DNA of 64,000 nt from Chitinophagales bacterium. Its GTDB lineage: Bacteria; Bacteroidota; Bacteroidia; Chitinophagales; JADIYW01. How positions within the stretch are numbered: position 1 is the stretch's first letter; each line of letters begins with the position of its first letter. Where the stretch lies: the NCBI GenBank assembly GCA_023957235.1, contig JAMLHI010000007.1, positions 124,001-188,000 of the forward strand, read 5' to 3'. The notes under the pieces are model-generated. The model saw only the letters and a list, made by a program, of their open reading frames with translations. It was not told the DNA's origin and searched no databases. Made by a program: the position numbers and the translations under genes. This document shows positions 1 to 64,000 of the stretch, in pieces.

Positions 1-206
1 AGGCTGATCTTGCAATTGTTGATTTAAATAATGATTGGAAAGTACAGAAAAACAATATTTTATATAAATGTGGATGGTCTCCTTTGGAAGGAAAAACTAT
101 GCATTCTAAAGTCATTCATACATTTGTAAGTGGACAGCTAGCTATGTACAATGGGCAATTACAAACATCTGTAAGAGGAGAACGTTTAACTTTTGAAAGA
201 AATTAA
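1..206 (+). CDS. pyrC: Dihydroorotase, C-terminal fragment
   Basis: This is the last 67 or so codons of a gene that enters from the left edge; the reading frame starts at base 3 and ends with TAA at 204-206. Dihydroorotase cyclises carbamoyl-aspartate to dihydroorotate in pyrimidine synthesis. The fragment contains the run KCGWSPLEG followed by a segment ending GERLTFERN, which matches the C-terminal end of class I dihydroorotases as I know them. No catalytic residues are in the fragment, so activity cannot be judged. The stop lies 4 bases before the ATG of the next gene, so the two are probably co-transcribed. Confidence 0.75.
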   Translation, partial: ADLAIVDLNNDWKVQKNNILYKCGWSPLEGKTMHSKVIHTFVSGQLAMYNGQLQTSVRGERLTFERN

Positions 207-210
207 TATT

Positions 211-1419
211 ATGAGTACAAAAAATATACATTCAGAGAATTATCAGTCTATTTGTGTAAAAGATCCTATCGTTGAATCCAATAATTCTCACATTCCTCCT
301 ATCTATGCTACTTCTACCTTCAGCTACGAAGATTTAGAAGCTGCATTTGCATTTTTTAGAGGAGAAAACCATATTTATACATATTCTAGATTTAGTAATC
401 CAAGCAGTGCTTTTTTGGCACAGAAAATTGCTGAATTAGAAGTTTGTGGATTAAATATTGAAGCTCGAGGACTTTTGTTTTCTTCGGGTATGGCTGCCAT
501 CAGCGCTGCATTATTGTCTCAATTGAAAGAAGGTGATACAATACTTTGTCAATCAGTAATTTATGGAGCTGCTAGTGATTTTATTCATACTGATTTAGCC
601 TCTTTTGGCATACAGACAATTGACCATGACTTGAAAGATTTTGAAGATGTTTTAAAAGTCATCAAAGGAAATCCAACAATTAAAGTTCTTTATCTTGAAA
701 CGCCAGCAAATCCCACCTTGAGTTGTGTAGATATTGAGGCTTTAAGTAAAATTGCTCATGAATATGAAATCAAAGTAATCATTGACAATACTTTTGCCAC
801 TTCATATATTCAACAGCCTTTCAAATTGGGGGCAGATATTGTCGTCTATTCATCTACTAAGTTTATGAATGGACATGGCACAGGAATATCTGGTGCTGCT
901 GTCACTAAAAGTATAGATGACCACAAAAAAGTATTTAGAATTTTAAAGAACTTTGGTGGCGTTTGCAGTCCATTTGAATCATTTTTATTGAATAATGGAA
1001 TCAAAACGCTCCCATTAAGAATCAACCAACATCAGCACAATGCACAGATGTTGGCAGACTATCTATTTCATCATGAAAAAATTAATAAAGTCAATTTTCT
1101 AGGTCTTCTCTCCCATCCAGATTATGAATTGGCTCAACGACAAATGTATGGAACAACAGGAATGATGAGTTTTGAAATTAAAGGTGGACTGAAAGCTGGT
1201 ATGATTTTTCAAGAAAATATTCAATTCTGTACACGGACTGCTTCTCTTGGCACTGCTGATACGCTCATTACCCATTCTGCTTCTACTAGTCATGCCGTTA
1301 TTCCTGAAGAAATTAGATTAAAAAATGGCATTACTCCAGGGCTTATAAGATGTTCGGTTGGATTGGAACATATAGATGATATTCTCAAAGATTTTGAACA
1401 AGCATTAGATAAGATTTAA
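211..1419 (+). CDS. Cys/Met-metabolism PLP-dependent enzyme (cystathionine gamma-synthase / methionine gamma-lyase family)
   Basis: A 402-residue fold-type I PLP enzyme of the trans-sulfuration family, which adds or removes sulfur at the gamma carbon of homoserine or cysteine derivatives. The sequence shows the family's SSGMAAIS cofactor-phosphate region, the segment LETPANPTL, the aspartate region IIDNTFAT and the PLP lysine at about residue 217 in YSSTKFMNGHG. Length is normal for the family. I chose the ATG at 211; an in-frame TTG at 193 would overlap the upstream dihydroorotase and adds no recognisable residues. Substrate choice (synthase, lyase or O-acetylhomoserine sulfhydrylase) cannot be settled by reading. 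Confidence 0.85.
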   Translation: MSTKNIHSENYQSICVKDPIVESNNSHIPPIYATSTFSYEDLEAAFAFFRGENHIYTYSRFSNPSSAFLAQKIAELEVCGLNIEARGLLFSSGMAAISAALLSQLKEGDTILCQSVIYGAASDFIHTDLASFGIQTIDHDLKDFEDVLKVIKGNPTIKVLYLETPANPTLSCVDIEALSKIAHEYEIKVIIDNTFATSYIQQPFKLGADIVVYSSTKFMNGHGTGISGAAVTKSIDDHKKVFRILKNFGGVCSPFESFLLNNGIKTLPLRINQHQHNAQMLADYLFHHEKINKVNFLGLLSHPDYELAQRQMYGTTGMMSFEIKGGLKAGMIFQENIQFCTRTASLGTADTLITHSASTSHAVIPEEIRLKNGITPGLIRCSVGLEHIDDILKDFEQALDKI

Positions 1420-1455
1420 ATCAACTATTTTTTAGAAACAAACAATTACTCCTTG

Positions 1456-1491
1456 GTAAACTCTAAAAGATGAGTGTTTTTTTTATTTTAT
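1456..1491 (+). terminator. Weak candidate terminator after the PLP enzyme
   Basis: A short imperfect stem (AACTC near 1459-1463 against GAGT near 1472-1475, with a bulge) is followed by a run of about nine T residues at 1477-1485. The stem is weak, so the call rests mostly on the T run. Confidence 0.3.
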
Positions 1492-1648
1492 TGAACACTA
1501 AAACCCAGTTATATTTCGTTTTAATACGATAGAAGTTGAGAAAAATTATTTTGGGCAGATAGAAAAACCGAATTTATTATATATAAATATCAAAAAGGAA
1601 AATAAAATCTACATAATTGTCAAATATAATGAAACCTTTACCATATAT

Positions 1649-1682
1649 TTTGTTGTTATAGAAAAGAATAAAATTATCTTTG
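1649..1682 (+). promoter_or_regulatory. Promoter of rpoD
   Basis: TTTG at 1649-1652 (and TTG at 1653-1655) lies 19-22 bases before TATCTTTG at 1675-1682. This fits the Bacteroidota primary-sigma consensus (TTG near -33, TAnnTTTG near -7). The predicted start is about 20-25 bases before the rpoD ATG at 1712. The same TATCTTTGC string appears before the aldolase and, on the other strand, before nusB. Confidence 0.7.
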
Positions 1683-1711
1683 CAAATTGTTAAAAAAGGT
1701 GAACTGAAATT

Positions 1712-2581
1712 ATGCGTCAACTAAAGATTACTAAATCCATTACGAACAGAGAAAGCCAATCGCTTGAAAAGTATCTTCAAGAAATTGGAAAAGTAGATTT
1801 GCTTACTCCTGATGAAGAAGTAGATTTAGCACAAAGAATTAAACAAGGCGACCAAATAGCCCTTGAAAGACTTACTAAAGCCAACTTGAGGTTCGTGGTA
1901 TCAGTAGCTAAACAATACCAAAATCAAGGTTTGACATTGAGTGACTTAATTAATGAAGGAAATTTAGGACTTATAAAAGCAGCTCAAAGATTTGATGAAA
2001 CAAGAGGTTTTAAATTCATCTCATATGCAGTATGGTGGATTAGACAATCTATTTTACAAGCTTTAGCTGAACAATCTAGAATTGTGCGTCTTCCGCTAAA
2101 CAAAGTAGGCTCACTCAACAAAATCAATAAAGCATTTTCTCAACTAGAACAAGAATTTGAAAGAGAACCATCTGCAGAAGAATTGGCTGAACTTTTAGAA
2201 ATCAACAGAGAAGAAGTAGAGACAACATTAGGTGTTGCCGCTCGTCATGTTTCAGTAGATGCTCCTTTTCAGGAAGGAGAAGAAAATTCTCTTTTAGATG
2301 TATTAGAAAATACAAATTCTCCAAAAACTGACTCTCAACTTGAATATGTAGAGTCATTAAGAAAAGAAATAGACAGATCTTTAAACACCTTGACTGATCG
2401 TCAGAAAGATGTCATTATATATTACTTCGGTATCGGTGTCGAACATCCGATGTCATTAGAAGACATAGGAGAAAAATTTGCTTTGACAAGAGAACGTGTC
2501 AGACAAATAAAAGATAAAGCTATCAATAAACTGAGAGCAACATCTCGTAGCAAACTGCTCAAAAATTACTTAGGAAACTAA
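1712..2581 (+). CDS. rpoD: RNA polymerase primary sigma factor (RpoD/SigA, short Bacteroidota form)
   Basis: A 289-residue sigma-70 protein that directs RNA polymerase to housekeeping promoters. Region 1.2 is near the N-terminus ([10 protein letters not shown]). Region 2 follows, with [15 protein letters not shown] and the -10-recognition stretch [15 protein letters not shown]. Region 3 and a region 4 helix-turn-helix ([13 protein letters not shown]) complete the protein. It lacks the long acidic region 1.1 and non-conserved insert of proteobacterial RpoD, which is normal for Bacteroidota; members of this group read TAnnTTTG boxes, and boxes of that type are visible in this window. GAPDH follows 32 bases downstream. 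Confidence 0.95.
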
Positions 2582-2613
2582 TATTGCTTTAAATTTATAA
2601 CGAATCACTTAGT

Positions 2614-4062
2614 ATGGGAGAAACAACTTTCGCCAATTCTGAATGGCATGAAAGAGAAAAAAAGGCATTAGATATTATCAATATTGCCGGCAAACTATGG
2701 TTGGACAGCTCTGTCGAATTAATTATTTTTAGAAGAAGTATTGTTGATGCAAGAGCAAGTGAAATTCTTAATCACCACGAATATGCTATCAACTACATTC
2801 AAGAACCTTTGACCATCCAGATTTCTTATGACATTTGTGAGGCTATTTCAAAATTGAATGTAGCCCCTTCAAAAATTGATATCGGTGTATTAGGTAAAGA
2901 ATGGTTAAAAGAAGGAAAAGAATTTGAATCAATAGCAGATTTTGTAAAAGAAAGACTTCAAAATTTTATTGGGAAAGACAAAAGAGTTCTTCAACCGAAA
3001 GATGTTGTTCTTTATGGATTTGGACGTATAGGTCGCCTTGCCGCTCGTCTCTTAATTAATCAGACTGGAAAGGGTGAACAATTGAGATTAAAGGCTATCG
3101 TTACAAGAACAAACTCTGATTTAGATATCATTAAAAGGTCTTCATTATTAAGAAAAGACTCAGTTCATGGCAAATTTAGAGGTACTGTTATTGAAGATTT
3201 AGAAAACAAATCTTTGATAATTAATGGCCAACAAGTTAAAATGATTGCAGCTTCTAATCCAGCAGATGTTGATTATACAGAGTATGGCATTCACGATGCT
3301 TTGCTAATTGACAATTCTGGAGTATGGAGAGATGCTGAAGGTTTGAGTCTGCACCTCAAAAGCAAAGGAATTGCTAAAGTGCTTTTGACAGCTCCTGGAA
3401 AAGGAGATATTCCAAATATTGTATATGGTGTCAACCACGAAGAATATGCTCCAAGTTCAAATAATATATTTTCTGCTGCATCTTGTACAACCAATGGAAT
3501 CGCTCCTGTATTGTCAGTCATCAATCAAGTATATGGTATTGAAAGTGGTCATATTGAAAGTGTTCATTCATACACTAATGATCAAAATCTATTAGACAAC
3601 TTCCACAAAAAATTTAGAAGAGGTCGTTCAGCACCTTTAAATATGGTCATCACTGAGACAGGTGCGGCAAAAGCAGTTTCAAAAGTTCTCCCAGTTATTT
3701 CTAATAAATTCACTGGAAATGCTGTACGTGTACCGACTCCAGATGTTTCTTTAGCTATTTTGAACATCAACGTTTCTAAGGAGGTAGAGAGTATAGAATC
3801 TGTCAATCAAGTACTGAAAGAAGCTGCTTCTTTTGGAAAATTAGTAGAACAAATTGACTATTCTACTTCTACTGAATTAGTTTCTACTGACTGTATTGGA
3901 AATAATCACGCCTCAATTGTGGATTCACAAGCAACTTTGTTGGCTCCCAATAAGAAAAGTATTGTACTCTATGTATGGTATGATAATGAATACGGTTATA
4001 CTTGTCAAGTTGTTAGACTGGCAAAATATTTGGCTGAAGTTCAAAGGCTAACTTATTATTAG
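2614..4062 (+). CDS. gap: Glyceraldehyde-3-phosphate dehydrogenase, N-terminally extended form
   Basis: Catalyses the NAD(P)-dependent oxidative phosphorylation of glyceraldehyde 3-phosphate. The protein has 482 residues, against about 335 for classical GAPDH, because of an extra N-terminal domain of about 130 residues. The nucleotide-binding motif GFGRIG is at 135-140. The catalytic cysteine is at about 291 in SCTTNG, and the C-terminal WYDNEYGY motif is present. Classical enzymes usually read SCTTNC; the glycine here is shared by other long-form GAPDHs I recall in Bacteroidota and gammaproteobacteria. A strong terminator follows. Direction (glycolytic or gluconeogenic) is not evident from the sequence. 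Confidence 0.92.
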   Translation: MGETTFANSEWHEREKKALDIINIAGKLWLDSSVELIIFRRSIVDARASEILNHHEYAINYIQEPLTIQISYDICEAISKLNVAPSKIDIGVLGKEWLKEGKEFESIADFVKERLQNFIGKDKRVLQPKDVVLYGFGRIGRLAARLLINQTGKGEQLRLKAIVTRTNSDLDIIKRSSLLRKDSVHGKFRGTVIEDLENKSLIINGQQVKMIAASNPADVDYTEYGIHDALLIDNSGVWRDAEGLSLHLKSKGIAKVLLTAPGKGDIPNIVYGVNHEEYAPSSNNIFSAASCTTNGIAPVLSVINQVYGIESGHIESVHSYTNDQNLLDNFHKKFRRGRSAPLNMVITETGAAKAVSKVLPVISNKFTGNAVRVPTPDVSLAILNINVSKEVESIESVNQVLKEAASFGKLVEQIDYSTSTELVSTDCIGNNHASIVDSQATLLAPNKKSIVLYVWYDNEYGYTCQVVRLAKYLAEVQRLTYY

Positions 4063-4085
4063 TAGAATAATCAAAATTTTATTAT

Positions 4086-4114
4086 AACCACTGCCCTATC
4101 GCAGTGGTTTTTTT
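4086..4114 (+). terminator. Intrinsic terminator after GAPDH
   Basis: Perfect 9-bp stem AACCACTGC (4086-4094) / GCAGTGGTT (4101-4109) with a six-base loop, followed directly by a T run to about 4114. It ends the rpoD-GAPDH transcript. Confidence 0.9.
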
Positions 4115-4239
4115 ATTATATAATTTTTCAATTTGAAGATTTCGGATTGAAGAATAGAGCTTCAATGAGTAAAACGATATTAGTTTGGATGAAATGGTGA
4201 TTTAATTGCTAAAAAAAATGTTTTTTCAGTTGCTTATCT

Positions 4240-4247
4240 TATTTTTG
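4240..4247 (+). promoter_or_regulatory. Candidate -7 box of ffh
   Basis: TATTTTTG matches TAnnTTTG and lies 25 bases before the ffh ATG. No well-placed TTG at about -33 is visible, so this is a partial match. Confidence 0.4.
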
Positions 4248-4272
4248 TGCATTCAATAAAAAAGTAAGAATT

Positions 4273-5595
4273 ATGTTTGAAAATCTGCAAGACCGCTTGG
4301 ATTCAGCGTTTAAAAATCTGAAAGGTCAAGGAAAAATAACAGATCTTAATATCGCAGCAACAGTTAAAGAAATCAGAAGAGCTTTAGTAGATGCGGACGT
4401 AAACTACAAAATTGCAAAAGAATTTACTGATAAGATAAAAGATAAGGCACTAGGTGAAAAAGTAATTAATGCTGTTTCTCCTGGTCAATTGATGGTCAAA
4501 ATCGTATCTGATGAATTGACTGAATTAATGGGTGGCAATGTTGAAGACATCAATATAAAAGGCAATCCAGCAGTAATCCTAATTTCTGGACTTCAAGGTT
4601 CGGGAAAGACAACATTTTCTGGCAAACTCGCCTATCATTTAAAATCCAAATTGAAACGTTCTCCCCTATTAGTGGCATGTGATGTGTACAGACCTGCTGC
4701 GATAGACCAATTGAAAGTATTGGGAGAGCAAGTAAATGTGGAAGTTTATAGTGAAATTGAAAATAAAAATCCTGTTCAAATCGCTCAAAATGCTATCGCT
4801 TATGCTAAGAGTAAAAATTATAATGTAGTTATAGTGGATACTGCAGGTCGTCTAGCAATAGATGAGCTGATGATGGATGAGATTGCAAGGGTAAAACAAG
4901 CAATACAACCACAAGAAACTTTATTTGTTGTAGATTCCATGACAGGCCAAGATGCGGTGAATACAGCAAAGGCATTCAACGATAAAATTAATTTTGATGG
5001 TGTCGTATTGACTAAGTTAGATGGAGATACTCGAGGTGGTGCTGCTTTATCAATAAAATATATTGTTGACAAGCCTATCAAATTTGTAAGTAGAGGTGAA
5101 AAATTAGACACCCTTGATGTATTCTATCCGGAAAGGATGGCTCAGCGTATTTTGGGAATGGGTGATATTGTATCATTTGTTGAGAAAGCGCAAGAGAATT
5201 TTGATGCTAAAGAAGCAGCAAGACTCCAAAAGAAAATTGTAAAAAATCAATTTGATTTTGATGACTTTTTAGGTCAATTGAACCAAATCAGAAAAATGGG
5301 GAATATCAAAGATTTGCTTGGAATGATACCGGGAATGGGCAAAGCATTGAAAGATATAGATATAGATGAAGGAGCTTTTAAAAAAATTGAAGCTATGATA
5401 TCTTCTATGACTCCAACTGAACGGGCTAATCCTGATTTACTGAATGGAAGTAGAAAAAATCGTATCGCAAAAGGTTCCGGAAGTGACATTAAAGATGTCA
5501 ATCAGTTTATCAAACAATTTGATGAAATGAAAAAAATGATGAAAAAGATGAGCACTATGGCTCCTGGAGGAAAAATAAAAATGCCATTTAAATAA
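4273..5595 (+). CDS. ffh: Signal recognition particle protein Ffh (SRP54)
   Basis: The GTPase subunit of the signal recognition particle, which binds signal sequences with 4.5S RNA and targets ribosomes to the membrane. The 440-residue protein has an N-terminal helical bundle and then a G domain with P-loop GLQGSGKT at about 106-113, DTAGRL, and TKLDGDTRGG. The methionine-rich M domain includes GMIPGMGK and a lysine/methionine-rich tail. Length and order are standard. It sits alone between two terminators. The SRP RNA gene was not found in this window. Confidence 0.96.
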   Translation: MFENLQDRLDSAFKNLKGQGKITDLNIAATVKEIRRALVDADVNYKIAKEFTDKIKDKALGEKVINAVSPGQLMVKIVSDELTELMGGNVEDINIKGNPAVILISGLQGSGKTTFSGKLAYHLKSKLKRSPLLVACDVYRPAAIDQLKVLGEQVNVEVYSEIENKNPVQIAQNAIAYAKSKNYNVVIVDTAGRLAIDELMMDEIARVKQAIQPQETLFVVDSMTGQDAVNTAKAFNDKINFDGVVLTKLDGDTRGGAALSIKYIVDKPIKFVSRGEKLDTLDVFYPERMAQRILGMGDIVSFVEKAQENFDAKEAARLQKKIVKNQFDFDDFLGQLNQIRKMGNIKDLLGMIPGMGKALKDIDIDEGAFKKIEAMISSMTPTERANPDLLNGSRKNRIAKGSGSDIKDVNQFIKQFDEMKKMMKKMSTMAPGGKIKMPFK

Positions 5596-5617
5596 AAATG
5601 GATATTGATATGATAAA

Positions 5618-5645
5618 AGAAGGCATCTAGGTATGCCTTTTTTTA
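5618..5645 (+). terminator. Intrinsic terminator after ffh
   Basis: Stem AAGGCAT (5620-5626) / ATGCCTT (5633-5639) with a six-base loop, followed by T residues to 5644. Located 25 bases after the ffh stop. Confidence 0.8.
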
Positions 5646-5718
5646 TTGATTTATACTAACTTCAATCATTATAAACTTTCTGAAAAGGATTTTTTATTTG
5701 AATTTTAAATAATAAACA

Positions 5719-7080
5719 ATGGCGGAATTTCAACTTACTATGCCTAAAATGGGCGAAAGTGTCATAGAAGCAACCATTTTAACTTGGAATAAAAAGCCAG
5801 GAGATAGCATATTAGAAAATGATATTATTTTAGAAGTAGCCACCGACAAAGTAGATTCTGAAGTGCCTTCACCTATTTCAGGTGTATTGAAAGAAATTTT
5901 ATTTAAAGAGAATGATATTGTTGCCGTTGACCAAGTGATTGCTATCATAGAAACAGACCAGCCAATTTCTTCAAAACCAGCAAAAGAAGTAAAAAATGTA
6001 GTTATTGAAGAATTAGAAAATCGCTTGGAAGAAAAACAGAACGAAGAGATAATTGTAAATGAATCCGAAGATGCAGCTCTTTATTTACTTAATCCAAAAA
6101 TTACTCCCTCAATTCCTCAACAAAACCCAAAAAACTCAGAAAGATTTTATAGCCCTTTGGTATTGAATATTGCAAAAACTGAAAACATTTCAATGGCTGA
6201 ACTTGACACTATCATTGGTAGTGGAGCAGAAGGAAGAGTCAATAAAGATGATGTTTTAAAATATCTTGAAATAAGAAATACACAACCCAAAACAATTGTA
6301 AATAAAGCATCTTCTTTCAATCAACAACTTCCTGTAAAAATACCTTCTGACCCCAAAGAATCTAATTCTATTGGTGATGAAATAATTGAAATGGATAGAA
6401 TGAGGAAGTTGATATCTAGAAATATGCTTGAATCCAAAAGAATTTCTGCTCATGTATCTTCATTTGTAGAAGTCAATATGACAAATGTTGTCAAATGGAG
6501 AGAAAAGCATAAAGATAGTTTTAAAAAAAGGGAAGGTTTTAATTTGACATATATGCCCATTTTTACTGATGCTATTGCAAAAGCGATTAAAGATTTCCCT
6601 ATGATCAATATTTCAGTAGATGGTGAAAAAATTATCAAGAAAAAGAATATTAATATTGGCATAGCCACTGCATTGCCAAGTGGTAATTTAATCGTTCCAA
6701 TTGTAAAAAATGCTGACAGGATGAATTTGATTGGTTTAGCAACTACTATCAATCAATTGTCAGACAAAGCTAGAAACAATCAATTAACGGCAAGTGATAT
6801 AGAAGGCGGAACATATACAATTTCAAATATTGGGACATTTGGCAATATTTTAGGAACTCCGATTATTCCTCAACCACAAGTAGCCATAATGGCTGTAGGG
6901 GCGATTACCAAAAAGCCTGTAGTCATTGAAACAGAACATGGAGATTTGATAGCTATTCAACACATGATGTATCTTTCTCACACTTATGACCATAGAGTCG
7001 TTGATGGAGCTTTGGGAGGAATGTTTGTAAAGCGAGTAGCTGAATATTTAGAAAATTTCGATATTCATCAAGATATTTAA
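5719..7080 (+). CDS. 2-oxo acid dehydrogenase complex E2 component (dihydrolipoamide acyltransferase)
   Basis: Carries and transfers the acyl group in a pyruvate, branched-chain or 2-oxoglutarate dehydrogenase complex. The N-terminal lipoyl domain has the modified lysine at residue 44 in EVATDKVDSEV. A peripheral-subunit-binding domain lies at about 143-187 (SPLVLNIAK, GSGAEGRVNKDDV). The C-terminal catalytic domain ends with HRVVDG at 425-430, giving the usual active-site His and Asp. There is one lipoyl domain, and the 453-residue length fits branched-chain or 2-oxoglutarate-type E2 proteins. E1 and E3 genes are not adjacent, so the substrate is open. Confidence 0.9.
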   Translation: MAEFQLTMPKMGESVIEATILTWNKKPGDSILENDIILEVATDKVDSEVPSPISGVLKEILFKENDIVAVDQVIAIIETDQPISSKPAKEVKNVVIEELENRLEEKQNEEIIVNESEDAALYLLNPKITPSIPQQNPKNSERFYSPLVLNIAKTENISMAELDTIIGSGAEGRVNKDDVLKYLEIRNTQPKTIVNKASSFNQQLPVKIPSDPKESNSIGDEIIEMDRMRKLISRNMLESKRISAHVSSFVEVNMTNVVKWREKHKDSFKKREGFNLTYMPIFTDAIAKAIKDFPMINISVDGEKIIKKKNINIGIATALPSGNLIVPIVKNADRMNLIGLATTINQLSDKARNNQLTASDIEGGTYTISNIGTFGNILGTPIIPQPQVAIMAVGAITKKPVVIETEHGDLIAIQHMMYLSHTYDHRVVDGALGGMFVKRVAEYLENFDIHQDI

Positions 7081-7118
7081 ACTGTATTATTAACTATAAC
7101 AAAAACTAATATTTTATT

Positions 7119-7973
7119 ATGAAATGGGAAGGAAGGAGACAGAGTAGCAATGTTGAAGATCGCAGAGGAATGGGTGCAGGGAAAAAAGCCATTGCAGGTG
7201 GTGGAATTATTGGAGTCATTGTGTTATTACTTACAATTTTTGGTGGGGAAACTGGGCAGCAATTAGCACCAATACTGAATCAAATTCAACAGCAAAGTAC
7301 TCCAACAGACAATTCAGTACAAAGGGAATTAACTGAGGAGGAAAAACAATTAGGGCAATTTGTATCTACTGTATTTGGAGATACTGAAGATATTTGGCAT
7401 CAAATATTTAGGGATAATGGTTCTGAATACCAAGAACCCACTATGGATTTATTTACCGGTCAAGTCAGTACAGGCTGTGGTGATGCAAGTTCTGCTGTAG
7501 GACCTTTCTATTGCCCTGCAGACCAGAAAGTCTATATGGATTTAGATTTTTTTGAAGAGTTAAAAAATAGATTTGGTGCAAAAGGAGGAGATTTTGCAAT
7601 CGCTTATGTCATTGCACATGAAGTGGGACATCACATTCAAAATTTAATGGGCACAAGTAGCAAAGTAAGGCAAGCACAACAGGGACGCAGTGAAGCAGAA
7701 GCCAATCAGCTTTCAGTCATGCAAGAATTACAAGCAGATTTCTATGCAGGAGTCTGGGCGCATTACAATCAGAAATATATTGAAGAAGGAGATATTGATG
7801 AAGCTATTAGTGCTGCAAATGCAGTTGGAGATGATGCAATTCAGAAACGAGTCCAAGGTCATATTGTTCCAGATGCTTTTACTCATGGCACATCCGAGCA
7901 ACGTAAAAGATGGTTTTTGAAAGGATTTACAAGTGGAGATATTCGCCAAGGCAACACTTTTGATGGCATTTGA
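7119..7973 (+). CDS. Neutral zinc metallopeptidase, YpfJ/KPN_02809 family
   Basis: A 284-residue putative membrane-anchored zinc peptidase. A short basic N-terminus is followed by one hydrophobic segment at about 25-43. The soluble domain then carries the zinc motif HEVGH at about 167-171 within an IAHEVGHHIQN context. A later ELQADFYAG supplies the likely third ligand glutamate. The C-terminal HGTSEQRKRWFLKGF is typical of the family. The family is widespread, but the substrate is not known to me. It follows the E2 gene after 38 bases and converges on an MBL gene. Confidence 0.88.
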   Translation: MKWEGRRQSSNVEDRRGMGAGKKAIAGGGIIGVIVLLLTIFGGETGQQLAPILNQIQQQSTPTDNSVQRELTEEEKQLGQFVSTVFGDTEDIWHQIFRDNGSEYQEPTMDLFTGQVSTGCGDASSAVGPFYCPADQKVYMDLDFFEELKNRFGAKGGDFAIAYVIAHEVGHHIQNLMGTSSKVRQAQQGRSEAEANQLSVMQELQADFYAGVWAHYNQKYIEEGDIDEAISAANAVGDDAIQKRVQGHIVPDAFTHGTSEQRKRWFLKGFTSGDIRQGNTFDGI

Positions 7974-7976
7974 TAA

Positions 7977-8019
7977 GGAAAAAAGAAGGGTCAATTTACT
8001 TTTTCAAAATTAGACCCTC
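7977..8019 (-). terminator. Terminator of the MBL-fold gene, overlapping its stop codon
   Basis: GGGTC (7988-7992) pairs with GACCC (8013-8017), and AATTT with AAATT extends the stem past one bulged base. Read on the minus strand, the stem is followed by a T-rich run (TTCTTTTTT). The hairpin spans the MBL stop codon. On the plus strand the following T run is short, so use by the zinc-peptidase gene is less sure. Confidence 0.55.
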
Positions 8020-8826
8020 GTCTTTTAAAACAGATTTGACCATGTTAGTAGCACAAAATGAACCCATAGTTAGAATACTATAAACACTATTTTCTCTTCT
8101 TCCTGTCTTTTTTAAGATAGCTTCGATATTATATCCTTTATTATACAAATCAACTACAGTACCATAAAAATCTTGAAAATCTTGCAGTTTTTTCTGTAAA
8201 TGAAGTTTGCCATTTTTCAACTTAGGATTATGGCTACATAAAAGTGTATCGAAATCAAGATTCGTTAAAAGTTGGAGACTTTCTATCTGTTGCTTCATGC
8301 TTTCAAAATCTGCAAAATATTTGATTTTATCAGCAACATAAAGATCTCCACTAAAAAGCCAACCTTTTTCTTTTGAATAATAAGCAAAATGATCTACAGA
8401 ATGGCCTGGTGTATGAATGGCTTGTAATTGAGTTAACCCTGTATCTATCAGTTGGTTGTTATCGATTTTAAGAACATTTACGCTGTCAACATTGCCCGTT
8501 AGATATTTTGCCAATGGAGATAATTTCATTCCATTTTTCAAAAATCCAACTGTTTGTGCGTGTCCATATACCGGAATTTTAAACAAGTTGCTCAAAAAGC
8601 TGGCATTCCCTGAGTGATCTTCATGATGATGAGTCAAAATAATTTTCTTAACATTATGATTTTCAAGGCTTTTAATAACGATATCTCTACTATGACTTTG
8701 ACCAGTATCTATTAAAGTGTCTCCTAAAAAATAGACATAAACAGTCTGCACATTTTTATTGAATCTATAGACAGAAAATCTATAACCATACAATCCTTCT
8801 ATTTGCAAACTCTTGACTCCTATCAT
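7996..8826 (-). CDS. MBL-fold metallo-hydrolase
   Basis: A 276-residue metallo-beta-lactamase-fold hydrolase. The metal motif HHHEDH is at 66-71 (HxHxDH pattern), with a further His in TPGHSVDH at about 142 and the bridging Asp in FSGDLYV at about 161. A fourth His lies in LCSHNPK. The C-terminal extension resembles the winged-helix-like tail of glyoxalase-II/LACTB2-type relatives. The substrate is unknown. The gene converges on the zinc-peptidase gene and diverges from accC across 175 bases. Confidence 0.85.
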   Translation of the reverse strand: MIGVKSLQIEGLYGYRFSVYRFNKNVQTVYVYFLGDTLIDTGQSHSRDIVIKSLENHNVKKIILTHHHEDHSGNASFLSNLFKIPVYGHAQTVGFLKNGMKLSPLAKYLTGNVDSVNVLKIDNNQLIDTGLTQLQAIHTPGHSVDHFAYYSKEKGWLFSGDLYVADKIKYFADFESMKQQIESLQLLTNLDFDTLLCSHNPKLKNGKLHLQKKLQDFQDFYGTVVDLYNKGYNIEAILKKTGRRENSVYSILTMGSFCATNMVKSVLKDEGLILKK

Positions 8827-9001
8827 TATTTCATTTCATTTAAATACAATATTACTTATTGAACAGAACTCTAACAAATTCATTAGATGGTTTTTTGATA
8901 AACATGATGATTATCTAAAGAAGATTTCAGTTTATAAAGTAGAATATTATTCAATCTTTATCATGAAAAGACTATTTTTACAGTTTTACTATAATTAGCA
9001 G

Positions 9002-10474
9002 ATGAAGAAAATATTAGTTGCCAATCGTGGAGAAATAGCCATCAGAGTCATGAGAACAGCCAAAGCAATGGGTATTAAAACTGTTGCTGTATATTCAGAA
9101 GTGGACAGATTAGCGCCTCATGTCAGATTTGCTGATGAAGCAGTCTGTATAGGTGCTGCTGCTTCCAAAGAATCATACCTTCGCATGGATAAGATTATCG
9201 AAGTCTCCAAACAACTAGGTGTTGATGCTATTCATCCTGGCTACGGTTTTCTTTCTGAAAACTCACAATTTGCTAAGCTGGTAACAGATGCTGGAATCAC
9301 ATTTATAGGCCCCAGTACTCATGCAATTGAAGTAATGGGTAGCAAATTGGCAGCTAAACAAGCTGTGGCTGAATTTGGAGTTCCTTTGGTTCCTGGCACA
9401 GATCAGCCTATTTCAGAAATTAATAAAGCAATTGAACTTGCAAAATCTATTGGTTTTCCAGTTTTAATTAAAGCTTCTGCCGGTGGTGGTGGAAAAGGAA
9501 TGAGATTGGTAGAAAGAGAAGAAGACATTGAAGAGCAAATGAATATGGCTGTCAGTGAAGCTATTTCAGCCTTTGGAGATGGTAGTGTATTTATTGAAAA
9601 ATTTGTAAACTCACCTAGGCATATTGAAATTCAAGTACTTGGCGATACACATGGCAATATTGTATATTTATTCGAAAGAGAATGTTCTGTCCAAAGAAGA
9701 CATCAGAAAGTGGTAGAAGAAGCCCCTTCAGCTGTAGTATCTTCTGAAATGCGTGAAGCGATGGGCAAAGCAGCTGTACAAGTAGCAAAAGCCGTGAATT
9801 ATGTAGGTGCAGGTACGGTTGAGTTTATTGTAGATGAACAATTAAATTTTTATTTTCTAGAGATGAATACACGATTGCAAGTGGAGCATCCAGTTACAGA
9901 AATGATAACAGGAGTTGACCTTGTACGTGAACAGATTCAAATTGCACAGGGTTTTCCAATTTCTTTCCAACAAGAAGATTTAAAAATATTGGGGCATGCC
10001 ATTGAATTGAGAGTATATGCTGAAGATCCAGAAAATAATTTTCTTCCTGACATAGGGCATTTGACGACTTATCGTCCACCAGTAGGCCATAATATCCGTG
10101 TAGATGACGGAATGGAAGAAGGCATGGATATTCCTATTTATTACGATCCAATGATTGCCAAATTGGCTGTTTATGGAGAAAATAGAGATAAGGCAATTGA
10201 AAATATGAAAAAGGCTATAGATGCTTACCATATTGTTGGAGTGAAAACAACATTGCCATTTGGGACTTTTGTGATGAATCATCCAGCATTTATTTCAGGA
10301 CATTTCAACACAAAATTTGTTGATAATTATTTCAAACCTAACGAGTTCAAAGCAACTGAATTTCAAATTGCTGCCATCTTAGCTGCAAAAATTCTTCATG
10401 AAAAAAATGAATTTGAATTAGTTTCAGAAAAAGGTAATTTAACAAGAAGAAGTAAGTGGTTATTCAACAGATAG
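9002..10474 (+). CDS. accC: Biotin carboxylase subunit of an acyl-CoA carboxylase
   Basis: Catalyses ATP-dependent carboxylation of biotin for acetyl-CoA or propionyl-CoA carboxylase. The 490-residue protein starts with KILVANRGEIAIRV and has HPGYGFLSEN, the glycine-rich ATP-grasp loop GGGGKG at 161-166, and the catalytic stretch EMNTRLQVEHPVTE. It is about 40 residues longer than E. coli AccC, because of a C-terminal tail. No carboxyl-transferase or biotin-carrier gene is adjacent, so acetyl- versus propionyl-CoA specificity is open. Its 3' end overlaps the convergent bshC by 15 bases. Confidence 0.9.
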   Translation: MKKILVANRGEIAIRVMRTAKAMGIKTVAVYSEVDRLAPHVRFADEAVCIGAAASKESYLRMDKIIEVSKQLGVDAIHPGYGFLSENSQFAKLVTDAGITFIGPSTHAIEVMGSKLAAKQAVAEFGVPLVPGTDQPISEINKAIELAKSIGFPVLIKASAGGGGKGMRLVEREEDIEEQMNMAVSEAISAFGDGSVFIEKFVNSPRHIEIQVLGDTHGNIVYLFERECSVQRRHQKVVEEAPSAVVSSEMREAMGKAAVQVAKAVNYVGAGTVEFIVDEQLNFYFLEMNTRLQVEHPVTEMITGVDLVREQIQIAQGFPISFQQEDLKILGHAIELRVYAEDPENNFLPDIGHLTTYRPPVGHNIRVDDGMEEGMDIPIYYDPMIAKLAVYGENRDKAIENMKKAIDAYHIVGVKTTLPFGTFVMNHPAFISGHFNTKFVDNYFKPNEFKATEFQIAAILAAKILHEKNEFELVSEKGNLTRRSKWLFNR

Positions 10475-12073
10475 TCGTTCATTTTCAGTCATAATAACAA
10501 ACTCTTGATCTATCACTAGAAGTTGTTCAACTAAACAATCAATAAACTTTTGGCCATAAACAGAGTAAAAATTCAAAAAGTTGTCATGCCTTTCCTGTAA
10601 TGTATGATTGGGGAAATAGGTATGATACAACCCATCTATTTGTCTGAGAATAGTTTCATTTTTATGCTTAATAGAACGTAGCATTTTTCCTTCTATTTGT
10701 GAGAGAATTGACTGAATTTTCTGTGCATCAGCACCGACAGCTGGACCTAATGTCGAGTCAATTTGACAGGCTTTCTCCTTGATTTTATCCATCCATTCAT
10801 GAATAAAATTTTTCTCTACTTCCAAGTCAGGTTGAACATCTATTTTTTCTAATAAATATTCTTTTTTAAGAATTTCTTTATCCTTAAAAATGGCTGAAAC
10901 ATGCAAATTCAGTTTTTGAAATTTTTGAAAATTGCTATTATTGACCCACATCAAAGATGTACGCGGAATCACAACAGGAAAACTTACTTGATGGTACTTA
11001 AAAACTTCGGTAGTTTGCATCCAATAAGCCACTTCGCTTCCTCCTCCAATAAATCCGATAGAAGGGAGAACTGCTTGTTGAAATAGTGGTCTGAGAATCA
11101 CATTAGGACTAAACCTTTCAGGATGTTGATTTGCCTCTTCCACTAAATCTTCTAAATTCCAAATATTATCACCAATCTTAAATTTGTGATTATCAATAGG
11201 TTCAATTTTTGTTCTAAAAGTATCACTTAAATAAAATAAATTGACTGCTCTTCCATTGGCTTGAGCATGATAACCATATTCCTTTAAAAGCTCTGATCGC
11301 TTCAAAAGCAATTGAAAAGATTTTTGTTGTATAATTTCATTTTGAATAATCTTCGACAATGGTACTTTAAGCGAATAATCATCTCCATTAACAACCAATA
11401 AGCCATGCTTTCCAAACAAGCCATTGACAAGTTCTCTATTTGCTCCCTCTACCGTCTTGTGAAGGTAGGATTTGCGGATTAAAGACTGAATATCATTAGG
11501 ATTATTTTCTCCCAATTTATCTAATACCTGCTGAATACATTCTTGAATATTATCTAAAGAAAATCTTCCTACCGGTCCTGATTGTTCAGTATTCCAAGTG
11601 TATTTATTGCCAAATAGAAATATATGATTAACTTCCTCAAAATCATGATCTTCACTTCCCATCCAGTACACAGGAACAAAATTTTTATCAGGATATTTAG
11701 ATTGTAGTTCTCTCGCCAATGAAATAGTATTGGCTATCTTAATTACATAATACAATGGTCCTCCTAAAAAAGACAATTGGTGAGCAGTGGTTACACAGAA
11801 AGTATTATTCTCTTTGAGTGATAAAATATTTCGTCCAACTTTGTCAGAAATCTCAATACCATCATACTGCTTAAAGATGGTTTCAGAAAGTTGATCTCTA
11901 TCAATAAATAAAGAATAGTCTTCCTTTATTCTTTCATCAAAGCCCTCCCATCCTATTGAAAATTGGGGCTGGAGTATATCAGGAAATTTATTTTGAGTGT
12001 AGTCAGATAAAAGTTTTGAGAAAAAACTTAGCTCATTAAATCTGTAAGAGTTGATTTGCATATAGTGATTCAA
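10460..12073 (-). CDS. bshC: Bacillithiol biosynthesis cysteine-adding enzyme BshC
   Basis: Adds cysteine to glucosaminyl-malate in the last step of bacillithiol synthesis, a low-molecular-weight thiol used in place of glutathione. The 537-residue length and the motifs TAHQLSFLGGPLYYVIK, PVYWMGSEDHDFEEVNH and LRPLFQQAVLPSIGFIGGG match the BshC family. A C-terminal coiled segment follows. BshA and BshB are not in this window. It lies 30 bases downstream of the START-domain gene on the same strand and is probably co-transcribed with it. A bacillithiol pool would fit with the thiol and oxidative-stress genes nearby. Confidence 0.93.
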   Translation of the reverse strand: MNHYMQINSYRFNELSFFSKLLSDYTQNKFPDILQPQFSIGWEGFDERIKEDYSLFIDRDQLSETIFKQYDGIEISDKVGRNILSLKENNTFCVTTAHQLSFLGGPLYYVIKIANTISLARELQSKYPDKNFVPVYWMGSEDHDFEEVNHIFLFGNKYTWNTEQSGPVGRFSLDNIQECIQQVLDKLGENNPNDIQSLIRKSYLHKTVEGANRELVNGLFGKHGLLVVNGDDYSLKVPLSKIIQNEIIQQKSFQLLLKRSELLKEYGYHAQANGRAVNLFYLSDTFRTKIEPIDNHKFKIGDNIWNLEDLVEEANQHPERFSPNVILRPLFQQAVLPSIGFIGGGSEVAYWMQTTEVFKYHQVSFPVVIPRTSLMWVNNSNFQKFQKLNLHVSAIFKDKEILKKEYLLEKIDVQPDLEVEKNFIHEWMDKIKEKACQIDSTLGPAVGADAQKIQSILSQIEGKMLRSIKHKNETILRQIDGLYHTYFPNHTLQERHDNFLNFYSVYGQKFIDCLVEQLLVIDQEFVIMTENERLSVE

Positions 12074-12103
12074 ACAAAAATGCTAGAGAATTGTTGAAAA
12101 GTC

Positions 12104-12709
12104 TTAAAATAACTTTCTTAAATTTTCCAACATGCTATAAGGTGCATCAATAGATGCAGAATTAGCTAAAGCATCAGGGACATTCCCACCAGGGCTACTA
12201 TATGCTTGATGTTCTACTTCTACCCAACCATTTCCTATCGGTGTAATTTTCCAAAATCCTTTCATTTTATCAACTCTCACAATTCCTTTGACCTCAGGCT
12301 TCAAATCATTTACAGCCGAAACTTTAATTGTCACTGAACCATTTTTGGCGATAGGTTCTATGTGGTATAATGTCACAATATCTCTATTAGAAGCAGGCCA
12401 AGGTGTTTCAATTATCATATAGGTATATAAATTATTGACTCCTTCAGTTTTTAGTAGTTCTATGCTACCCTTTTTGGCTTTATAAATAAATAGATCTTGT
12501 TTTTTATAGTCTGTGAGAACTTTGAGTACATCTTCCACTTTCGCCTTAAACTGTATAGAACCTTTAAACTCTTTTAGTTTACTTCCTTCAATCTTTCTAT
12601 TATAAATTTTGATTCCATTTTTCTCTTTTACTAAGTCCCAATTACCTTGAGCAAACACGACATTTAAAAGAGATAGACAACTCAATAAGGTAGAAAATAT
12701 TAGCTTCAT
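12104..12709 (-). CDS. START-domain protein, exported
   Basis: A 201-residue protein with an N-terminal signal peptide (about 20 residues, hydrophobic, ending near VVFAQ). A START-like domain follows, with the characteristic WDLVKEKNGIKIYNR opening and ETPWPASNRDIVTLYH. START domains form a hydrophobic cavity and usually bind lipids; the ligand here is unknown. The end of the gene (PYSMLENLRKLF) is typical of the family. It precedes bshC by 30 bases on the same strand. No promoter matching TAnnTTTG was found upstream. Confidence 0.85.
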   Translation of the reverse strand: MKLIFSTLLSCLSLLNVVFAQGNWDLVKEKNGIKIYNRKIEGSKLKEFKGSIQFKAKVEDVLKVLTDYKKQDLFIYKAKKGSIELLKTEGVNNLYTYMIIETPWPASNRDIVTLYHIEPIAKNGSVTIKVSAVNDLKPEVKGIVRVDKMKGFWKITPIGNGWVEVEHQAYSSPGGNVPDALANSASIDAPYSMLENLRKLF

Positions 12710-12760
12710 TCTATGTTTTTTATTTTTATAGCGAAAAACATGCCTAAAATAGAAAATAAA

Positions 12761-12792
12761 TTTGATTTTTAGTTTTCAAAATATTACCTTTG
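12761..12792 (+). promoter_or_regulatory. Promoter of the candidate small RNA / leader
   Basis: TTTG at 12761-12764, then 20 bases, then TACCTTTG at 12785-12792: a full Bacteroidota-type promoter. The predicted start is near 12797-12800, just ahead of two hairpins. Confidence 0.65.
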
Positions 12793-12797
12793 CATCA

Positions 12798-12872
12798 TGA
12801 ACTAATACCGAGATTCTCTCGGAACTTTTTCATAGTGGGGGTTAATGGGATATCGAAAGATATCCCTTTTTA
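12798..12872 (+). ncRNA. Candidate small RNA or transcribed leader with terminator
   Basis: A stretch of about 75 bases lies between a good promoter (-7 box 12785-12792) and an intrinsic terminator. Hairpin 1 is CCGAGA (12808-12813) / TCTCGG (12817-12822) with a TTC loop. A single-stranded-looking 24-base linker contains a run of five G residues (GTGGGGG). Hairpin 2 is the terminator stem at 12847-12866. There is no convincing ORF inside. It could be a free small RNA or an attenuating leader for the membrane-protein gene at 12934. I compared it by eye with preQ1, SRP and fluoride RNA patterns and saw no match. Confidence 0.55.
12847..12872 (+). terminator. Intrinsic terminator with GAAA tetraloop
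   Basis: Perfect 8-bp stem GGGATATC (12847-12854) / GATATCCC (12859-12866) closed by a GNRA-type GAAA loop, then TTTTT at 12867-12871. Confidence 0.85.
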
Positions 12873-12898
12873 TTTGTTCTTTTTTGAGAAGGATACCA

Positions 12899-12929
12899 TT
12901 TGTATATTTTTGATAATCACTTAGCTTTG
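12899..12929 (+). promoter_or_regulatory. Promoter directly at the start of the membrane-protein gene
   Basis: TTTG at 12899-12902, 19 bases, then TAGCTTTG at 12922-12929. Its expected start point falls at or next to the ATG at 12934, so the message would have almost no leader. Confidence 0.5.
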
Positions 12930-12933
12930 TTTC

Positions 12934-13644
12934 ATGTCCCAATTAATCATTTTATGTGTTCAGATCATTTACATTTGTTTGGCATGGAGTCTATTGACTT
13001 TTAGCATTCATCCATTTGCAGATGTTTTTTCTCTTTTTTTTCTAGATACCAAGGCTCCTGAATGGACCACACATACCAATTATCTCTTTGCTATCTTATT
13101 TCTGACAACAGGCATTAGTATATTATTAAGACTGAAAGTGTTCAAGGAATTGACCCAAATTTCTTTGACTTTTTTAGTTGTTTTATGGTTCGCCATGATA
13201 GCTCAGCCACATCTATTTTTTATCAATATTTTTAAATACGCCTATATTATTCTAATTCCTTTGATATTTTATATGATTTATTCAAAAAAAGCAAAACACA
13301 TTTATCAAATAATCAATTTGACCATTGCCTCCTATTTGATTTATATTCCAATAGGCTTAGGACAATTCTTTTTAAATACATTTTCTAATCCTTATGCATT
13401 GATTTTGACTGGTATTTTTTCCATTATAGCTTTCATTATTATATTAATGCTTTATTCAAGAAAAAACATTGTCTTTGGGCTAAAATTATCAATTCTATTT
13501 TTCCCTTTGGGTATATTTTTAGAACTTTTGCCATTAATTGATATACAAAGAAATTTCAATCAACTTTCTTTAATCATTCTATCTTTCGTCCCTGTTATTT
13601 TCACTTTATGGTTTAAAAACATGAACAAATCAACGATGGAATAA
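12934..13644 (+). CDS. Multi-pass membrane protein of unknown function
   Basis: I do not recognise this 236-residue protein. It is almost entirely hydrophobic, with about seven or eight predicted membrane segments (roughly 5-24, 49-64, 70-90, 94-116, 125-145, 150-172, 180-199 and 204-225) and short basic loops. No catalytic or metal motif is visible. It ends in a short polar tail. The upstream region has two promoter candidates, one of which would give an almost leaderless message. It converges on hisH with a 10-base gap. Confidence 0.7.
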   Translation: MSQLIILCVQIIYICLAWSLLTFSIHPFADVFSLFFLDTKAPEWTTHTNYLFAILFLTTGISILLRLKVFKELTQISLTFLVVLWFAMIAQPHLFFINIFKYAYIILIPLIFYMIYSKKAKHIYQIINLTIASYLIYIPIGLGQFFLNTFSNPYALILTGIFSIIAFIIILMLYSRKNIVFGLKLSILFFPLGIFLELLPLIDIQRNFNQLSLIILSFVPVIFTLWFKNMNKSTME

Positions 13645-13654
13645 AATAAGCACC

Positions 13655-14263
13655 TTAAATCTCTATTTGTAAAAAATTCTGGAGAATTTGATTGCCAATA
13701 CCTGCACTTTTTTCGGGATGAAATTGGCAAGAGTAAAAATTTTCTTTGTGCAAGGATGCTGAAAACGCTTGGATATAATCACACGACGCAGTAGTTTCTT
13801 TAACTAGTTCTACATAATAACTATGAACAAAATACACATAACTTTTTTCAGGTATATCTTTGAATAATTCACCTTTCAAATCATAAATACTATTCCACCC
13901 AATTTGAGGAATTTTTAATGATAAAGAGTTTGACTGGAACTTTTTCACCTGAGCATTAAAAATCCCTAGGCATTCTACATCTCCTTCTTCAGAATGTGAG
14001 CACATCAATTGTTGTCCTAAACAAATTCCTAAAAATGGCTGTGTCAAACTCTTCAAAACTTTATCCAATTCTCTCTCTTTGAGATATGTCATTGCACTTT
14101 TTGCCTCTCCTACTCCAGGAAAAATGATTTTATCAGCATTGATAATTAAATCTGGGTCATCAGTAATTTTTGCTTCAATTCCCAAACGGTTAATTGCTTC
14201 ATATACACTATGAGTATTTCCCCCATTATATTTTACGATAACAATATTCTGTTGAGTGAACAT
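13655..14263 (-). CDS. hisH: Imidazole glycerol phosphate synthase, glutaminase subunit HisH
   Basis: A 202-residue class I glutamine amidotransferase that supplies ammonia to HisF in histidine synthesis. The nucleophile Cys is in FLGICLGQQL, and the His/Glu pair is in CQFHPEKS. The N-terminal NIVIVKYNGGNTHSV and FPGVGEA are typical of HisH. Many HisH proteins read GICLGMQ; the Q for M change is conservative. No other histidine gene is adjacent, which is unusual because hisH normally sits with hisF and hisA. Confidence 0.9.
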   Translation of the reverse strand: MFTQQNIVIVKYNGGNTHSVYEAINRLGIEAKITDDPDLIINADKIIFPGVGEAKSAMTYLKERELDKVLKSLTQPFLGICLGQQLMCSHSEEGDVECLGIFNAQVKKFQSNSLSLKIPQIGWNSIYDLKGELFKDIPEKSYVYFVHSYYVELVKETTASCDYIQAFSASLHKENFYSCQFHPEKSAGIGNQILQNFLQIEI

Positions 14264-14677
14264 GAGCCTGATTTACAATCAAAATTAACAAATCCTCATA
14301 AGGCTCAATATCGCAATATGGAAAATAACAAAAAAATAAGATTAAAAACGCTTCTGACATCCATTCAACATAAAACAGTTATCTCCTGTCTAGATGTATA
14401 AAAATCAGAAAATATACTGAATTCAAGCTCTAAATATAACACCACACGAAGATAATGTTTTAGCAGATGGTTAAAAATTGTATTTTTTCTAGACCTATTA
14501 TTTAGGATGTTTTGAATTCTATTGATTTGATGAGAGTAGCTCAAAAGAAATAATCAATCAATAATCTATGATTGTAAAATTTATCTTTTAATAAAAGTGT
14601 CAAGCAACACTACTACCCTCACCAATTAATAATTTAACGATATTATTTCACCCTCAGATATTAACTATCTATCTATT
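14264..14677. other. 414-base gene-free stretch between hisH and the DUF2892 gene
   Basis: AT-rich. CAAAATTA at 14280-14287 (TAATTTTG on the minus strand), with CAA at 14306-14308 as a -33 element, is a possible hisH promoter. A weak dyad (CAATC...GATTG) lies near 14555-14575. No tRNA, convincing ORF or terminator with a T run was seen. Confidence 0.5.
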
Positions 14678-14908
14678 TTAAGCCCCTTTAGAATCAGAAG
14701 GATTTGCACAACATTCTAATTCTGATTTCACACCCATTATTTTGAGAATTGAATTCAAAGGACAAAAATTTGTGAGTGAAAATTGAAATAAATTAGCACC
14801 AACAAATGCAGCTATCCATATAAAATTGATATTGATAAAATATGCTCCAAAAACAGATATCAATATCATTGTACCTGCAAATAGTTTGATATAACGTTCT
14901 CTAGTCAT
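14678..14908 (-). CDS. DUF2892 / YgaP-like small inner-membrane protein
   Basis: A 76-residue protein with two membrane segments and the family ending FCPLNSILKIMGVK, as in the membrane half of YgaP-type proteins, which are often linked to rhodaneses and sulfur metabolism. I chose the ATG at 14908 (MTRERYIKLFAG), as this is the usual start of the family; an upstream in-frame start at 14992 would overlap the preceding gene by 65 bases. It is the last gene of the efflux operon, 19 bases after the PII-like gene. A C-terminal Cys pair (ECCANP) is present. Confidence 0.8.
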   Translation of the reverse strand: MTRERYIKLFAGTMILISVFGAYFININFIWIAAFVGANLFQFSLTNFCPLNSILKIMGVKSELECCANPSDSKGA

Positions 14909-14927
14909 TTCGAATAGTTTAAAAAAT

Positions 14928-15233
14928 TTAATTATGTTTTTCAATAGAAGAAATTGCAATATGCACTTTAGATTGAACATTGCAAGTAGCATTTAAGGCC
15001 TCCACTGCATCAAAGACATTTGTAGCTTTCTCACTTTCAACCATAATGAAAAAGCTGATGGAATCCACCTTATTCATTTCTGTTCCATACCAATTTGAGC
15101 CCACTGCATCTTTAGAACTGTCTCTAAATCCAATTACTGTATTATAGGAATAAGACAATACTTGTTGCTCAGATAAAAGCTTTTTCACTTTATCTTCAAA
15201 AGCTTTCACAGCGGTAATGATTATCATTTTCAT
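14928..15233 (-). CDS. PII-like protein linked to RND efflux
   Basis: A 101-residue protein with the length and beta-alpha-beta look of the GlnB/PII superfamily (start MKMIIITAVKAFEDKVKKLL, later FFIMVESEKATNVFDAVEAL). It lacks the uridylylation tyrosine context of GlnB. A PII subgroup (often called PII-NG, and DUF3240) is known to sit beside heavy-metal RND efflux genes, and that is its context here: 74 bases after the RND pump gene and 19 bases before DUF2892. It may sense a small ligand and tune the pump; this is inference. Confidence 0.65.
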   Translation of the reverse strand: MKMIIITAVKAFEDKVKKLLSEQQVLSYSYNTVIGFRDSSKDAVGSNWYGTEMNKVDSISFFIMVESEKATNVFDAVEALNATCNVQSKVHIAISSIEKHN

Positions 15234-15264
15234 TGTTTATTATTTTATGTTCAAAAATTATAGG

Positions 15265-15299
15265 ATGCTTCCTTTGACGACTATATTCAAAGGAAGCAT
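15265..15299 (-). promoter_or_regulatory. Strong intercistronic hairpin between RND and PII-like genes
   Basis: A perfect 12-bp inverted repeat, ATGCTTCCTTTG (15265-15276) / CAAAGGAAGCAT (15288-15299), with an 11-base loop. On the minus strand it is followed by a weak T-rich stretch (TATAATTTTTG), not a clean T run. It may stabilise the pump message, partly terminate it, or lower expression of the two small downstream genes. Confidence 0.6.
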
Positions 15300-15307
15300 A
15301 CCAATCG

Positions 15308-18300
15308 TTAATTATTATTAGCTTCCCATTTTTTATGTTCTACTATATAATATATCAAAGGCACGACAAGCAATGTCAAAATAGTAGATACAATTGCTCC
15401 TGCTACTAAAGAGATAGCTAAACCTTGAAAAATAGGATCAAACAATATAATTGAAGCTCCAATTACTACTGCTCCAGTAGTCAACAAAATAGGTGTAGTT
15501 CTCACCGCGGCAGCATCAATAATAGCCTGTTTAATAGCGATACCATCATTTAAACGAATTTCTATAAAGTCTATCAACAACACCGAATTTCGCACCATTA
15601 CTCCAGCTAAAGCAATCATTCCGATAAATGATGTCGCAGTAAAATAGGCTCCTAACAACCAGTGTCCTAACACTATACCTATCAAAGACAATGGAATAGC
15701 AATCATCATCACAATTGGAGTTTTAAAGTTTTGAAACCACCCTACTATCAACATATAAATAATTATCACTACTACCAAGAAGGCGATTCCTAAATCCCTA
15801 AATACTTCTAAAGTAATTTGCCATTCTCCATCCCATTTGACAGTATATTCTCTATCATCTTCTGGCTGTCCCATATATATTTCATTCAGTGTATATCCTT
15901 TAGGCATTTCAACTTGTTTTAGCTTCTCGCCCATTCCCAAAATTGCATAAGCTGGACTTTCTAAAGCTCCTGCCATATCAGCTAGGACATAAACTACTCT
16001 TTGTTGATCTTTTCTACTTATAGATTTTTGAACCGTATCTAGCCTAGCTTCTATCAAATCACCAACTGATACCATATTACCTTGCTGACCTTTGATTTTC
16101 ATCCCTTTGATATCATCAATGCTCGTTTTGTCTTTATTATCCAACGCTAATACTATACCAATAGGGTTAACAGTTTTCTCGTCATAAAGATTAGATATAG
16201 GAAACTCTCTTAGCAGATAAGTCAAATTTCCTACTGCTTGTTGAGGTGCTACCCCATTGAGCATAGCTTTCTCTTTATCGACTTCCAAACGATATTCCAC
16301 TTGAGTGTCTTCTACTCCCCAATCAACATCGACAACATCATCTGTACTTTTAAGAATCTCTTTTACTTTGTAGGCTACTTTAATTTGCTCCTGATAGTCA
16401 GGACCATATATTTCTGCAACTATAGTAGATAGTACTGGAGGTCCAGGTGGAACTTCGACAATTTTTACATTAGCACCATATTTACTAGCAATTTTTTGAA
16501 TTTCTGGTCTTGCATTCTTTGCTATTTCATGACTTTGTGTTTTTCTATGTTCTTTATGCAGAAGACTAACCTGAATATCAGCCATATTACTCCCACCTCT
16601 CAAATCATAATGGCGGACTAATCCATTGAAAGTAATTGGAGCTGATGTACCCACGTAATTTTGATAATTCACTACTTCTGGTATAGTCGTGAGATACTGA
16701 GCTATCTCTTTTGTAACCGCCGAAGTGCGCTCTAGTGTGGTGCCTTCAGGCATATCAATCACAACTTGAAATTCATTTTTATTATCAAAAGGTAACATTT
16801 TAACTGCCACAGATTTGGTAATAAACATAGCGCCTGAACCTATTAGCAATACTATTGTACCTAATAGTATTAGATTACGTTTTTTAGCACTATCTAGCAA
16901 AGGCATTTGCACCTTATTGAAGAACTTGTATATCCAACTATCCTCATGGTTATCTTCTTGATGTGCAACATCTATTTTGTCTTTTCTCACTAATAAATGA
17001 TAGCCTAAGTAGGGAGTAATCGTCAATGCAATAAATAAAGACAACAACATAGCAATCGATGCGCCTATGGGCATTGGACTCATATAAGGACCCATCATCC
17101 CTGATACAAATGCCATAGGTAAAATAGCAGCTATAACAGTAAAAGTTGCTAAAATTGTCGGATTGCCCACTTCATTAATAGCATATATAGCTGCATCTTT
17201 GAAAGGTAATCTTCTCATGTGAAAATGTCTGTGCATATTCTCAGCTATGATAATACTGTCATCTACTACTATTCCAACTACAAAAACTAAAGCAAATAAG
17301 GTAATCCTATTGAGTGTATATCCTAAGATATAATAGCTAAATAAGGTCAGTGCAAAGGTCAATGGAACAGATAGGAAAACCACTAATGCTCCTCTCCAAC
17401 CCATAGCAATAGTTACTAAAACCGTAACAGCTACTATGGCTATTAACAAGTGAAACAACAATTCATTGACTTTATCTGAAGCAGTCTCTCCATAATTTCT
17501 AGTTGTCTCAACGTGCACTTCATTAGGAATAAGCTCTTTTTTTAAGGACTCTACTTTATTTAAAATCTGCTCAGAGATTTTCATCGCATCTGCTCCTTTC
17601 ACCTTACCAATAGATAAAGTTACGGCTGGATATTCAGATGGATTTTGGGCGTACTTTTCATTATATTTACTATAACCAAAAGACACATAGTTACGAGCGG
17701 TACCTGGTCCATCAATAATCTTAGCTACCTGCCTTAAATAGACTGGCATGTTTTGATTGACACCGACTATTAGATGCTCTACATCTTCTTTAGTTGATAA
17801 AAACTGACCCGTAGTAATCAAGAATTCTTGATCATTATTGACAAAGCTACCCGATTGCATGCTACCATTATTGACTTGTATCATCTGCATAATGCCCATA
17901 GCATCTACTCCGTTTTCAGCCATTTTGTCCTTGTCTAATATTACTTTTAATTCTCTAGGTCGTCCCCCGATTAATTTAACATTAGAAACATTTTTGATTT
18001 TTTTAATCTCAGACGAAACCTCCTCTGACAATTGCCTGATTTGATAATCATCATATTGTTCACTCCAAAGCGTCAAACCCAACATGGGCACATCGTCAAT
18101 CGAACGAGTTTTGACCATTGGAGGCATAACACCTTGAGGAAATATATTTTGATTTTTAATCAATTCATCATATAATTTCACATAAGATCTTTCAATATCC
18201 TCACCAACATAAAACTGAACAATTATCATGGCCTGTCCATTCATTGCAGTACTATATAGATGCTCTACTCCTTTGATATTGGAAAGAATCTTCTCTAAAG

Positions 18301-18511
18301 GTTCTAACACCCTACTCTCTACTTCTTTTGGACTAGCTCCTGGATACCCTACCATGATATCTACCATTGGAACATTTATCTGAGGCTCCTCCTCTCTTGG
18401 AATGAGCGTCGAACTATACACCCCTATTATCATCAACCCAATCATCAACAAAAGTGATAACTTGGAATCGAGAAACATAGATGCAATTTTACCTGAAATA
18501 CCTTCTTGCAT
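15308..18511 (-). CDS. RND-family efflux transporter, inner-membrane permease
   Basis: A 1067-residue proton-driven pump of the AcrB/CzcA superfamily. It has an N-terminal membrane segment, the first periplasmic porter domain, a membrane block with GIVVDDSIIIAENMHRHF (the DD pair expected for proton relay), a second porter domain and a second membrane block. The order duplicates as in all RND pumps. The substrate class cannot be read safely: the PII-like neighbour suggests the heavy-metal side, but the protein looks generic. It works with the adaptor and TolC encoded just upstream in the same operon. Confidence 0.93.
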   Translation of the reverse strand: MQEGISGKIASMFLDSKLSLLLMIGLMIIGVYSSTLIPREEEPQINVPMVDIMVGYPGASPKEVESRVLEPLEKILSNIKGVEHLYSTAMNGQAMIIVQFYVGEDIERSYVKLYDELIKNQNIFPQGVMPPMVKTRSIDDVPMLGLTLWSEQYDDYQIRQLSEEVSSEIKKIKNVSNVKLIGGRPRELKVILDKDKMAENGVDAMGIMQMIQVNNGSMQSGSFVNNDQEFLITTGQFLSTKEDVEHLIVGVNQNMPVYLRQVAKIIDGPGTARNYVSFGYSKYNEKYAQNPSEYPAVTLSIGKVKGADAMKISEQILNKVESLKKELIPNEVHVETTRNYGETASDKVNELLFHLLIAIVAVTVLVTIAMGWRGALVVFLSVPLTFALTLFSYYILGYTLNRITLFALVFVVGIVVDDSIIIAENMHRHFHMRRLPFKDAAIYAINEVGNPTILATFTVIAAILPMAFVSGMMGPYMSPMPIGASIAMLLSLFIALTITPYLGYHLLVRKDKIDVAHQEDNHEDSWIYKFFNKVQMPLLDSAKKRNLILLGTIVLLIGSGAMFITKSVAVKMLPFDNKNEFQVVIDMPEGTTLERTSAVTKEIAQYLTTIPEVVNYQNYVGTSAPITFNGLVRHYDLRGGSNMADIQVSLLHKEHRKTQSHEIAKNARPEIQKIASKYGANVKIVEVPPGPPVLSTIVAEIYGPDYQEQIKVAYKVKEILKSTDDVVDVDWGVEDTQVEYRLEVDKEKAMLNGVAPQQAVGNLTYLLREFPISNLYDEKTVNPIGIVLALDNKDKTSIDDIKGMKIKGQQGNMVSVGDLIEARLDTVQKSISRKDQQRVVYVLADMAGALESPAYAILGMGEKLKQVEMPKGYTLNEIYMGQPEDDREYTVKWDGEWQITLEVFRDLGIAFLVVVIIIYMLIVGWFQNFKTPIVMMIAIPLSLIGIVLGHWLLGAYFTATSFIGMIALAGVMVRNSVLLIDFIEIRLNDGIAIKQAIIDAAAVRTTPILLTTGAVVIGASIILFDPIFQGLAISLVAGAIVSTILTLLVVPLIYYIVEHKKWEANNN

Positions 18512-18577
18512 TTTTATATCTTTTAGTTATATTTTATGATTTGAATTGTAACAATCACTGAAAACATAATTTCTATA

Positions 18578-19660
18578 TTATTTTACACTTACTCTTGAAC
18601 CATTAAACAATCTCCCATCAGCACTAACTATATATTTTTCTCCAACTGATAGTCCAGAAAGCACTTCTACTTGCTCTCCATAAGATTTACCTAGTCTCAA
18701 CCATCTCAAAATGGCAGTTTGATTTTCATTGATTACATAAACACCTTGTAACTGACCTTGATTGACAATGGCTTCTTGAGGCAATAAAACAATATCTTTC
18801 TGCGTACTATTAGATTTTTCAACTTGAAATATTGCATTAACAAACATACCTGACAGAATAGAAAAATCATTTTTATCCAAGTTTACTTTCACAATATATT
18901 GGCCTCCAGTATTTTTTGCTGAAGTACTTACTTCTACCACTTTACCATTGACCGTTTTATTCAACGATTTCACATTGACATTTACAGAAATCCCTTGACG
19001 AATATTGGCAATATCACTTTCAGAAACCATCAGAACGGCTTGAAGCTTAGAGTCGTTTTCTATACTCATCAATGGCATACCAGGATTAGCCATATCTCCT
19101 GCTTTAGCAAATGTTCCAGTCACTACTCCTGAAAGAGGTGCAGTAATATTGGTGTATGCAAATTGAGCCATTACTTCATTTCTCATTTGTTTGGCTACTT
19201 CCATACTAGCTTTTGTCATCTCCAAATGTGTAGTTATATCATCCAACTCTTTTTGAGTAGCACTTTTTTGATTAAAAAGTATTACATATCTATCATAATC
19301 ACGTTTAGCACTATTATAAGCAGTAGTTGCTTGATTGATACTCGCTTCCACTTGTGCTTTTTTAGCTAACAAATCTGTACTATTTATTGTAGCTAACAAT
19401 TGACCTTGCTTCACTTTCTGTCCAATCTTTACATTAAAAGAGGTGATATATCCCATCATTCGTGTACTAATATTTACACTATTTTCAGCTTCAATTTTAC
19501 CACTAGCAGTAACATACTTAGATGTACTACTTCCTTCTACTTGTTGGACATTCACACTTACAGCAGGTAATTCCTTTCTTACTGGTTCATTTTCTCTACC
19601 ACACGATGCTATTACAAAGACGAGAGCAATCGTCATAATAGATAAATAAAATTTCTTCAT
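18578..19660 (-). CDS. Periplasmic adaptor (membrane fusion) lipoprotein of the RND pump
   Basis: A 360-residue HlyD/AcrA-type adaptor that bridges the RND pump and TolC channel. The N-terminus is a lipoprotein signal with lipobox cysteine in VIASCGREN. Barrel-sandwich halves (GYITSFNVKIGQKVKQGQ and the ITAPLSGVV region) flank an alpha hairpin with coiled heptads, followed by beta-barrel and proximal domains. It lies 66 bases before the pump gene and 16 bases after tolC. Confidence 0.92.
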   Translation of the reverse strand: MKKFYLSIMTIALVFVIASCGRENEPVRKELPAVSVNVQQVEGSSTSKYVTASGKIEAENSVNISTRMMGYITSFNVKIGQKVKQGQLLATINSTDLLAKKAQVEASINQATTAYNSAKRDYDRYVILFNQKSATQKELDDITTHLEMTKASMEVAKQMRNEVMAQFAYTNITAPLSGVVTGTFAKAGDMANPGMPLMSIENDSKLQAVLMVSESDIANIRQGISVNVNVKSLNKTVNGKVVEVSTSAKNTGGQYIVKVNLDKNDFSILSGMFVNAIFQVEKSNSTQKDIVLLPQEAIVNQGQLQGVYVINENQTAILRWLRLGKSYGEQVEVLSGLSVGEKYIVSADGRLFNGSRVSVK

Positions 19661-19676
19661 TATTTAGTTGTTTTAG

Positions 19677-20972
19677 TTACTTAGTTAAAAAATCGATTTG
19701 AATTATAGATTCATTATAGTCTTTGACAGCTTCCCAATACTTAACATTTCTCTCAATGATAGCTGCTTGAGCAATCAATACGTCAGAAGTTTTTTCAAGA
19801 CCTTGCTGATATCTATTTTCGAGCAATCTTAGTACTTCATTAGCTTGAACTGTAGCCATTTTGGCCAAGTCTATTTTTGCTTGATGAGTGATTAAATCCC
19901 TTTTTGCTTTTTGCAAATCCAACTTGTTTTTTTCAATATATAGTTGCATTTCACCTTCTGCTTTATCTACCTTAATACGATTCAATTTTATCTTATGATA
20001 AGTCTCGTTGCCATTGAAAATATCCCATGAAATTGAAGCACCTACGAGATAACCATTATTACCAAATCCAAATGCTTTTTTATCATAAAGATTATACTCT
20101 CCAAATGCATTAATTTTTGGCAATAGTGCTCTTTTATACATTGTTGTCATATTGTTTTGAGCAGTGATACTACCTTTCATAGCCATAATGTCCTTCCGAC
20201 CTTCAAAAAAACTGGGATCAACATCAATAGATACATTCTGTATCATTTCAATGGTAGGCATATAATTATTTTCTGTTTCTACACCCATCAGCCATGATAA
20301 ATAGTTAGAGATATTAGAGATATGATTATTGATTTCATTTGTCCTGTTTTGCACATCAGTAAGTCCCACCTTAACCATCAAAACATCTGAAGCTTTAGCA
20401 TAACCTTGTTGCTCCATGTTCTCAGTATTGCGCAATACTTCTTGATAGGCTATCACCCCTCTTTCAACCGCTTCTTTCGCTTTATATAAATATTGAAGAT
20501 TATTATAAGATTTCTTTATTTCTACCTCCAACATATCTTGGGCAAATTGTTTTTGATAGTTTATAGCTTGTATCTTTGCTTGAATAGCCTTTCTAGCTGG
20601 GAAAATATCAAAATTTAAAATAGGTTGTTGTAAAGAGAACTTAGTGTTAAAATGTCCAATTCCGTCAGGGTCATTTAACAAATCAGGATGAAAGTCCATT
20701 TGTGTTATTCTACCTTGTTGTAATTTGAATCCAAAAGCATTTAATGGGTCATTGGTATGAAATCCAACATAATTCATTGATACTCTAGGTAAGAAGGCTG
20801 ACAAAGTACCATTATACTCTTCTTCACTCTGACGAACATCATGTTGCTGTACCTTGAGCTGAGTATTATTCAACTTCATTGACTCAATAGCCTTATCTAA
20901 ATCTAGAGGAGTTTGAGCATGTAAAGGCAGAACCAGCGCAATGGATATCCAACCTAACAAATTCTTTTTCAT
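19677..20972 (-). CDS. TolC-family outer-membrane efflux protein
   Basis: A 431-residue outer-membrane channel of the TolC family. The N-terminal signal peptide starts at the ATG at 20972 (MKKNLLGWISIALVLPLHAQ); an upstream in-frame start at 21011 would put 13 extra residues before the signal peptide and is unlikely. Two repeated outer-membrane-efflux domains are visible as long amphipathic helical stretches. It is the first gene of the operon tolC-adaptor-RND-PII-DUF2892. A GTAACA/TGTTAC dyad lies 48 bases upstream. Confidence 0.9.
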   Translation of the reverse strand: MKKNLLGWISIALVLPLHAQTPLDLDKAIESMKLNNTQLKVQQHDVRQSEEEYNGTLSAFLPRVSMNYVGFHTNDPLNAFGFKLQQGRITQMDFHPDLLNDPDGIGHFNTKFSLQQPILNFDIFPARKAIQAKIQAINYQKQFAQDMLEVEIKKSYNNLQYLYKAKEAVERGVIAYQEVLRNTENMEQQGYAKASDVLMVKVGLTDVQNRTNEINNHISNISNYLSWLMGVETENNYMPTIEMIQNVSIDVDPSFFEGRKDIMAMKGSITAQNNMTTMYKRALLPKINAFGEYNLYDKKAFGFGNNGYLVGASISWDIFNGNETYHKIKLNRIKVDKAEGEMQLYIEKNKLDLQKAKRDLITHQAKIDLAKMATVQANEVLRLLENRYQQGLEKTSDVLIAQAAIIERNVKYWEAVKDYNESIIQIDFLTK

Positions 20973-21019
20973 TGTAATTTTATTTTCTGCAAAGGACGAA
21001 GTATAAAACAAGAGTGTTT

Positions 21020-21033
21020 GTAACAGTTGTTAC
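21020..21033. promoter_or_regulatory. Candidate operator GTAACA-GT-TGTTAC
   Basis: Perfect 6-bp arms around a two-base spacer, 48 bases upstream of the TolC ATG. The size fits a dimeric repressor site. No regulator gene is adjacent. Confidence 0.4.
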
Positions 21034-21206
21034 CTAAGCAGCATTCATACTGAAAAAAATATTTCTTAAATTTTATAATGATAGTATTTGAGAGCAAAAG
21101 TTTCACTTATCCTTTATTGGATTAAACAATAGCAATCAATAAATCATATTGGCATTTTTTCTACATCATGATAAACAAGAAAATATCATCAAAAATATAT
21201 TGATTG

Positions 21207-21222
21207 CTTTCTTATAAGAAAG
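21207..21222. promoter_or_regulatory. 16-base perfect palindrome
   Basis: CTTTCTTATAAGAAAG is fully self-complementary. It overlaps the right arm of the longer inverted repeat by two bases and lies 113 bases before the first YeeE gene. Confidence 0.45.
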
Positions 21223-21334
21223 ATGTAATGACAATGCACCTATTCGATAATTGTATAATGTTATTAATTAAATAACAATAGAATAAGAGAATTAATAGTA
21301 CAATATTTCAATTTTGTAATTAAAATATTTATTG

Positions 21335-21898
21335 ATGTTAGAGTTGATTAAACAACCTTGGCCATGGTATGTTGCTGGCCCTTTAATAGGCTTGACTGTT
21401 CCCATTCTTCTAATTTTGGGTAACAAGCCTTTTGGAATAAGTTCATCTTTAAAACATATTTGTGCATCTTGTCTCCCAGTAAGACCGTCTTATTTTCAAT
21501 ATAATTGGAAAGAAGAGATATGGAATTTATTTTTTGTCTTTGGCATTTTTTTAGGAGGATTGATATCAGTTACATTGTTAAACAACCCCAATCCTATTGA
21601 TTTGAATCCAGCTTTAGTCACTGAACTGGCAAAATATAATATTACCGATTTCAGCAGTATTATTCCTACTCAAATTTTCAATTGGCATAGCTTGCTATCA
21701 CTAAAAGGATTTATTTTAATAGTTGTAGGTGGATTTTTAGTTGGATTTGGTACTAGATATGCTGAAGGATGTACAAGTGGGCATACAATCATGGGGCTAT
21801 CAAATTTACAGTGGCCTTCCTTAGTTGCTTCAATTTGTTTTATGGTAGGCGGAATAATCATGGCCAATTTTATTTTACCTTTTATTATTTCACTCTAA
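21335..21898 (+). CDS. YeeE/YedE-family sulfur transporter, first half
   Basis: A 187-residue membrane protein with about four membrane segments and the family motif AEGCTSGHTIMG, with a conserved cysteine that in YeeE/TsuA-type proteins lies on the thiosulfate path. In many bacteria one protein carries both halves; here they are two genes separated by 11 bases. I chose the ATG at 21335; a TTG one codon earlier adds nothing. Probable role: uptake or export of thiosulfate or related sulfur species (family knowledge). Confidence 0.82.
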   Translation: MLELIKQPWPWYVAGPLIGLTVPILLILGNKPFGISSSLKHICASCLPVRPSYFQYNWKEEIWNLFFVFGIFLGGLISVTLLNNPNPIDLNPALVTELAKYNITDFSSIIPTQIFNWHSLLSLKGFILIVVGGFLVGFGTRYAEGCTSGHTIMGLSNLQWPSLVASICFMVGGIIMANFILPFIISL

Positions 21899-21909
21899 TT
21901 CTATCTGTC

Positions 21910-22347
21910 ATGTCAAAAAATAGAGAACTTACTTGGATAGGAAATCTAAAATACGTTATTGTAGGTATTTTTTTTGGAATCGTTTTTGTCAAAGCAGAAA
22001 TTATCAGCTGGTATAGAATTCAGGAAATGTTTCGTTTTCAAGCCTTCCACATGTATGGAGTTATTGGTAGTGCAGTATTAGTAGGGATTATTTCTGTTTG
22101 GCTCATTAAAAGACTAAATATTAAAACTATCGGTGGAGAACCTATTTCTATAGCGCCGAAGTCTTTCAATAAAGGTCAAGTTTATGGAGGACTTTGCTTT
22201 GGTTTTGGTTGGGCATTGACAGGCGCATGTCCAGGTCCTTTATATGCTTTAATAGGAACAGGAGCTTCTGTTATTCTTATTACATTGATTAGTGCTGTAC
22301 TAGGAACAATGGCTTATGGTGTATTGAGAGACAAGCTACCTCATTAA
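21910..22347 (+). CDS. YeeE/YedE-family sulfur transporter, second half
   Basis: A 145-residue membrane protein with about four membrane segments and the motif GWALTGACPGPLYAL, the second conserved cysteine region of the YeeE/YedE family. I chose the ATG at 21910 (MSKNRELTWIG); a longer open frame back to 21769 would overlap the first half out of frame and encodes nothing family-like. It probably pairs with the preceding protein to form the full transporter. Confidence 0.82.
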   Translation: MSKNRELTWIGNLKYVIVGIFFGIVFVKAEIISWYRIQEMFRFQAFHMYGVIGSAVLVGIISVWLIKRLNIKTIGGEPISIAPKSFNKGQVYGGLCFGFGWALTGACPGPLYALIGTGASVILITLISAVLGTMAYGVLRDKLPH

Positions 22348-22388
22348 CCTAAAAGAATATTCTATTTAAAATTTTGAAAATTTGTAGC

Positions 22389-22408
22389 GAATTTTTCAGC
22401 AAAAATTC
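22389..22408. repeat. AT-rich hairpin after the YeeE pair
   Basis: GAATTTTT (22389-22396) / AAAAATTC (22401-22408) with a CAGC loop. No T run follows, so I do not call it a terminator. Confidence 0.3.
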
Positions 22409-22577
22409 AAGGAAAATTTTAACACTTTTAACTTCCTAAAAAAGTATAAGTTCTAGCAATTCATATTCAGGCAAGAGAATAAATTGATATCTCTAATTAA
22501 ATTAGTTAGGAATAGAAGGTTACTAAAGTAAAAATTCTATCTAATTTTCTTTATTTTCAAGTCAATTATAAAAAATT

Positions 22578-23807
22578 GTGCTTTCCATTCATTCTTTGGT
22601 AAAAAATGCCGCATGGATATTCTCAGGTTTGCTGTTTGCACAAATCATTAATTTTTTATTTGCGCTTGTCTTACCTAGAATCTATGCTCCAGAAGATTTT
22701 GCACTTTTTGGATTATTTCTTTCAAGTGTCATGATATTATTCGAAATTGTAAATTTCAGATTAGATCATGCATTGATGCTTCCTAATATTGAAGAAGAAA
22801 GCATATATATATATAGAAAAGCTATTTTTTATGGATTTATATTGGCATTCATCGTTTTATTGATTGGGATAGTCACTTTTTTCAATTCATGGCTCACAGA
22901 AGGAAACTACATAATCTTTTGGATAGCCTTGAGTATATTTCTTCAAGGAATTATTCAACCTACATTTTCTTTTTGCAATCGAATCCAATCATATACTATC
23001 ATGAATATTGCAAGGATAGGTCAAGCAATTGGGATGGGTTTGGTTAGTTGCATACCCTATTTTATTTATGAATCAAAAGTATGGTTAATCGAAGGATTTG
23101 TTTTTGGTCAATTCATAGTCATCATTGTTTTATATCCAGTCATTTTTAGAAATTTCAAATTGCCAATATTGAAAAAAAATTATTCATTAGCTAGCTATTC
23201 GAGTTTCCCAAAATATGGAGTATGGTCATCTCTATTGAATACAATATCAAGAAACTCAGTAGTTTATCTGTTAAATTTTTTCTTTGTACCTTATTATGTT
23301 GGACTATATACTTTTAACAATAAGTTGATTCAAGCACCTTTATCATTAGTCACTAGTTCAATAGGTCAAGTGTTTTTCAGGGATGCAAGTCAAACAAAGA
23401 CACAACTTGAACTAAAATCTTTAAGTGATTTCACCCAGAAAATATTAACAATCATTGCTATTGCCCCTATATGCATTCTATGGATTTGGGGACCAGATAT
23501 ATTTGAAATATTATTTGGAAAAGAATGGAGAGAAGCGGGTGAGATTGCCAGATATTTGAGTCTGTGGTATGGCACATCACTAATCGTTACACCTCTAAGT
23601 ATGTTGATAGATATAAAAGCAAAGCTCAAATGGGAACTAAGTTATAATATTCTATTTTTTATTTTCAGAGTGAGTTCTTTATGTATAGTGGCATATTTTG
23701 GTAATTTCAAATGGACAATCATCATATTTGGGCTTGTTAGTGTATTTTTCAACTTATATCTACTCATTTTTGTAAGGCGATTGACTCATCATGAAAATAA
23801 AATTTGA
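22578..23807 (+). CDS. Polysaccharide flippase (Wzx-like / MATE-superfamily oligosaccharide exporter)
   Basis: A 409-residue protein with about 12 membrane segments, starting SLVKNAAWIFSGLLFAQIIN, which is typical of polysaccharide translocases that flip lipid-linked sugars. A GTG start at 22578 is used because no ATG lies before the conserved first segment. The stop overlaps the next gene by 17 bases, indicating translational coupling. No glycosyltransferase genes are nearby, so this is not a full O-antigen or capsule locus. Confidence 0.82.
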   Translation: MLSIHSLVKNAAWIFSGLLFAQIINFLFALVLPRIYAPEDFALFGLFLSSVMILFEIVNFRLDHALMLPNIEEESIYIYRKAIFYGFILAFIVLLIGIVTFFNSWLTEGNYIIFWIALSIFLQGIIQPTFSFCNRIQSYTIMNIARIGQAIGMGLVSCIPYFIYESKVWLIEGFVFGQFIVIIVLYPVIFRNFKLPILKKNYSLASYSSFPKYGVWSSLLNTISRNSVVYLLNFFFVPYYVGLYTFNNKLIQAPLSLVTSSIGQVFFRDASQTKTQLELKSLSDFTQKILTIIAIAPICILWIWGPDIFEILFGKEWREAGEIARYLSLWYGTSLIVTPLSMLIDIKAKLKWELSYNILFFIFRVSSLCIVAYFGNFKWTIIIFGLVSVFFNLYLLIFVRRLTHHENKI

Positions 23808-25290
23808 TTTAACATATCCCGGTTCTTTTCAATGGACAAGACATCAAAACCATTATTTTATAGGATATATTTTTGATTTGAGTCAAAAATTATATCAAAA
23901 AGCTTCAGATTTTCAACAAGAAGATTTTGAAAGCAATAAAATTGAGAGTTATAATGGTGCTTTCTCTTCCATTCTTATTTTAGAAGATACCGTTACAATC
24001 TGGGTAGATACAGCAGCTTCCTTCCCAGTGTTCTACAAAAGAGATGAGGACGCTATATATATATCATGTACACCTCATTCAATCGATCCTTTAGAGTTGG
24101 TTCATACAGGTACATACACACAAATATTTTGTACTGAGCATCATACCACAATGCTAAAAGATTGGTTTTCAATACCAGCAGGGCATAAAATCATTATTAA
24201 TAAAAATGATTTAACCATTTCCGAGTTTCGATATTTCAATCACTATGTTTCCGAAAAGGTAAATAAAGACGCCTATTTTGAACAACAATTTGTCAATATC
24301 GTTCATCAGTGGGCAAATCAAATCATAAAATTTGCAGATGGGAAACCTATATGGGTTCCACTTTCTGGCGGTTATGATTGCAGGTTGATTCTGAGTGCTT
24401 TGATAATGGCAGGTGCTCCTAATTTACATTCATACACTTATGGGAAAGAATTAAGTCCTGAAATCATGATGGCACATCAAGTAGCTAAAGAATTAAAGAT
24501 TGACTGGCATTTTATTCCTTATAATGAACAGGCATTTCAATATTTTTTTTCTGACACATGGGAAAATTATGCCTTAAAAAATCATCATTTTCATTCTTTA
24601 CCTCATGAGCAAGATTTTTTTGCATTACTTATTTTATCACAAAAAGGAATATTAGGCGAACAATTTGTAGCAATCACTGGACATTGTGGAGAGATACCGG
24701 CAGGCAGTGTGCTCAAATCTTTTCCCATCAATACCAAAGACTATATCGCTCAAAAATATGGATATCAAGCTCAATATATTGTTGAGGGCATTGATCCATG
24801 GGATAGTTTTCATCAGTGGTTGAGTGAGAATAGACTCAGTAAATTTATCACTAATAGCCTTAGATTATTTGAGTTTTTTGGTGGAAAATGGATGCTCCCT
24901 ATGTGGCACAAAGATTTTATGATACTATTTTACAGTTTGAAATTTGAAGAGCGATATGCTGAAAAAGCATATATAGAAATGGCCTTTAAACATTTTTTCG
25001 AACCATTAAAAATTGATTTTTGGAAACCAAAAGGAGACACTATCTCTGCTTCAAAAACGTATAAGGATTTTATAAAAAATATTTTACCACAAAATCTAGT
25101 AGAAAAAATTCAGAGATATAATGCTAAAAATCCAATTGCAGATCCTTGTAACTTGCAGACTTTATATGAAATGCTTTTTGATTTTATGCAACAAAACAAT
25201 ATGCCACTCCCTAAAAAAGATGGTAATCTCAATCGACTACATGCTATATATATGTTAGAAATTCTTAAAAGTAAACAAAAAGCCCTTTGA
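23791..25290 (+). CDS. Asparagine-synthetase-like protein with degraded glutaminase domain
   Basis: A 499-residue protein with the two-domain layout of asparagine synthetase B. The N-terminal Ntn-hydrolase-like half lacks the essential Cys at position 2 (it reads MKIKF), so glutamine hydrolysis is unlikely. The C-terminal ATP-pyrophosphatase half has a PP-loop PLSGGYDC at about 190-197, where the usual SGGxDS reads SGGYDC. Such proteins occur in surface-polysaccharide loci and may form amides or amidines on sugars; the substrate is unknown. The 17-base overlap with the flippase ties the two functions. Confidence 0.75.
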   Translation: MKIKFDLTYPGSFQWTRHQNHYFIGYIFDLSQKLYQKASDFQQEDFESNKIESYNGAFSSILILEDTVTIWVDTAASFPVFYKRDEDAIYISCTPHSIDPLELVHTGTYTQIFCTEHHTTMLKDWFSIPAGHKIIINKNDLTISEFRYFNHYVSEKVNKDAYFEQQFVNIVHQWANQIIKFADGKPIWVPLSGGYDCRLILSALIMAGAPNLHSYTYGKELSPEIMMAHQVAKELKIDWHFIPYNEQAFQYFFSDTWENYALKNHHFHSLPHEQDFFALLILSQKGILGEQFVAITGHCGEIPAGSVLKSFPINTKDYIAQKYGYQAQYIVEGIDPWDSFHQWLSENRLSKFITNSLRLFEFFGGKWMLPMWHKDFMILFYSLKFEERYAEKAYIEMAFKHFFEPLKIDFWKPKGDTISASKTYKDFIKNILPQNLVEKIQRYNAKNPIADPCNLQTLYEMLFDFMQQNNMPLPKKDGNLNRLHAIYMLEILKSKQKAL

Positions 25291-25334
25291 ATGGTTTCTA
25301 ATTTTATAATTTAGTTTTCAAACCAATAGAAATA

Positions 25335-26036
25335 ATGAACAGAAGAAAATTTATCGTAAACTCAGCTAAAGCATCAGCAGTTACATTAGTCTCCATTCCT
25401 ATGATCAACAATGAAGTATTCGCATCTGTAGAATGCAAAGATTTGACTTCATTCAGCCAGATAACACTCCCCTATTCTTTTGATTCACTGGAACCATATA
25501 TTGATAAAGAAACAATGAATATTCATTATTCTAAACATCATGCTGCCTATGTAAAAAATATCAATGAAGCGATAAAAGAAGAAAATATTCAAGAAAAAAA
25601 TGAAATTTCTCTTTTTAAAAACATTGACAAATATTCGTCTAAAGCTAGAAATAATGCTGGAGGGGCATGGAATCACAATTTCTTTTGGGAGTGTATGACA
25701 CCTGGAGGCAAACCAATGCCTGGAAAACTGTCTGATTCGATTATAGCTAACTTTGGTTCAATAGATGCATTTAAAGAGCAATTTAAAAAAGCAGCTTCTA
25801 CTAGATTTGGTTCTGGATGGGCATGGCTAGTGAAAGATGGTCATTCACTTCAAATAGGCTCAACTCCCAATCAAGACAACCCTTTGATGAGCGTTTCAGA
25901 TTTCAAAGGCAAACCATTATTAGCAATAGATGTGTGGGAACACGCCTATTATCTCCACTACCAAAATAGACGTGCAGATTATATTAATGCTTTTTGGAAT
26001 GTCGTTAACTGGGAATTTGTAGCAAATCAGTTGTAA
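25335..26036 (+). CDS. sodA: Exported Fe/Mn superoxide dismutase
   Basis: A 233-residue Fe/Mn-type superoxide dismutase. An N-terminal extension of about 30 residues carries a twin-arginine-like motif (MNRRKFIVN) followed by a hydrophobic stretch ending near EVFAS, suggesting Tat export, as expected for a protein that takes up metal and folds in the cytoplasm. The metal ligands are visible: His in YSKHHAAY, His in WNHNFFW, and Asp/His in IDVWEHAYY. The context NNAGGAWNHNFFW does not clearly separate Fe from Mn use. An extracytoplasmic location would protect the envelope. Confidence 0.88.
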   Translation: MNRRKFIVNSAKASAVTLVSIPMINNEVFASVECKDLTSFSQITLPYSFDSLEPYIDKETMNIHYSKHHAAYVKNINEAIKEENIQEKNEISLFKNIDKYSSKARNNAGGAWNHNFFWECMTPGGKPMPGKLSDSIIANFGSIDAFKEQFKKAASTRFGSGWAWLVKDGHSLQIGSTPNQDNPLMSVSDFKGKPLLAIDVWEHAYYLHYQNRRADYINAFWNVVNWEFVANQL

Positions 26037-26109
26037 GAAAAACAAAGTCACAATCACAATAAGGCTCAGAGATTGATTATTAGGAAATTAAATTGACTAC
26101 AATAAAATT

Positions 26110-26880
26110 ATGAGTACTTATTATAATGGTGCTAATTGTGATATTTATATTGGGAAAGGGGCTGGAAAAAAACTCTTAGAAGAAATATCAAATGCAAAAA
26201 AGAATGTAAAAATTATCTCTCCTTATCTTTCTCCATTTTTAATCAAAGAACTCATTAATCTGTATGCAAAAGGGATTCAAATTCATTTGATTACTTCAGA
26301 TAATATTGAAGACTATCATGAATTTAATGATAAAAATATTCATCAACTCATATTTCAACACATGACGACAGATGAAGAAGAATACACACTGAGAATTAAA
26401 TGGCAAAATTTGGTAGCTAATTTATTATACATTAATATTTTTCTTATATCTGCTTTAGCATTTCTATTTTATTTATATAATAGCTACCAATTAATTTATG
26501 GAATAGTCCCTATTCTTATCTTATTTTTTATAAGAAACCATTATCAGCAAAAATTAAAAAGACAACAAATATACTTTTATCATTACACACAGTTATTTCC
26601 TTTTAAAGTATTTATTTCACCATATAATTCTGACACTCCCAATAATACATTTATCCATAGTAAAATATACATTATAGATGATCAAATTGCATATATGGGT
26701 TCTTTAAATTTCACTTCTAGCGGGACAAAAGATAATTATGAAACTAGAATAAGAACTACTGATAAGAATGCATTGTTAAAAATAATAGAAGAGTTTAACG
26801 AACTGTTTTACAACTCAAAATTACCTGAAAAAGATATTCAATCATGGGGCAGTAAATTATACCCAGAACCTATCAACTAG
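26110..26880 (+). CDS. Membrane PLD-like (HKD) protein with a membrane hairpin inside the domain
   Basis: A 256-residue protein. Residues about 31-62 (VKIISPYLSPFLIKELIN, then IQIHLIT) look like the first strand-helix unit of a phospholipase D fold. Two hydrophobic segments (about 102-122 and 127-142) then intervene. A complete HKD motif follows: H183, K185, D190, with GSLN at 197-200 and Glu at 211. Only one HKD is present, so activity would need a dimer, as in bacterial Nuc. The inserted hairpin would anchor the enzyme in the membrane. The target (phospholipid, nucleic acid or other) is unknown. Confidence 0.72.
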   Translation: MSTYYNGANCDIYIGKGAGKKLLEEISNAKKNVKIISPYLSPFLIKELINLYAKGIQIHLITSDNIEDYHEFNDKNIHQLIFQHMTTDEEEYTLRIKWQNLVANLLYINIFLISALAFLFYLYNSYQLIYGIVPILILFFIRNHYQQKLKRQQIYFYHYTQLFPFKVFISPYNSDTPNNTFIHSKIYIIDDQIAYMGSLNFTSSGTKDNYETRIRTTDKNALLKIIEEFNELFYNSKLPEKDIQSWGSKLYPEPIN

Positions 26881-26921
26881 AATTTTTTAAACAATAAAAC
26901 TGTGATAAATTAGGAAAAATA

Positions 26922-28703
26922 TTATTGAAATGGTGTTCTTGCTTTGATATCTTCCAATCTTCCTTTAGGAATGGCAGCAATCAACCTTTGGGTATATTCC
27001 TGGCTAGGCTTGTTATAAATATCATCAGCAACACCCATTTCTTCTACTTTACCTTTGTTCATCACCACCATACGGTCACTCATAAATTTGACAACTGATA
27101 GGTCATGAGAAATAAATATATATGTAAATTTAAATTCTTCTCTCAGTTGAATCAACAAGTTCAATACCTGAGCTTGAACAGATACATCTAAAGCAGAAAC
27201 AGATTCATCACATATTATAAATCTAGGACGCAACCCTAAAGCTCTTGCAATACAGATACGTTGTCTTTGGCCACCTGAAAACTCATGCGGATATCTATTA
27301 AAATGCTCTGGGAGCATGTTGACTTTTTGTAATAACTCAATCACTTTTTCCTTGCGCTCTTTATCACTACTATACATTTCGTGGACTTGCATGGGTTCCA
27401 TGATAGCATTACCAATAGTCATCCTAGGATTAAGAGAAGAGTATGGATCTTGAAAAATAATCTGCATATCCTTTCTCAATTCTTTCAAATCTTTAGTATG
27501 AAGATCTCTGATATTTCTACCTTCAAAAATGACTTCTCCACCGGTAGGTTCGACTAATCTTAAGACAGAGCGTCCTAATGTAGTTTTACCACATCCAGAC
27601 TCACCAACAAGTCCTAAAGTTTCGCCAGGATAAACATCAAAAGATACATTATCTACAGCCTTTACATACTCAGTAGGTTTACCAAATAAATTAGATTTGG
27701 TAGGGAACCATGTCTGTAAGCCTTTAATTTCTAAAATAGGTTTCTGCTGAATCAAAGATTCATATCTAGCTTTGGTTTCAGATTCAATGACAATTCTATC
27801 ATTAATAGCTTTTGCTACAGAAGCTTCTTTTTCTATTAACTTCCCATCTGTACTGACTTCCATAAAATCTGAAATAATCGGAAGTTGTTTAAGTCTTTTT
27901 TCCAATGGAGGACGACAAGCCAGCAGTCCTTTGGTATAAGGATGTTGAGGGTTTTCAAAAATTTCTAAAACAGAACCTTGTTCAACAATTTTTCCTTTAT
28001 ACATGACAATGACCTTGTCAGCAATTTCAGCAATGACTCCTAGATCATGGGTGATAAATACAGTGGACATTCCAGTCTCCTCACTCAGCTCTGCAATGAG
28101 TTCTAGAATTGTTTTCTGAACTGTCACATCGAGCGCAGTTGTAGGTTCATCTGCAATAAGTATTCGTGGTTTGCAAGACATCGCCATAGCGATCATCACC
28201 CTTTGTTTTTGTCCACCTGAAAGCTGATGAGGATATGCATCAAAAATTCTATTTGGATTGGGTAATTTTACTTTTTCAAATAATTCTATAGCCAAATTTT
28301 TAGCTACTTCTTTAGACACTTTTTGGTGAAGTAAAATTGCTTCAGTCACTTGGCTTCCACATGTAAACACTGGGTTGAGTGAAGTCATAGGTTCTTGAAA
28401 AATCATAGAGATTTCGTTGCCACGATAAGCTCTCATTTCCTGTTCGGATATCTTTGCAAGATCAACAATGCCATTATTGGAATGATAAAGTATTTCACCT
28501 TGTGAGATTTTTCCTGGAGGATTCGGAATTAATCGCATCAAAGACAAAGAAGTAACAGATTTTCCAGAGCCTGACTCTCCTACTATGCCAACAATTTCTT
28601 TTTTATTGATTTGAAAACTGACATCATTGACTGCTTTAACGTTACCATTTTCAGTATTAAATTCAGTAACTAGATTCTTGACTTCTAATAATAATTCGCT
28701 CAT
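26922..28703 (-). CDS. Peptide ABC transporter ATP-binding protein with two fused ATPase domains (DppD-DppF type)
   Basis: A 593-residue protein made of two ABC ATPases in tandem. The first half has Walker A GESGSGKS, signature LSGGQKQR and Walker [13 protein letters not shown]; the second has [17 protein letters not shown] and a Walker B ending [12 protein letters not shown]. This is the YejF-like fusion of the two ATPases of a di/oligopeptide importer. The linked binding protein and two permeases are encoded at 55978-60440, the most likely partners. No promoter of the usual type was found upstream. Confidence 0.93.
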
Positions 28704-28864
28704 TCCAAATGATGGATTTGTCTTAAAAATAACATTAAATCGCTATAATTATGTGTTTTTAAATAAAATAACTTCATAAATATTAGAAAAATATTTTCTG
28801 ACTCAACACTAATTGTAGTCCATGAATAAAAGTCTTAAAGAAAAACTTTTATCTTATTCTATGT

Positions 28865-29806
28865 TTAATGCAAAATAACTCTCAAATATCTTTCCGCATC
28901 TAAAGCAGCCATACAGCCACTTCCAGCAGCAGTAACTGCTTGTCTATAAATACTATCTTGCACATCACCACAAGCAAAAACACCATTTATATTTGTCTTT
29001 GCACTACCCGCTTGAGTAATAATATAACCTTGTTCATCCATATTGACAAATGGCTTAAAGATTTTAGAATTAGGTGTATGACCAATAGCAACAAAAAATC
29101 CATGAATAGGAATAACAGATGATTCTCCTGTCTGGGTATTTTTAATTTTCACTCCTTCCACATTATCACCTCCCAATACCTCTTCGGTTTCAGTATTCCA
29201 ATAGATTTTAATATTGGTAGTATTCAAAACTTTGTCTTGCATGACTTTAGAAGCTCTCATTTCATTTCTTCTAATAAGCATGTGTACTTCCGGACAAAGA
29301 TTAGCAAGGTACAAAGCTTCCTCACAAGCCGTATCACCTGCGCCCACAATTGCAACAGATTTTCCTCTGTAGAAAAAACCATCACAGACAGCACAAGCAC
29401 TCACTCCATGTCCATTTAATCTTTTCTCTGAAGGAATACCCAACCATTTGGCAGAAGCTCCAGTAGCAATAATTACACTGTGCGCATGAATTTCCTTTTC
29501 TCCATCTATCCAAACTTTATGTAAGTCACTGCTAAAATCTACTTGAGTAGCTAATCCAAAGCGAATATCTGCTCCCATCCTTTCTGCTTGGGCACGAAAA
29601 TGTTCCATCATTTCCGGTCCTTGAATACCATCTGGATACCCTGGAAAATTTTCAACATCTGTTGTCTGAGTCAATTGACCACCCATTTCCATACCTGTAT
29701 ATAACACAGGATTCAAATTAGCACGTGAAGCATATATTGCAGCAGTATAACCAGCAGGACCTGATCCTATGATTAGACACTGAACAGTTTCTATAGAACT
29801 CGTCAT
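28865..29806 (-). CDS. trxB: Thioredoxin reductase
   Basis: A 313-residue FAD- and NADPH-dependent reductase of thioredoxin. The FAD-binding GSGPAGYTAAIYA is N-terminal, the redox-active pair is at about C138 and C141 in ACAVCDG, the NADPH motif GAGDTACEEALYL follows, and FACGDVQD is C-terminal. Length is standard. The start overlaps the coaE stop by four bases (ATGA), so it is translationally coupled at the end of the nusB-yajC-coaE-trxB run. Confidence 0.95.
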   Translation of the reverse strand: MTSSIETVQCLIIGSGPAGYTAAIYASRANLNPVLYTGMEMGGQLTQTTDVENFPGYPDGIQGPEMMEHFRAQAERMGADIRFGLATQVDFSSDLHKVWIDGEKEIHAHSVIIATGASAKWLGIPSEKRLNGHGVSACAVCDGFFYRGKSVAIVGAGDTACEEALYLANLCPEVHMLIRRNEMRASKVMQDKVLNTTNIKIYWNTETEEVLGGDNVEGVKIKNTQTGESSVIPIHGFFVAIGHTPNSKIFKPFVNMDEQGYIITQAGSAKTNINGVFACGDVQDSIYRQAVTAAGSGCMAALDAERYLRVILH

Positions 29807-30408
29807 TTGTTTTTTAATTTAGATTTTTCCAATAATAAATGATGTAATTCTACAATCTGAGAAATCAGACTATCTGAACCATCATTATAAATAATATAAT
29901 CCACTAATTCCATTTTTTTATCCTCAGGCATTTGCTTATCCATTCTAGCTATAACAGATTGACGGTCAATCTTATCTCTATCCATTGTTCTACGGATTCT
30001 TTCATCTGCAGGAGCATAGACCATAATGTTAAAATCCATGTTTTTGTAGCCACCAGTCTCAAATAAAATTGCAGCTTCATGGATAGTATAAGGTTTTCCT
30101 TTTTGATTTTCTGCCCATTGAATAGAATCCTTCCATAAAGCAGGATGAACAATACTATTTAGAATATTCAATTTCTCAGGTAGATTAAAAACAACTGCAG
30201 CCAGATAGTCTTTATTTAAATGTCCATCCCAAAGGTAGGCATTTTCACCAAAAGCATCTATGACTTGTTTTTTAACTTCCATGCTATTAGTCATCAACCA
30301 CTTTGCTTTTTGGTCAGAATTATATATAGGAACCCCTAAAACAGCAAACATTTGAGAAATCAATGATTTCCCCGCACCAATCCCTCCAGTGAGACCAACT
30401 TTAAACAT
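29803..30408 (-). CDS. coaE: Dephospho-CoA kinase
   Basis: A 201-residue P-loop kinase that phosphorylates dephospho-CoA in the last step of CoA synthesis. The P-loop GGIGAGKS is at 8-15, and the DXD-like YNSDQKAK and the HEAAILFETG segment are typical of CoaE. It lies 12 bases after yajC and overlaps trxB by four bases. Confidence 0.94.
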   Translation of the reverse strand: MFKVGLTGGIGAGKSLISQMFAVLGVPIYNSDQKAKWLMTNSMEVKKQVIDAFGENAYLWDGHLNKDYLAAVVFNLPEKLNILNSIVHPALWKDSIQWAENQKGKPYTIHEAAILFETGGYKNMDFNIMVYAPADERIRRTMDRDKIDRQSVIARMDKQMPEDKKMELVDYIIYNDGSDSLISQIVELHHLLLEKSKLKNK

Positions 30409-30420
30409 GGCTATAAAAAT

Positions 30421-30738
30421 TTAAGCAGTCGGATATCCAGCTTTAGTCATATCTAAAGAAATTGCAGACTTATCCATTTTGACGTTTGTATTGACAGCAA
30501 TCTCAACTACAACAACAGGATTATCTTCTGAAACTTGACTAATCGTCCCATGAATACCTGAAACCGTCACTACTTTATCGCCTTTTTTTAGATTACCTAC
30601 CCAAATACGTTGCTCTTTTGCTTTCTTTTGTTGTGGTCTTATCATAAAAAAATACATCACAGCAAACATTCCCACCATGAAAATTAGAGGGGTAAAAGAT
30701 CCTGCTCCACCAGCAGCTTGTAAAAAAAATTGGTTCAT
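30421..30738 (-). CDS. yajC: Preprotein translocase accessory subunit YajC
   Basis: A 105-residue protein with one N-terminal membrane segment (about 15-33) ending in FFMIRPQQKK, the signature of YajC, which binds SecDF and the Sec translocon. The C-terminal domain has GDKVVTVSGIHGTI. It follows nusB by 64 bases and precedes coaE by 12. Confidence 0.95.
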   Translation of the reverse strand: MNQFFLQAAGGAGSFTPLIFMVGMFAVMYFFMIRPQQKKAKEQRIWVGNLKKGDKVVTVSGIHGTISQVSEDNPVVVVEIAVNTNVKMDKSAISLDMTKAGYPTA

Positions 30739-30802
30739 TGAATTGAATTTCTATTTATTATTTAAAAATACGATTTATAGTTAAAAGGATGAAACATTCC
30801 TA

Positions 30803-31756
30803 TTATTTATCATTCAGACCGCGTCCTGTCTTGCCTATCAAACCTTTATTGTTCATATCTTTCATCATACGGTCTAAAATACCGTTAATAAAATCTTTGC
30901 TTTTAGGAGAACTATAATCTTTGGCTATATCAATATATTCATTCATGGTCACCTTTAAAGGTATTGAAGGGAAATCTGTAAACTCAGTCAATGCCATTCT
31001 CATGATAATCAAATCTATCACTGCTATTCGCTCTAAATCCCAATTTTTTAAATAGGGTTCAATATCTATGGTCAACTCCTCTTTGGATTGAATTACTTTC
31101 TCAAATAATTTATCAGCAAATTCACTCAATTCTAAAATCTTTCCCTTTACTGAATTTTTGCCTATATGAAGTTTTAAGGATTCTTTACTCTTTTTAAAAA
31201 CTTCACGGACTGCACCTACAACAAATTCTGCATCATCTTCCCATGATGGAAATATCTCTTCAATATGCTCAAGAAATAAATCATTGGATAAAAGGATATT
31301 ATTCAGTATTGCTGAAATGATTTTTCTATCCTCTTCGAGATCAAATTCAGTGTCAGATGATATATATTCTATATATTCAGGAGCTTCAACCATTAACTTA
31401 TAAAGATGATTTTTAACAGCTTCATCCAGATTTTGGGGAGCATCACTTTTCTTAAGTGCTTTCAAAAACTCCTCATCATTATTCAAATTGAGAATAAAAA
31501 CGTTAGATAGAAGTTTTGTGCTAAAGTTTTTATCTTCTTGAGTAGGCAAATGTTTGGAAGCTTTAATCTTTGAAACAGTATCTACTTCATTGGCAACATC
31601 TCTAATAGATAATAGTAGATATAGATACAAATCTTTTACAGAATGAATATTGGCTTGTAAAGACTTTCTGAATGCTGCCGGCAAAGCATCATCCGAACGC
31701 TCATAACCATAAACTGCTTGCATTACTTTTACACGAACACTACGCCTGCTAATCAT
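30803..31756 (-). CDS. nusB: Transcription antitermination factor NusB, long Bacteroidota form
   Basis: A 317-residue protein: the C-terminal part (about 200-300, with IDLIIMRMALTEF and VTMNEYIDIAKDYSSPKSKDFINGILD) is a recognisable NusB domain, and the N-terminal half is the long extension usual in Bacteroidota (RRSVRVKVMQAVYGYE start). NusB acts with NusE at boxA sites in rRNA transcription. It has its own promoter (31777-31805) and heads nusB-yajC-coaE-trxB. Confidence 0.92.
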   Translation of the reverse strand: MISRRSVRVKVMQAVYGYERSDDALPAAFRKSLQANIHSVKDLYLYLLLSIRDVANEVDTVSKIKASKHLPTQEDKNFSTKLLSNVFILNLNNDEEFLKALKKSDAPQNLDEAVKNHLYKLMVEAPEYIEYISSDTEFDLEEDRKIISAILNNILLSNDLFLEHIEEIFPSWEDDAEFVVGAVREVFKKSKESLKLHIGKNSVKGKILELSEFADKLFEKVIQSKEELTIDIEPYLKNWDLERIAVIDLIIMRMALTEFTDFPSIPLKVTMNEYIDIAKDYSSPKSKDFINGILDRMMKDMNNKGLIGKTGRGLNDK

Positions 31757-31776
31757 ATTTAGGAACTATTGGAGCG

Positions 31777-31805
31777 CAAAGATAGACATTACTAATCACT
31801 TTCAA
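31777..31805 (-). promoter_or_regulatory. Promoter of the nusB-yajC-coaE-trxB operon
   Basis: On the minus strand TTG (31805-31803), 18 bases, then TATCTTTG (31784-31777), 20 bases before the nusB ATG. The -7 string with its following C is identical to those of rpoD and the aldolase. Confidence 0.72.
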
Positions 31806-31853
31806 TGCTATTAAAAATATATTTTGACACTAAAGAAAAGATTGTTCAAAAGA

Positions 31854-32492
31854 TTATTGAGAAGATTTTTTCAAAAATCTAGATAAAATTAATGGTGTAA
31901 AAGGCAATATCATCAAGAGAAGGATAATATAAGTTAGATTTTCTTTTACTATGGGTAAATCTCCGAAAAAATAACCTAGAACCGTCAATGTTCCTATCCA
32001 CAATACTGCTCCTATAATATTATAAACCATATATCGCATCCAATTCATTTTACCTATTCCTGCAACAAATGGAACAAAAGTTCTAACTATGGGGAAAAAG
32101 CGACTTAATATGACAGCAAGAGCACCATATTTATTATAGAAAATTTCAGCTGACCTCACATTTTCTGCTTTAAAAAAAGGCATTCTCCCTGATTCAATAA
32201 TAACTCTACCAAATTTATATCCAATAAAATAATTCAACATATTACCACTTACTGCTGCTACTATTAAAACGATATTGACAATATAGATATCCAATTGAAT
32301 ATCGGATTTCGCTGATAAAGCCCCTACTGCAAAAAGCAAGGTATCTCCTGGGAGAAAAGTCATGAAGAGCAATCCAGTCTCAGAAAATATAATGGCAAAA
32401 AGTAAAAAATAAGTCCATATCCCCATTGACGCTATCACTTGAGCTAATGAAGTGTCAAGAGAAAATACCAGTTCTTTTATATTCTCAATCAT
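31854..32492 (-). CDS. DedA-family membrane protein
   Basis: A 212-residue multi-pass protein of the DedA/VTT family, members of which flip polyprenyl phosphate or phosphatidylethanolamine and support envelope integrity. Typical pieces are ETGLLFMTFLPGDTLLFAVG, YFIGYKFGR and SRFFPIVRTFVPFVAGIGKM, the latter holding the conserved arginines. About five hydrophobic segments are visible. It lies 97 bases upstream of nusB but is separated from it by the nusB promoter. Confidence 0.93.
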   Translation of the reverse strand: MIENIKELVFSLDTSLAQVIASMGIWTYFLLFAIIFSETGLLFMTFLPGDTLLFAVGALSAKSDIQLDIYIVNIVLIVAAVSGNMLNYFIGYKFGRVIIESGRMPFFKAENVRSAEIFYNKYGALAVILSRFFPIVRTFVPFVAGIGKMNWMRYMVYNIIGAVLWIGTLTVLGYFFGDLPIVKENLTYIILLLMILPFTPLILSRFLKKSSQ

Positions 32493-32547
32493 AATTTAAT
32501 CGCAAAACTGGCTTACAAATATCCATAGATTCATATAAAATAATCTA

Positions 32548-33708
32548 TTATCGAATTTGTTCAAAATGAATTCCTTTTTCTATAAGACGATGGAGATATT
32601 TTTCACCCAAAGCACCCGCAGGCGTCTTGACTCCACCTGAATTTTTAAAATCAGACAAGTTTTCAATAATAACAATAGCAGCTTCAGATAGCATTTTTGA
32701 AGTTTCAGTATAACCTGGGTCGCCTCCTGATACTTTTGTTATAACGGTCTTCTTTCCTGAAGTTCCTATAAAGTTCAATTCAAAGTAAGACTTCTTTCTT
32801 TCCTCGACAGAAGGTCCTTGTCCACTTGGTTTGGATTGTAAAATTTTATTTTTCAAAATATCTACTTTGCTTGCTAATACAATAGCTCCAACTCCAAATA
32901 TGGCTTTACCAATAGTCAAAGGTCGTCTAGATCCAAAATATTGAGCATAAGAAAAATTCTCACCATAAATATCTTTTCGTTCTCTGGAAGACCTGCTGAC
33001 TATTAAAGAATCTATTACAGGCATCGGCAAAGCCCACTTTTTAATACTTTTTTGGTAATGAATATTTTTAGCTTTTGCAGGTCCAAATCGATAAGGCAAA
33101 TCCAGCAAAAAACGCTCATCTACTTTTTCAAACATTCCAATGGCTGAAGCTAATGTCCCCCCTGAGATATTTCCTTTGACAGTTACATATCCTTCAATAA
33201 GTTTGTCATTACCCTTACCTAAAAGTTGTGCTGTATAAAAAGCACCCAAATCTGCCGGCACACTATCAAAACCACAACTATTAATTATCATTGAGCCACT
33301 ACGCTCGGCCGGAAAATTATAATGCTTATAAATATCATGAACATAATCTGGCTCTCCTACTAGATCAACACAATGGGTACCATTTGCTACACAAGCCTTC
33401 ACAATAGGCTCTCCATAAAGTATATAAGGACCTACAGTAGTAATGACAATTTTTGTTGATTGAGCAAGAGCTTCCAGACTCTCCTCATTTTGGGTATCGG
33501 CTAAAATGATATCTAAATTTCTTAACTGAGGATATTGAACCACCAATTGATTTTTCAATTGAAACAATTTGTATTCATTTCTTCCAGCAATCGCCCATTT
33601 TATTTTAGAGAAATCAACATTTTCAGCTAAATATTCAGCTACTAATTTTCCTGTAAAGCCTGTTGAGCCATATACTATTATATCATATTTTCTATCAGAC
33701 AAATTCAT
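32548..33708 (-). CDS. Saccharopine-dehydrogenase-like NAD(P)-binding oxidoreductase
   Basis: A 386-residue protein with an N-terminal Rossmann motif (IIVYGSTGFTGKLVAEYL) and the family's WAIAGRN and GTHCVDLVGEP segments. It belongs to the saccharopine-dehydrogenase NADP-binding family that includes trans-acting enoyl reductases. A hydrophobic patch (about 267-283, AIFGVGAIVLASK) suggests membrane association. The substrate is unknown. A minus-strand box TATGTTTG at 33742-33735 may be its promoter, though no well-spaced TTG was found. Confidence 0.82.
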   Translation of the reverse strand: MNLSDRKYDIIVYGSTGFTGKLVAEYLAENVDFSKIKWAIAGRNEYKLFQLKNQLVVQYPQLRNLDIILADTQNEESLEALAQSTKIVITTVGPYILYGEPIVKACVANGTHCVDLVGEPDYVHDIYKHYNFPAERSGSMIINSCGFDSVPADLGAFYTAQLLGKGNDKLIEGYVTVKGNISGGTLASAIGMFEKVDERFLLDLPYRFGPAKAKNIHYQKSIKKWALPMPVIDSLIVSRSSRERKDIYGENFSYAQYFGSRRPLTIGKAIFGVGAIVLASKVDILKNKILQSKPSGQGPSVEERKKSYFELNFIGTSGKKTVITKVSGGDPGYTETSKMLSEAAIVIIENLSDFKNSGGVKTPAGALGEKYLHRLIEKGIHFEQIR

Positions 33709-33866
33709 TGTTAAACGCTAATAAATAAAGTGTCCAAACATAAGAAAAAGTAACAAGAATTTTTGTTCAACTTTCTACTTTAAACATTATTAAGATTTAA
33801 TTTCAGATTATTTTTAATTAGACAAATGATTGTGGATAAAACATTTTTACATAGTCTTTAAATTTT

Positions 33867-33874
33867 TATCTTTG
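33867..33874 (+). promoter_or_regulatory. -7 box of the aldolase gene
   Basis: TATCTTTG, followed by C, lies 22 bases before the ATG and repeats the string seen at rpoD and nusB. No TTG at a good distance upstream was found. Confidence 0.5.
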
Positions 33875-33896
33875 CGAATATTAGATATTTCAAATA

Positions 33897-34958
33897 ATGA
33901 ATCGTCAAAGTATTATAGAATGTATTGGAGAAAAGCAGGCGGAATACCTGTTGAATCATGAATCAAAAACTATTTCTAAGGATTTGCTGCATTTACCTGG
34001 AAGTGATTTTGTAGATAGAATCTGGACATCTTCCAACAGAAGTCCTCAAGTACTTAGAAGTTTGCAAAGCTTGTACAGTCATGGTAGATTAGCTAATACT
34101 GGCTACCTTTCTATCCTACCTGTAGATCAAGGGATAGAGCATTCTGCTGGAGCCAGCTTTGCTCCGAATCCAATTTATTTTGATTCAGAAAATATTGTAA
34201 AATTGGCCATTGAAGGTGGTTGTAATGCAGTGGCATCTACTTATGGAGTATTAGGTTCTGTGGCAAGAAAATATGCACACAAAATCCCTTTTATAGTCAA
34301 GATTAATCACAACGAGTTTTTATCTTACCCCAATACATTTGATCAGGTATTATTTGGCACGATTAAAAATGCATGGGATATGGGAGCTGTTGCTGTAGGT
34401 GCAACAATTTATTTTGGAAGCGATACTTCTAGAAGGCAGATTGTAGAAATTGCAAAGGCATTTGACTATGCTCACGAATTGGGGATGACAACTATTTTAT
34501 GGTGTTATACAAGAAACAATGCTTTCAAAAAAGATGGCATCGACTATCACACTTCTACAGATTTGTCTTCTCAAGCCAATCATATTGGAGTAACCATTCA
34601 AGCTGATATTATCAAACAAAAATTATCTACTAATAATGGTGGGTACAATGCTATTAATTTTGGAAAAACACATCCAAAAGTTTATTCAGAATTAACTACT
34701 GATCATCCTATTGATTTAAATAGGTATCAAGTAGTCAATTGTTATATGGGAAGAGCTGGTCTAATCAACTCAGGTGGCGAGTCTAAAGGTGCTTCAGATT
34801 TGGCTGAAGCAGTTACTACCGCTATTATCAACAAAAGAGCAGGAGGTCAAGGTCTCATTTCTGGAAGAAAAGCATTTCAAAAACCAATTCATGAAGGAAT
34901 TCAATTACTTAATGCCATTCAAGACATTTATTTAAGCAGTGATGTAGATATTGCTTAA
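33897..34958 (+). CDS. fbaB: Class I fructose-bisphosphate aldolase (FbaB/DhnA type)
   Basis: A 353-residue Schiff-base aldolase of the FbaB/DhnA family that cleaves fructose 1,6-bisphosphate. Recognisable pieces are [48 protein letters not shown] and [11 protein letters not shown], the last containing the likely Schiff-base lysine. It ends in a clear terminator. Confidence 0.93.
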
Positions 34959-34979
34959 TTTTTCAAATATGCTATACTT

Positions 34980-35014
34980 ACTCCTTCTAGAAATACTTCT
35001 GGAAGGAGTTTTTA
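34980..35014 (+). terminator. Intrinsic terminator after fbaB
   Basis: A 13-bp stem from 34980-34992 to 34997-35009 (ACTCCTTCTAGAA against TTCTGGAAGGAGT, one T-G wobble) with a four-base loop, then TTTTTATTTT. Confidence 0.9.
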
Positions 35015-35103
35015 TTTTAGGTGAAAATTGTTAATAACTGTCAAATGCTCGTCTAAAAATCAGAAGTGTATAGTATTGATAACACCTCCAATCATTTTCT
35101 CTG

Positions 35104-35158
35104 CGGTTATAAAACGATCATCAATCAGCTGGTTGATGAAATGTTCTATTTATAACTG
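35104..35158. repeat. Nested inverted repeat / large hairpin
   Basis: Outer arms CGGTTATAAA (35104-35113) and TTTATAACTG (35149-35158) pair over 10 positions with one G-T. Inner arms TCATCAATC (35118-35126) and GGTTGATGA (35131-35139) pair over nine positions with one T-G, around AGCT. The sequence centre CAGCTG is palindromic. No T run follows. It may be a folded RNA element, a double operator or a small mobile remnant. Confidence 0.6.
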
Positions 35159-35176
35159 AAACAATGTTGAAATAAT

Positions 35177-35191
35177 GTAATAAAATATTAC
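35177..35191. repeat. Short inverted repeat GTAATA-AAA-TATTAC
   Basis: Perfect 6-bp arms around three A residues, 19 bases after the nested hairpin and about 150 bases before the next promoter box. Could be part of the same element. Confidence 0.35.
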
Positions 35192-35339
35192 CTCGTCAAA
35201 CTTAACTTGTTTCTGCATTTCAAAAGTAGATACAAATCAAGCTCTTCATCAGATTCAGAACAAAAGACACGATTTTATATTAAGCAATTTTACCTATATA
35301 AATATTCATTATTAATATCTATTTGATAACTATTATTAT

Positions 35340-35347
35340 TATATTTG
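35340..35347 (+). promoter_or_regulatory. -7 box of the gene at 35371
   Basis: TATATTTG matches TAnnTTTG and lies 23 bases before the chosen ATG at 35371. It lies downstream of the alternative start at 35323, supporting the shorter gene. A TTTG at 35322-35325 is rather close (14 bases). Confidence 0.4.
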
Positions 35348-35370
35348 AATTAACATCAAAATCCAATACT

Positions 35371-35928
35371 ATGAAAAATCTTATTATTCTAATATTAGCA
35401 GTAGCAACCATCTTCTTAACATGGAAAACTTATTTTTCAAATAGTCAATGTTGCTCATCATCTTCAAAAAATGAAAAAGATAATACAGTTGGGTTAAATA
35501 GTACAAAGGATGACATTATTAACATGAATTATTTTAAAGGTAAAACTGACAAAGAAATGGGCATCAACTTATATGATGTAGTCAGCAACTTTAGAACCTT
35601 TACATTGCCTAAAATAAAAGATAAAGATAATGTAGATTTACCTAGAGATAGAACAGATGGTCTTGTTACAAAATCTGTATCATACGACCGAGTTAAACTA
35701 CTTCAGTTGTTAAATGCGTCCAATTCTCAAAATGTCATATTTCATTTTGGATCACTTGATAGACTTTCTGCAAATAAATATGGTTATTATTATAAATTAG
35801 ACAAAAAAAGTGTTGTCCAAAAACCAATTCTAATCCTTGAAATTGATACCCTTAATAAAGATAAATCTGGACCAACAAAAGTTTTCGCAATTGGCAAAAT
35901 TTGCCCTCCACCAAATAGTTGCCCTTAA
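35371..35928 (+). CDS. Hypothetical membrane-anchored or exported protein
   Basis: I do not recognise this 185-residue protein. An N-terminal hydrophobic segment (about 3-20) is followed by a Cys pair and serine run (QCCSSSSK), a charged linker and a soluble domain rich in beta-like hydrophobic strands (NVIFHFGSL, PILILEID, KVFAIGKI). It ends with ICPPPNSCP, giving another Cys pair. The start at 35371 gives a normal signal or anchor sequence; an open frame to 35323 adds 16 residues ahead of it. It converges on the TPR gene with a nine-base gap. Confidence 0.65.
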   Translation: MKNLIILILAVATIFLTWKTYFSNSQCCSSSSKNEKDNTVGLNSTKDDIINMNYFKGKTDKEMGINLYDVVSNFRTFTLPKIKDKDNVDLPRDRTDGLVTKSVSYDRVKLLQLLNASNSQNVIFHFGSLDRLSANKYGYYYKLDKKSVVQKPILILEIDTLNKDKSGPTKVFAIGKICPPPNSCP

Positions 35929-35937
35929 TCTTTTCAG

Positions 35938-37764
35938 CTAAGTTATCGGAGTAGATGAATTTGATGATTCTTTAACTTCTTCTGATGAAAGATGAGAATG
36001 TTCAGGCTTCAAGAATTGAAAAATACTTTTGAAGCTGAATTTCTTTTTATCTTCCAACATTTTTTTCTTTTTCAAATATTCTATAACAACTTCTTCTATA
36101 TAATGATGAAATGGCAGTAGAAAAGAAATCACTACTATTTTAATCAACCAAATCTTTAATGGAGATCCATGTGTAAGATGATGAATTTTTGCATCTAGTA
36201 CTAAAATGATAAATTCAAAAAGAAAAATAAATGCAAAAAATCCAATTATTTCTATCAATCTTAATGAATATTTCTTTCTACCACTCATAAAAAGTAAAAT
36301 GGTAAAGACTAAGCATATAAAAACAGTAATACCCATGTATTGAAGATTATGAATACGTTTCTCCTCTAATTCAATTTTTAGTTTCTCTGCTTCTATCCTT
36401 TTATTCTCATTTTCTATTTCCAATGAAGAAAACTCTTTCTCCTTCATAATCAAATTAAGAGTATCCTTATAATGATCAGCTAGTTCTGCATACATCAATG
36501 CAGTTTGATAATCCCCATTCTCTGCACTTAATTTTTTAATCTTATTACTAAAGTCAATTTTCTGGTTGATATCATTGGTTAACACACTCAAGTCAAATGC
36601 TTGATGATATAATTCCAATGCTTTCTTCTTATCTTTTAATTGATTATACAACATAGAATATTCAGCTAAAAAATTCAACTTTGCATTATTATCATAAGAG
36701 TCATTTGACAAATAATATGATTGAGCTTCATCAAAATATTTTTTTGCTGAATCTAATTCATCGGCATATAAATAGATTTCTCCTATTGTCCAATTATTAT
36801 TAAATGGCCCTCTATTCTTATAATAAGTCTGAATAATGGAATTTTCATTCAGATACTTCAGTGATTCTTTGCTGTTTCCATTGATGATAAGATATGAGAA
36901 TATATAAATTTGAGCTTTCTTCTGTAGGCTAAGATTCTTTTCCTTTTTTGCTAATGCCAAAGCTTTATTCAGATAAGAAATACCATCATTATAATCATAG
37001 CTTGCACCTATAGCAATATAATCCGCAATCATTCCATTATAGTTCTTATTATTTTTATTTAGCTGAAGGCTTTTAAAATAATAACTTTTTGCTTCTTGGC
37101 TTTTGCCAATACTTTGATAAAGGCTTGCCAATGAATGATAAACTGTTGATATCAAACTTTCATTTGCTGCTCTCTGAGCAATATCATGAGCATTTGTGAA
37201 GGTTTTAAAAGCAAGAAGCATCTCTTTTTGCTCTTGGTAAATTTTACCAAGTTGCAAGGCAGTAATTACTTTGCAAGAGTCGTCTTTCAGATTAAGTGCA
37301 GTTGAAAATGCTAAATTTGCATATTTCAGTGCATTATTAATTTCACCCTTTTTCCTATACACTTCTGAGATACTAGCATTACCATAAGCTACGTATTCTG
37401 GGCGATTATACATTTTTGCATATTCAATTCCTTGAAGTATATACGAAATAAAATCTTCTTTCTTAATAAGAGTGGTATTTTCAGAAATCTCAAATGAAGT
37501 ATTAAAAAAGTATGTTTCTAGAATAATCTCTTTATTCTGGGTAGATTCAGCAAGTTGGAGTGCTTTTTTGAAAACGCTATCCGCTTTATTAAAATCTTCT
37601 AAGATATAATAAGCTTTGCTTTCTTCTAATAATGATAATAATTCTTTATTGTTTTCAAATATACCATTCAGATTTTCCTTATTTTCATGTTCAGCATATA
37701 CTCTTTTCATAAAGAGAAAAGCAATTAGAAACAAAAGAATGAATCTATACAAGGTTGTATGCAT
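35938..37764 (-). CDS. TPR-repeat sensor-like membrane protein without an output domain
   Basis: A 608-residue protein. A signal peptide (about 1-24) leads into about ten TPR-like helical pairs (for example DFNKADSVFKKALQLAES and INNALKYANLAFSTAL). A charged coiled coil lies at about 440-472, then three hydrophobic segments at about 477-493, 503-523 and 538-552, and a basic/serine-rich tail. Bacteroidota often place TPR repeats, a coiled coil and one membrane segment before a histidine kinase or HTH output. Here the output is missing and extra membrane segments replace it. The gene diverges from a lipoprotein gene across 46 bases. Confidence 0.75.
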   Translation of the reverse strand: MHTTLYRFILLFLIAFLFMKRVYAEHENKENLNGIFENNKELLSLLEESKAYYILEDFNKADSVFKKALQLAESTQNKEIILETYFFNTSFEISENTTLIKKEDFISYILQGIEYAKMYNRPEYVAYGNASISEVYRKKGEINNALKYANLAFSTALNLKDDSCKVITALQLGKIYQEQKEMLLAFKTFTNAHDIAQRAANESLISTVYHSLASLYQSIGKSQEAKSYYFKSLQLNKNNKNYNGMIADYIAIGASYDYNDGISYLNKALALAKKEKNLSLQKKAQIYIFSYLIINGNSKESLKYLNENSIIQTYYKNRGPFNNNWTIGEIYLYADELDSAKKYFDEAQSYYLSNDSYDNNAKLNFLAEYSMLYNQLKDKKKALELYHQAFDLSVLTNDINQKIDFSNKIKKLSAENGDYQTALMYAELADHYKDTLNLIMKEKEFSSLEIENENKRIEAEKLKIELEEKRIHNLQYMGITVFICLVFTILLFMSGRKKYSLRLIEIIGFFAFIFLFEFIILVLDAKIHHLTHGSPLKIWLIKIVVISFLLPFHHYIEEVVIEYLKKKKMLEDKKKFSFKSIFQFLKPEHSHLSSEEVKESSNSSTPIT

Positions 37765-37810
37765 ATAATGAGGCGTTCATATCAACTAATTTAATCAAAC
37801 ATTTCATACC

Positions 37811-38173
37811 ATGAAAGAAAATCAACTAAAAATAAGATATAAAAACAGGAACTCTATTTTTTTGAAGTTATATATTTTATTCATTTCAATATTGCTTCTA
37901 TCTTGTACATCTACAAATCAGATTTTCTATATCTCTTCAAAGACACGACCTTGTACAGGTGTCGGAGAAATGGAATGCATGATGATAAAAAAAGATACTA
38001 ATCAGACAGAATGGGAAAATTTTTACTCACAAATTGAGGGCTTTAGCTACGAAAAAGGATATGAATACAAATTATTAATTAAAGAAGAAAAAATTGAAAA
38101 CCCTCCTGCAGATGGTTCTAATATCCGCTATATTTTGGTTAAAATCCTTAGCAAAAATGAAGTAATTCAATAA
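37811..38173 (+). CDS. DUF4377 lipoprotein
   Basis: A 120-residue protein with a basic N-terminus, hydrophobic signal and lipobox cysteine in LLLSCTST. The remainder fits the DUF4377 pattern as I recall it: CTGVGEMECMMIK, then W...FYSQIEGFSYEKGYEY, then NPPADGS and a LVKILSK end. DUF4377 is often found joined to META/HslJ-type domains in exported stress proteins; its function is unknown. The signal segment begins about 18 residues in, so a later start is possible, though no internal Met precedes it. Confidence 0.75.
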   Translation: MKENQLKIRYKNRNSIFLKLYILFISILLLSCTSTNQIFYISSKTRPCTGVGEMECMMIKKDTNQTEWENFYSQIEGFSYEKGYEYKLLIKEEKIENPPADGSNIRYILVKILSKNEVIQ

Positions 38174-38411
38174 TGAAACTAAGCTGTTATTTGAAATGCT
38201 ATAGCAACAAGTTCAACCACTAATTTTAGTTTTATACAATTATTATACTTCCATCAAACAAATTACTTTTCCCTATCAACAGACTACTATAAATTGAATA
38301 CTTTCTTAATACAACATTTCAACTTTAAACTATACTTTGGATTGAAATTTGCTAGATGCCTTATCAATGAATTTATATTCTCTTTTAATTGTAAATGTTA
38401 AGGAATTATCT
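38174..38411. other. Gene-free stretch upstream of the CAP gene
   Basis: AT-rich spacer. A short dyad ACTAA-TT-TTAGT lies at 38219-38230. I see no full promoter, terminator or RNA gene. Confidence 0.4.
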
Positions 38412-38519
38412 ATGAGGAAAAATATTTTCACAGATTACAACAAAATTCACAAATCTCGTTTTAATAACAAAAAAACATTCATTTCTCCTCCCTATAAAAT
38501 CATAAGCTCAACAATATGA
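38412..38519 (+). CDS. Possible upstream peptide coupled to the CAP gene
   Basis: A 35-codon frame (start MRKNIFTDYNKIHKS, basic) whose TGA stop overlaps the ATG of the next gene as ATGA. That arrangement is typical of translational coupling. There is no family match and no visible promoter; chance is quite possible in AT-rich DNA. Confidence 0.25.
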   Translation: MRKNIFTDYNKIHKSRFNNKKTFISPPYKIISSTI

Positions 38520-39148
38520 AATATCTTTTTTGCCTATTGTTTTTCTCTTGTCATAACTATTTATTTGCTCAAAATACTCAAGAATACCTTCATTTTTTTC
38601 CTGAATCAATTATTCAGAAAGCGAAGTCTATAAAAAAAAGTTTGGCTTATACCGAACAAGAACAAGAAGTAATTGTATTAACCAATCTTGTCAGAATGGA
38701 TCCTAAAAATTTCATTTTATTTTTAGACAATTATATTCAACAAACAGGATTTTGCAATTCCAATAATCCATATCTAATTTCTCTAAAAAACACACTAAAT
38801 AAACAAAAAGCAAATCCAAATGCACTCATTACTGTTATGACCTTAAAAAAGACAGCTTTATCACATGCTATATACGCAAAAAACACAGGAGAAATTGGTC
38901 ATCAATTTATCGAAAATCGGTATAATATTGCCCAAGAAGAATTAGATCATAACACATTTTCTGAGAATTGTTCATATCAATACAGTACAGTCATAGGTGC
39001 CTTTTTAGGATTGCTTATAGACGATGGTATAAGAGGTTTGGGGCATCGCAAAACTATTTTAGACTCCCGATACACTCATATAGGTGTAGGGATTGCTCAA
39101 TATCAAGACGGATCATTTATTTTAGTGCAAAATTTTAGTGCAAAATAA
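38516..39148 (+). CDS. CAP/SCP-domain exported protein
   Basis: A 210-residue protein with a signal peptide (about 1-19, ending LFAQ) and a CAP (cysteine-rich secretory/antigen 5/PR-1) domain. Visible family features are TNLVRMDPKNF, LKKTALSHAIYAKNTGEIGH, SENCSYQY, and GHRKTILDSRYTHIGVGIA, giving the two cavity histidines and the glutamate. Bacterial CAP proteins are exported and mostly of unknown role, some binding sterols or lipids. It is the second exported protein in this cluster. Confidence 0.85.
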   Translation: MKYLFCLLFFSCHNYLFAQNTQEYLHFFPESIIQKAKSIKKSLAYTEQEQEVIVLTNLVRMDPKNFILFLDNYIQQTGFCNSNNPYLISLKNTLNKQKANPNALITVMTLKKTALSHAIYAKNTGEIGHQFIENRYNIAQEELDHNTFSENCSYQYSTVIGAFLGLLIDDGIRGLGHRKTILDSRYTHIGVGIAQYQDGSFILVQNFSAK

Positions 39149-39166
39149 TTATAGTATCCACGAAAA

Positions 39167-39186
39167 GACAATATATTTGCATTGTC
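39167..39186 (+). promoter_or_regulatory. Dyad flanking the -7 box of the DUF1810-PARG gene
   Basis: GACAAT (39167-39172) and ATTGTC (39181-39186) are perfect inverted arms around eight bases. The box TATATTTG at 39172-39179 sits inside the dyad. A repressor bound here would block the promoter of the gene at 39242. No good TTG is found at -33, which is common for regulated promoters. Confidence 0.5.
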
Positions 39187-39241
39187 ATCACAGATAGTTC
39201 TATACTATTATTAAATTTATATTTTCAATATATACATAGCT

Positions 39242-40597
39242 ATGTACAAACTAAATCAATTTGTTGATTTACAAAATGATATATATTCTCAAGCTGTTCT
39301 TGAGCTGAAGAATGGATATAAAAAAACAAATTGGATTCATCTCATATTCCCTAGGCTTATTTTAGACAAAAGTGACGAAAATATATTTTTTCATTTAAAA
39401 AACTCACAAGAAGCTAGAGTTTTCATGGCTCATTCCATTCTAGGTTCAAGACTTAAAGAATGCCTCAATATTTTGCTAAACATAGAGAATAAGACCGTTT
39501 TAAACATTTTCGGTTCTCCTGATTTTCTGCATTTTAAATCTAGCATGACTTTATTTGCTATGATAAATGAGGATGAAAATTCGATATTTCACAAAATATT
39601 AGACAAGTATTATTCTGGCAAAATGGATATAAAAACTATCCAAATCTTAAAAGAGGAAACAGAAACACCTATCTCTGGGCACTTAGCTTGGCTTCAAGAA
39701 CTGCAGAATAATCATAATGATTATAAGAAAATCAATGAGTTGCGTATAACTATTTATAAAGACACTCAATTGATTAGCAATAATGGCAAATATCAACTGG
39801 AGAAGAAAACAATATTTTTTCAAAAGCCAGAAGAGATAGCCAAGTCAGTGAAATATTATCTTCAAGCAAAGAAAATACAAACACTTGTAAAAAATTATTC
39901 TACTCAGATTTTTGTTATACCTTCTAATGAAATAGAACAAGCTAATATACTTGAGAGTACGGGTTGTCATCCGACTATTCATGTAGAAACTAACAGAATA
40001 TTTCCAGGTAACGAAGCAAATGAAGGGCAAGAAAGTATTGAAGCCGACTTATTTAGAAGAAGTAATATTACCCCTGCATTATATCAATTTACTGATGATG
40101 CAGATATTTTTCAGATTGAAAGAAACCCAGATTTCTCTTATCCTTTTCCTAAAGATTTCACTGGTGGAATATACTCACCAAATATTTCAATTTTCAGAGG
40201 TAAGGAAATCAATGGCTATGGATTATTAAAAAATCCATTTATGTTAGATTTTATTTTTACTTCACATTCTGAAAATCCAGAAATCGAACTCGTACAAGGA
40301 GAATGGCGGTTTTCTATAAAAAGTAAAGATATTATTTTAGAGAAGATTCGAACAGTGTTGAGAATAGCATTTATCCATCAACACGACAGTATTATCTTCG
40401 GGATAAATCATTCAGAAAGAAATAGTTATCCAACGAAACATCTTGCAGAGCTTTATGGGCAAGTTTTATTTGAGTCAGAGTTTAAAGATGTATTTAAACT
40501 TATTATTTTCTCAATAGCATCTCCGACAATTTTTCAGAATAGTATCAAAGTGTTAGATGGTATTTATTCCGATTTTTATACAACCTTTTATCAATAG
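39242..40597 (+). CDS. DUF1810 domain fused to a degraded PARG-like domain
   Basis: A 451-residue protein. Residues 1-138 match the DUF1810 pattern (LNQFVDLQNDIYSQAVLELK, IFPRL, MAHSILGSRLKECL, IFGSPDFLHFKSSMTLFA, LDKYYSGKMD). Residues about 165-435 follow the microbial PARG (TIGR02452) plan, with RITIYKDTQ, a central LFRRSN and late KIRTVLRIA and FKLIIFSIAS. The signature GGG-x-QEE is lost: where PGGG is expected the sequence reads PGNE (255-258). Where QEE is expected it reads IEA (266-268), so one Glu remains and the second is Ala. The late GAWGCGAF-like loop reads FGINHSERN. It may bind ADP-ribose without cleaving it. Confidence 0.7.
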   Translation: MYKLNQFVDLQNDIYSQAVLELKNGYKKTNWIHLIFPRLILDKSDENIFFHLKNSQEARVFMAHSILGSRLKECLNILLNIENKTVLNIFGSPDFLHFKSSMTLFAMINEDENSIFHKILDKYYSGKMDIKTIQILKEETETPISGHLAWLQELQNNHNDYKKINELRITIYKDTQLISNNGKYQLEKKTIFFQKPEEIAKSVKYYLQAKKIQTLVKNYSTQIFVIPSNEIEQANILESTGCHPTIHVETNRIFPGNEANEGQESIEADLFRRSNITPALYQFTDDADIFQIERNPDFSYPFPKDFTGGIYSPNISIFRGKEINGYGLLKNPFMLDFIFTSHSENPEIELVQGEWRFSIKSKDIILEKIRTVLRIAFIHQHDSIIFGINHSERNSYPTKHLAELYGQVLFESEFKDVFKLIIFSIASPTIFQNSIKVLDGIYSDFYTTFYQ

Positions 40598-40607
40598 TTA
40601 AATATAA

Positions 40608-41000
40608 CTAGGGATTTAAAAAATCTCCAGATTCTATCAATTGGGCATTTCTAGGTAATTCATAATTATACCAGTATATCCAACAATTTAATATTCCATT
40701 TTCAGTATTTACCTTTACTTTTTCTCTTCGATATTCGTAAGGAGGATTGCCTACGCCTATGCCTTCATATTCATCCAATTCTAAAAGGATATCTTCGTTT
40801 TCCAATAAATATATATCTCCTACCACAATATCTTGTTCATTCCCTTCTTTGATAATTGCTGGATACCAATCTATTTTATATAATTTAGCTTGAGTGACAT
40901 ACCCCATCCTGACCAAGCTACATTGAGTTGACAGTTTATTTGCCATCTTAAGTTCAGTGTCCATGCGAAGACTACCATAAGTAAATAAATAGGTTTGCAT
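40608..41000 (-). CDS. Gamma-glutamylcyclotransferase-like (AIG2) protein
   Basis: A 130-residue protein starting MQTYLFTYGSLRMD, the YGSL motif that opens the gamma-glutamylcyclotransferase/AIG2 fold. A later ELDEYEGIG supplies the likely catalytic Glu. The family acts on gamma-glutamyl amines or peptides or has unknown substrates. I chose the ATG at 41000; an in-frame TTG at 41009 adds three residues. It converges on the DUF1810-PARG gene and lies 68 bases after valS, beyond the valS terminator. Confidence 0.85.
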   Translation of the reverse strand: MQTYLFTYGSLRMDTELKMANKLSTQCSLVRMGYVTQAKLYKIDWYPAIIKEGNEQDIVVGDIYLLENEDILLELDEYEGIGVGNPPYEYRREKVKVNTENGILNCWIYWYNYELPRNAQLIESGDFLNP

Positions 41001-41015
41001 AATTGACAACTAAAA

Positions 41016-41044
41016 TATAAAAAAGAGAGCATTTTGCTCTCTTT
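41016..41044 (-). terminator. Intrinsic terminator of valS
   Basis: Perfect 9-bp stem AAAGAGAGC (41022-41030) / GCTCTCTTT (41036-41044) with a five-base loop; on the minus strand it is followed by a T run (41024 down to 41016). Located 24 bases after the valS stop. Confidence 0.85.
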
Positions 41045-41068
41045 CAACTTTAACTTTATTATTAATTA

Positions 41069-43735
41069 TTACAAACCTGCTAAACTCTCCTCTAAACTTT
41101 TCAATTTTTGTAGGCCATCAGCTAATTTTTGACGTTCTTTCTCAACAATATCTGGTTTGGCATTTTGAACAAATCTCTCATTGCTTAATTTCTTTTCAAC
41201 AGAAGCTACAAAACCTTTATAATATTGTATTTCTTCTATAATCTTCTTACGTTCATCTTCTACATTCAAAGTCAAACCTAAGTCAATGAATATTTTATCA
41301 ACTCCCACCAGCTCAGTCATCATATTTTGTGAATCTTCTGGCTCACGGAAAAGCAACAAGCTAACATTTGCTTTTGATTGAATAATTGGCTCAAATGCAC
41401 GATAAGAATCAATATGATCTGTTTGAATATAGACTTTAGCTTCATCTTTTGGAGATAGATGTGCTTTTGCTCTTGCATTTCTAATAGTAGTAATCAGAGA
41501 TTGAATTTGCCCTCCATTTTTAATAGCTTGTAAATTAATATTTTGTGCTTGGGGAAATGTCTGTAAAAAAATATCATCACCTTCCATTCTATTGTTGATA
41601 GCATGCCATATTTCTTCAGTAATAAATGGCATAAATGGATGCAATAATATCATAGAATGCTCAAAGAATTGAATTGTTTTATCCATCACATTTCTAGCTA
41701 TTGGCTGACCAAAAGGAGGCTTAATCCATTCTAAATACCAAGAACAGAAATCATCCCAAATAAAATTATATAATAATTTAATCGCTTCAGATAGTCTATA
41801 TTCAAGAACCAGACGCTCCAAATCTATTGTCACTTGTCCTAGTCTGGATTCCATCCACTCAAATACATTATCCAATGAAGTATTCTCTTCATCGCTGATT
41901 TCAAGACCTTTCAATAAGCGAAGTGCATTCCATAATTTATTACAGAAATTTCTACCCTGTTCAACTAATTTATCATCATACAAAATATCATTCCCTGCTG
42001 GCGCAGAAGCCAACATCCCAAAACGGACACCATCAGCACCAAAATCTCTAATCAAATCTAATGGGTCAGGTGAATTACCCAATGATTTTGACATTTTCCT
42101 TCCTTGTTTGTCTCTTACTATACCTGTCAAGTAAACTGTTCTAAATGGAACTTCATCTGTATATTCTAGTCCAGCAATAATCATTCTTGCCACCCAGAAA
42201 AATAAAATTTCAGGGGCTGTCACAATCACTTCTGTGGGATAATAGTATCTTAATTCAGGACATTTAGCAAAATCAATTTTACCAGTTTTTTCATCATAGG
42301 CATCATTAAAACCACCAAATACCTGAACTGGCCACAACCAAGATGAAGCCCATGTATCCAATACATCTTCATCTTGTTTCAAATCATCAATTTTTATGTC
42401 AGCATTGAGTTTCTTCGCTTTTAGAAAGGCCTCTTCCAAAGAAGAAGCAACAACAAAATTTCCATCAGGTAAATAATAGGCTGGAATTCGATGCCCCCAC
42501 CACAATTGTCTAGATACACACCAGTCTCTGACGTTTTCCATCCAATGTCGATAAGTATTTTTAAACTTATTGGGGAGTAATACCACCTCATCATTTTCTA
42601 CAACATCCAATGCCCTTTGAGAAATTTTCTGCATATCTAAAAACCACTGTAAGGACAATTTAGGTTCTACAACAGAATTTGTCCTTTCTGAACGACCTAC
42701 TTTATTGATGATGGTGTCAGTTTTTACCAAAAAGCCCTCCGCTTCTAGCACCTTGACAAATTTCTTTCTCAATACAAATCTATCTAATCCGATATAATCA
42801 GCAATTTGGACTTTTTCGTTTGCAGTTCCATCATCATTGAACATATCTATCACTTCCAACTGATGCTTCTGTCCTAATTCATAATCATTAGGGTCATGGG
42901 CAGGTGTTACTTTCAAACATCCTGTACCAAAGTCTTTTTCAACATATTCGTCAAAAATTATTGGAATACGTCTATTGATAAATGGTACAATAGCATATTT
43001 CCCTTTTAAATGCTGATATCTCTCATCGTCTGGATGAACAGCTATTGCAGTATCAGCAAATATTGTTTCTGGTCGTGTTGTAGCTATAATTATATATTCA
43101 TTTTCGGCACCTTCAATTGCATAACGAACTGAATATAAAAACGATTGCTCTCCATTTTCATTATAGATTACCTCTTCATTTGAGAGTGCTGTTTTTGCTT
43201 CAACATCCCAGTTGATCATTCTCAAACCTCTATAGATATACCCTTTATTATACAAATCAACAAAAACTTTGATGACAGCTTGATAATAATCTTTATCCAT
43301 AGTAAAACTAGTCCTATCCCAGTCACAAGAAGCTCCCAATTGTTTCAACTGCTCAAGGATAATTCCTCCATATTTGTCTTTCCATTCATAGGCATGAGTC
43401 AAAAACTCCTCTCTAGTTAAATCACCTTTTTTGATACCTTGTTCTCTTAACATCCTTACAACTTTAGCTTCAGTAGCTATAGAAGCATGATCAGTACCAG
43501 GAACCCAGCAAGCATTAAAACCTTTCTGCCTTGCAGTACGAATCAGCACATCTTGAATGGTATTATTCAACATGTGTCCCATATGCAATACACCAGTCAC
43601 ATTGGGAGGTGGAATCGTTATTGTATAGGAAGGACGATGATCAGGAATAGATTTAAAATATCCTCTACTCAACCAATGCTGGTACCATTTGTTTTCCACT
43701 TGAGTAGAATCATAAGTTTTATTAAGTTCAATCAT
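41069..43735 (-). CDS. valS: Valyl-tRNA synthetase
   Basis: An 888-residue class I tRNA synthetase that charges tRNA-Val. The HIGH-type motif HMGH is at 51-54 in PPNVTGVLHMGH, and KMSKS is at 547-551. The editing domain contains TTRPETIFADTAIAVHP, and the C-terminal coiled-coil arm is present. I chose the ATG at 43735 (MIELNKTYD); a TTG three codons earlier is open. A minus-strand box TAAATTTG at 43759-43752, with TTG 16 bases upstream, may be its promoter. Confidence 0.97.
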   Translation of the reverse strand: MIELNKTYDSTQVENKWYQHWLSRGYFKSIPDHRPSYTITIPPPNVTGVLHMGHMLNNTIQDVLIRTARQKGFNACWVPGTDHASIATEAKVVRMLREQGIKKGDLTREEFLTHAYEWKDKYGGIILEQLKQLGASCDWDRTSFTMDKDYYQAVIKVFVDLYNKGYIYRGLRMINWDVEAKTALSNEEVIYNENGEQSFLYSVRYAIEGAENEYIIIATTRPETIFADTAIAVHPDDERYQHLKGKYAIVPFINRRIPIIFDEYVEKDFGTGCLKVTPAHDPNDYELGQKHQLEVIDMFNDDGTANEKVQIADYIGLDRFVLRKKFVKVLEAEGFLVKTDTIINKVGRSERTNSVVEPKLSLQWFLDMQKISQRALDVVENDEVVLLPNKFKNTYRHWMENVRDWCVSRQLWWGHRIPAYYLPDGNFVVASSLEEAFLKAKKLNADIKIDDLKQDEDVLDTWASSWLWPVQVFGGFNDAYDEKTGKIDFAKCPELRYYYPTEVIVTAPEILFFWVARMIIAGLEYTDEVPFRTVYLTGIVRDKQGRKMSKSLGNSPDPLDLIRDFGADGVRFGMLASAPAGNDILYDDKLVEQGRNFCNKLWNALRLLKGLEISDEENTSLDNVFEWMESRLGQVTIDLERLVLEYRLSEAIKLLYNFIWDDFCSWYLEWIKPPFGQPIARNVMDKTIQFFEHSMILLHPFMPFITEEIWHAINNRMEGDDIFLQTFPQAQNINLQAIKNGGQIQSLITTIRNARAKAHLSPKDEAKVYIQTDHIDSYRAFEPIIQSKANVSLLLFREPEDSQNMMTELVGVDKIFIDLGLTLNVEDERKKIIEEIQYYKGFVASVEKKLSNERFVQNAKPDIVEKERQKLADGLQKLKSLEESLAGL

Positions 43736-43751
43736 AATTTTCAAGAATTTG

Positions 43752-43778
43752 CAAATTTAATAAAAGTATCTTGAGCAA
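43752..43778 (-). promoter_or_regulatory. Candidate promoter of valS
   Basis: Minus strand: TTG (43778-43776), 16 bases, TAAATTTG (43759-43752). Spacing is slightly short. It lies 17 bases before the ATG. Confidence 0.4.
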
Positions 43779-43779
43779 T

Positions 43780-43887
43780 ATGAATAAAGACAGACAATTC
43801 ATTCAGACTATATTGATATTACTAATATTTTCAGCTTTCAAGTTAGCACTATATCGCCCCAGCATTTCAGGTGATTTTAACCATTAA
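43780..43887 (+). CDS. Possible 35-residue single-span membrane peptide
   Basis: ATG at 43780 to TAA at 43885-43887. The peptide is basic at the start (MNKDRQF), has one hydrophobic span of about 16 residues (TILILLIFSAFKLALY) and a polar end. It sits between valS and the epimerase, ending 27 bases before the latter's ATG. Its layout is that of small membrane proteins, but length alone cannot exclude chance. Confidence 0.35.
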   Translation: MNKDRQFIQTILILLIFSAFKLALYRPSISGDFNH

Positions 43888-43914
43888 ATTGTGAAATTTT
43901 ATTACTTTCAACTC

Positions 43915-44898
43915 ATGACAAAAATTCTGATTACTGGAATCACTGGACTAATAGGCAAACACTTAATGTTTCGAATATTAAATGAAAATCAATATGAAAT
44001 AAAAGGACAATATTTTTCCCAAAAAGATATTTCATCCTATATAGCATTGGGAGTTGAAATGAAACAAGCAAATATTTGTTTGCCTGAATCTATAAACAAC
44101 CTTTGTTCATCCTGTGAAATTGTTGTCCATAGTGCTGCAAAAGTCATAGATTTTGGAACAAAAGAGGATTTTTATCTAGCACATTACGATGCAACAAAAT
44201 GGTTATTGGAAGATGCTCTTAAAAATGGAGTGAAACAATTTATTTATATCAGTTCATTTGGACCTGCCACATATATTGACAGAAGCAAAGGATTACCTGA
44301 CGAATCCACTCCATTGGTCAAAAGTGGAGTCCATTATGATGATGCAAAAATAGATACTGAAAATTTAGTGAAAGAATTTTGTTTGCAACATCATATAATT
44401 TATTCGATTATTCGACCTGCTGCAGTAATCGGCCCAGATAGTGTGTGGGTAAGGGAACCTTTAAAAAGAGCTCAGTCAGCCTTAGGGGTCACACTTATTG
44501 ACAATGGCAAATTTGATGCTTGCCTAATAGATGTTGACAATTTGGCTGATGGGATTTATCGGACGATAACTATGCCGATAGCTAAAAATCAAACCTATTT
44601 TTTCATGGATGATTATGGAATTACTTGGAAAAAATATTTTACTGATTTGTTGTCAATGAAAGATTATCAGATCAAAGGCTCAATCAACAAAAAGACAGCA
44701 CTCTTTCTAGCTAAAATTCTAGGATTTTTATACCCATTATTTGGTAAAACTCCTCCTATTAGTATAAAATCTATCATGGCTACAGGATCTGAAAGAAGAG
44801 TCAATATTTCAAAAGCAAGAAATGAACTAAAATGGAAAAGTAATATTTCTTATGAAGAATCATTAGAAAAAATCAAAAAAAGCATTTCAACAATATAA
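43915..44898 (+). CDS. NAD(P)-dependent epimerase/dehydratase-family (extended SDR) protein
   Basis: A 327-residue extended short-chain dehydrogenase. The dinucleotide motif TGITGLIG is at about residues 7-14, HSAAKV follows, and the catalytic Tyr/Lys pair is in HYDDAKIDTE (YxxxK) with Ser in YISSFGP. It resembles the 3-beta-hydroxysteroid-dehydrogenase/sugar epimerase branch; the substrate is unknown. I chose the ATG at 43915 because the family starts just before this motif; a GTG at 43891 adds eight residues. folP follows after 15 bases. Confidence 0.85.
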   Translation: MTKILITGITGLIGKHLMFRILNENQYEIKGQYFSQKDISSYIALGVEMKQANICLPESINNLCSSCEIVVHSAAKVIDFGTKEDFYLAHYDATKWLLEDALKNGVKQFIYISSFGPATYIDRSKGLPDESTPLVKSGVHYDDAKIDTENLVKEFCLQHHIIYSIIRPAAVIGPDSVWVREPLKRAQSALGVTLIDNGKFDACLIDVDNLADGIYRTITMPIAKNQTYFFMDDYGITWKKYFTDLLSMKDYQIKGSINKKTALFLAKILGFLYPLFGKTPPISIKSIMATGSERRVNISKARNELKWKSNISYEESLEKIKKSISTI

Positions 44899-44913
44899 TT
44901 TGTTTATTACATT

Positions 44914-45744
44914 ATGTTTAGTTTTAATATCAAAGGAAAGTTGATTGAATATTCTTCCCCACTCATCATGGGTATTCTAAATTTAACTAAAGACTCCTTT
45001 TATGACGGAGGCAAATATGATGATGAAAGACTAGCATTTCAGCAAATTGACAAAATGGTCGGTGACGGAGCTGATATTATTGATATGGGTGCAATCTCAA
45101 GCAAAGAAGGCAGCCTAATAAGTCTTCCCGAAATAGAAATAAAAAAACTCATTCCAGCCATTCGATATATTCATCAAAATTACCCTCACATACTTATTTC
45201 AATAGACACGTATCACCACCAAGTGGCTGATGAATGTCTCTCTTTGGGTGCACATATTATCAATGATATCAGTGGAGGCTTAATGGATGAGAAAATATTT
45301 TTGATAGCTTCAAAACATCAAGTTCCTATCATTATTATGCATATTCAGGGCACTCCTGAAACAATGCAAATTCACCCAAGTTACAATAACCTTGTACAAG
45401 AAGTCGTACTTCAAATCAATCAACAAATCACAAAGGCAAAATCTTATGGAGTACAGGATATTATTATAGATCCAGGCTTTGGATTTGGGAAAACACTAGC
45501 TCATAATTTTGAATTATTCAATCAAATCAAGACCTTTCAATTATTCAAAAGACCAATATTAATTGGAATATCTAGGAAATCAATGATTTGGAAGACACTT
45601 GATACTTCTCCTCAAAATGCACTTACTGGCACTATTGCTTTAAATATGCTCGCTTTGGAATACGGAACCAATATATTAAGGGTTCATGATGTCAAAGAGG
45701 CTTTTGAAACCTTGAAAATTTTCAATGCTTTAAAAAATCAATAA
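44914..45744 (+). CDS. folP: Dihydropteroate synthase
   Basis: A 276-residue TIM-barrel enzyme that joins p-aminobenzoate to the pterin pyrophosphate in folate synthesis; the target of sulfonamides. Clear motifs are IMGILNLTKDSFYDGG, ISIDTY, HIINDISGG, DPGFGFGKT and LIGISRKS. Length is standard. It is co-transcribed with the SDR gene 15 bases upstream. Confidence 0.96.
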   Translation: MFSFNIKGKLIEYSSPLIMGILNLTKDSFYDGGKYDDERLAFQQIDKMVGDGADIIDMGAISSKEGSLISLPEIEIKKLIPAIRYIHQNYPHILISIDTYHHQVADECLSLGAHIINDISGGLMDEKIFLIASKHQVPIIIMHIQGTPETMQIHPSYNNLVQEVVLQINQQITKAKSYGVQDIIIDPGFGFGKTLAHNFELFNQIKTFQLFKRPILIGISRKSMIWKTLDTSPQNALTGTIALNMLALEYGTNILRVHDVKEAFETLKIFNALKNQ

Positions 45745-45857
45745 ACTATACACAGCCTTTGAAATAAATTATCTAGTTTTTATTCATTCACTCATTTATT
45801 CTGAAAACAAGTATATTATATAAAGATTATTTTGCATAAAATAACAAATAAAACTCG

Positions 45858-45876
45858 AGCTTCTCTATAAGAAGCT
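45858..45876. promoter_or_regulatory. Hairpin/dyad upstream of the NlpE-META lipoprotein
   Basis: AGCTTCT (45858-45864) / AGAAGCT (45870-45876) with a five-base loop. It lies just ahead of a TACATTTTTG stretch (a stretched version of TAnnTTTG) about 25 bases before the gene, so it could be an operator between -33 and -7. Confidence 0.4.
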
Positions 45877-45905
45877 ACATTTTTGCACTCAATTCAATTT
45901 ATTAA

Positions 45906-46682
45906 ATGATGATGAACAATTTTAAACTAGCTGGATTATTTTCAGCAACATTAATTATGCTGCTTTCATGCAATAATCATGACGAAGCTCAAACAGAATT
46001 TCAAGATGAACATACTGCACAAAACTCTTTGGATTGGCAAGGAACTTACTCTGGAATACTTCCTTGTGCTGACTGTGAAGGAATCTCCACTGAATTGAGT
46101 ATCAATGATGATTTAAAATATACACTCATTAGTCATTATTTAGGAAAAGATAAAGCACTTTCAGATACTTTAACTGGTGATTTTTCTTTTGAGGGCAATC
46201 GTATCCGCTTAGGAGGCATCAAAGAATCCGAGGGTTCAAGTTTATATAAAATAGAGGAAAATAGAATCAGACATCTTGATATGGAAGGAAATGTAATTGA
46301 GGGAGATTTGGCAGAGCATTATATTTTGAACAAAAATGGAAATCCTCAGGTAGAAGACAAAAAATGGAAATTAGTAGAAATATATGGGAAGCCTGTACAA
46401 GAAAGTTCTGATACACATTATCTCATTTTCCATTCCAAAGAAGGGAGGTTAGAAGCCAAAGCTGGTTGTAATCAATTATCTCTGAATTACACCATTAAAA
46501 ACAGCCTTCAATTATCTATTAAAGAAGGATTAAGTACATTAATGGCATGTGAGAATGACACGATAGAAAAAGAACTATTGCAGGTTTTTCAAGAAGCAGA
46601 CAATCTATCTACTGATGAAAAATCTTTATCTATCAACAAAGCGAGAATGGCACCTTTGGCAAGATTCGAATTGGTGAATTAA
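45906..46682 (+). CDS. NlpE-like / META-domain envelope lipoprotein
   Basis: A 258-residue lipoprotein: signal with lipobox cysteine in IMLLSCNNH, then an NlpE N-terminal-like domain with GILPCADCEGISTEL, the CxxC motif of NlpE. A META/HslJ domain follows (WKLVEIYGKPV, AGCNQLSLNY, STLMACEN). NlpE in E. coli signals envelope and copper stress; META proteins are heat-shock or antibiotic-stress related. The pairing occurs in Bacteroidota, and here it is probably an outer-membrane stress protein. Several Met codons at the start leave the exact start uncertain by one or two residues. Confidence 0.85.
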   Translation: MMMNNFKLAGLFSATLIMLLSCNNHDEAQTEFQDEHTAQNSLDWQGTYSGILPCADCEGISTELSINDDLKYTLISHYLGKDKALSDTLTGDFSFEGNRIRLGGIKESEGSSLYKIEENRIRHLDMEGNVIEGDLAEHYILNKNGNPQVEDKKWKLVEIYGKPVQESSDTHYLIFHSKEGRLEAKAGCNQLSLNYTIKNSLQLSIKEGLSTLMACENDTIEKELLQVFQEADNLSTDEKSLSINKARMAPLARFELVN

Positions 46683-46706
46683 CCAAGATGTAAACATAAA
46701 ATTGAT

Positions 46707-46741
46707 GGAGCTGTCTAAACTATTGGACAGCTCTATTTTTT
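46707..46741 (+). terminator. Intrinsic terminator after the NlpE-META gene
   Basis: An 11-bp stem GAGCTGTCTAA (46708-46718) / TTGGACAGCTC (46723-46733), with one T-G wobble and a four-base loop, then TATTTTTTATA. It lies in the convergent gap before ilvA. Confidence 0.85.
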
Positions 46742-47996
46742 ATATCAATAAATTAAACAATAAAGGGTCTTCGTTGATACAAATATATTTTATTCCATAC
46801 TTGTCCATACGATCCAATAAAGATTGATAATCTTCTTTCTGTTTCAACTCAACTCCCACTAATGCCGGCCCACTTTCTTTATTATTTTTTTTCGTGTAAG
46901 TAAAAGATGTAATATCATCATCTGGACCTAAGATATCATTTACAAATTCCTTTAGTGCTCCTGAACGTTGAGGAAAGGACACCATAAAATAATGTTTAAG
47001 TCCTTCATAGATTAGAGAACGCTCTTTGATATCTGGCATTCGCTCTATATCATTATTGCCACCACTCAAAATACAGACAACATTCTTACCTTTAATCTGT
47101 TCAGTATAAAAATTCAAAGCTGCAACTGATAAAGCTCCCGCAGGTTCAGCTACTATAGCATTACGATTATACAATTGCAAGATGGAAGTACATACAGCAC
47201 CTTCTGGTACTATCACTATATCATCCAATCCATAACTTTTTAAAACTTCAAATGGAATAGTTCCTATTTGTTTCACTGCTGCACCATCCACAAAATTATC
47301 TATTGTGTTCAATGTAACAATGGAACCAAAATCAATAGATGCTTTTAATGATGCTGCTCCTTGAGGTTCAACTGCTATAATTTTAGCTTTGGGATACTTT
47401 GTTTTTAGAAAAATTGTCAATCCACTTATTAAGCCTCCGCCTCCTACAGGCACAAAAAAATAATCTGGTTCATGATGTTTTAACTGCTGGGCAATCTCTA
47501 GTCCTACCGTAGCCTGACCTTCAATAATCAATTTATCATCAAAAGGAGAAACCATAACACATTGATGTTCAGCAGCATATTTAATCGATGCAGACTTAGC
47601 ATCATCATAGGTATCACCAGACAAAACAATTTCTACCCACTCTCTACCCAACCTCTGAACAGCTCTGACCTTTTGTTTGGGAGTAGTAGCAGGCATAAAA
47701 ATTACTCCTTTAATCTTAAGTGTTTGGCATGAAAATGCTACCCCTTGAGCATGATTTCCAGCACTTGAACAAACAACACCTTTTTTGCGATCTTCTTCGC
47801 TTAAGTTGGAAATAAAATTATATGCACCACGAATTTTATAGGAACGGACAATCTGTAAATCCTCTCTCTTTAACCAAATATTGGCTTGATAAGTTTCTGA
47901 TAGATTAGTATTAAACTGTAGAGGTGTGACTGACGTAACTCCCTCTAATACTTTTGCAGCTTGCAAAATGCCTTCGTATGTGGGTAATGATGACAA
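46740..47996 (-). CDS. ilvA: Threonine dehydratase (deaminase)
   Basis: A 418-residue PLP enzyme that converts threonine to 2-oxobutyrate for isoleucine synthesis. The PLP lysine is at about 54 in REDLQIVRSYKIRGAYN, and the glycine-rich phosphate loop PVGGGGLISG follows. A single C-terminal ACT-like regulatory domain (FPQRSGALKEFV) suggests feedback control. The length fits the short one-ACT-domain form. A minus-strand box TATTTTTG at 48022-48015 is a possible promoter without a good -33. Confidence 0.93.
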   Translation of the reverse strand: MSSLPTYEGILQAAKVLEGVTSVTPLQFNTNLSETYQANIWLKREDLQIVRSYKIRGAYNFISNLSEEDRKKGVVCSSAGNHAQGVAFSCQTLKIKGVIFMPATTPKQKVRAVQRLGREWVEIVLSGDTYDDAKSASIKYAAEHQCVMVSPFDDKLIIEGQATVGLEIAQQLKHHEPDYFFVPVGGGGLISGLTIFLKTKYPKAKIIAVEPQGAASLKASIDFGSIVTLNTIDNFVDGAAVKQIGTIPFEVLKSYGLDDIVIVPEGAVCTSILQLYNRNAIVAEPAGALSVAALNFYTEQIKGKNVVCILSGGNNDIERMPDIKERSLIYEGLKHYFMVSFPQRSGALKEFVNDILGPDDDITSFTYTKKNNKESGPALVGVELKQKEDYQSLLDRMDKYGIKYICINEDPLLFNLLI

Positions 47997-48276
47997 CTTG
48001 AATCAATTTTTATCCAAAAATAAGTAAACATCCCATTTTACCCATTAATTTTTAAAATCTATCAATTAATAAATCATTATTTGAAGAATTTAAAACAATA
48101 TACAAGTTGAAAGATGTATCTAAAATTCAAATAAACAAATAAATATTTTTCATTTCACAAGAACATTTTCTTAAAAGCAAAACTTAAATTTTGTTAAATA
48201 AATACAATTTGAAATTATAAATAATTAAAAATCAATGAATTAAAAAAAAATAACATTTTTAACAAGCTACTATGTA
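47997..48276. other. Gene-free AT-rich stretch between ilvA and the PadR gene
   Basis: Very AT-rich with poly-A runs near 48241-48250. It holds the ilvA upstream region and leads into the PadR promoter. No RNA gene or clear dyad was seen. Confidence 0.4.
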
Positions 48277-48308
48277 TTGCATATTACCTTTTATTAGCTA
48301 TATATTTG
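48277..48308 (+). promoter_or_regulatory. Promoter of the PadR-PspC-PepSY operon
   Basis: TTG at 48277-48279, 21 bases, then TATATTTG at 48301-48308. The start would be near 48313, about 35 bases before the ATG at 48348 and after the alternative start at 48306, supporting the shorter PadR protein. Confidence 0.6.
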
Positions 48309-48347
48309 CATAACAATTATCAGAAAACATTTGAAACTATAATAATC

Positions 48348-48692
48348 ATGCAAGAGATCAATGTTGAAAACACCAAAGTTCAAATGCGCAAAGGCATACT
48401 AGAATATTGCATTCTTGGCATTATAGCAAAAGGTGAAGTTTATGCTTCAGATATTTTGGAGGACTTAAAAAGTGCCAATTTATTGGTCGTAGAAGGAACA
48501 GTTTATCCACTTCTCACTCGACTCAAAAATGCTGGACTACTGACTTATGAATGGAAAGAATCTACATCAGGACCACCTAGAAAATATTTCACACTAACAG
48601 AACCAGGTAAAAAAGCATTAATAGAGCTTTCTCAGACATGGAATGAATTAGAATATGCTATTAAAAAAACAACTCAATCAATTAATTTATAA
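48348..48692 (+). CDS. PadR-family transcriptional regulator
   Basis: A 114-residue winged-helix regulator of the PadR family: MRKGILEYCILGIIAKGEVYASDI, then VVEGTVYPLLTRLKNAGLL (recognition region) and GPPRKYFTLTEPGKKAL (wing). It is short, with only one helix after the wing, as in PadR subfamily 2. It lies ten bases before the PspC-domain gene and probably controls its own operon. I chose the ATG at 48348 because the promoter box overlaps the earlier start. Confidence 0.88.
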   Translation: MQEINVENTKVQMRKGILEYCILGIIAKGEVYASDILEDLKSANLLVVEGTVYPLLTRLKNAGLLTYEWKESTSGPPRKYFTLTEPGKKALIELSQTWNELEYAIKKTTQSINL

Positions 48693-48702
48693 TTAAAAAG
48701 TC

Positions 48703-50877
48703 ATGAATAAAACATATAATATTAACCTTGCTGGACAAATATTTCATATCAATGAAGATGCTTTTGATATGTTGTCTGATTACCTCAAATCTCTGAAAAA
48801 GATTTATCAAAATGAGGAAGGTGGAGATGAAATCATTACAGATATAGAATCAAGAATTGCAGAAATATTTTTATTAGAAAACAAGAATAATCGCTTGACT
48901 ATAATCAATATTGAGAATGTTGAAAATGTAATCAGTACTTTAGGAAAACCAGAGCAGCATATTGATGGTGATGAAGAAAGCGAATCTACATATTCTAATA
49001 AATCTTCCTCAAATAAAAAATTGTTCAGAGATAGCGATAGTCAGATCATTGCTGGTGTGTGTTCTGGACTTAGCCATTATTTTGGCATCAATGACCCACT
49101 TTGGATAAGATTAATCTTTTTAATATTCTTCTTTGGAGGGATTGGCAGTAGTTTGATGATATATATAGTGCTCTGGATATTATTGCCTAAAGCAACCACT
49201 GCCTCTGAAAAGTTGCAAATGAAAGGTCAACCTATTAATGTTGGAAATATTGAAAAAACGGTAAGAGATGGCATTCAAAACATTGGTGATTCTTTTCAAA
49301 ATATGAGCAAGAAAAATTCAATTCAAAATGCAGCTAAAAAATCAGCTAGTATTGTTCAATCTATTCTCCTATTTATATTCCAAATCACTAAGGCGTTTCT
49401 ATTGTTTATTTTTATTATCATATTTGGCATATTAGTATTTGTTTCCTTCTTTTTAGGAATTGCTATTATTGCAGGTACACCTACCCTTTCCAATGTGATT
49501 TTTGAAAATTCTGTTATGGCTTACATAACATCTATTGCAGCAATTCTACTTTTAGTGCTTACTTCATTGTTCTTCATTTTATTTCCCATCCACTTGTTTT
49601 CAAAAGATAAAAAGCCGCTTAAAAATCCTGTAGGCATCTCAATTGCTGTCATTTGGGCTGCAGCATTCATCATCCTACTGATTGGAGCAACTGACACTGT
49701 AAGACATTTTTCATCCAAAAAATCAATACAGAAAGAAGAAGTAATTTCCCATGCTACGCTGAATGACACTATAATAATTTCAGGTCGCTCAAATCCCAAT
49801 ACTGCTCCCGAGCTCGTTAATCTCAATGTTTTGGGAGGTCAATTTGAAATTATTAATGGCCATATCAATAGTAATTTTGTAAAATTGAATTTGGCTCAAA
49901 GTCCTGACCAAGATATCCATATTTTTGAACAACTTTCCGCACGAGGAAATTCTAGTCAAACTGCCTTAAACAATGTAAAAAATATTGATTATCAATATAG
50001 GCGTTCTGGTGACTCTTTGATATTCAATGACTATGTCAACCTAGAAAGAAAAAATTCAAAATATAGAAAACAAGAAGTTGAAATCACTTTATATATACCA
50101 GAAGGGAAAACTATAATTTTTGATAATACCCAAAATCTAATTCATAAAAAACCTAGAATAAAAAATTTTGATAATGATGAATATTTTGACTTAGGCTCAA
50201 CTCCTTGGAAACTAGAAGCAGGCTATTTAGTTCCACTTAATAGTCCCATTACATCTTTGAACACAAGTAGCTGGACAGATATGACACCCTTAGAAAGCTT
50301 CTCAAAAATAGAACTTGATGGAATGTTAGATGCAGAAATCATCTATTCGACTCACAATAAAATTGAAAGCAATCAACCCAATAATATCAGCATAAGTACT
50401 AACAATAACAAAATCAGTATTTCTAGGTTAGGGAGAATTGCCAATCAAAATTATACAAAAATCAAAATTTACACTACTCAATTATCAGATATCGAAATAG
50501 ATGGAATGAGTACAGCCATTATTAGTAATTTCAATACAAACAATATGAAAATTGAAGTAGCAGGTAACTCTACTCTATCATTAAACAACTGCAATCTCCA
50601 GCAATTAACAGCAGAAATTGAAGGACTATCAACCTTTCAGGGTTTTTCAAATATTGAAAATGCCATCATTAAAATGGATGGAATGAGTCAATTGAATGGT
50701 AAAAATCTTATCATTAAAAATTTGAAAGCAGATTTAAATGGCGCTTCAAAAGCAAGTGTCTTTGTCAGTCATAAACTTAAAGGCGAATCCAATGGAATGT
50801 CAAAATTAGAGTATGCAGGCAATCCTATCATTGAAATTAACTCAAAAGGAAATTCTACAATTCAAGCTATCCAATAA
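48703..50877 (+). CDS. PspC-domain membrane protein with C-terminal DUF2807
   Basis: A 724-residue protein. An N-terminal cytoplasmic part (about 1-100) is followed by a PspC domain at about 106-163 (IIAGVCSGLSHYFGINDPLWIR). Several further hydrophobic segments lie at about 220-245, 265-300 and 310-325. A large extracytoplasmic region ends in a DUF2807 beta-solenoid (about 530-715), whose repeats read FSKIELDGMLDAEI, ISRLG and IEIDGMSTAII. PspC proteins respond to envelope stress. This PadR-PspC-DUF2807 set is common in Bacteroidota and its function is not settled. Confidence 0.88.
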   Translation: MNKTYNINLAGQIFHINEDAFDMLSDYLKSLKKIYQNEEGGDEIITDIESRIAEIFLLENKNNRLTIINIENVENVISTLGKPEQHIDGDEESESTYSNKSSSNKKLFRDSDSQIIAGVCSGLSHYFGINDPLWIRLIFLIFFFGGIGSSLMIYIVLWILLPKATTASEKLQMKGQPINVGNIEKTVRDGIQNIGDSFQNMSKKNSIQNAAKKSASIVQSILLFIFQITKAFLLFIFIIIFGILVFVSFFLGIAIIAGTPTLSNVIFENSVMAYITSIAAILLLVLTSLFFILFPIHLFSKDKKPLKNPVGISIAVIWAAAFIILLIGATDTVRHFSSKKSIQKEEVISHATLNDTIIISGRSNPNTAPELVNLNVLGGQFEIINGHINSNFVKLNLAQSPDQDIHIFEQLSARGNSSQTALNNVKNIDYQYRRSGDSLIFNDYVNLERKNSKYRKQEVEITLYIPEGKTIIFDNTQNLIHKKPRIKNFDNDEYFDLGSTPWKLEAGYLVPLNSPITSLNTSSWTDMTPLESFSKIELDGMLDAEIIYSTHNKIESNQPNNISISTNNNKISISRLGRIANQNYTKIKIYTTQLSDIEIDGMSTAIISNFNTNNMKIEVAGNSTLSLNNCNLQQLTAEIEGLSTFQGFSNIENAIIKMDGMSQLNGKNLIIKNLKADLNGASKASVFVSHKLKGESNGMSKLEYAGNPIIEINSKGNSTIQAIQ

Positions 50878-50910
50878 TCAAATTATTTAATCATTTCAAA
50901 ATACTTTACA

Positions 50911-51354
50911 ATGAAAACAATTTTAAATTTCAAAACATTTTTTGCGGTTCTATTTGCAGCTCAATTTACAATGTCTTCTGTATATGCTAAAGACAAAGTA
51001 ATTTCATATTCAGAATTGCCTGCCCTTGTCCAAACTTATATTCAACAACATTTTTCACAACATCAAATTCAGTTGATTACTGTGGACAAAGAAGGACTTA
51101 ACAAAGAATATGAAATAGATATGACTGACCGTACGGAACTCAAATTTATTGGCAATAAAATCATCGAACTCAAAAGTAATTCTCAATTACCAAACTCTAC
51201 AATACCTCAAACTATCCTTCGATATGTAGAAAAAAACTATCCTAAAAATCAAATTGTCAATTGGGATTTAGAAAGAAATTTTCAAGAAATAGAGTTAGAT
51301 AATGGCATAGAATTAAAATTTTCTTTATTAGGTGATTTTATAAAAATCAAATAA
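50911..51354 (+). CDS. PepSY-like exported protein
   Basis: A 147-residue protein with a signal peptide (about 1-26, ending SSVYAKD) and two PepSY-like repeats: LPALVQTYIQQHF...LITVDKEGLNKEYEIDM and IPQTILRYVEKNYPKNQIVNWD. This is the putative beta-lactamase-inhibitor-like fold. It follows the PspC gene by 33 bases and ends the operon at a strong hairpin. Confidence 0.85.
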   Translation: MKTILNFKTFFAVLFAAQFTMSSVYAKDKVISYSELPALVQTYIQQHFSQHQIQLITVDKEGLNKEYEIDMTDRTELKFIGNKIIELKSNSQLPNSTIPQTILRYVEKNYPKNQIVNWDLERNFQEIELDNGIELKFSLLGDFIKIK

Positions 51355-51421
51355 TACCGAAATAAACAAAGGTCTTCAAAAAAAAGATTTGATAATTCCT
51401 ATCACCTATTTATAATGTTAA

Positions 51422-51460
51422 GCCGGAGTTTGTTTTTAGAAAATAGGCTCCGGTATTTTT
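51422..51460 (+). terminator. Terminator after the PepSY-like gene
   Basis: CCGGAG (51423-51428) / CTCCGG (51448-51453) extended by wobble and A-T pairs to a stem of about 15 bp with a three-base loop, then TATTTTT. Located 68 bases after the stop, in the convergent gap before dsbD. Confidence 0.82.
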
Positions 51461-51469
51461 ATGTAATTA

Positions 51470-53485
51470 CTACTTCTTTAAATTGTTAAACTCATTAAGC
51501 CCACATTGTAAAAAGGATCTAAACACATTTTCATCACTATATCCAATTGGAGTATTAAGAATATTCAAATTTTGATCCACTATAACATAATATGGTTGAG
51601 AAGCTTTTTGAAAATTTCTAATTTCAAAATCAGTCCATTTATTCCCAATAGTTTTAATGTTTTTCAACTTTCCTGTGACAGAAGATTGATATTGTTCTTC
51701 TACTGGCAAAGGTGTTCTATCATCCACATATAAAGATGCAATGATAAAATCCCCCATTAATGCTTGGATATCATCCTTTATCCATACTTTCTCTTCCATC
51801 TCTCTACAATTGACACATCCATATCCTGAAAAGTCAATCAAAATAGGTTTGTTTTCTTTTTTAGCCATTTTTAAAGCCTCATTAAAATCTGTTGTATTAT
51901 ATGGAGCTTTTACTTCTTGATTGAAAAAATTATAATGAGTTGTAGGTGCTAAACCACTTAATACATGAACTGGCTGATAGGACACTGTATTTTTAAACAT
52001 ATACAAGGCAAACAATATACTGGCAACTCCAAACAAACGTATAGCTATCGGAGTTTTTTCTTTGCTGAATAATCCCATTCCATAAAATCCTATAATCATA
52101 AAAATGACTATCCAAATGCCCATAAATAATTCCCATCGCAGAACACCCCAACCTTGTGTCAAATCAACAACTGACAAAAACTTGAATGCAAAAGCTAATT
52201 CGAGCAAACCTAAAATCACTTTCACTTTACTCAACCATCCTCCTGACTTAGGCAACCCTTTTAACCATTGAGGAAATAAGGCAAACAAAGTAAATGGCAA
52301 AGCTAAAGCAACCGAGAATCCCAACATTCCAATAATTGGTTTGACTTTAAAAATTCCTAAAGATGGACCAATATCAGTAGCCGCTTGTACTAGTAAAGAT
52401 CCGATAATAGGACCAGTACATGAAAATGAAACTAATGCTAAGGTGAAAGCCATAAAAAATATCCCTAGCATTCCACCTTTATTTGACAATTGATCTGTCT
52501 TGTTTGCCCATGAAGACGGCAGTGTTATTTCAAATAATCCAAAAAAAGATAAAGCAAAAATGACAAAAATAACAAAGAACAAAAGATTGAAAAACACGCT
52601 AGTACTCATTACATTCAGCGCATCTGCACCAAATAAAAGTGTAATAGACAAGCCCAATAACACATAAATTAAAATAATAGAAATTCCATATAAAGCAGCT
52701 TGTTGAATACCCTTCTTTTTATCTTTCCCTCCTTTGGTAAAATAACTGACAGTCAACGGAATCATAGGAAAAACACAAGGAGTCAATAAAGCTATCAATC
52801 CTCCTAAAAACCCTAAAACAAAAATCCAAGCTATCCCACTTTTATCTGCTTCACTAGTTTGAACACAATTAACATTTGCTTTGTCCCAGTTAAATACAAT
52901 ATCAGATTGATAATTATCATCAGAGGTATCCATTGGAATAAGTTCTTCTGCCACTACAATTTGTTGACCAAGTAAAGAACTATCAGTAGATGAAGTATTT
53001 AGATTTTGACCGATCAAAGTAGATTTTTTCAATTTCAACTCAAAATCATCACCATCAGGTGGAAAACACATTTGATCATTACATGCCTGAGCCTCATAAT
53101 AACCTTTTATTGTCACTTCATCCTTCAATAATTTCACTCTTTGTTTAAATGTGACCTCCTTTTTAAATTTTGCTACTTTAGTTTCCCAAATTGGGTCAAA
53201 AAACACTTCTTTTTTCCCATCAAAACTTAAAGCACCTTCCTTCTTGAAACCATCAGTTTCTTTTATTTCAATAGTTGTTGGAACAGGACCAATATCTGGA
53301 GATATATCGTGGCTATAAATCGAATATCCACCACCAATTTTAGCAGAAACATTGATTTCATAAATATCAGACTCAATCAACTTGGCTGAAACTGTCCATT
53401 TAATAGGGCTTTCAAACTGTGCAAAAACAACGCCTACATATAAAAATAATGCACTCAGTAAAAATCTTAATATTCTCATTTTCAT
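51470..53485 (-). CDS. dsbD: Thiol:disulfide interchange protein DsbD
   Basis: A 671-residue protein that carries electrons from cytoplasmic thioredoxin across the membrane to periplasmic partners. The parts are a signal peptide, a DsbD alpha-like domain (ending CNDQMCFPPDG), an eight-segment membrane core with LTPCVFPMIPLT and SFSCTGPIIG (the two transport cysteines), and a thioredoxin domain with CVNC at about 557-560. The start is ambiguous among three nearby Met codons (53488, 53485, 53479); 53485 gives a normal signal peptide. It is the last gene of the reverse run and may draw on TrxB. Confidence 0.9.
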   Translation of the reverse strand: MKMRILRFLLSALFLYVGVVFAQFESPIKWTVSAKLIESDIYEINVSAKIGGGYSIYSHDISPDIGPVPTTIEIKETDGFKKEGALSFDGKKEVFFDPIWETKVAKFKKEVTFKQRVKLLKDEVTIKGYYEAQACNDQMCFPPDGDDFELKLKKSTLIGQNLNTSSTDSSLLGQQIVVAEELIPMDTSDDNYQSDIVFNWDKANVNCVQTSEADKSGIAWIFVLGFLGGLIALLTPCVFPMIPLTVSYFTKGGKDKKKGIQQAALYGISIILIYVLLGLSITLLFGADALNVMSTSVFFNLLFFVIFVIFALSFFGLFEITLPSSWANKTDQLSNKGGMLGIFFMAFTLALVSFSCTGPIIGSLLVQAATDIGPSLGIFKVKPIIGMLGFSVALALPFTLFALFPQWLKGLPKSGGWLSKVKVILGLLELAFAFKFLSVVDLTQGWGVLRWELFMGIWIVIFMIIGFYGMGLFSKEKTPIAIRLFGVASILFALYMFKNTVSYQPVHVLSGLAPTTHYNFFNQEVKAPYNTTDFNEALKMAKKENKPILIDFSGYGCVNCREMEEKVWIKDDIQALMGDFIIASLYVDDRTPLPVEEQYQSSVTGKLKNIKTIGNKWTDFEIRNFQKASQPYYVIVDQNLNILNTPIGYSDENVFRSFLQCGLNEFNNLKK

Positions 53486-53529
53486 CATTAATAGGAAAAA
53501 CAATTATTTCAAAATGATGTTCAAAGATA

Positions 53530-54489
53530 TTAAAATGAAACTATCCACTTTGTAACAATTGTAGCAAACGAACCAAGCACAAAGGTAATAAACAAGAAAT
53601 TAGCAATTTTTCTTTTATGGATTATTAACAAAGCAACTGATATCATCATTGAAGCAGGAATAAGACACATCATTATATTGGACAAATCCCAGTCTTTGGA
53701 CAATAGGCACACCAGTGAAAAACTAAAAAATAACATCAAAATAGATTTAATATTTTTTTTCTTTTTAGTAAATGCACTTCTCATCAATAAAAACATTCCT
53801 ACCATTCCTCCAATGATAAACAATGACACTACGCTCCAAGCAATAATTTCTTCTATAGAGATACTGTATAATGGCAAGCCTGAATTATTTATTAATCTAT
53901 TTATCCATTTCAGACTTAAATCATTCAAAAACACATAAGACCAAGCCCAAAAAAATGTCATTGACATAGCCATAAAAAATAAAAGATATTCACGTATTCC
54001 TTTTGTATTGAATGTATAAATGATAACAACAAAAAATGGCATTACAATTATAGATATAGGGTGAAAAACACTGAGGGCACCGACCATCAAACCCAGTTGA
54101 AAACAAGATTGGGGAGATATCATGCTTCCTTTAATTTTCATTAAAATATGCATCATCACCAATAATAGAGTCGAACTCATCACTGGAAATCCCAATACTA
54201 AAAATCCTTCATCAAAAGCACTCAACAATATCCATACTAAGGCAGGAACTACTGTCCTATCTTCAAAAAAATTGGCATCTGTAAACAAATAATTGATCCA
54301 AAGTGCTTGACCAAATACTATAAGCATAGTCAAGAACATTGAAATTTTAATATTTAAAAAATTAAGACTCCAATATGTTGAACCCAAATGAATATTTTCT
54401 AAAAATAAAAATGGAATTCGAGTAGCCAACATCACGACAATTAATATCAAAATCGTGTATGGACGTTGGTTATTAAATAAACTCAGCAC
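53530..54489 (-). CDS. Multi-pass membrane protein, DUF6427-like
   Basis: A 319-residue protein with about nine hydrophobic segments; it starts LSLFNNQRPYTILILIV and resembles a Bacteroidota family of unknown function (DUF6427, recalled, not searched). It uses GTG at 54489 as start, since no ATG is near the conserved N-terminus. The gap to the upstream gene is three bases and to dsbD 44 bases, so it belongs to the long reverse operon. Confidence 0.65.
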   Translation of the reverse strand: MLSLFNNQRPYTILILIVVMLATRIPFLFLENIHLGSTYWSLNFLNIKISMFLTMLIVFGQALWINYLFTDANFFEDRTVVPALVWILLSAFDEGFLVLGFPVMSSTLLLVMMHILMKIKGSMISPQSCFQLGLMVGALSVFHPISIIVMPFFVVIIYTFNTKGIREYLLFFMAMSMTFFWAWSYVFLNDLSLKWINRLINNSGLPLYSISIEEIIAWSVVSLFIIGGMVGMFLLMRSAFTKKKKNIKSILMLFFSFSLVCLLSKDWDLSNIMMCLIPASMMISVALLIIHKRKIANFLFITFVLGSFATIVTKWIVSF

Positions 54490-54492
54490 AGT

Positions 54493-55974
54493 CTAATATT
54501 TGAAAAGTATGAATTGTAAATTTCGCTTTTGTTCACTTGGGATAATTATTTCCGTAGATGATATTTGCATTCCTTTTTGAGGGATAATTGCCAAATTTTC
54601 TTTTTTAGTATTTAATAAACTCTTACTTTTTGTCTTTCCTTCAGGGTTTAAATTATATTCAACAAAATTCCCATTGGAATAAACATCTTCATTAAATAGA
54701 AATTTGATAATATTATTAGATTCAAAAATGGAAAATGAAGAGTAAATGCCTCCATCATCTTCAGTAATCTGCACCTTAGGCATCACTATATTCCAATTAA
54801 GCACCCCTTTACCCGAAATAGATAATGCAGAAATATCAAAATAATGATTTTGAACATAGGTTTTTGTGTAATAATTATCTGCCATATTATAGTAAGGATA
54901 ATATCCGTTATATGGTGTCCCTCTCACGACTTTAGTATATTGATATTGACCTTCCAAAATAATTAAACATCCACTATCACTCTGCGGTATTAAATTTTTA
55001 GGTTTAATAATCATGGCCTGTTCTTTCCAATCTTTGGCTTTAAATGAACTCATATTACTCATTGCCAACTCATTAAATGCATACTTCAATTGTACACTTT
55101 CAGAAGGATTAACACCTGTACCTATCATGATCACTCCAATATCATCCCCATCATCAACACCCCTATAATTCACTACTGTGTATGCAATATTTGTCATATT
55201 ATCTATCTCAGTGATAATATTTTTAAATCTAAGCCGCTTTTCCTTTTCTATCACCTGCTGCTTGCCTATCTGAGAATTGGGGTTATAAATAAAAGTATAT
55301 AACTCATCATAAAGATAATCATTGGCATACGAGCCTCTAGTCTGATGAGCCATTACAGCATATATAACACCTTGATTATTAATTTTAAAACTTTTTAAAA
55401 CAATATCTTTTTGTTGATTTTCAAAAACACCACTGCCCATCTTTTCCAAATCTTCATTCAGAATATGATAGTCAATAGTCATGCCTTGCTTATCCTCTAA
55501 TATTTTGAAAAAAGCAAAATGCTTCAAATTGGTGGATTGTTTGAAATAATAAGGGGCAAACAGATTGGACTTGCCTCTGAAAATACTATCTAGCACTATC
55601 ACTTCTGCTGAAGTCTCCAAATAATCATTGATATATCTTACTTTCAAATATTGATAACCATCAACAATACTAGAATAGAAGACAACTCCTCCCCGCTCTC
55701 TAAGAAAAATAGCCTCTAATTTTGAATTTTTATCTTTTAATAAAATTTCCTTTTTAGCAACTGAACGCAATTGTTGATTAAATAGCTCTAATTCATTTTT
55801 TTCACCAATGACATAATGAACATATATACCATTGGAATTTTTGCCCAATATTTCATATTCAGGAAGCTTGGAAGAAAGTTTAACTGAGGGAGAAATAATA
55901 ATCTCTTGAGCTGTTAAACTATTGAAAACAGTATTACAAAATATTATTATTAAAACCATCCACCTATACCTCAT
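54493..55974 (-). CDS. Exported protein of unknown function
   Basis: I do not recognise this 493-residue protein. A signal peptide ends near LTAQE (about residue 23). The mature part is rich in beta strands that repeat at about 45-60 residues (for example YEILGKNSNGIYVHYV, AVIVFYSS-type strands, YAVMAHQ, GCLIILEGQY), suggesting a beta-propeller-like fold. A tyrosine-rich loop lies at about 370-390 (GTPYNGYYPYYN). No catalytic motif is seen. It follows the permease gene by three bases and precedes the DUF6427-like gene by three. Confidence 0.7.
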   Translation of the reverse strand: MRYRWMVLIIIFCNTVFNSLTAQEIIISPSVKLSSKLPEYEILGKNSNGIYVHYVIGEKNELELFNQQLRSVAKKEILLKDKNSKLEAIFLRERGGVVFYSSIVDGYQYLKVRYINDYLETSAEVIVLDSIFRGKSNLFAPYYFKQSTNLKHFAFFKILEDKQGMTIDYHILNEDLEKMGSGVFENQQKDIVLKSFKINNQGVIYAVMAHQTRGSYANDYLYDELYTFIYNPNSQIGKQQVIEKEKRLRFKNIITEIDNMTNIAYTVVNYRGVDDGDDIGVIMIGTGVNPSESVQLKYAFNELAMSNMSSFKAKDWKEQAMIIKPKNLIPQSDSGCLIILEGQYQYTKVVRGTPYNGYYPYYNMADNYYTKTYVQNHYFDISALSISGKGVLNWNIVMPKVQITEDDGGIYSSFSIFESNNIIKFLFNEDVYSNGNFVEYNLNPEGKTKSKSLLNTKKENLAIIPQKGMQISSTEIIIPSEQKRNLQFILFKY

Positions 55975-55977
55975 CTT

Positions 55978-57255
55978 CTATCTTTTTTGTCTTGGGTCTA
56001 AAGCATCTGTTAATCCTTCTCCCAAGAGATTGAATAAAGTAATCATAATAAATATAGCAAACCCTGGAGCTATTGCAAACCACCATGGAGCACTTCTTGA
56101 CAAGGATAATAATTTACCCCAAGTCAAAACCTCTGGTGGTATTCCTATTCCAATAAATGACAAAAAACTCTCAATTAATATTGCTGCAGCGATTCCAAAA
56201 GCCACAGCAATCAAAACTGGAGAAATAGCGTTGGGAATTGCATGTTTAAATAATGTTCTCAAATTTGAAAAGCCCAAAGCCTGAGCGGCTTCAATGTATT
56301 CAAGATTTCTTACTCTTAGCAACTCAGCTCTGATAAATCGTGCAATCTCTGTCCAAGAAGTAAGACCTATGACTGCCATTATTAACATCACAGATGGTTT
56401 GGCAATTGCTACTATTGCAATGATTAAAAACAATCCTGGAATAGACACCAAAACCTCTATTAATCGTTGAATCATAATATCTACAGGAATACTTACCTTA
56501 TGCGACAAATATTTTATCCTTTTAAATGGTCTGCTCAGAATCCAAATACTTCCCATAAACAACCCAAAAATGAAAATAGAAATAAGCAATTGAAATATAA
56601 ACAGGAAAAATGATTCTCCAATGGCTTTAGATAACAAATGAGTTCTAGATTGTAAACTATAGAAATAAGCAGGTATTAAGAGAATCAATAGCCATAATAC
56701 AGTTGCCCTACTCACTTTCAATCTTTCATCACCAAAATAACCTGCTAATGAACCTAATATTACACCTATCAATGTCGCAATAAACATGGAAACAAAACCT
56801 ACCATAAAAGCAATCCGAGTACCGTGTATCATTGCCGACATCACATCCCTTCCCAATGCCTCAGTACCCAGCCAATGCCTCCATCTTTTTGAATCTATAT
56901 CTTGTGGTTCGAAAGGGCTTGCAAACTGAGCATTTCTATAATCTTGAGTATTGGGAGAATAAGGTATCAAAGGGAAAATCACTGATTGATAATCTTGTTC
57001 AGCCCATTTGATATTATTCCATTTAGTTGGCCATTCTGAAATTCCTAATTTAACACCATAATCTCTTACTATAGGGAAATTCCATCCGCTCTCATCTTTA
57101 AAAGCCAAAGGTTTTTCATTTGCTATAAAGTCAGCAAAAACAGCAATAAGCATTAATAGCAACACTACCCATGCAGAAAAGACAGCCCTTTTATTCTTCT
57201 TAAACTGGCGTTTCACATAAGACCAGTAATCTTGTTTGAGTTGTACTGGTTCCAT
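55978..57255 (-). CDS. Peptide ABC transporter permease, DppC/OppC type
   Basis: A 425-residue permease with a cytoplasmic N-terminal helix (RQFKKNKRAVFSAWVVLLL), a long extracytoplasmic insert and the ABC-permease EAA-type loop EYIEAAQALGFSNLRTLFKHAIPN. It ends GEGLTDALDPRQKR, the usual DppC end. It is about 120 residues longer than E. coli DppC because of the N-terminal insert (about 45-130). Two bases separate it from the dppB-like gene. Confidence 0.92.
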   Translation of the reverse strand: MEPVQLKQDYWSYVKRQFKKNKRAVFSAWVVLLLMLIAVFADFIANEKPLAFKDESGWNFPIVRDYGVKLGISEWPTKWNNIKWAEQDYQSVIFPLIPYSPNTQDYRNAQFASPFEPQDIDSKRWRHWLGTEALGRDVMSAMIHGTRIAFMVGFVSMFIATLIGVILGSLAGYFGDERLKVSRATVLWLLILLIPAYFYSLQSRTHLLSKAIGESFFLFIFQLLISIFIFGLFMGSIWILSRPFKRIKYLSHKVSIPVDIMIQRLIEVLVSIPGLFLIIAIVAIAKPSVMLIMAVIGLTSWTEIARFIRAELLRVRNLEYIEAAQALGFSNLRTLFKHAIPNAISPVLIAVAFGIAAAILIESFLSFIGIGIPPEVLTWGKLLSLSRSAPWWFAIAPGFAIFIMITLFNLLGEGLTDALDPRQKR

Positions 57256-57257
57256 AT

Positions 57258-58670
57258 TTATTTTTTATTTGAATAAGAAATTCGTGGATCTACAATAGCA
57301 TAACAAATATCTGCCACCAAGTATCCCAGCATAGTAACCACTGCTGAAAACATTACAACAGTATAAACCATAGGATAGTTTCTTGCTGACAAAGCATCAA
57401 AAGCCAACTTGCCCATCCCTGGAATAGAAAATATAATTTCTAACACGATTGAACCACTTATTGCCATAGGAAACACACTCGCAAATAATGTAATAACAGG
57501 CAACAATGAGTTTTTAAATGCATGTTTCCATAAAACTGAGGTTTCTGAAACACCCTTTGCTCTTGATGTTCTTATATAATCTTGAGAAAGTGAATTAATC
57601 ATTGACCCTCTCATTTGTCTTGATACAAATGCTAAACCTCCATAAGTCCAACAAAATAAAGGCAATACCAAGTGGTGAATTTTGTCTATCAAAGGATCTC
57701 CTTCATCTCCTAAACCATAAGTTGGAAACCAATCAAAAAAATCTCCCCCACCAAAAAAAGTAATTAATAAAGTCGCTACCCAAAAGCTAGGCAATGAATA
57801 CAAAATAAATAACACTGTAGTGATTATCTGATCGGATAGATTACTTTTATTTTTTGCACTAAAAACACCAATTGGGATAGCTATCAAATAAGTAAGAATT
57901 ATAGACAATATACTGATAAGCAAAGTTTTACCTACAGCAGTCCAAACAGCTTCTTTCACTGGTCGTCCATCTTGATAGGAAATGCCAAAATCACCCACAA
58001 TAAACTTCGTAATCCAACGATGATATTGGTTTTGCGTACCATAAAAATGGAACTTAGGAATATAATTTTTATATGAAGTAGAATTAAGTATCATATCATT
58101 ATACGCATCTAAGGTATTTTGCATTTCATCATTAAGCTCTTTCATTGAAGGTGCAGAAGCGACATGTTCTTTCATCCTACCCAAAGCGCTTTGGACAAGA
58201 GAAGGTTGATATTGATTGAGTAAAGTAAAAATTTCATCGCGCATACCAATTTTAGCATCGGCATTTAAAGAGTCAACCTTCAAATCTGCTATCGCCAAAT
58301 CTAATTTCTGAATAGAATGATAATATTTTTGAATGTCATTCCAATTTCCATATAATTGAATTAATTGTTCCAAATTATCGTGATGAGGCTTTCTATATAT
58401 TTTATACAAAGTATCAGGAGTTGCAGCATTACTTAGACTTAGATAAAACACCGGCAAATCTAAACCCAATTCTCTCCTTTTATCTATATAGGACTGTTCT
58501 GAAGCAAGACGCGAAGAAGATTGGCCAATTTCTCCGGCACTTCCTCCCCCACCTAATATCTGTTCTACCGGGTCTCCTGGCACACTTACACTCAACATAA
58601 ATGTGATCAATGAAATCACAAATAATGTTGGAATAAATATGAATATCCTCTTAACAATATACTTTAGCAT
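57258..58670 (-). CDS. Peptide ABC transporter permease, DppB/OppB type
   Basis: A 470-residue permease starting MLKYIVKRIFIFIPTLFVIS, with the DppB end (YAIVDPRISYSNKK) and the permease loop DYIRTSRAKGVSETSVLWKH. A large extracytoplasmic helical insert (about 50-230), with many charged residues, lies between the first segment and the membrane core. E. coli DppB has only about 70 residues there. The insert may contact the binding protein or another partner. Confidence 0.92.
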   Translation of the reverse strand: MLKYIVKRIFIFIPTLFVISLITFMLSVSVPGDPVEQILGGGGSAGEIGQSSSRLASEQSYIDKRRELGLDLPVFYLSLSNAATPDTLYKIYRKPHHDNLEQLIQLYGNWNDIQKYYHSIQKLDLAIADLKVDSLNADAKIGMRDEIFTLLNQYQPSLVQSALGRMKEHVASAPSMKELNDEMQNTLDAYNDMILNSTSYKNYIPKFHFYGTQNQYHRWITKFIVGDFGISYQDGRPVKEAVWTAVGKTLLISILSIILTYLIAIPIGVFSAKNKSNLSDQIITTVLFILYSLPSFWVATLLITFFGGGDFFDWFPTYGLGDEGDPLIDKIHHLVLPLFCWTYGGLAFVSRQMRGSMINSLSQDYIRTSRAKGVSETSVLWKHAFKNSLLPVITLFASVFPMAISGSIVLEIIFSIPGMGKLAFDALSARNYPMVYTVVMFSAVVTMLGYLVADICYAIVDPRISYSNKK

Positions 58671-58679
58671 GCCATCAAT

Positions 58680-60440
58680 TTACTCATCACCTTTCACTCT
58701 AAAACCAGCTTCATAATAACCAGGATATATGGATGAAGCATGAATATTATCATATCGCTTATTAATTACGTTTCTAAATTTTTGTGTATTCAAAAAGATA
58801 TAAGGAACTTCATCATGAAGTATTTGCTGCCATTGATGATATAATACATTTCTTTTAGATTCATCCATTTCCTTACGTATATTACTTATCAGTTCATCTG
58901 TCTTACTATTGCCAAATCCAGTATAATTAGAACCTCCATTTCTAGATTCAGTATGCCATAATTGCTTAGGGTCATCAGAGCGAGGATCTGTCACCCAGCT
59001 ACCATAAAAAATTTGAATTTTCTGTTGTTTCAAATCTCCCAAATATTTTCCCCATTCTAAGCTTCTAATATCCAAAGCAATTCCTGCTTGTTTTAGCCAG
59101 TTTTGGAACATAAGGCCTACTGTTTCTCTTGATGAATTACCTTGATTATATGTAAAAGTTAATTTTAATGGCGTCTTTTGCCCGTCAATCACTTTATCAA
59201 GAATTCCATCTCCATCAGAATCTTTCCAGCCTGCTTCTGTCAATAACTTAGCAGCTTTTGCAACATCATAATCATACAATGGCAATTCTGAAGCATAAGC
59301 TCCTTTAAACTGTGGTAAAATAGGACCTACTACTCTACTACCCTTTCCATAGAGAATTTTCTCATTAATTTGATCAACATTTGTAAGAAAAGCTAATGCT
59401 TGGCGAACTTTAACATCTGAAAGTATTTTATCACGAACATTCAGACCTATATATTGAAATGCAAGCATTTCAGGCTCAGATTTATAGAAATTCTTTTTAA
59501 ACTTATCTGATTGATCTAAGTCTATATAATCTTTTACTGGTGTTACTTGCATAACATCTAGTTTTCCAGCTTTTAGAGCAGTCAAAGCTGTATTGAAATC
59601 GTTAATCACTTCATAAACCAACTTTTTAGGATGAACTTCAAAAAACATATTTACATCTTTCAGTTGATCACCCCACCAGTTATCTTTTCTCTCTAAAACA
59701 ACCCTTTGTTGAGTCTGCCAAATTGATAATTTATATGGTCCTGAACCTTGAATTTTATCTGGACTGCGACTAAATTCTTCAGAATTGAATGCATCAGCAA
59801 ATTTTTTAATTCTTGAATCATTTACCAGCGCATCAGTCACATGGGTAAAACTTTTCACTGGAAAATTGTTTAATATTTTCTCAGGATCAAAAATGTATTC
59901 TGGTAGGATTGTCAAATCGTAACCAATAATATCTTCTGCCAAAATGTAAACTTCTTTAGTTGTAACTGTCAATTTCAATGGTTCTTCATCATATAAAATT
60001 AAATCATCAACAAATTCAAAATAAGGTTTAGCAGCGTCTGAATTCACTTTTGGACACAACATTGCTTTCAATGAGAAAGCTACATCTTTGGCAGTTACTT
60101 GATCGCCATTATCCCATTTTGCTTCAGGTCTGATATGAAAAGTCAAAGAAATCCCCTTTTCAAGAGGAGTAATTTCAGGCAATGACTGAGCCAAAACAGG
60201 AACTAACTTCATCGTTTCAAAATCATATCTCAATAAACTCTGAAATATATTTAACTTGATTTGAGTCGCCTGTGCATCTGATGAAGTAAAAGGGTTTAGA
60301 TTTTCTGGCTCAGAAAGAGAATGAATCACTACTGTGCTTTGTTCCCCTTTTTTGTCGTTACTACTTGAACAAGACAAAACAAATAAGCCTACAATTGCAA
60401 TTGCAAACCAGAACGTTCTTTTTTTAAATTGCTGAAACAT
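58680..60440 (-). CDS. Peptide-binding lipoprotein, SBP family 5 (DppA/OppA type)
   Basis: A 586-residue extracellular solute-binding protein. The signal ends at a lipobox cysteine in LFVLSCSSS, so it is membrane-anchored. Family 5 motifs are visible: LNPFTSSDAQ, FHIRPEAKWDNGDQVTAKDVAFS, GSGPYKLSIWQ, and WKDSDGDGILDK with a Ca-binding-like DxDxDG. It heads the run dppA-dppB-dppC-unknown-DUF6427-dsbD. The ATPase for this importer is probably the fused protein at 26922-28703. Confidence 0.92.
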   Translation of the reverse strand: MFQQFKKRTFWFAIAIVGLFVLSCSSSNDKKGEQSTVVIHSLSEPENLNPFTSSDAQATQIKLNIFQSLLRYDFETMKLVPVLAQSLPEITPLEKGISLTFHIRPEAKWDNGDQVTAKDVAFSLKAMLCPKVNSDAAKPYFEFVDDLILYDEEPLKLTVTTKEVYILAEDIIGYDLTILPEYIFDPEKILNNFPVKSFTHVTDALVNDSRIKKFADAFNSEEFSRSPDKIQGSGPYKLSIWQTQQRVVLERKDNWWGDQLKDVNMFFEVHPKKLVYEVINDFNTALTALKAGKLDVMQVTPVKDYIDLDQSDKFKKNFYKSEPEMLAFQYIGLNVRDKILSDVKVRQALAFLTNVDQINEKILYGKGSRVVGPILPQFKGAYASELPLYDYDVAKAAKLLTEAGWKDSDGDGILDKVIDGQKTPLKLTFTYNQGNSSRETVGLMFQNWLKQAGIALDIRSLEWGKYLGDLKQQKIQIFYGSWVTDPRSDDPKQLWHTESRNGGSNYTGFGNSKTDELISNIRKEMDESKRNVLYHQWQQILHDEVPYIFLNTQKFRNVINKRYDNIHASSIYPGYYEAGFRVKGDE

Positions 60441-60763
60441 TGATTATTCTTCTTTATTTTAAAAATTGATTAGCGGTTAAAAATAGAACTATTTTGACAT
60501 AATGAGATAGAATATGAATTAGTAAATCAAAAAAATGAATTGTTATCAATCTATTATCAGTATTCTTAACAAGTATCAAATCTTCTCAAGCAATTTTTAT
60601 GAAAAATATATAATGGTTTTTAAACACACAATAATTATATGTTTCTTTTCTACCTTCCGAAAATCTAATTGCTAAAGTGTCAATGATGAAGAAAAAAATA
60701 AAAAAGAAATATTTTACCGATTCAATTACTTTTTTATATCTGTATAATTTTTTCATTATTAGG
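60441..60763. other. Gene-free divergent stretch between dppA-like and beta-helix genes
   Basis: AT-rich. It holds no clear promoter for the dppA-like gene. A 30-codon frame at 60683-60775 (basic then hydrophobic) is open but looks like chance. Confidence 0.4.
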
Positions 60764-60771
60764 TATTTTTG
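60764..60771 (+). promoter_or_regulatory. -7 box of the beta-helix gene
   Basis: TATTTTTG matches TAnnTTTG, 33 bases before the chosen ATG at 60805. No good TTG upstream. Confidence 0.35.
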
Positions 60772-60804
60772 TTAATTTGTTTGGCATTAAATTTTATAAG
60801 TAGA

Positions 60805-62058
60805 ATGAAAAGCACCTTTTTTTATATCCTAATTATTGTTGTAGTTAATTTTTCTGCTTGCAAACCTAAAGCAGGTAAAGACTTGTTGGTTTCAGATGAT
60901 TTCCAAAATGCTATTCAAGAAAGACTAGTCAATGCTCAGGATGGAGAGATAATTGAATTACCTGAAGGAAATTTTCAATTGACACAAACCTTATTTATTG
61001 AAGGAGTCAATAATGTCACCATTAAAGGGCAAGGAATTGACAAAACATTTCTTTCTTTTAAAAATCAAGAAGAAGGTTCTGAAGGATTCAATATCAGCAA
61101 TGTAAAAAATTTCAGTATGAGTGATTTTACAATTGAAGATGCCAAAGGTGATAATATCAAGATAAAAAGTGCTGATGGATTGGTGCTGAAAAACATCAAT
61201 AGTAGATGGACAGACGGAGCAAAAGAATCAAATGGTGCTTATGGACTTTACCCTGTAGAAAGCAAAGATGTACTTGTAGAGGACTGTGAAGTCAGCTATG
61301 CTTCAGATGCAGGAATTTATGTAGGACAATCTGTCAATGTTGTTGTCAGAAGATGTTATACTCATCATAATGTTGCAGGCATTGAAATTGAAAACTGTAT
61401 CAATTCAGATGTATATGAAAATAGGACAATTAATAATACTGGCGGAATTTTAGTATTTGACTTACCAGACTTACCACTTTCCAATGGTAGAAATTCTAGG
61501 ATATTTAATAATGAAATCCAAGAAAATAATCATAAAAATTTTGCTCCTAAAGGAAATATTGTTGCCACTGTGCCACCAGGAACAGGAATAATCGTATTAG
61601 CAACAGACAGTGTAGATATTTTCAACAACAAGATAATCAATCAGAAAAGCGTTGGAATAGCTATTGCAAGTTATCAGCTATTGCAAAAACCTTATAATGA
61701 TTCAACTTATGGGCCATATTCTTCTGCAATATCTATAAGAGACAACCAAATCAGTACTAATAAATTAATCGTTGATATGTCCACTGATCTTGGTAAACTA
61801 CTATTTGCTGTTTATCGTTTGCCAATGGATATTATTTATGATGGGATTGCTGACCCAAATCTTTTAGATGACAATGGGATATTGAAAGACGGACACCAAA
61901 TTTGTATAAGGAACAATGGCGACCAAATAAAATTTGGGAACCTCAATGCCGCCAAAATTGACAATCTAAAAGATATTTTGAAGTATTCCTCTACAGATAT
62001 TACTCCTTTTGATTGTAGTTTTAAGGGAATTACAGGTAAAAAAACACCCATCCAATAA
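60805..62058 (+). CDS. Parallel beta-helix lipoprotein (TIGR03805-type)
   Basis: A 417-residue lipoprotein with signal and lipobox cysteine in VNFSACKPK. The mature protein begins with a plug-like segment (AIQERLVNAQDGEIIELPEGNF) and continues as a right-handed parallel beta helix with about ten rungs (for example NVTIKGQGI, KNFSMSDFTIEDAKGDNI, DVLVEDCEVSYASDAGIYVG, SDVYENRTINNTGGILVF). I recall this family (TIGR03805) as a regular neighbour of the diheme cytochrome family encoded next. I chose the ATG at 60805, which starts a normal signal peptide. Function unknown; the fold suggests polysaccharide binding or cleavage. Confidence 0.82.
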   Translation: MKSTFFYILIIVVVNFSACKPKAGKDLLVSDDFQNAIQERLVNAQDGEIIELPEGNFQLTQTLFIEGVNNVTIKGQGIDKTFLSFKNQEEGSEGFNISNVKNFSMSDFTIEDAKGDNIKIKSADGLVLKNINSRWTDGAKESNGAYGLYPVESKDVLVEDCEVSYASDAGIYVGQSVNVVVRRCYTHHNVAGIEIENCINSDVYENRTINNTGGILVFDLPDLPLSNGRNSRIFNNEIQENNHKNFAPKGNIVATVPPGTGIIVLATDSVDIFNNKIINQKSVGIAIASYQLLQKPYNDSTYGPYSSAISIRDNQISTNKLIVDMSTDLGKLLFAVYRLPMDIIYDGIADPNLLDDNGILKDGHQICIRNNGDQIKFGNLNAAKIDNLKDILKYSSTDITPFDCSFKGITGKKTPIQ

Positions 62059-62061
62059 GTC

Positions 62062-63108
62062 ATGTTATTAAGAAAAACATATATTGTTCTGATATTTTCT
62101 ATTCTTTTAATAGCATGTAAAAGCCATTCAGAAGTACAATTGCCATCAAATCCCAAAGGATTCAATCTGCTATCAGAATATAAATTATTTGAAGGATTAT
62201 TATCTGATTTAAAACCAGTAAAAGGTGTCATTCCTTATGATATTAATAATCCATTATTCTCTGATTATGCTGAAAAAGCCCGATTTATATGGATGCCTGA
62301 AGGCAAAACTGCTTCTCCTAATGAAGATGGTAGCATTCAGTATCCTGATGGTACCATTTTAGTAAAAAATTTCTTTTTTACTCATGAGAACAAACGACAA
62401 ATAGTAGAAACAAGATTGCTAATAAAATTTAAGTCCAAATGGGAAGTTTATCCCTATGTTTGGAATAAAGAGCAAACAGATGCAGAAATCAAAAATGCTG
62501 GAGCTTTAGTTCCGGTTACATTTACTCATTTAAAAAAAGAAATATCTTTTAAATATTCCGTTCCCAATAAATTTCAATGTAAAAATTGCCACAATGCTGA
62601 TAATGTTTTACTTCCAATTGGGCCAAAAATTGCTCAGCTAAATAAATTATTTCCATACAATTCAGGGACAATCAACCAATTGGATTACTGGGAGGAAATT
62701 GGATATTTAGATTATCACCGCTCCCCTGAAACACCTATTATGACTTCATGGGAAAATACAAATATCAATATTGAACAACGGGCAAAAGCCTATCTAGATG
62801 GCAACTGCGCCCATTGTCACAACCCAAAAGGTTCCGCTAGTACATCAGGATTATTTCTACAATTTACAGAATTAAATCCCATGCGTTGGGGTATTTGTAA
62901 AACTCCTGTTGCAGCAGGAAGAGGCTCAGGTGGGAAAACATTTGACATTTCTCCACAACATCCAGAAGAATCTATTTTATTATATCGAATGAAATCTGAC
63001 GACCCTGGTGTCATGATGCCTGAAATAGGTCGAAAACTTGTTCATCAAGAGGCAGTTGACTTAATTTATAACTGGATAAAAAACATGGAAGAGACTCCTT
63101 GTAATTAA
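62062..63108 (+). CDS. Diheme c-type cytochrome lipoprotein (HNE_0200/SO_2930, TIGR03806-type)
   Basis: A 348-residue lipoprotein with signal and lipobox cysteine in LIACKSH. Two CxxCH heme sites are present: CKNCH at 173-177 and CAHCH at 249-253. A late MMPEIGRKLVH may supply an axial Met and His. The middle part (NPLFSDYAEKARFIWMPEGK, PDGTILVKNFFF) matches the family as I recall it. It lies three bases after the beta-helix gene, so the two are co-expressed and probably act together at the outer membrane. Confidence 0.82.
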   Translation: MLLRKTYIVLIFSILLIACKSHSEVQLPSNPKGFNLLSEYKLFEGLLSDLKPVKGVIPYDINNPLFSDYAEKARFIWMPEGKTASPNEDGSIQYPDGTILVKNFFFTHENKRQIVETRLLIKFKSKWEVYPYVWNKEQTDAEIKNAGALVPVTFTHLKKEISFKYSVPNKFQCKNCHNADNVLLPIGPKIAQLNKLFPYNSGTINQLDYWEEIGYLDYHRSPETPIMTSWENTNINIEQRAKAYLDGNCAHCHNPKGSASTSGLFLQFTELNPMRWGICKTPVAAGRGSGGKTFDISPQHPEESILLYRMKSDDPGVMMPEIGRKLVHQEAVDLIYNWIKNMEETPCN

Positions 63109-63324
63109 TCTTATTTGCACTTATATATCCCAAAACATTATACATATTTATTTTGTTATTAATCAACTATTTACTAATAACTGTTAGCTTAATAGAAAAC
63201 TAAAAATAAATTTCAATTGTCAGATTTTTCAATCTATAATATATAAAACTTAGGAAAGTCAATATTTCAAGCTTGCTTCTTAATCTATTTTCAAACAAAC
63301 TTCTATAAAACAAATTCACTAGTT

Positions 63325-63332
63325 TATATTTG
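63325..63332 (+). promoter_or_regulatory. -7 box of the NtrC-type gene
   Basis: TATATTTG matches TAnnTTTG and lies 28 bases before the ATG. No TTG at proper distance. Confidence 0.4.
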
Positions 63333-63360
63333 TCATTTTACTGCATTCAATTGGAGAATA

Positions 63361-64000
63361 ATGAATAATATCTTAATTATTGATGACGAAGAAAAGTTGA
63401 GAACTTTACTAGCTAAAATCATAAGTTTAGAGGGTCTCGAAGTATTTCAAGCAGGAGATATAAAATCGGGATTGAAAAAATTAGAATCGCTAAATATAGA
63501 TGTAGTATTGTGCGATGTTAAACTACCTGATGGAAATGGTGTAGATGCTACAAAAATTATAAAAGAAAAATATCCATCCATTGAAATTATTTTATTAACA
63601 GCTTATGGCAATATTCCAGATGGTGTACAGGCAATAAAAAATGGTGCATTTGACTATATTACCAAAGGCGATGATAACAATAAAATCATTCCTCTACTCT
63701 ATCGCGCTTTAGAAAAAGTAGCATTATCTAAACGGGTCATACAGTTAGAAAAACAATTAGATTAAAAATATTCTTTTGACAAAATCATAGGTAAATCTAA
63801 AGTTATTCAAAAAGCAATTGACTTAGCAAAAAAAGTAGCATTGACTGATACTACAGTATTACTTACCGGTGAAACTGGAACAGGAAAGGAAGTTTTTACC
63901 CAAGCTATTCACAACTCTAGTAATAGAAATAAACATAATTTTATTGCTGTTAACTGTTCTGCTTTTAGTAAGGAACTTTTAGAAAACGAACTTTTTGGAC
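63361..64000 (+). pseudogene. NtrC-family response regulator interrupted by an in-frame TAA
   Basis: The first 134 codons encode a receiver domain, with the phospho-acceptor Asp at 52 in VVLCDVKLPDG, acidic DDE at 8-10 and the late LLTAYG and Lys region. The frame then hits TAA at 63763-63765, in the linker QLD-stop-KYSFDKIIG. The same frame continues without further stop to the window edge, encoding the start of a sigma-54 AAA+ domain with Walker A GETGTGKE. Changing TAA to AAA would restore a typical linker. So it is either a recent nonsense mutation, a sequencing error, or a readthrough case. The rest lies outside the window. Confidence 0.75.

Follow-up and report, generated by a model that had tools for sequence, protein, structure and literature searches.

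The 64,000-nucleotide stretch of Chitinophagales DNA analysed here (the window) encodes a protein in which a DUF1810 domain is joined to a microbial PARG-type domain and in which both halves have lost the hallmark residues of their families. The fusion is genuine and conserved, is degenerate in both halves and represents a variant of known families. We regard it as probable that it is a double pseudo-enzyme kept under purifying selection, which very probably neither hydrolyses nor reads ADP-ribose, and we propose that it acts as a folded binding scaffold. The fusion gene and its parts are as follows:

39242..40597, + strand: fusion gene, an open reading frame of 451 aa with an ATG start and no in-frame stop
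39242..39655, + strand: DUF1810 domain, residues 1-138 (Pfam, match to PDB 2jek, model superposition)
39656..39721, + strand: inter-domain segment, residues 139-160 (pLDDT of the full-length model low around residues 141-150)
39722..40591, + strand: PARG-type (macrodomain-like) domain, about residues 161-450 (Pfam, profile match to 3sig, predicted structure)

The original prediction, made from the sequence alone, was that of a DUF1810-PARG fusion with a lost PARG signature, and this observation is confirmed. The N-terminal DUF1810 domain, predicted at residues 1-138, was recovered by Pfam at residues 2-136 (E 1.7e-37, 128.8 bits for a cut-off of 25). The C-terminal half, predicted to be PARG-like at about residues 165-435, matched PARG_cat_microb (PF10021) over residues 174-319 with 29.1 bits (E 1.5e-6, cut-off 23.5), a weak sequence match that is backed by structure prediction. 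Its C-terminal limit lies further on, at about residue 450. The NCBIfam profile TIGR02452, which had been suggested as a check of residues 160-440, did not match the window protein; the same search does match the intact relatives L017 and L049.

The GGGx6-8QEE signature and the G[AV][FY] loop are ligand and catalytic elements of PARG (PMC7050489). Both have been rewritten in the window protein:

39980..40045, + strand: degenerate catalytic loop, residues 247-268, reading HVETNRIFPGNEANEGQESIEA for L-N-x-A-x4-P-G-G-G-x6-8-QEE (alignment)
40397..40435, + strand: degenerate diphosphate loop, residues 386-398, reading FGINHSERNSYPT for L-[SG]-A-F-G-C-G-A-F-x-N-P-P (alignment)

We compared these loops with 95 other PARG domains, viral and non-viral, the viral members having been collected with motif-bearing patterns. 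The non-viral members came from profile searches, a search with the window protein and a scan of genome contigs with patterns admitting degenerate members, and this set, collected without requiring an intact motif, was intact throughout. The changes predicted at the signature, GGG to GNE and QEE to IEA, were borne out by the alignment: PGGG has become P255-G-N-E258 and AQEE has become S265-I-E-A268. All three letters of QEE are invariant in the other domains (95/95 each), against I-E-A in the window protein and T-E-A in its orthologue from a congener. Positions 256 and 257 are likewise glycine in 95/95 domains and read G, N in the window protein and R, N in the congener, giving PGNE and PRNE, respectively. 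The asparagine that precedes the loop (N248), found in 94/95 domains, is replaced by V in the window protein and by Q in the congener. A268 aligns with the site mutated in the E115A structure of Thermomonospora curvata PARG (3sij; alignment and PDB entry title). E267, the first glutamate of QEE, is kept in both proteins, so that a weak or altered activity is possible. The late Gly-rich loop, also predicted to be changed, has lost its GCG[AV]F: A-x-GCG-AF-x-NPP has become I-N-H-S-E-R-N-S-Y-P-T, with H-S-E-R-N in place of G-C-G-A-F and E-R-N (in NHSERNSYPT) where G[AV][FY] would stand.

The losses are concentrated in these loops. Among 33 PARG columns conserved family-wide, 17 are changed in the window protein, 15/19 in the two ligand loops versus 2/14 elsewhere (Fisher p 3.6e-4), and the two changes outside the loops, F405Y and A424S, are both conservative. 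The subfamily-specific DDHN…HNPEGN tail is absent as well. With the microbial PARGs (PF10021, DUF2263; TIGR02452; structures 3sig and Deinococcus radiodurans 5zda) the window protein shares the fold and the overall plan, including Gly262, E267, R272, Y311, F423 and the FRRSN and GGIYSP segments; unlike them, it lacks the signature with the Asn before it, as well as the diphosphate loop.

A PDB search with the sequence of the window protein alone did not yield a PARG match for the second half. When a profile was built from this half and its relatives, it matched T. curvata PARG (3sig) with E 2.4e-66 and D. radiodurans PARG with E 2.6e-63. The second half, modelled with AlphaFold2 together with 33 relatives (pLDDT 91, pTM 0.91), superposed on T. 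curvata PARG 3sih over 256 residues at 2.2 A with Z 28.6, while ordinary macrodomains ranked next with Z of about 14; since the models are guided by the intact relatives with which they were aligned, these values speak for fold compatibility and do not in themselves prove stability with the rewritten loops. The models thus support a PARG fold kept despite the lost signature, in agreement with the prediction that the domain is probably still folded. In the full-length model (pLDDT 90, pTM 0.68) each domain is predicted with confidence, but the way in which the two are oriented to each other is unsure.

The first half matched Rv1873 (PDB 2jek) in a sequence search (E 2.4e-21), and the model of residues 1-139 superposed on this structure over 138 residues at 1.6 A (Z 22.9). 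With the DUF1810 family (PF08837) the window protein shares the fold and the greater part of the core that is conserved. The near-invariant HWxW..FPQ..GLG segment of the family is, in contrast, found neither in the window protein nor in the congener, where it reads NWIHLVFPR..-LN:

39329..39367, + strand: degenerate DUF1810 signature, residues 30-42, reading NWIHLIFPR..-LD for HWMW[YF]IFPQ..GLG (alignment)

In other DUF1810 domains W33 is tryptophan in 83/83 cases, H30 histidine in 81/83 and Q38 glutamine in 78/83. Besides these residues, the nearly invariant G40, G42, R6 and K97 have been lost, and A10 and Y50 are changed too. A second DUF1810 protein of the host genome (L002) retains H30, W33, Q38, G40, G42, R6 and K97. 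Neither the degeneration of this half nor the linkages of DUF1810 to ADP-ribosylhydrolases described below had been part of the original prediction.

An orthologue of the fusion gene was found in the congener G012, on a contig of the Chitinophagales MAG ACE_NR_BACT7 (L033). It encodes 451 aa, is 70% identical over its full length, carries the same losses and has the same neighbours, which rules out sequencing error as their cause; a third congener, G011, is devoid of the fusion gene. Between the two orthologues dN is 0.206 and dS about 1.9, giving a dN/dS of about 0.11, an approximate ratio given that dS is near saturation. Taken by part, dN and dS are 0.15 and 2.8 for DUF1810 and 0.23 and 1.7 for PARG, and the neighbouring GGACT gene gave similar values for the same species pair (dN 0.163, dS 2.7). 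Purifying selection on the window protein indicates that it has a function. The ligand loops are 60% identical between the orthologues versus 69% for the remaining PARG domain; this slightly lower conservation argues against a maintained pocket. In the PARG tree the stem branch leading to the degenerate pair measures 2.29, for a median end branch of 0.47, and in the DUF1810 tree it measures 1.75; the branches that follow the stem are short in both trees (0.06-0.27). A long stem followed by slow change fits a burst in both halves on one branch and subsequent constraint, as may be expected after a change of role, and with two degenerate sequences in hand relaxed and positive selection are inseparable.

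The immediate neighbours of the fusion gene are:

38516..39148, + strand: secreted-looking CAP-domain gene, 93 bp upstream of the fusion gene (Pfam CAP, E 3e-8)
40608..41009, - strand: GGACT gene, downstream and convergent, followed by ValS (Pfam; conserved neighbours)

The CAP gene has the same order and strand in G012. GGACT and ValS are probably unrelated to the function of the fusion gene. Three genes at 35323-38173, between an aldolase-like gene and the CAP gene, include a TPR protein and a DUF4377 gene; in G012, where the aldolase-like and CAP genes are conserved, the three do not stand between them. DUF4377 (37811-38173) was considered as an operon partner, as it also adjoins the intact PARG L017, but its absence from this interval in the congener led us to take this as a coincidence. 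A scan of the locus for promoters and terminators gave scores no better than shuffled sequences. At Pfam level the fusion is the only PARG of the host genome, and Macro, ARH and NADAR genes are absent; this makes a dead subunit regulating an active PARG paralogue unlikely.

The PARG half belongs to an FRRSN-motif subfamily present in Bacteroidota, Planctomycetota, Spirochaetota and others and on large viral contigs. Its closest homologues are standalone PARGs such as L017 and L016 from the same order (33-34% identity over about 285 aa), which share the subfamily inserts but, unlike the window protein, have QEE and the diphosphate loop in place and are not joined to DUF1810. Scans of genomes and viral contigs with the single window protein yielded nothing, and the phage and plasmid collections contained DUF1810 or PARG relatives and no full fusion. 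One match of the class search (L007) fell inside a histidine-kinase-like ORF and was dismissed as chance. Additional terminal domains without a Pfam match were observed on several intact FRRSN-PARGs: an N-terminal extension of about 130 aa common to L038, L043, L046 and L048, another extra domain apparently common to L039, L041 and L056, and further N- or C-terminal domains in L045, L053 and L054. These are possibly other partner or immunity-type domains. On viral contigs, many of them over 300 kb, FRRSN-type and related PARGs are common, and DUF1810 occurs on 38 viral contigs (loci L134-L195 and L096-L133 for the two families together). In Bacillus phage G one PARG match spans two annotated genes, gp113 and gp114. 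Canonical PARGs of the class appear to be clustered with other ADP-ribose genes: at L013:603-3051(-) the genes for NADAR, Macro, PARG and KptA follow one another, PARG accompanies KptA and a phosphatase-like gene in L012 and L032, and it accompanies an ADP-ribosylglycohydrolase in L008.

DUF1810 was found joined or next to ADP-ribosylhydrolases in other genomes as well:

L049 (Prevotellaceae MAG), 3660-5291: PARG-DUF1810 fusion, domain order opposite to the window protein, both signatures essentially intact
L055 (Planctomycetaceae MAG), 308-1714: DUF1810 44 bp after an intact FRRSN-type PARG; the locus contains frameshifts
L057 (Spirochaetales MAG), 8034-8975: DUF1810 start overlapping the stop of an intact FRRSN-type PARG (ATGA); the locus contains frameshifts
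L068 (genome of the same class), 694-1899, - strand: DUF1810 fused to an ADP-ribosylglycohydrolase (PF03747)
L096 (4.2 kb contig of a viral collection), 290-1597, + strand: DUF1810 fused to an ADP-ribosylglycohydrolase (PF03747)

Among about two dozen intact cellular FRRSN-PARGs, only L049 carries DUF1810 at its C-terminus. Although it unites the same two domain families as the window protein, its DUF1810 groups in the tree with the ARH-fused DUF1810 domains (99/99) and away from that of the window protein, indicating that the two PARG-DUF1810 fusions are independent. The hydrolases of L068 and L096 score well as ARH, a fold unrelated to PARG; these proteins nevertheless resemble the window protein in joining DUF1810 to a domain of an ADP-ribosylhydrolase family. 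At the observed frequency of DUF1810, a rough model predicts about 0.001 cases of PARG-DUF1810 adjacency by chance (P about 4e-10). The independent PARG fusion, the adjacency to PARG in two other phyla and the ARH fusions together suggest that DUF1810 is probably an ADP-ribose-system domain. Most DUF1810 genes, however, stand alone, and four standalone copies on plasmids have no annotated ADP-ribose neighbour, so that the linkage is not general: the domain is linked, but not tied, to ADP-ribosylhydrolases. A DUF1810 protein at L026:1495-2400(+) is extended at its C-terminus by about 150 residues that match no Pfam family.

The history that we propose begins with an FRRSN-subfamily PARG that was an active ADP-ribosylhydrolase and became fused with a DUF1810 domain. 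The hallmark residues of both domains would have been lost on one ancestral branch within the genus, after which the protein would have been kept by purifying selection as a folded scaffold, binding a protein or nucleic-acid partner through the surfaces that are still conserved. Candidate surfaces are the FRRSN helix, the YPFPKDF-GGIY-PN-IFRGKEINGY insert, EKIRTVLRIA and segment 85-125 of DUF1810. Repeated loss of macrodomain activity has precedents in other lineages (PMC10221186). The original prediction had envisaged either an ADP-ribose reader or a regulated pseudo-enzyme, and of these the pseudo-enzyme is retained in our best reading. It is rather unlikely that the PARG domain, having lost hydrolysis, has remained able to bind ADP-ribose or some related nucleotide. 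Non-catalytic macrodomains are indeed common (PMC10221186), the domain keeps its fold, and the E115A structure of T. curvata PARG, in which the same Glu is changed to Ala, is folded. But the losses extend beyond the catalytic Glu to the conserved Asn, the GGG loop and the diphosphate loop GCG[AV]F, and the residues that replaced both loops differ between the orthologues.

This variability also bears on a second possibility, that of an enzyme with changed chemistry or substrate using the kept E267 and the new loop residues. The conservation of E267 between the orthologues would agree with it, as would one burst of change followed by strong constraint, which fits neofunctionalisation, but the new loop residues are no more conserved than the scaffold and the DUF1810 signature has been lost as well, so that we consider it unlikely. 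We also doubt that the protein is an immunity or anti-phage factor that blocks an ADP-ribosylating toxin by binding it directly. Bacterial PARGs that are active can give protection from RhsP2, a toxin that ADP-ribosylates RNA (PMC11833690), which makes an immunity role plausible for the ancestor, and both FRRSN-PARGs and DUF1810 are frequent on viral contigs, the latter also occurring on plasmids. Against this, no toxin gene was recognised among the neighbours, which are housekeeping, CAP and TPR genes, the PADLOC defence models gave no match at E 0.01, and a patchy accessory distribution is not specific; a search of PHROGs with the window protein likewise gave no match. Finally, the loss of both motifs could mean that the gene is a pseudogene in decay, derived from a fusion enzyme that was active. 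This is contradicted by an open frame of equal length in two species and by a dN/dS similar to that of GGACT, and is very improbable. We therefore favour the double pseudo-enzyme acting as a scaffold.

The physiological roles of bacterial PARGs are largely unknown (PMC11833690), and no account of DUF1810 function was found in the PMC literature searched. The window protein, in which both halves have been knocked out naturally while selection maintains the gene, may be useful to separate catalytic from binding roles of PARG. We tentatively suggest, as a possibility somewhat short of an even chance, that DUF1810 takes part in ADP-ribose metabolism in a way so far unrecognised, binding or processing ADP-ribosyl substrates and repeatedly teamed with ADP-ribosylhydrolases of two unrelated folds, and that in the lineage of the window protein both domains of this module were inactivated together and given a new use as a regulator or scaffold without enzyme activity. 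The larger value of the find is the lead that places DUF1810 in the ADP-ribose system: joined to PARG in both orders, following PARG in two phyla and fused to ARH, the domain offers a testable starting point.
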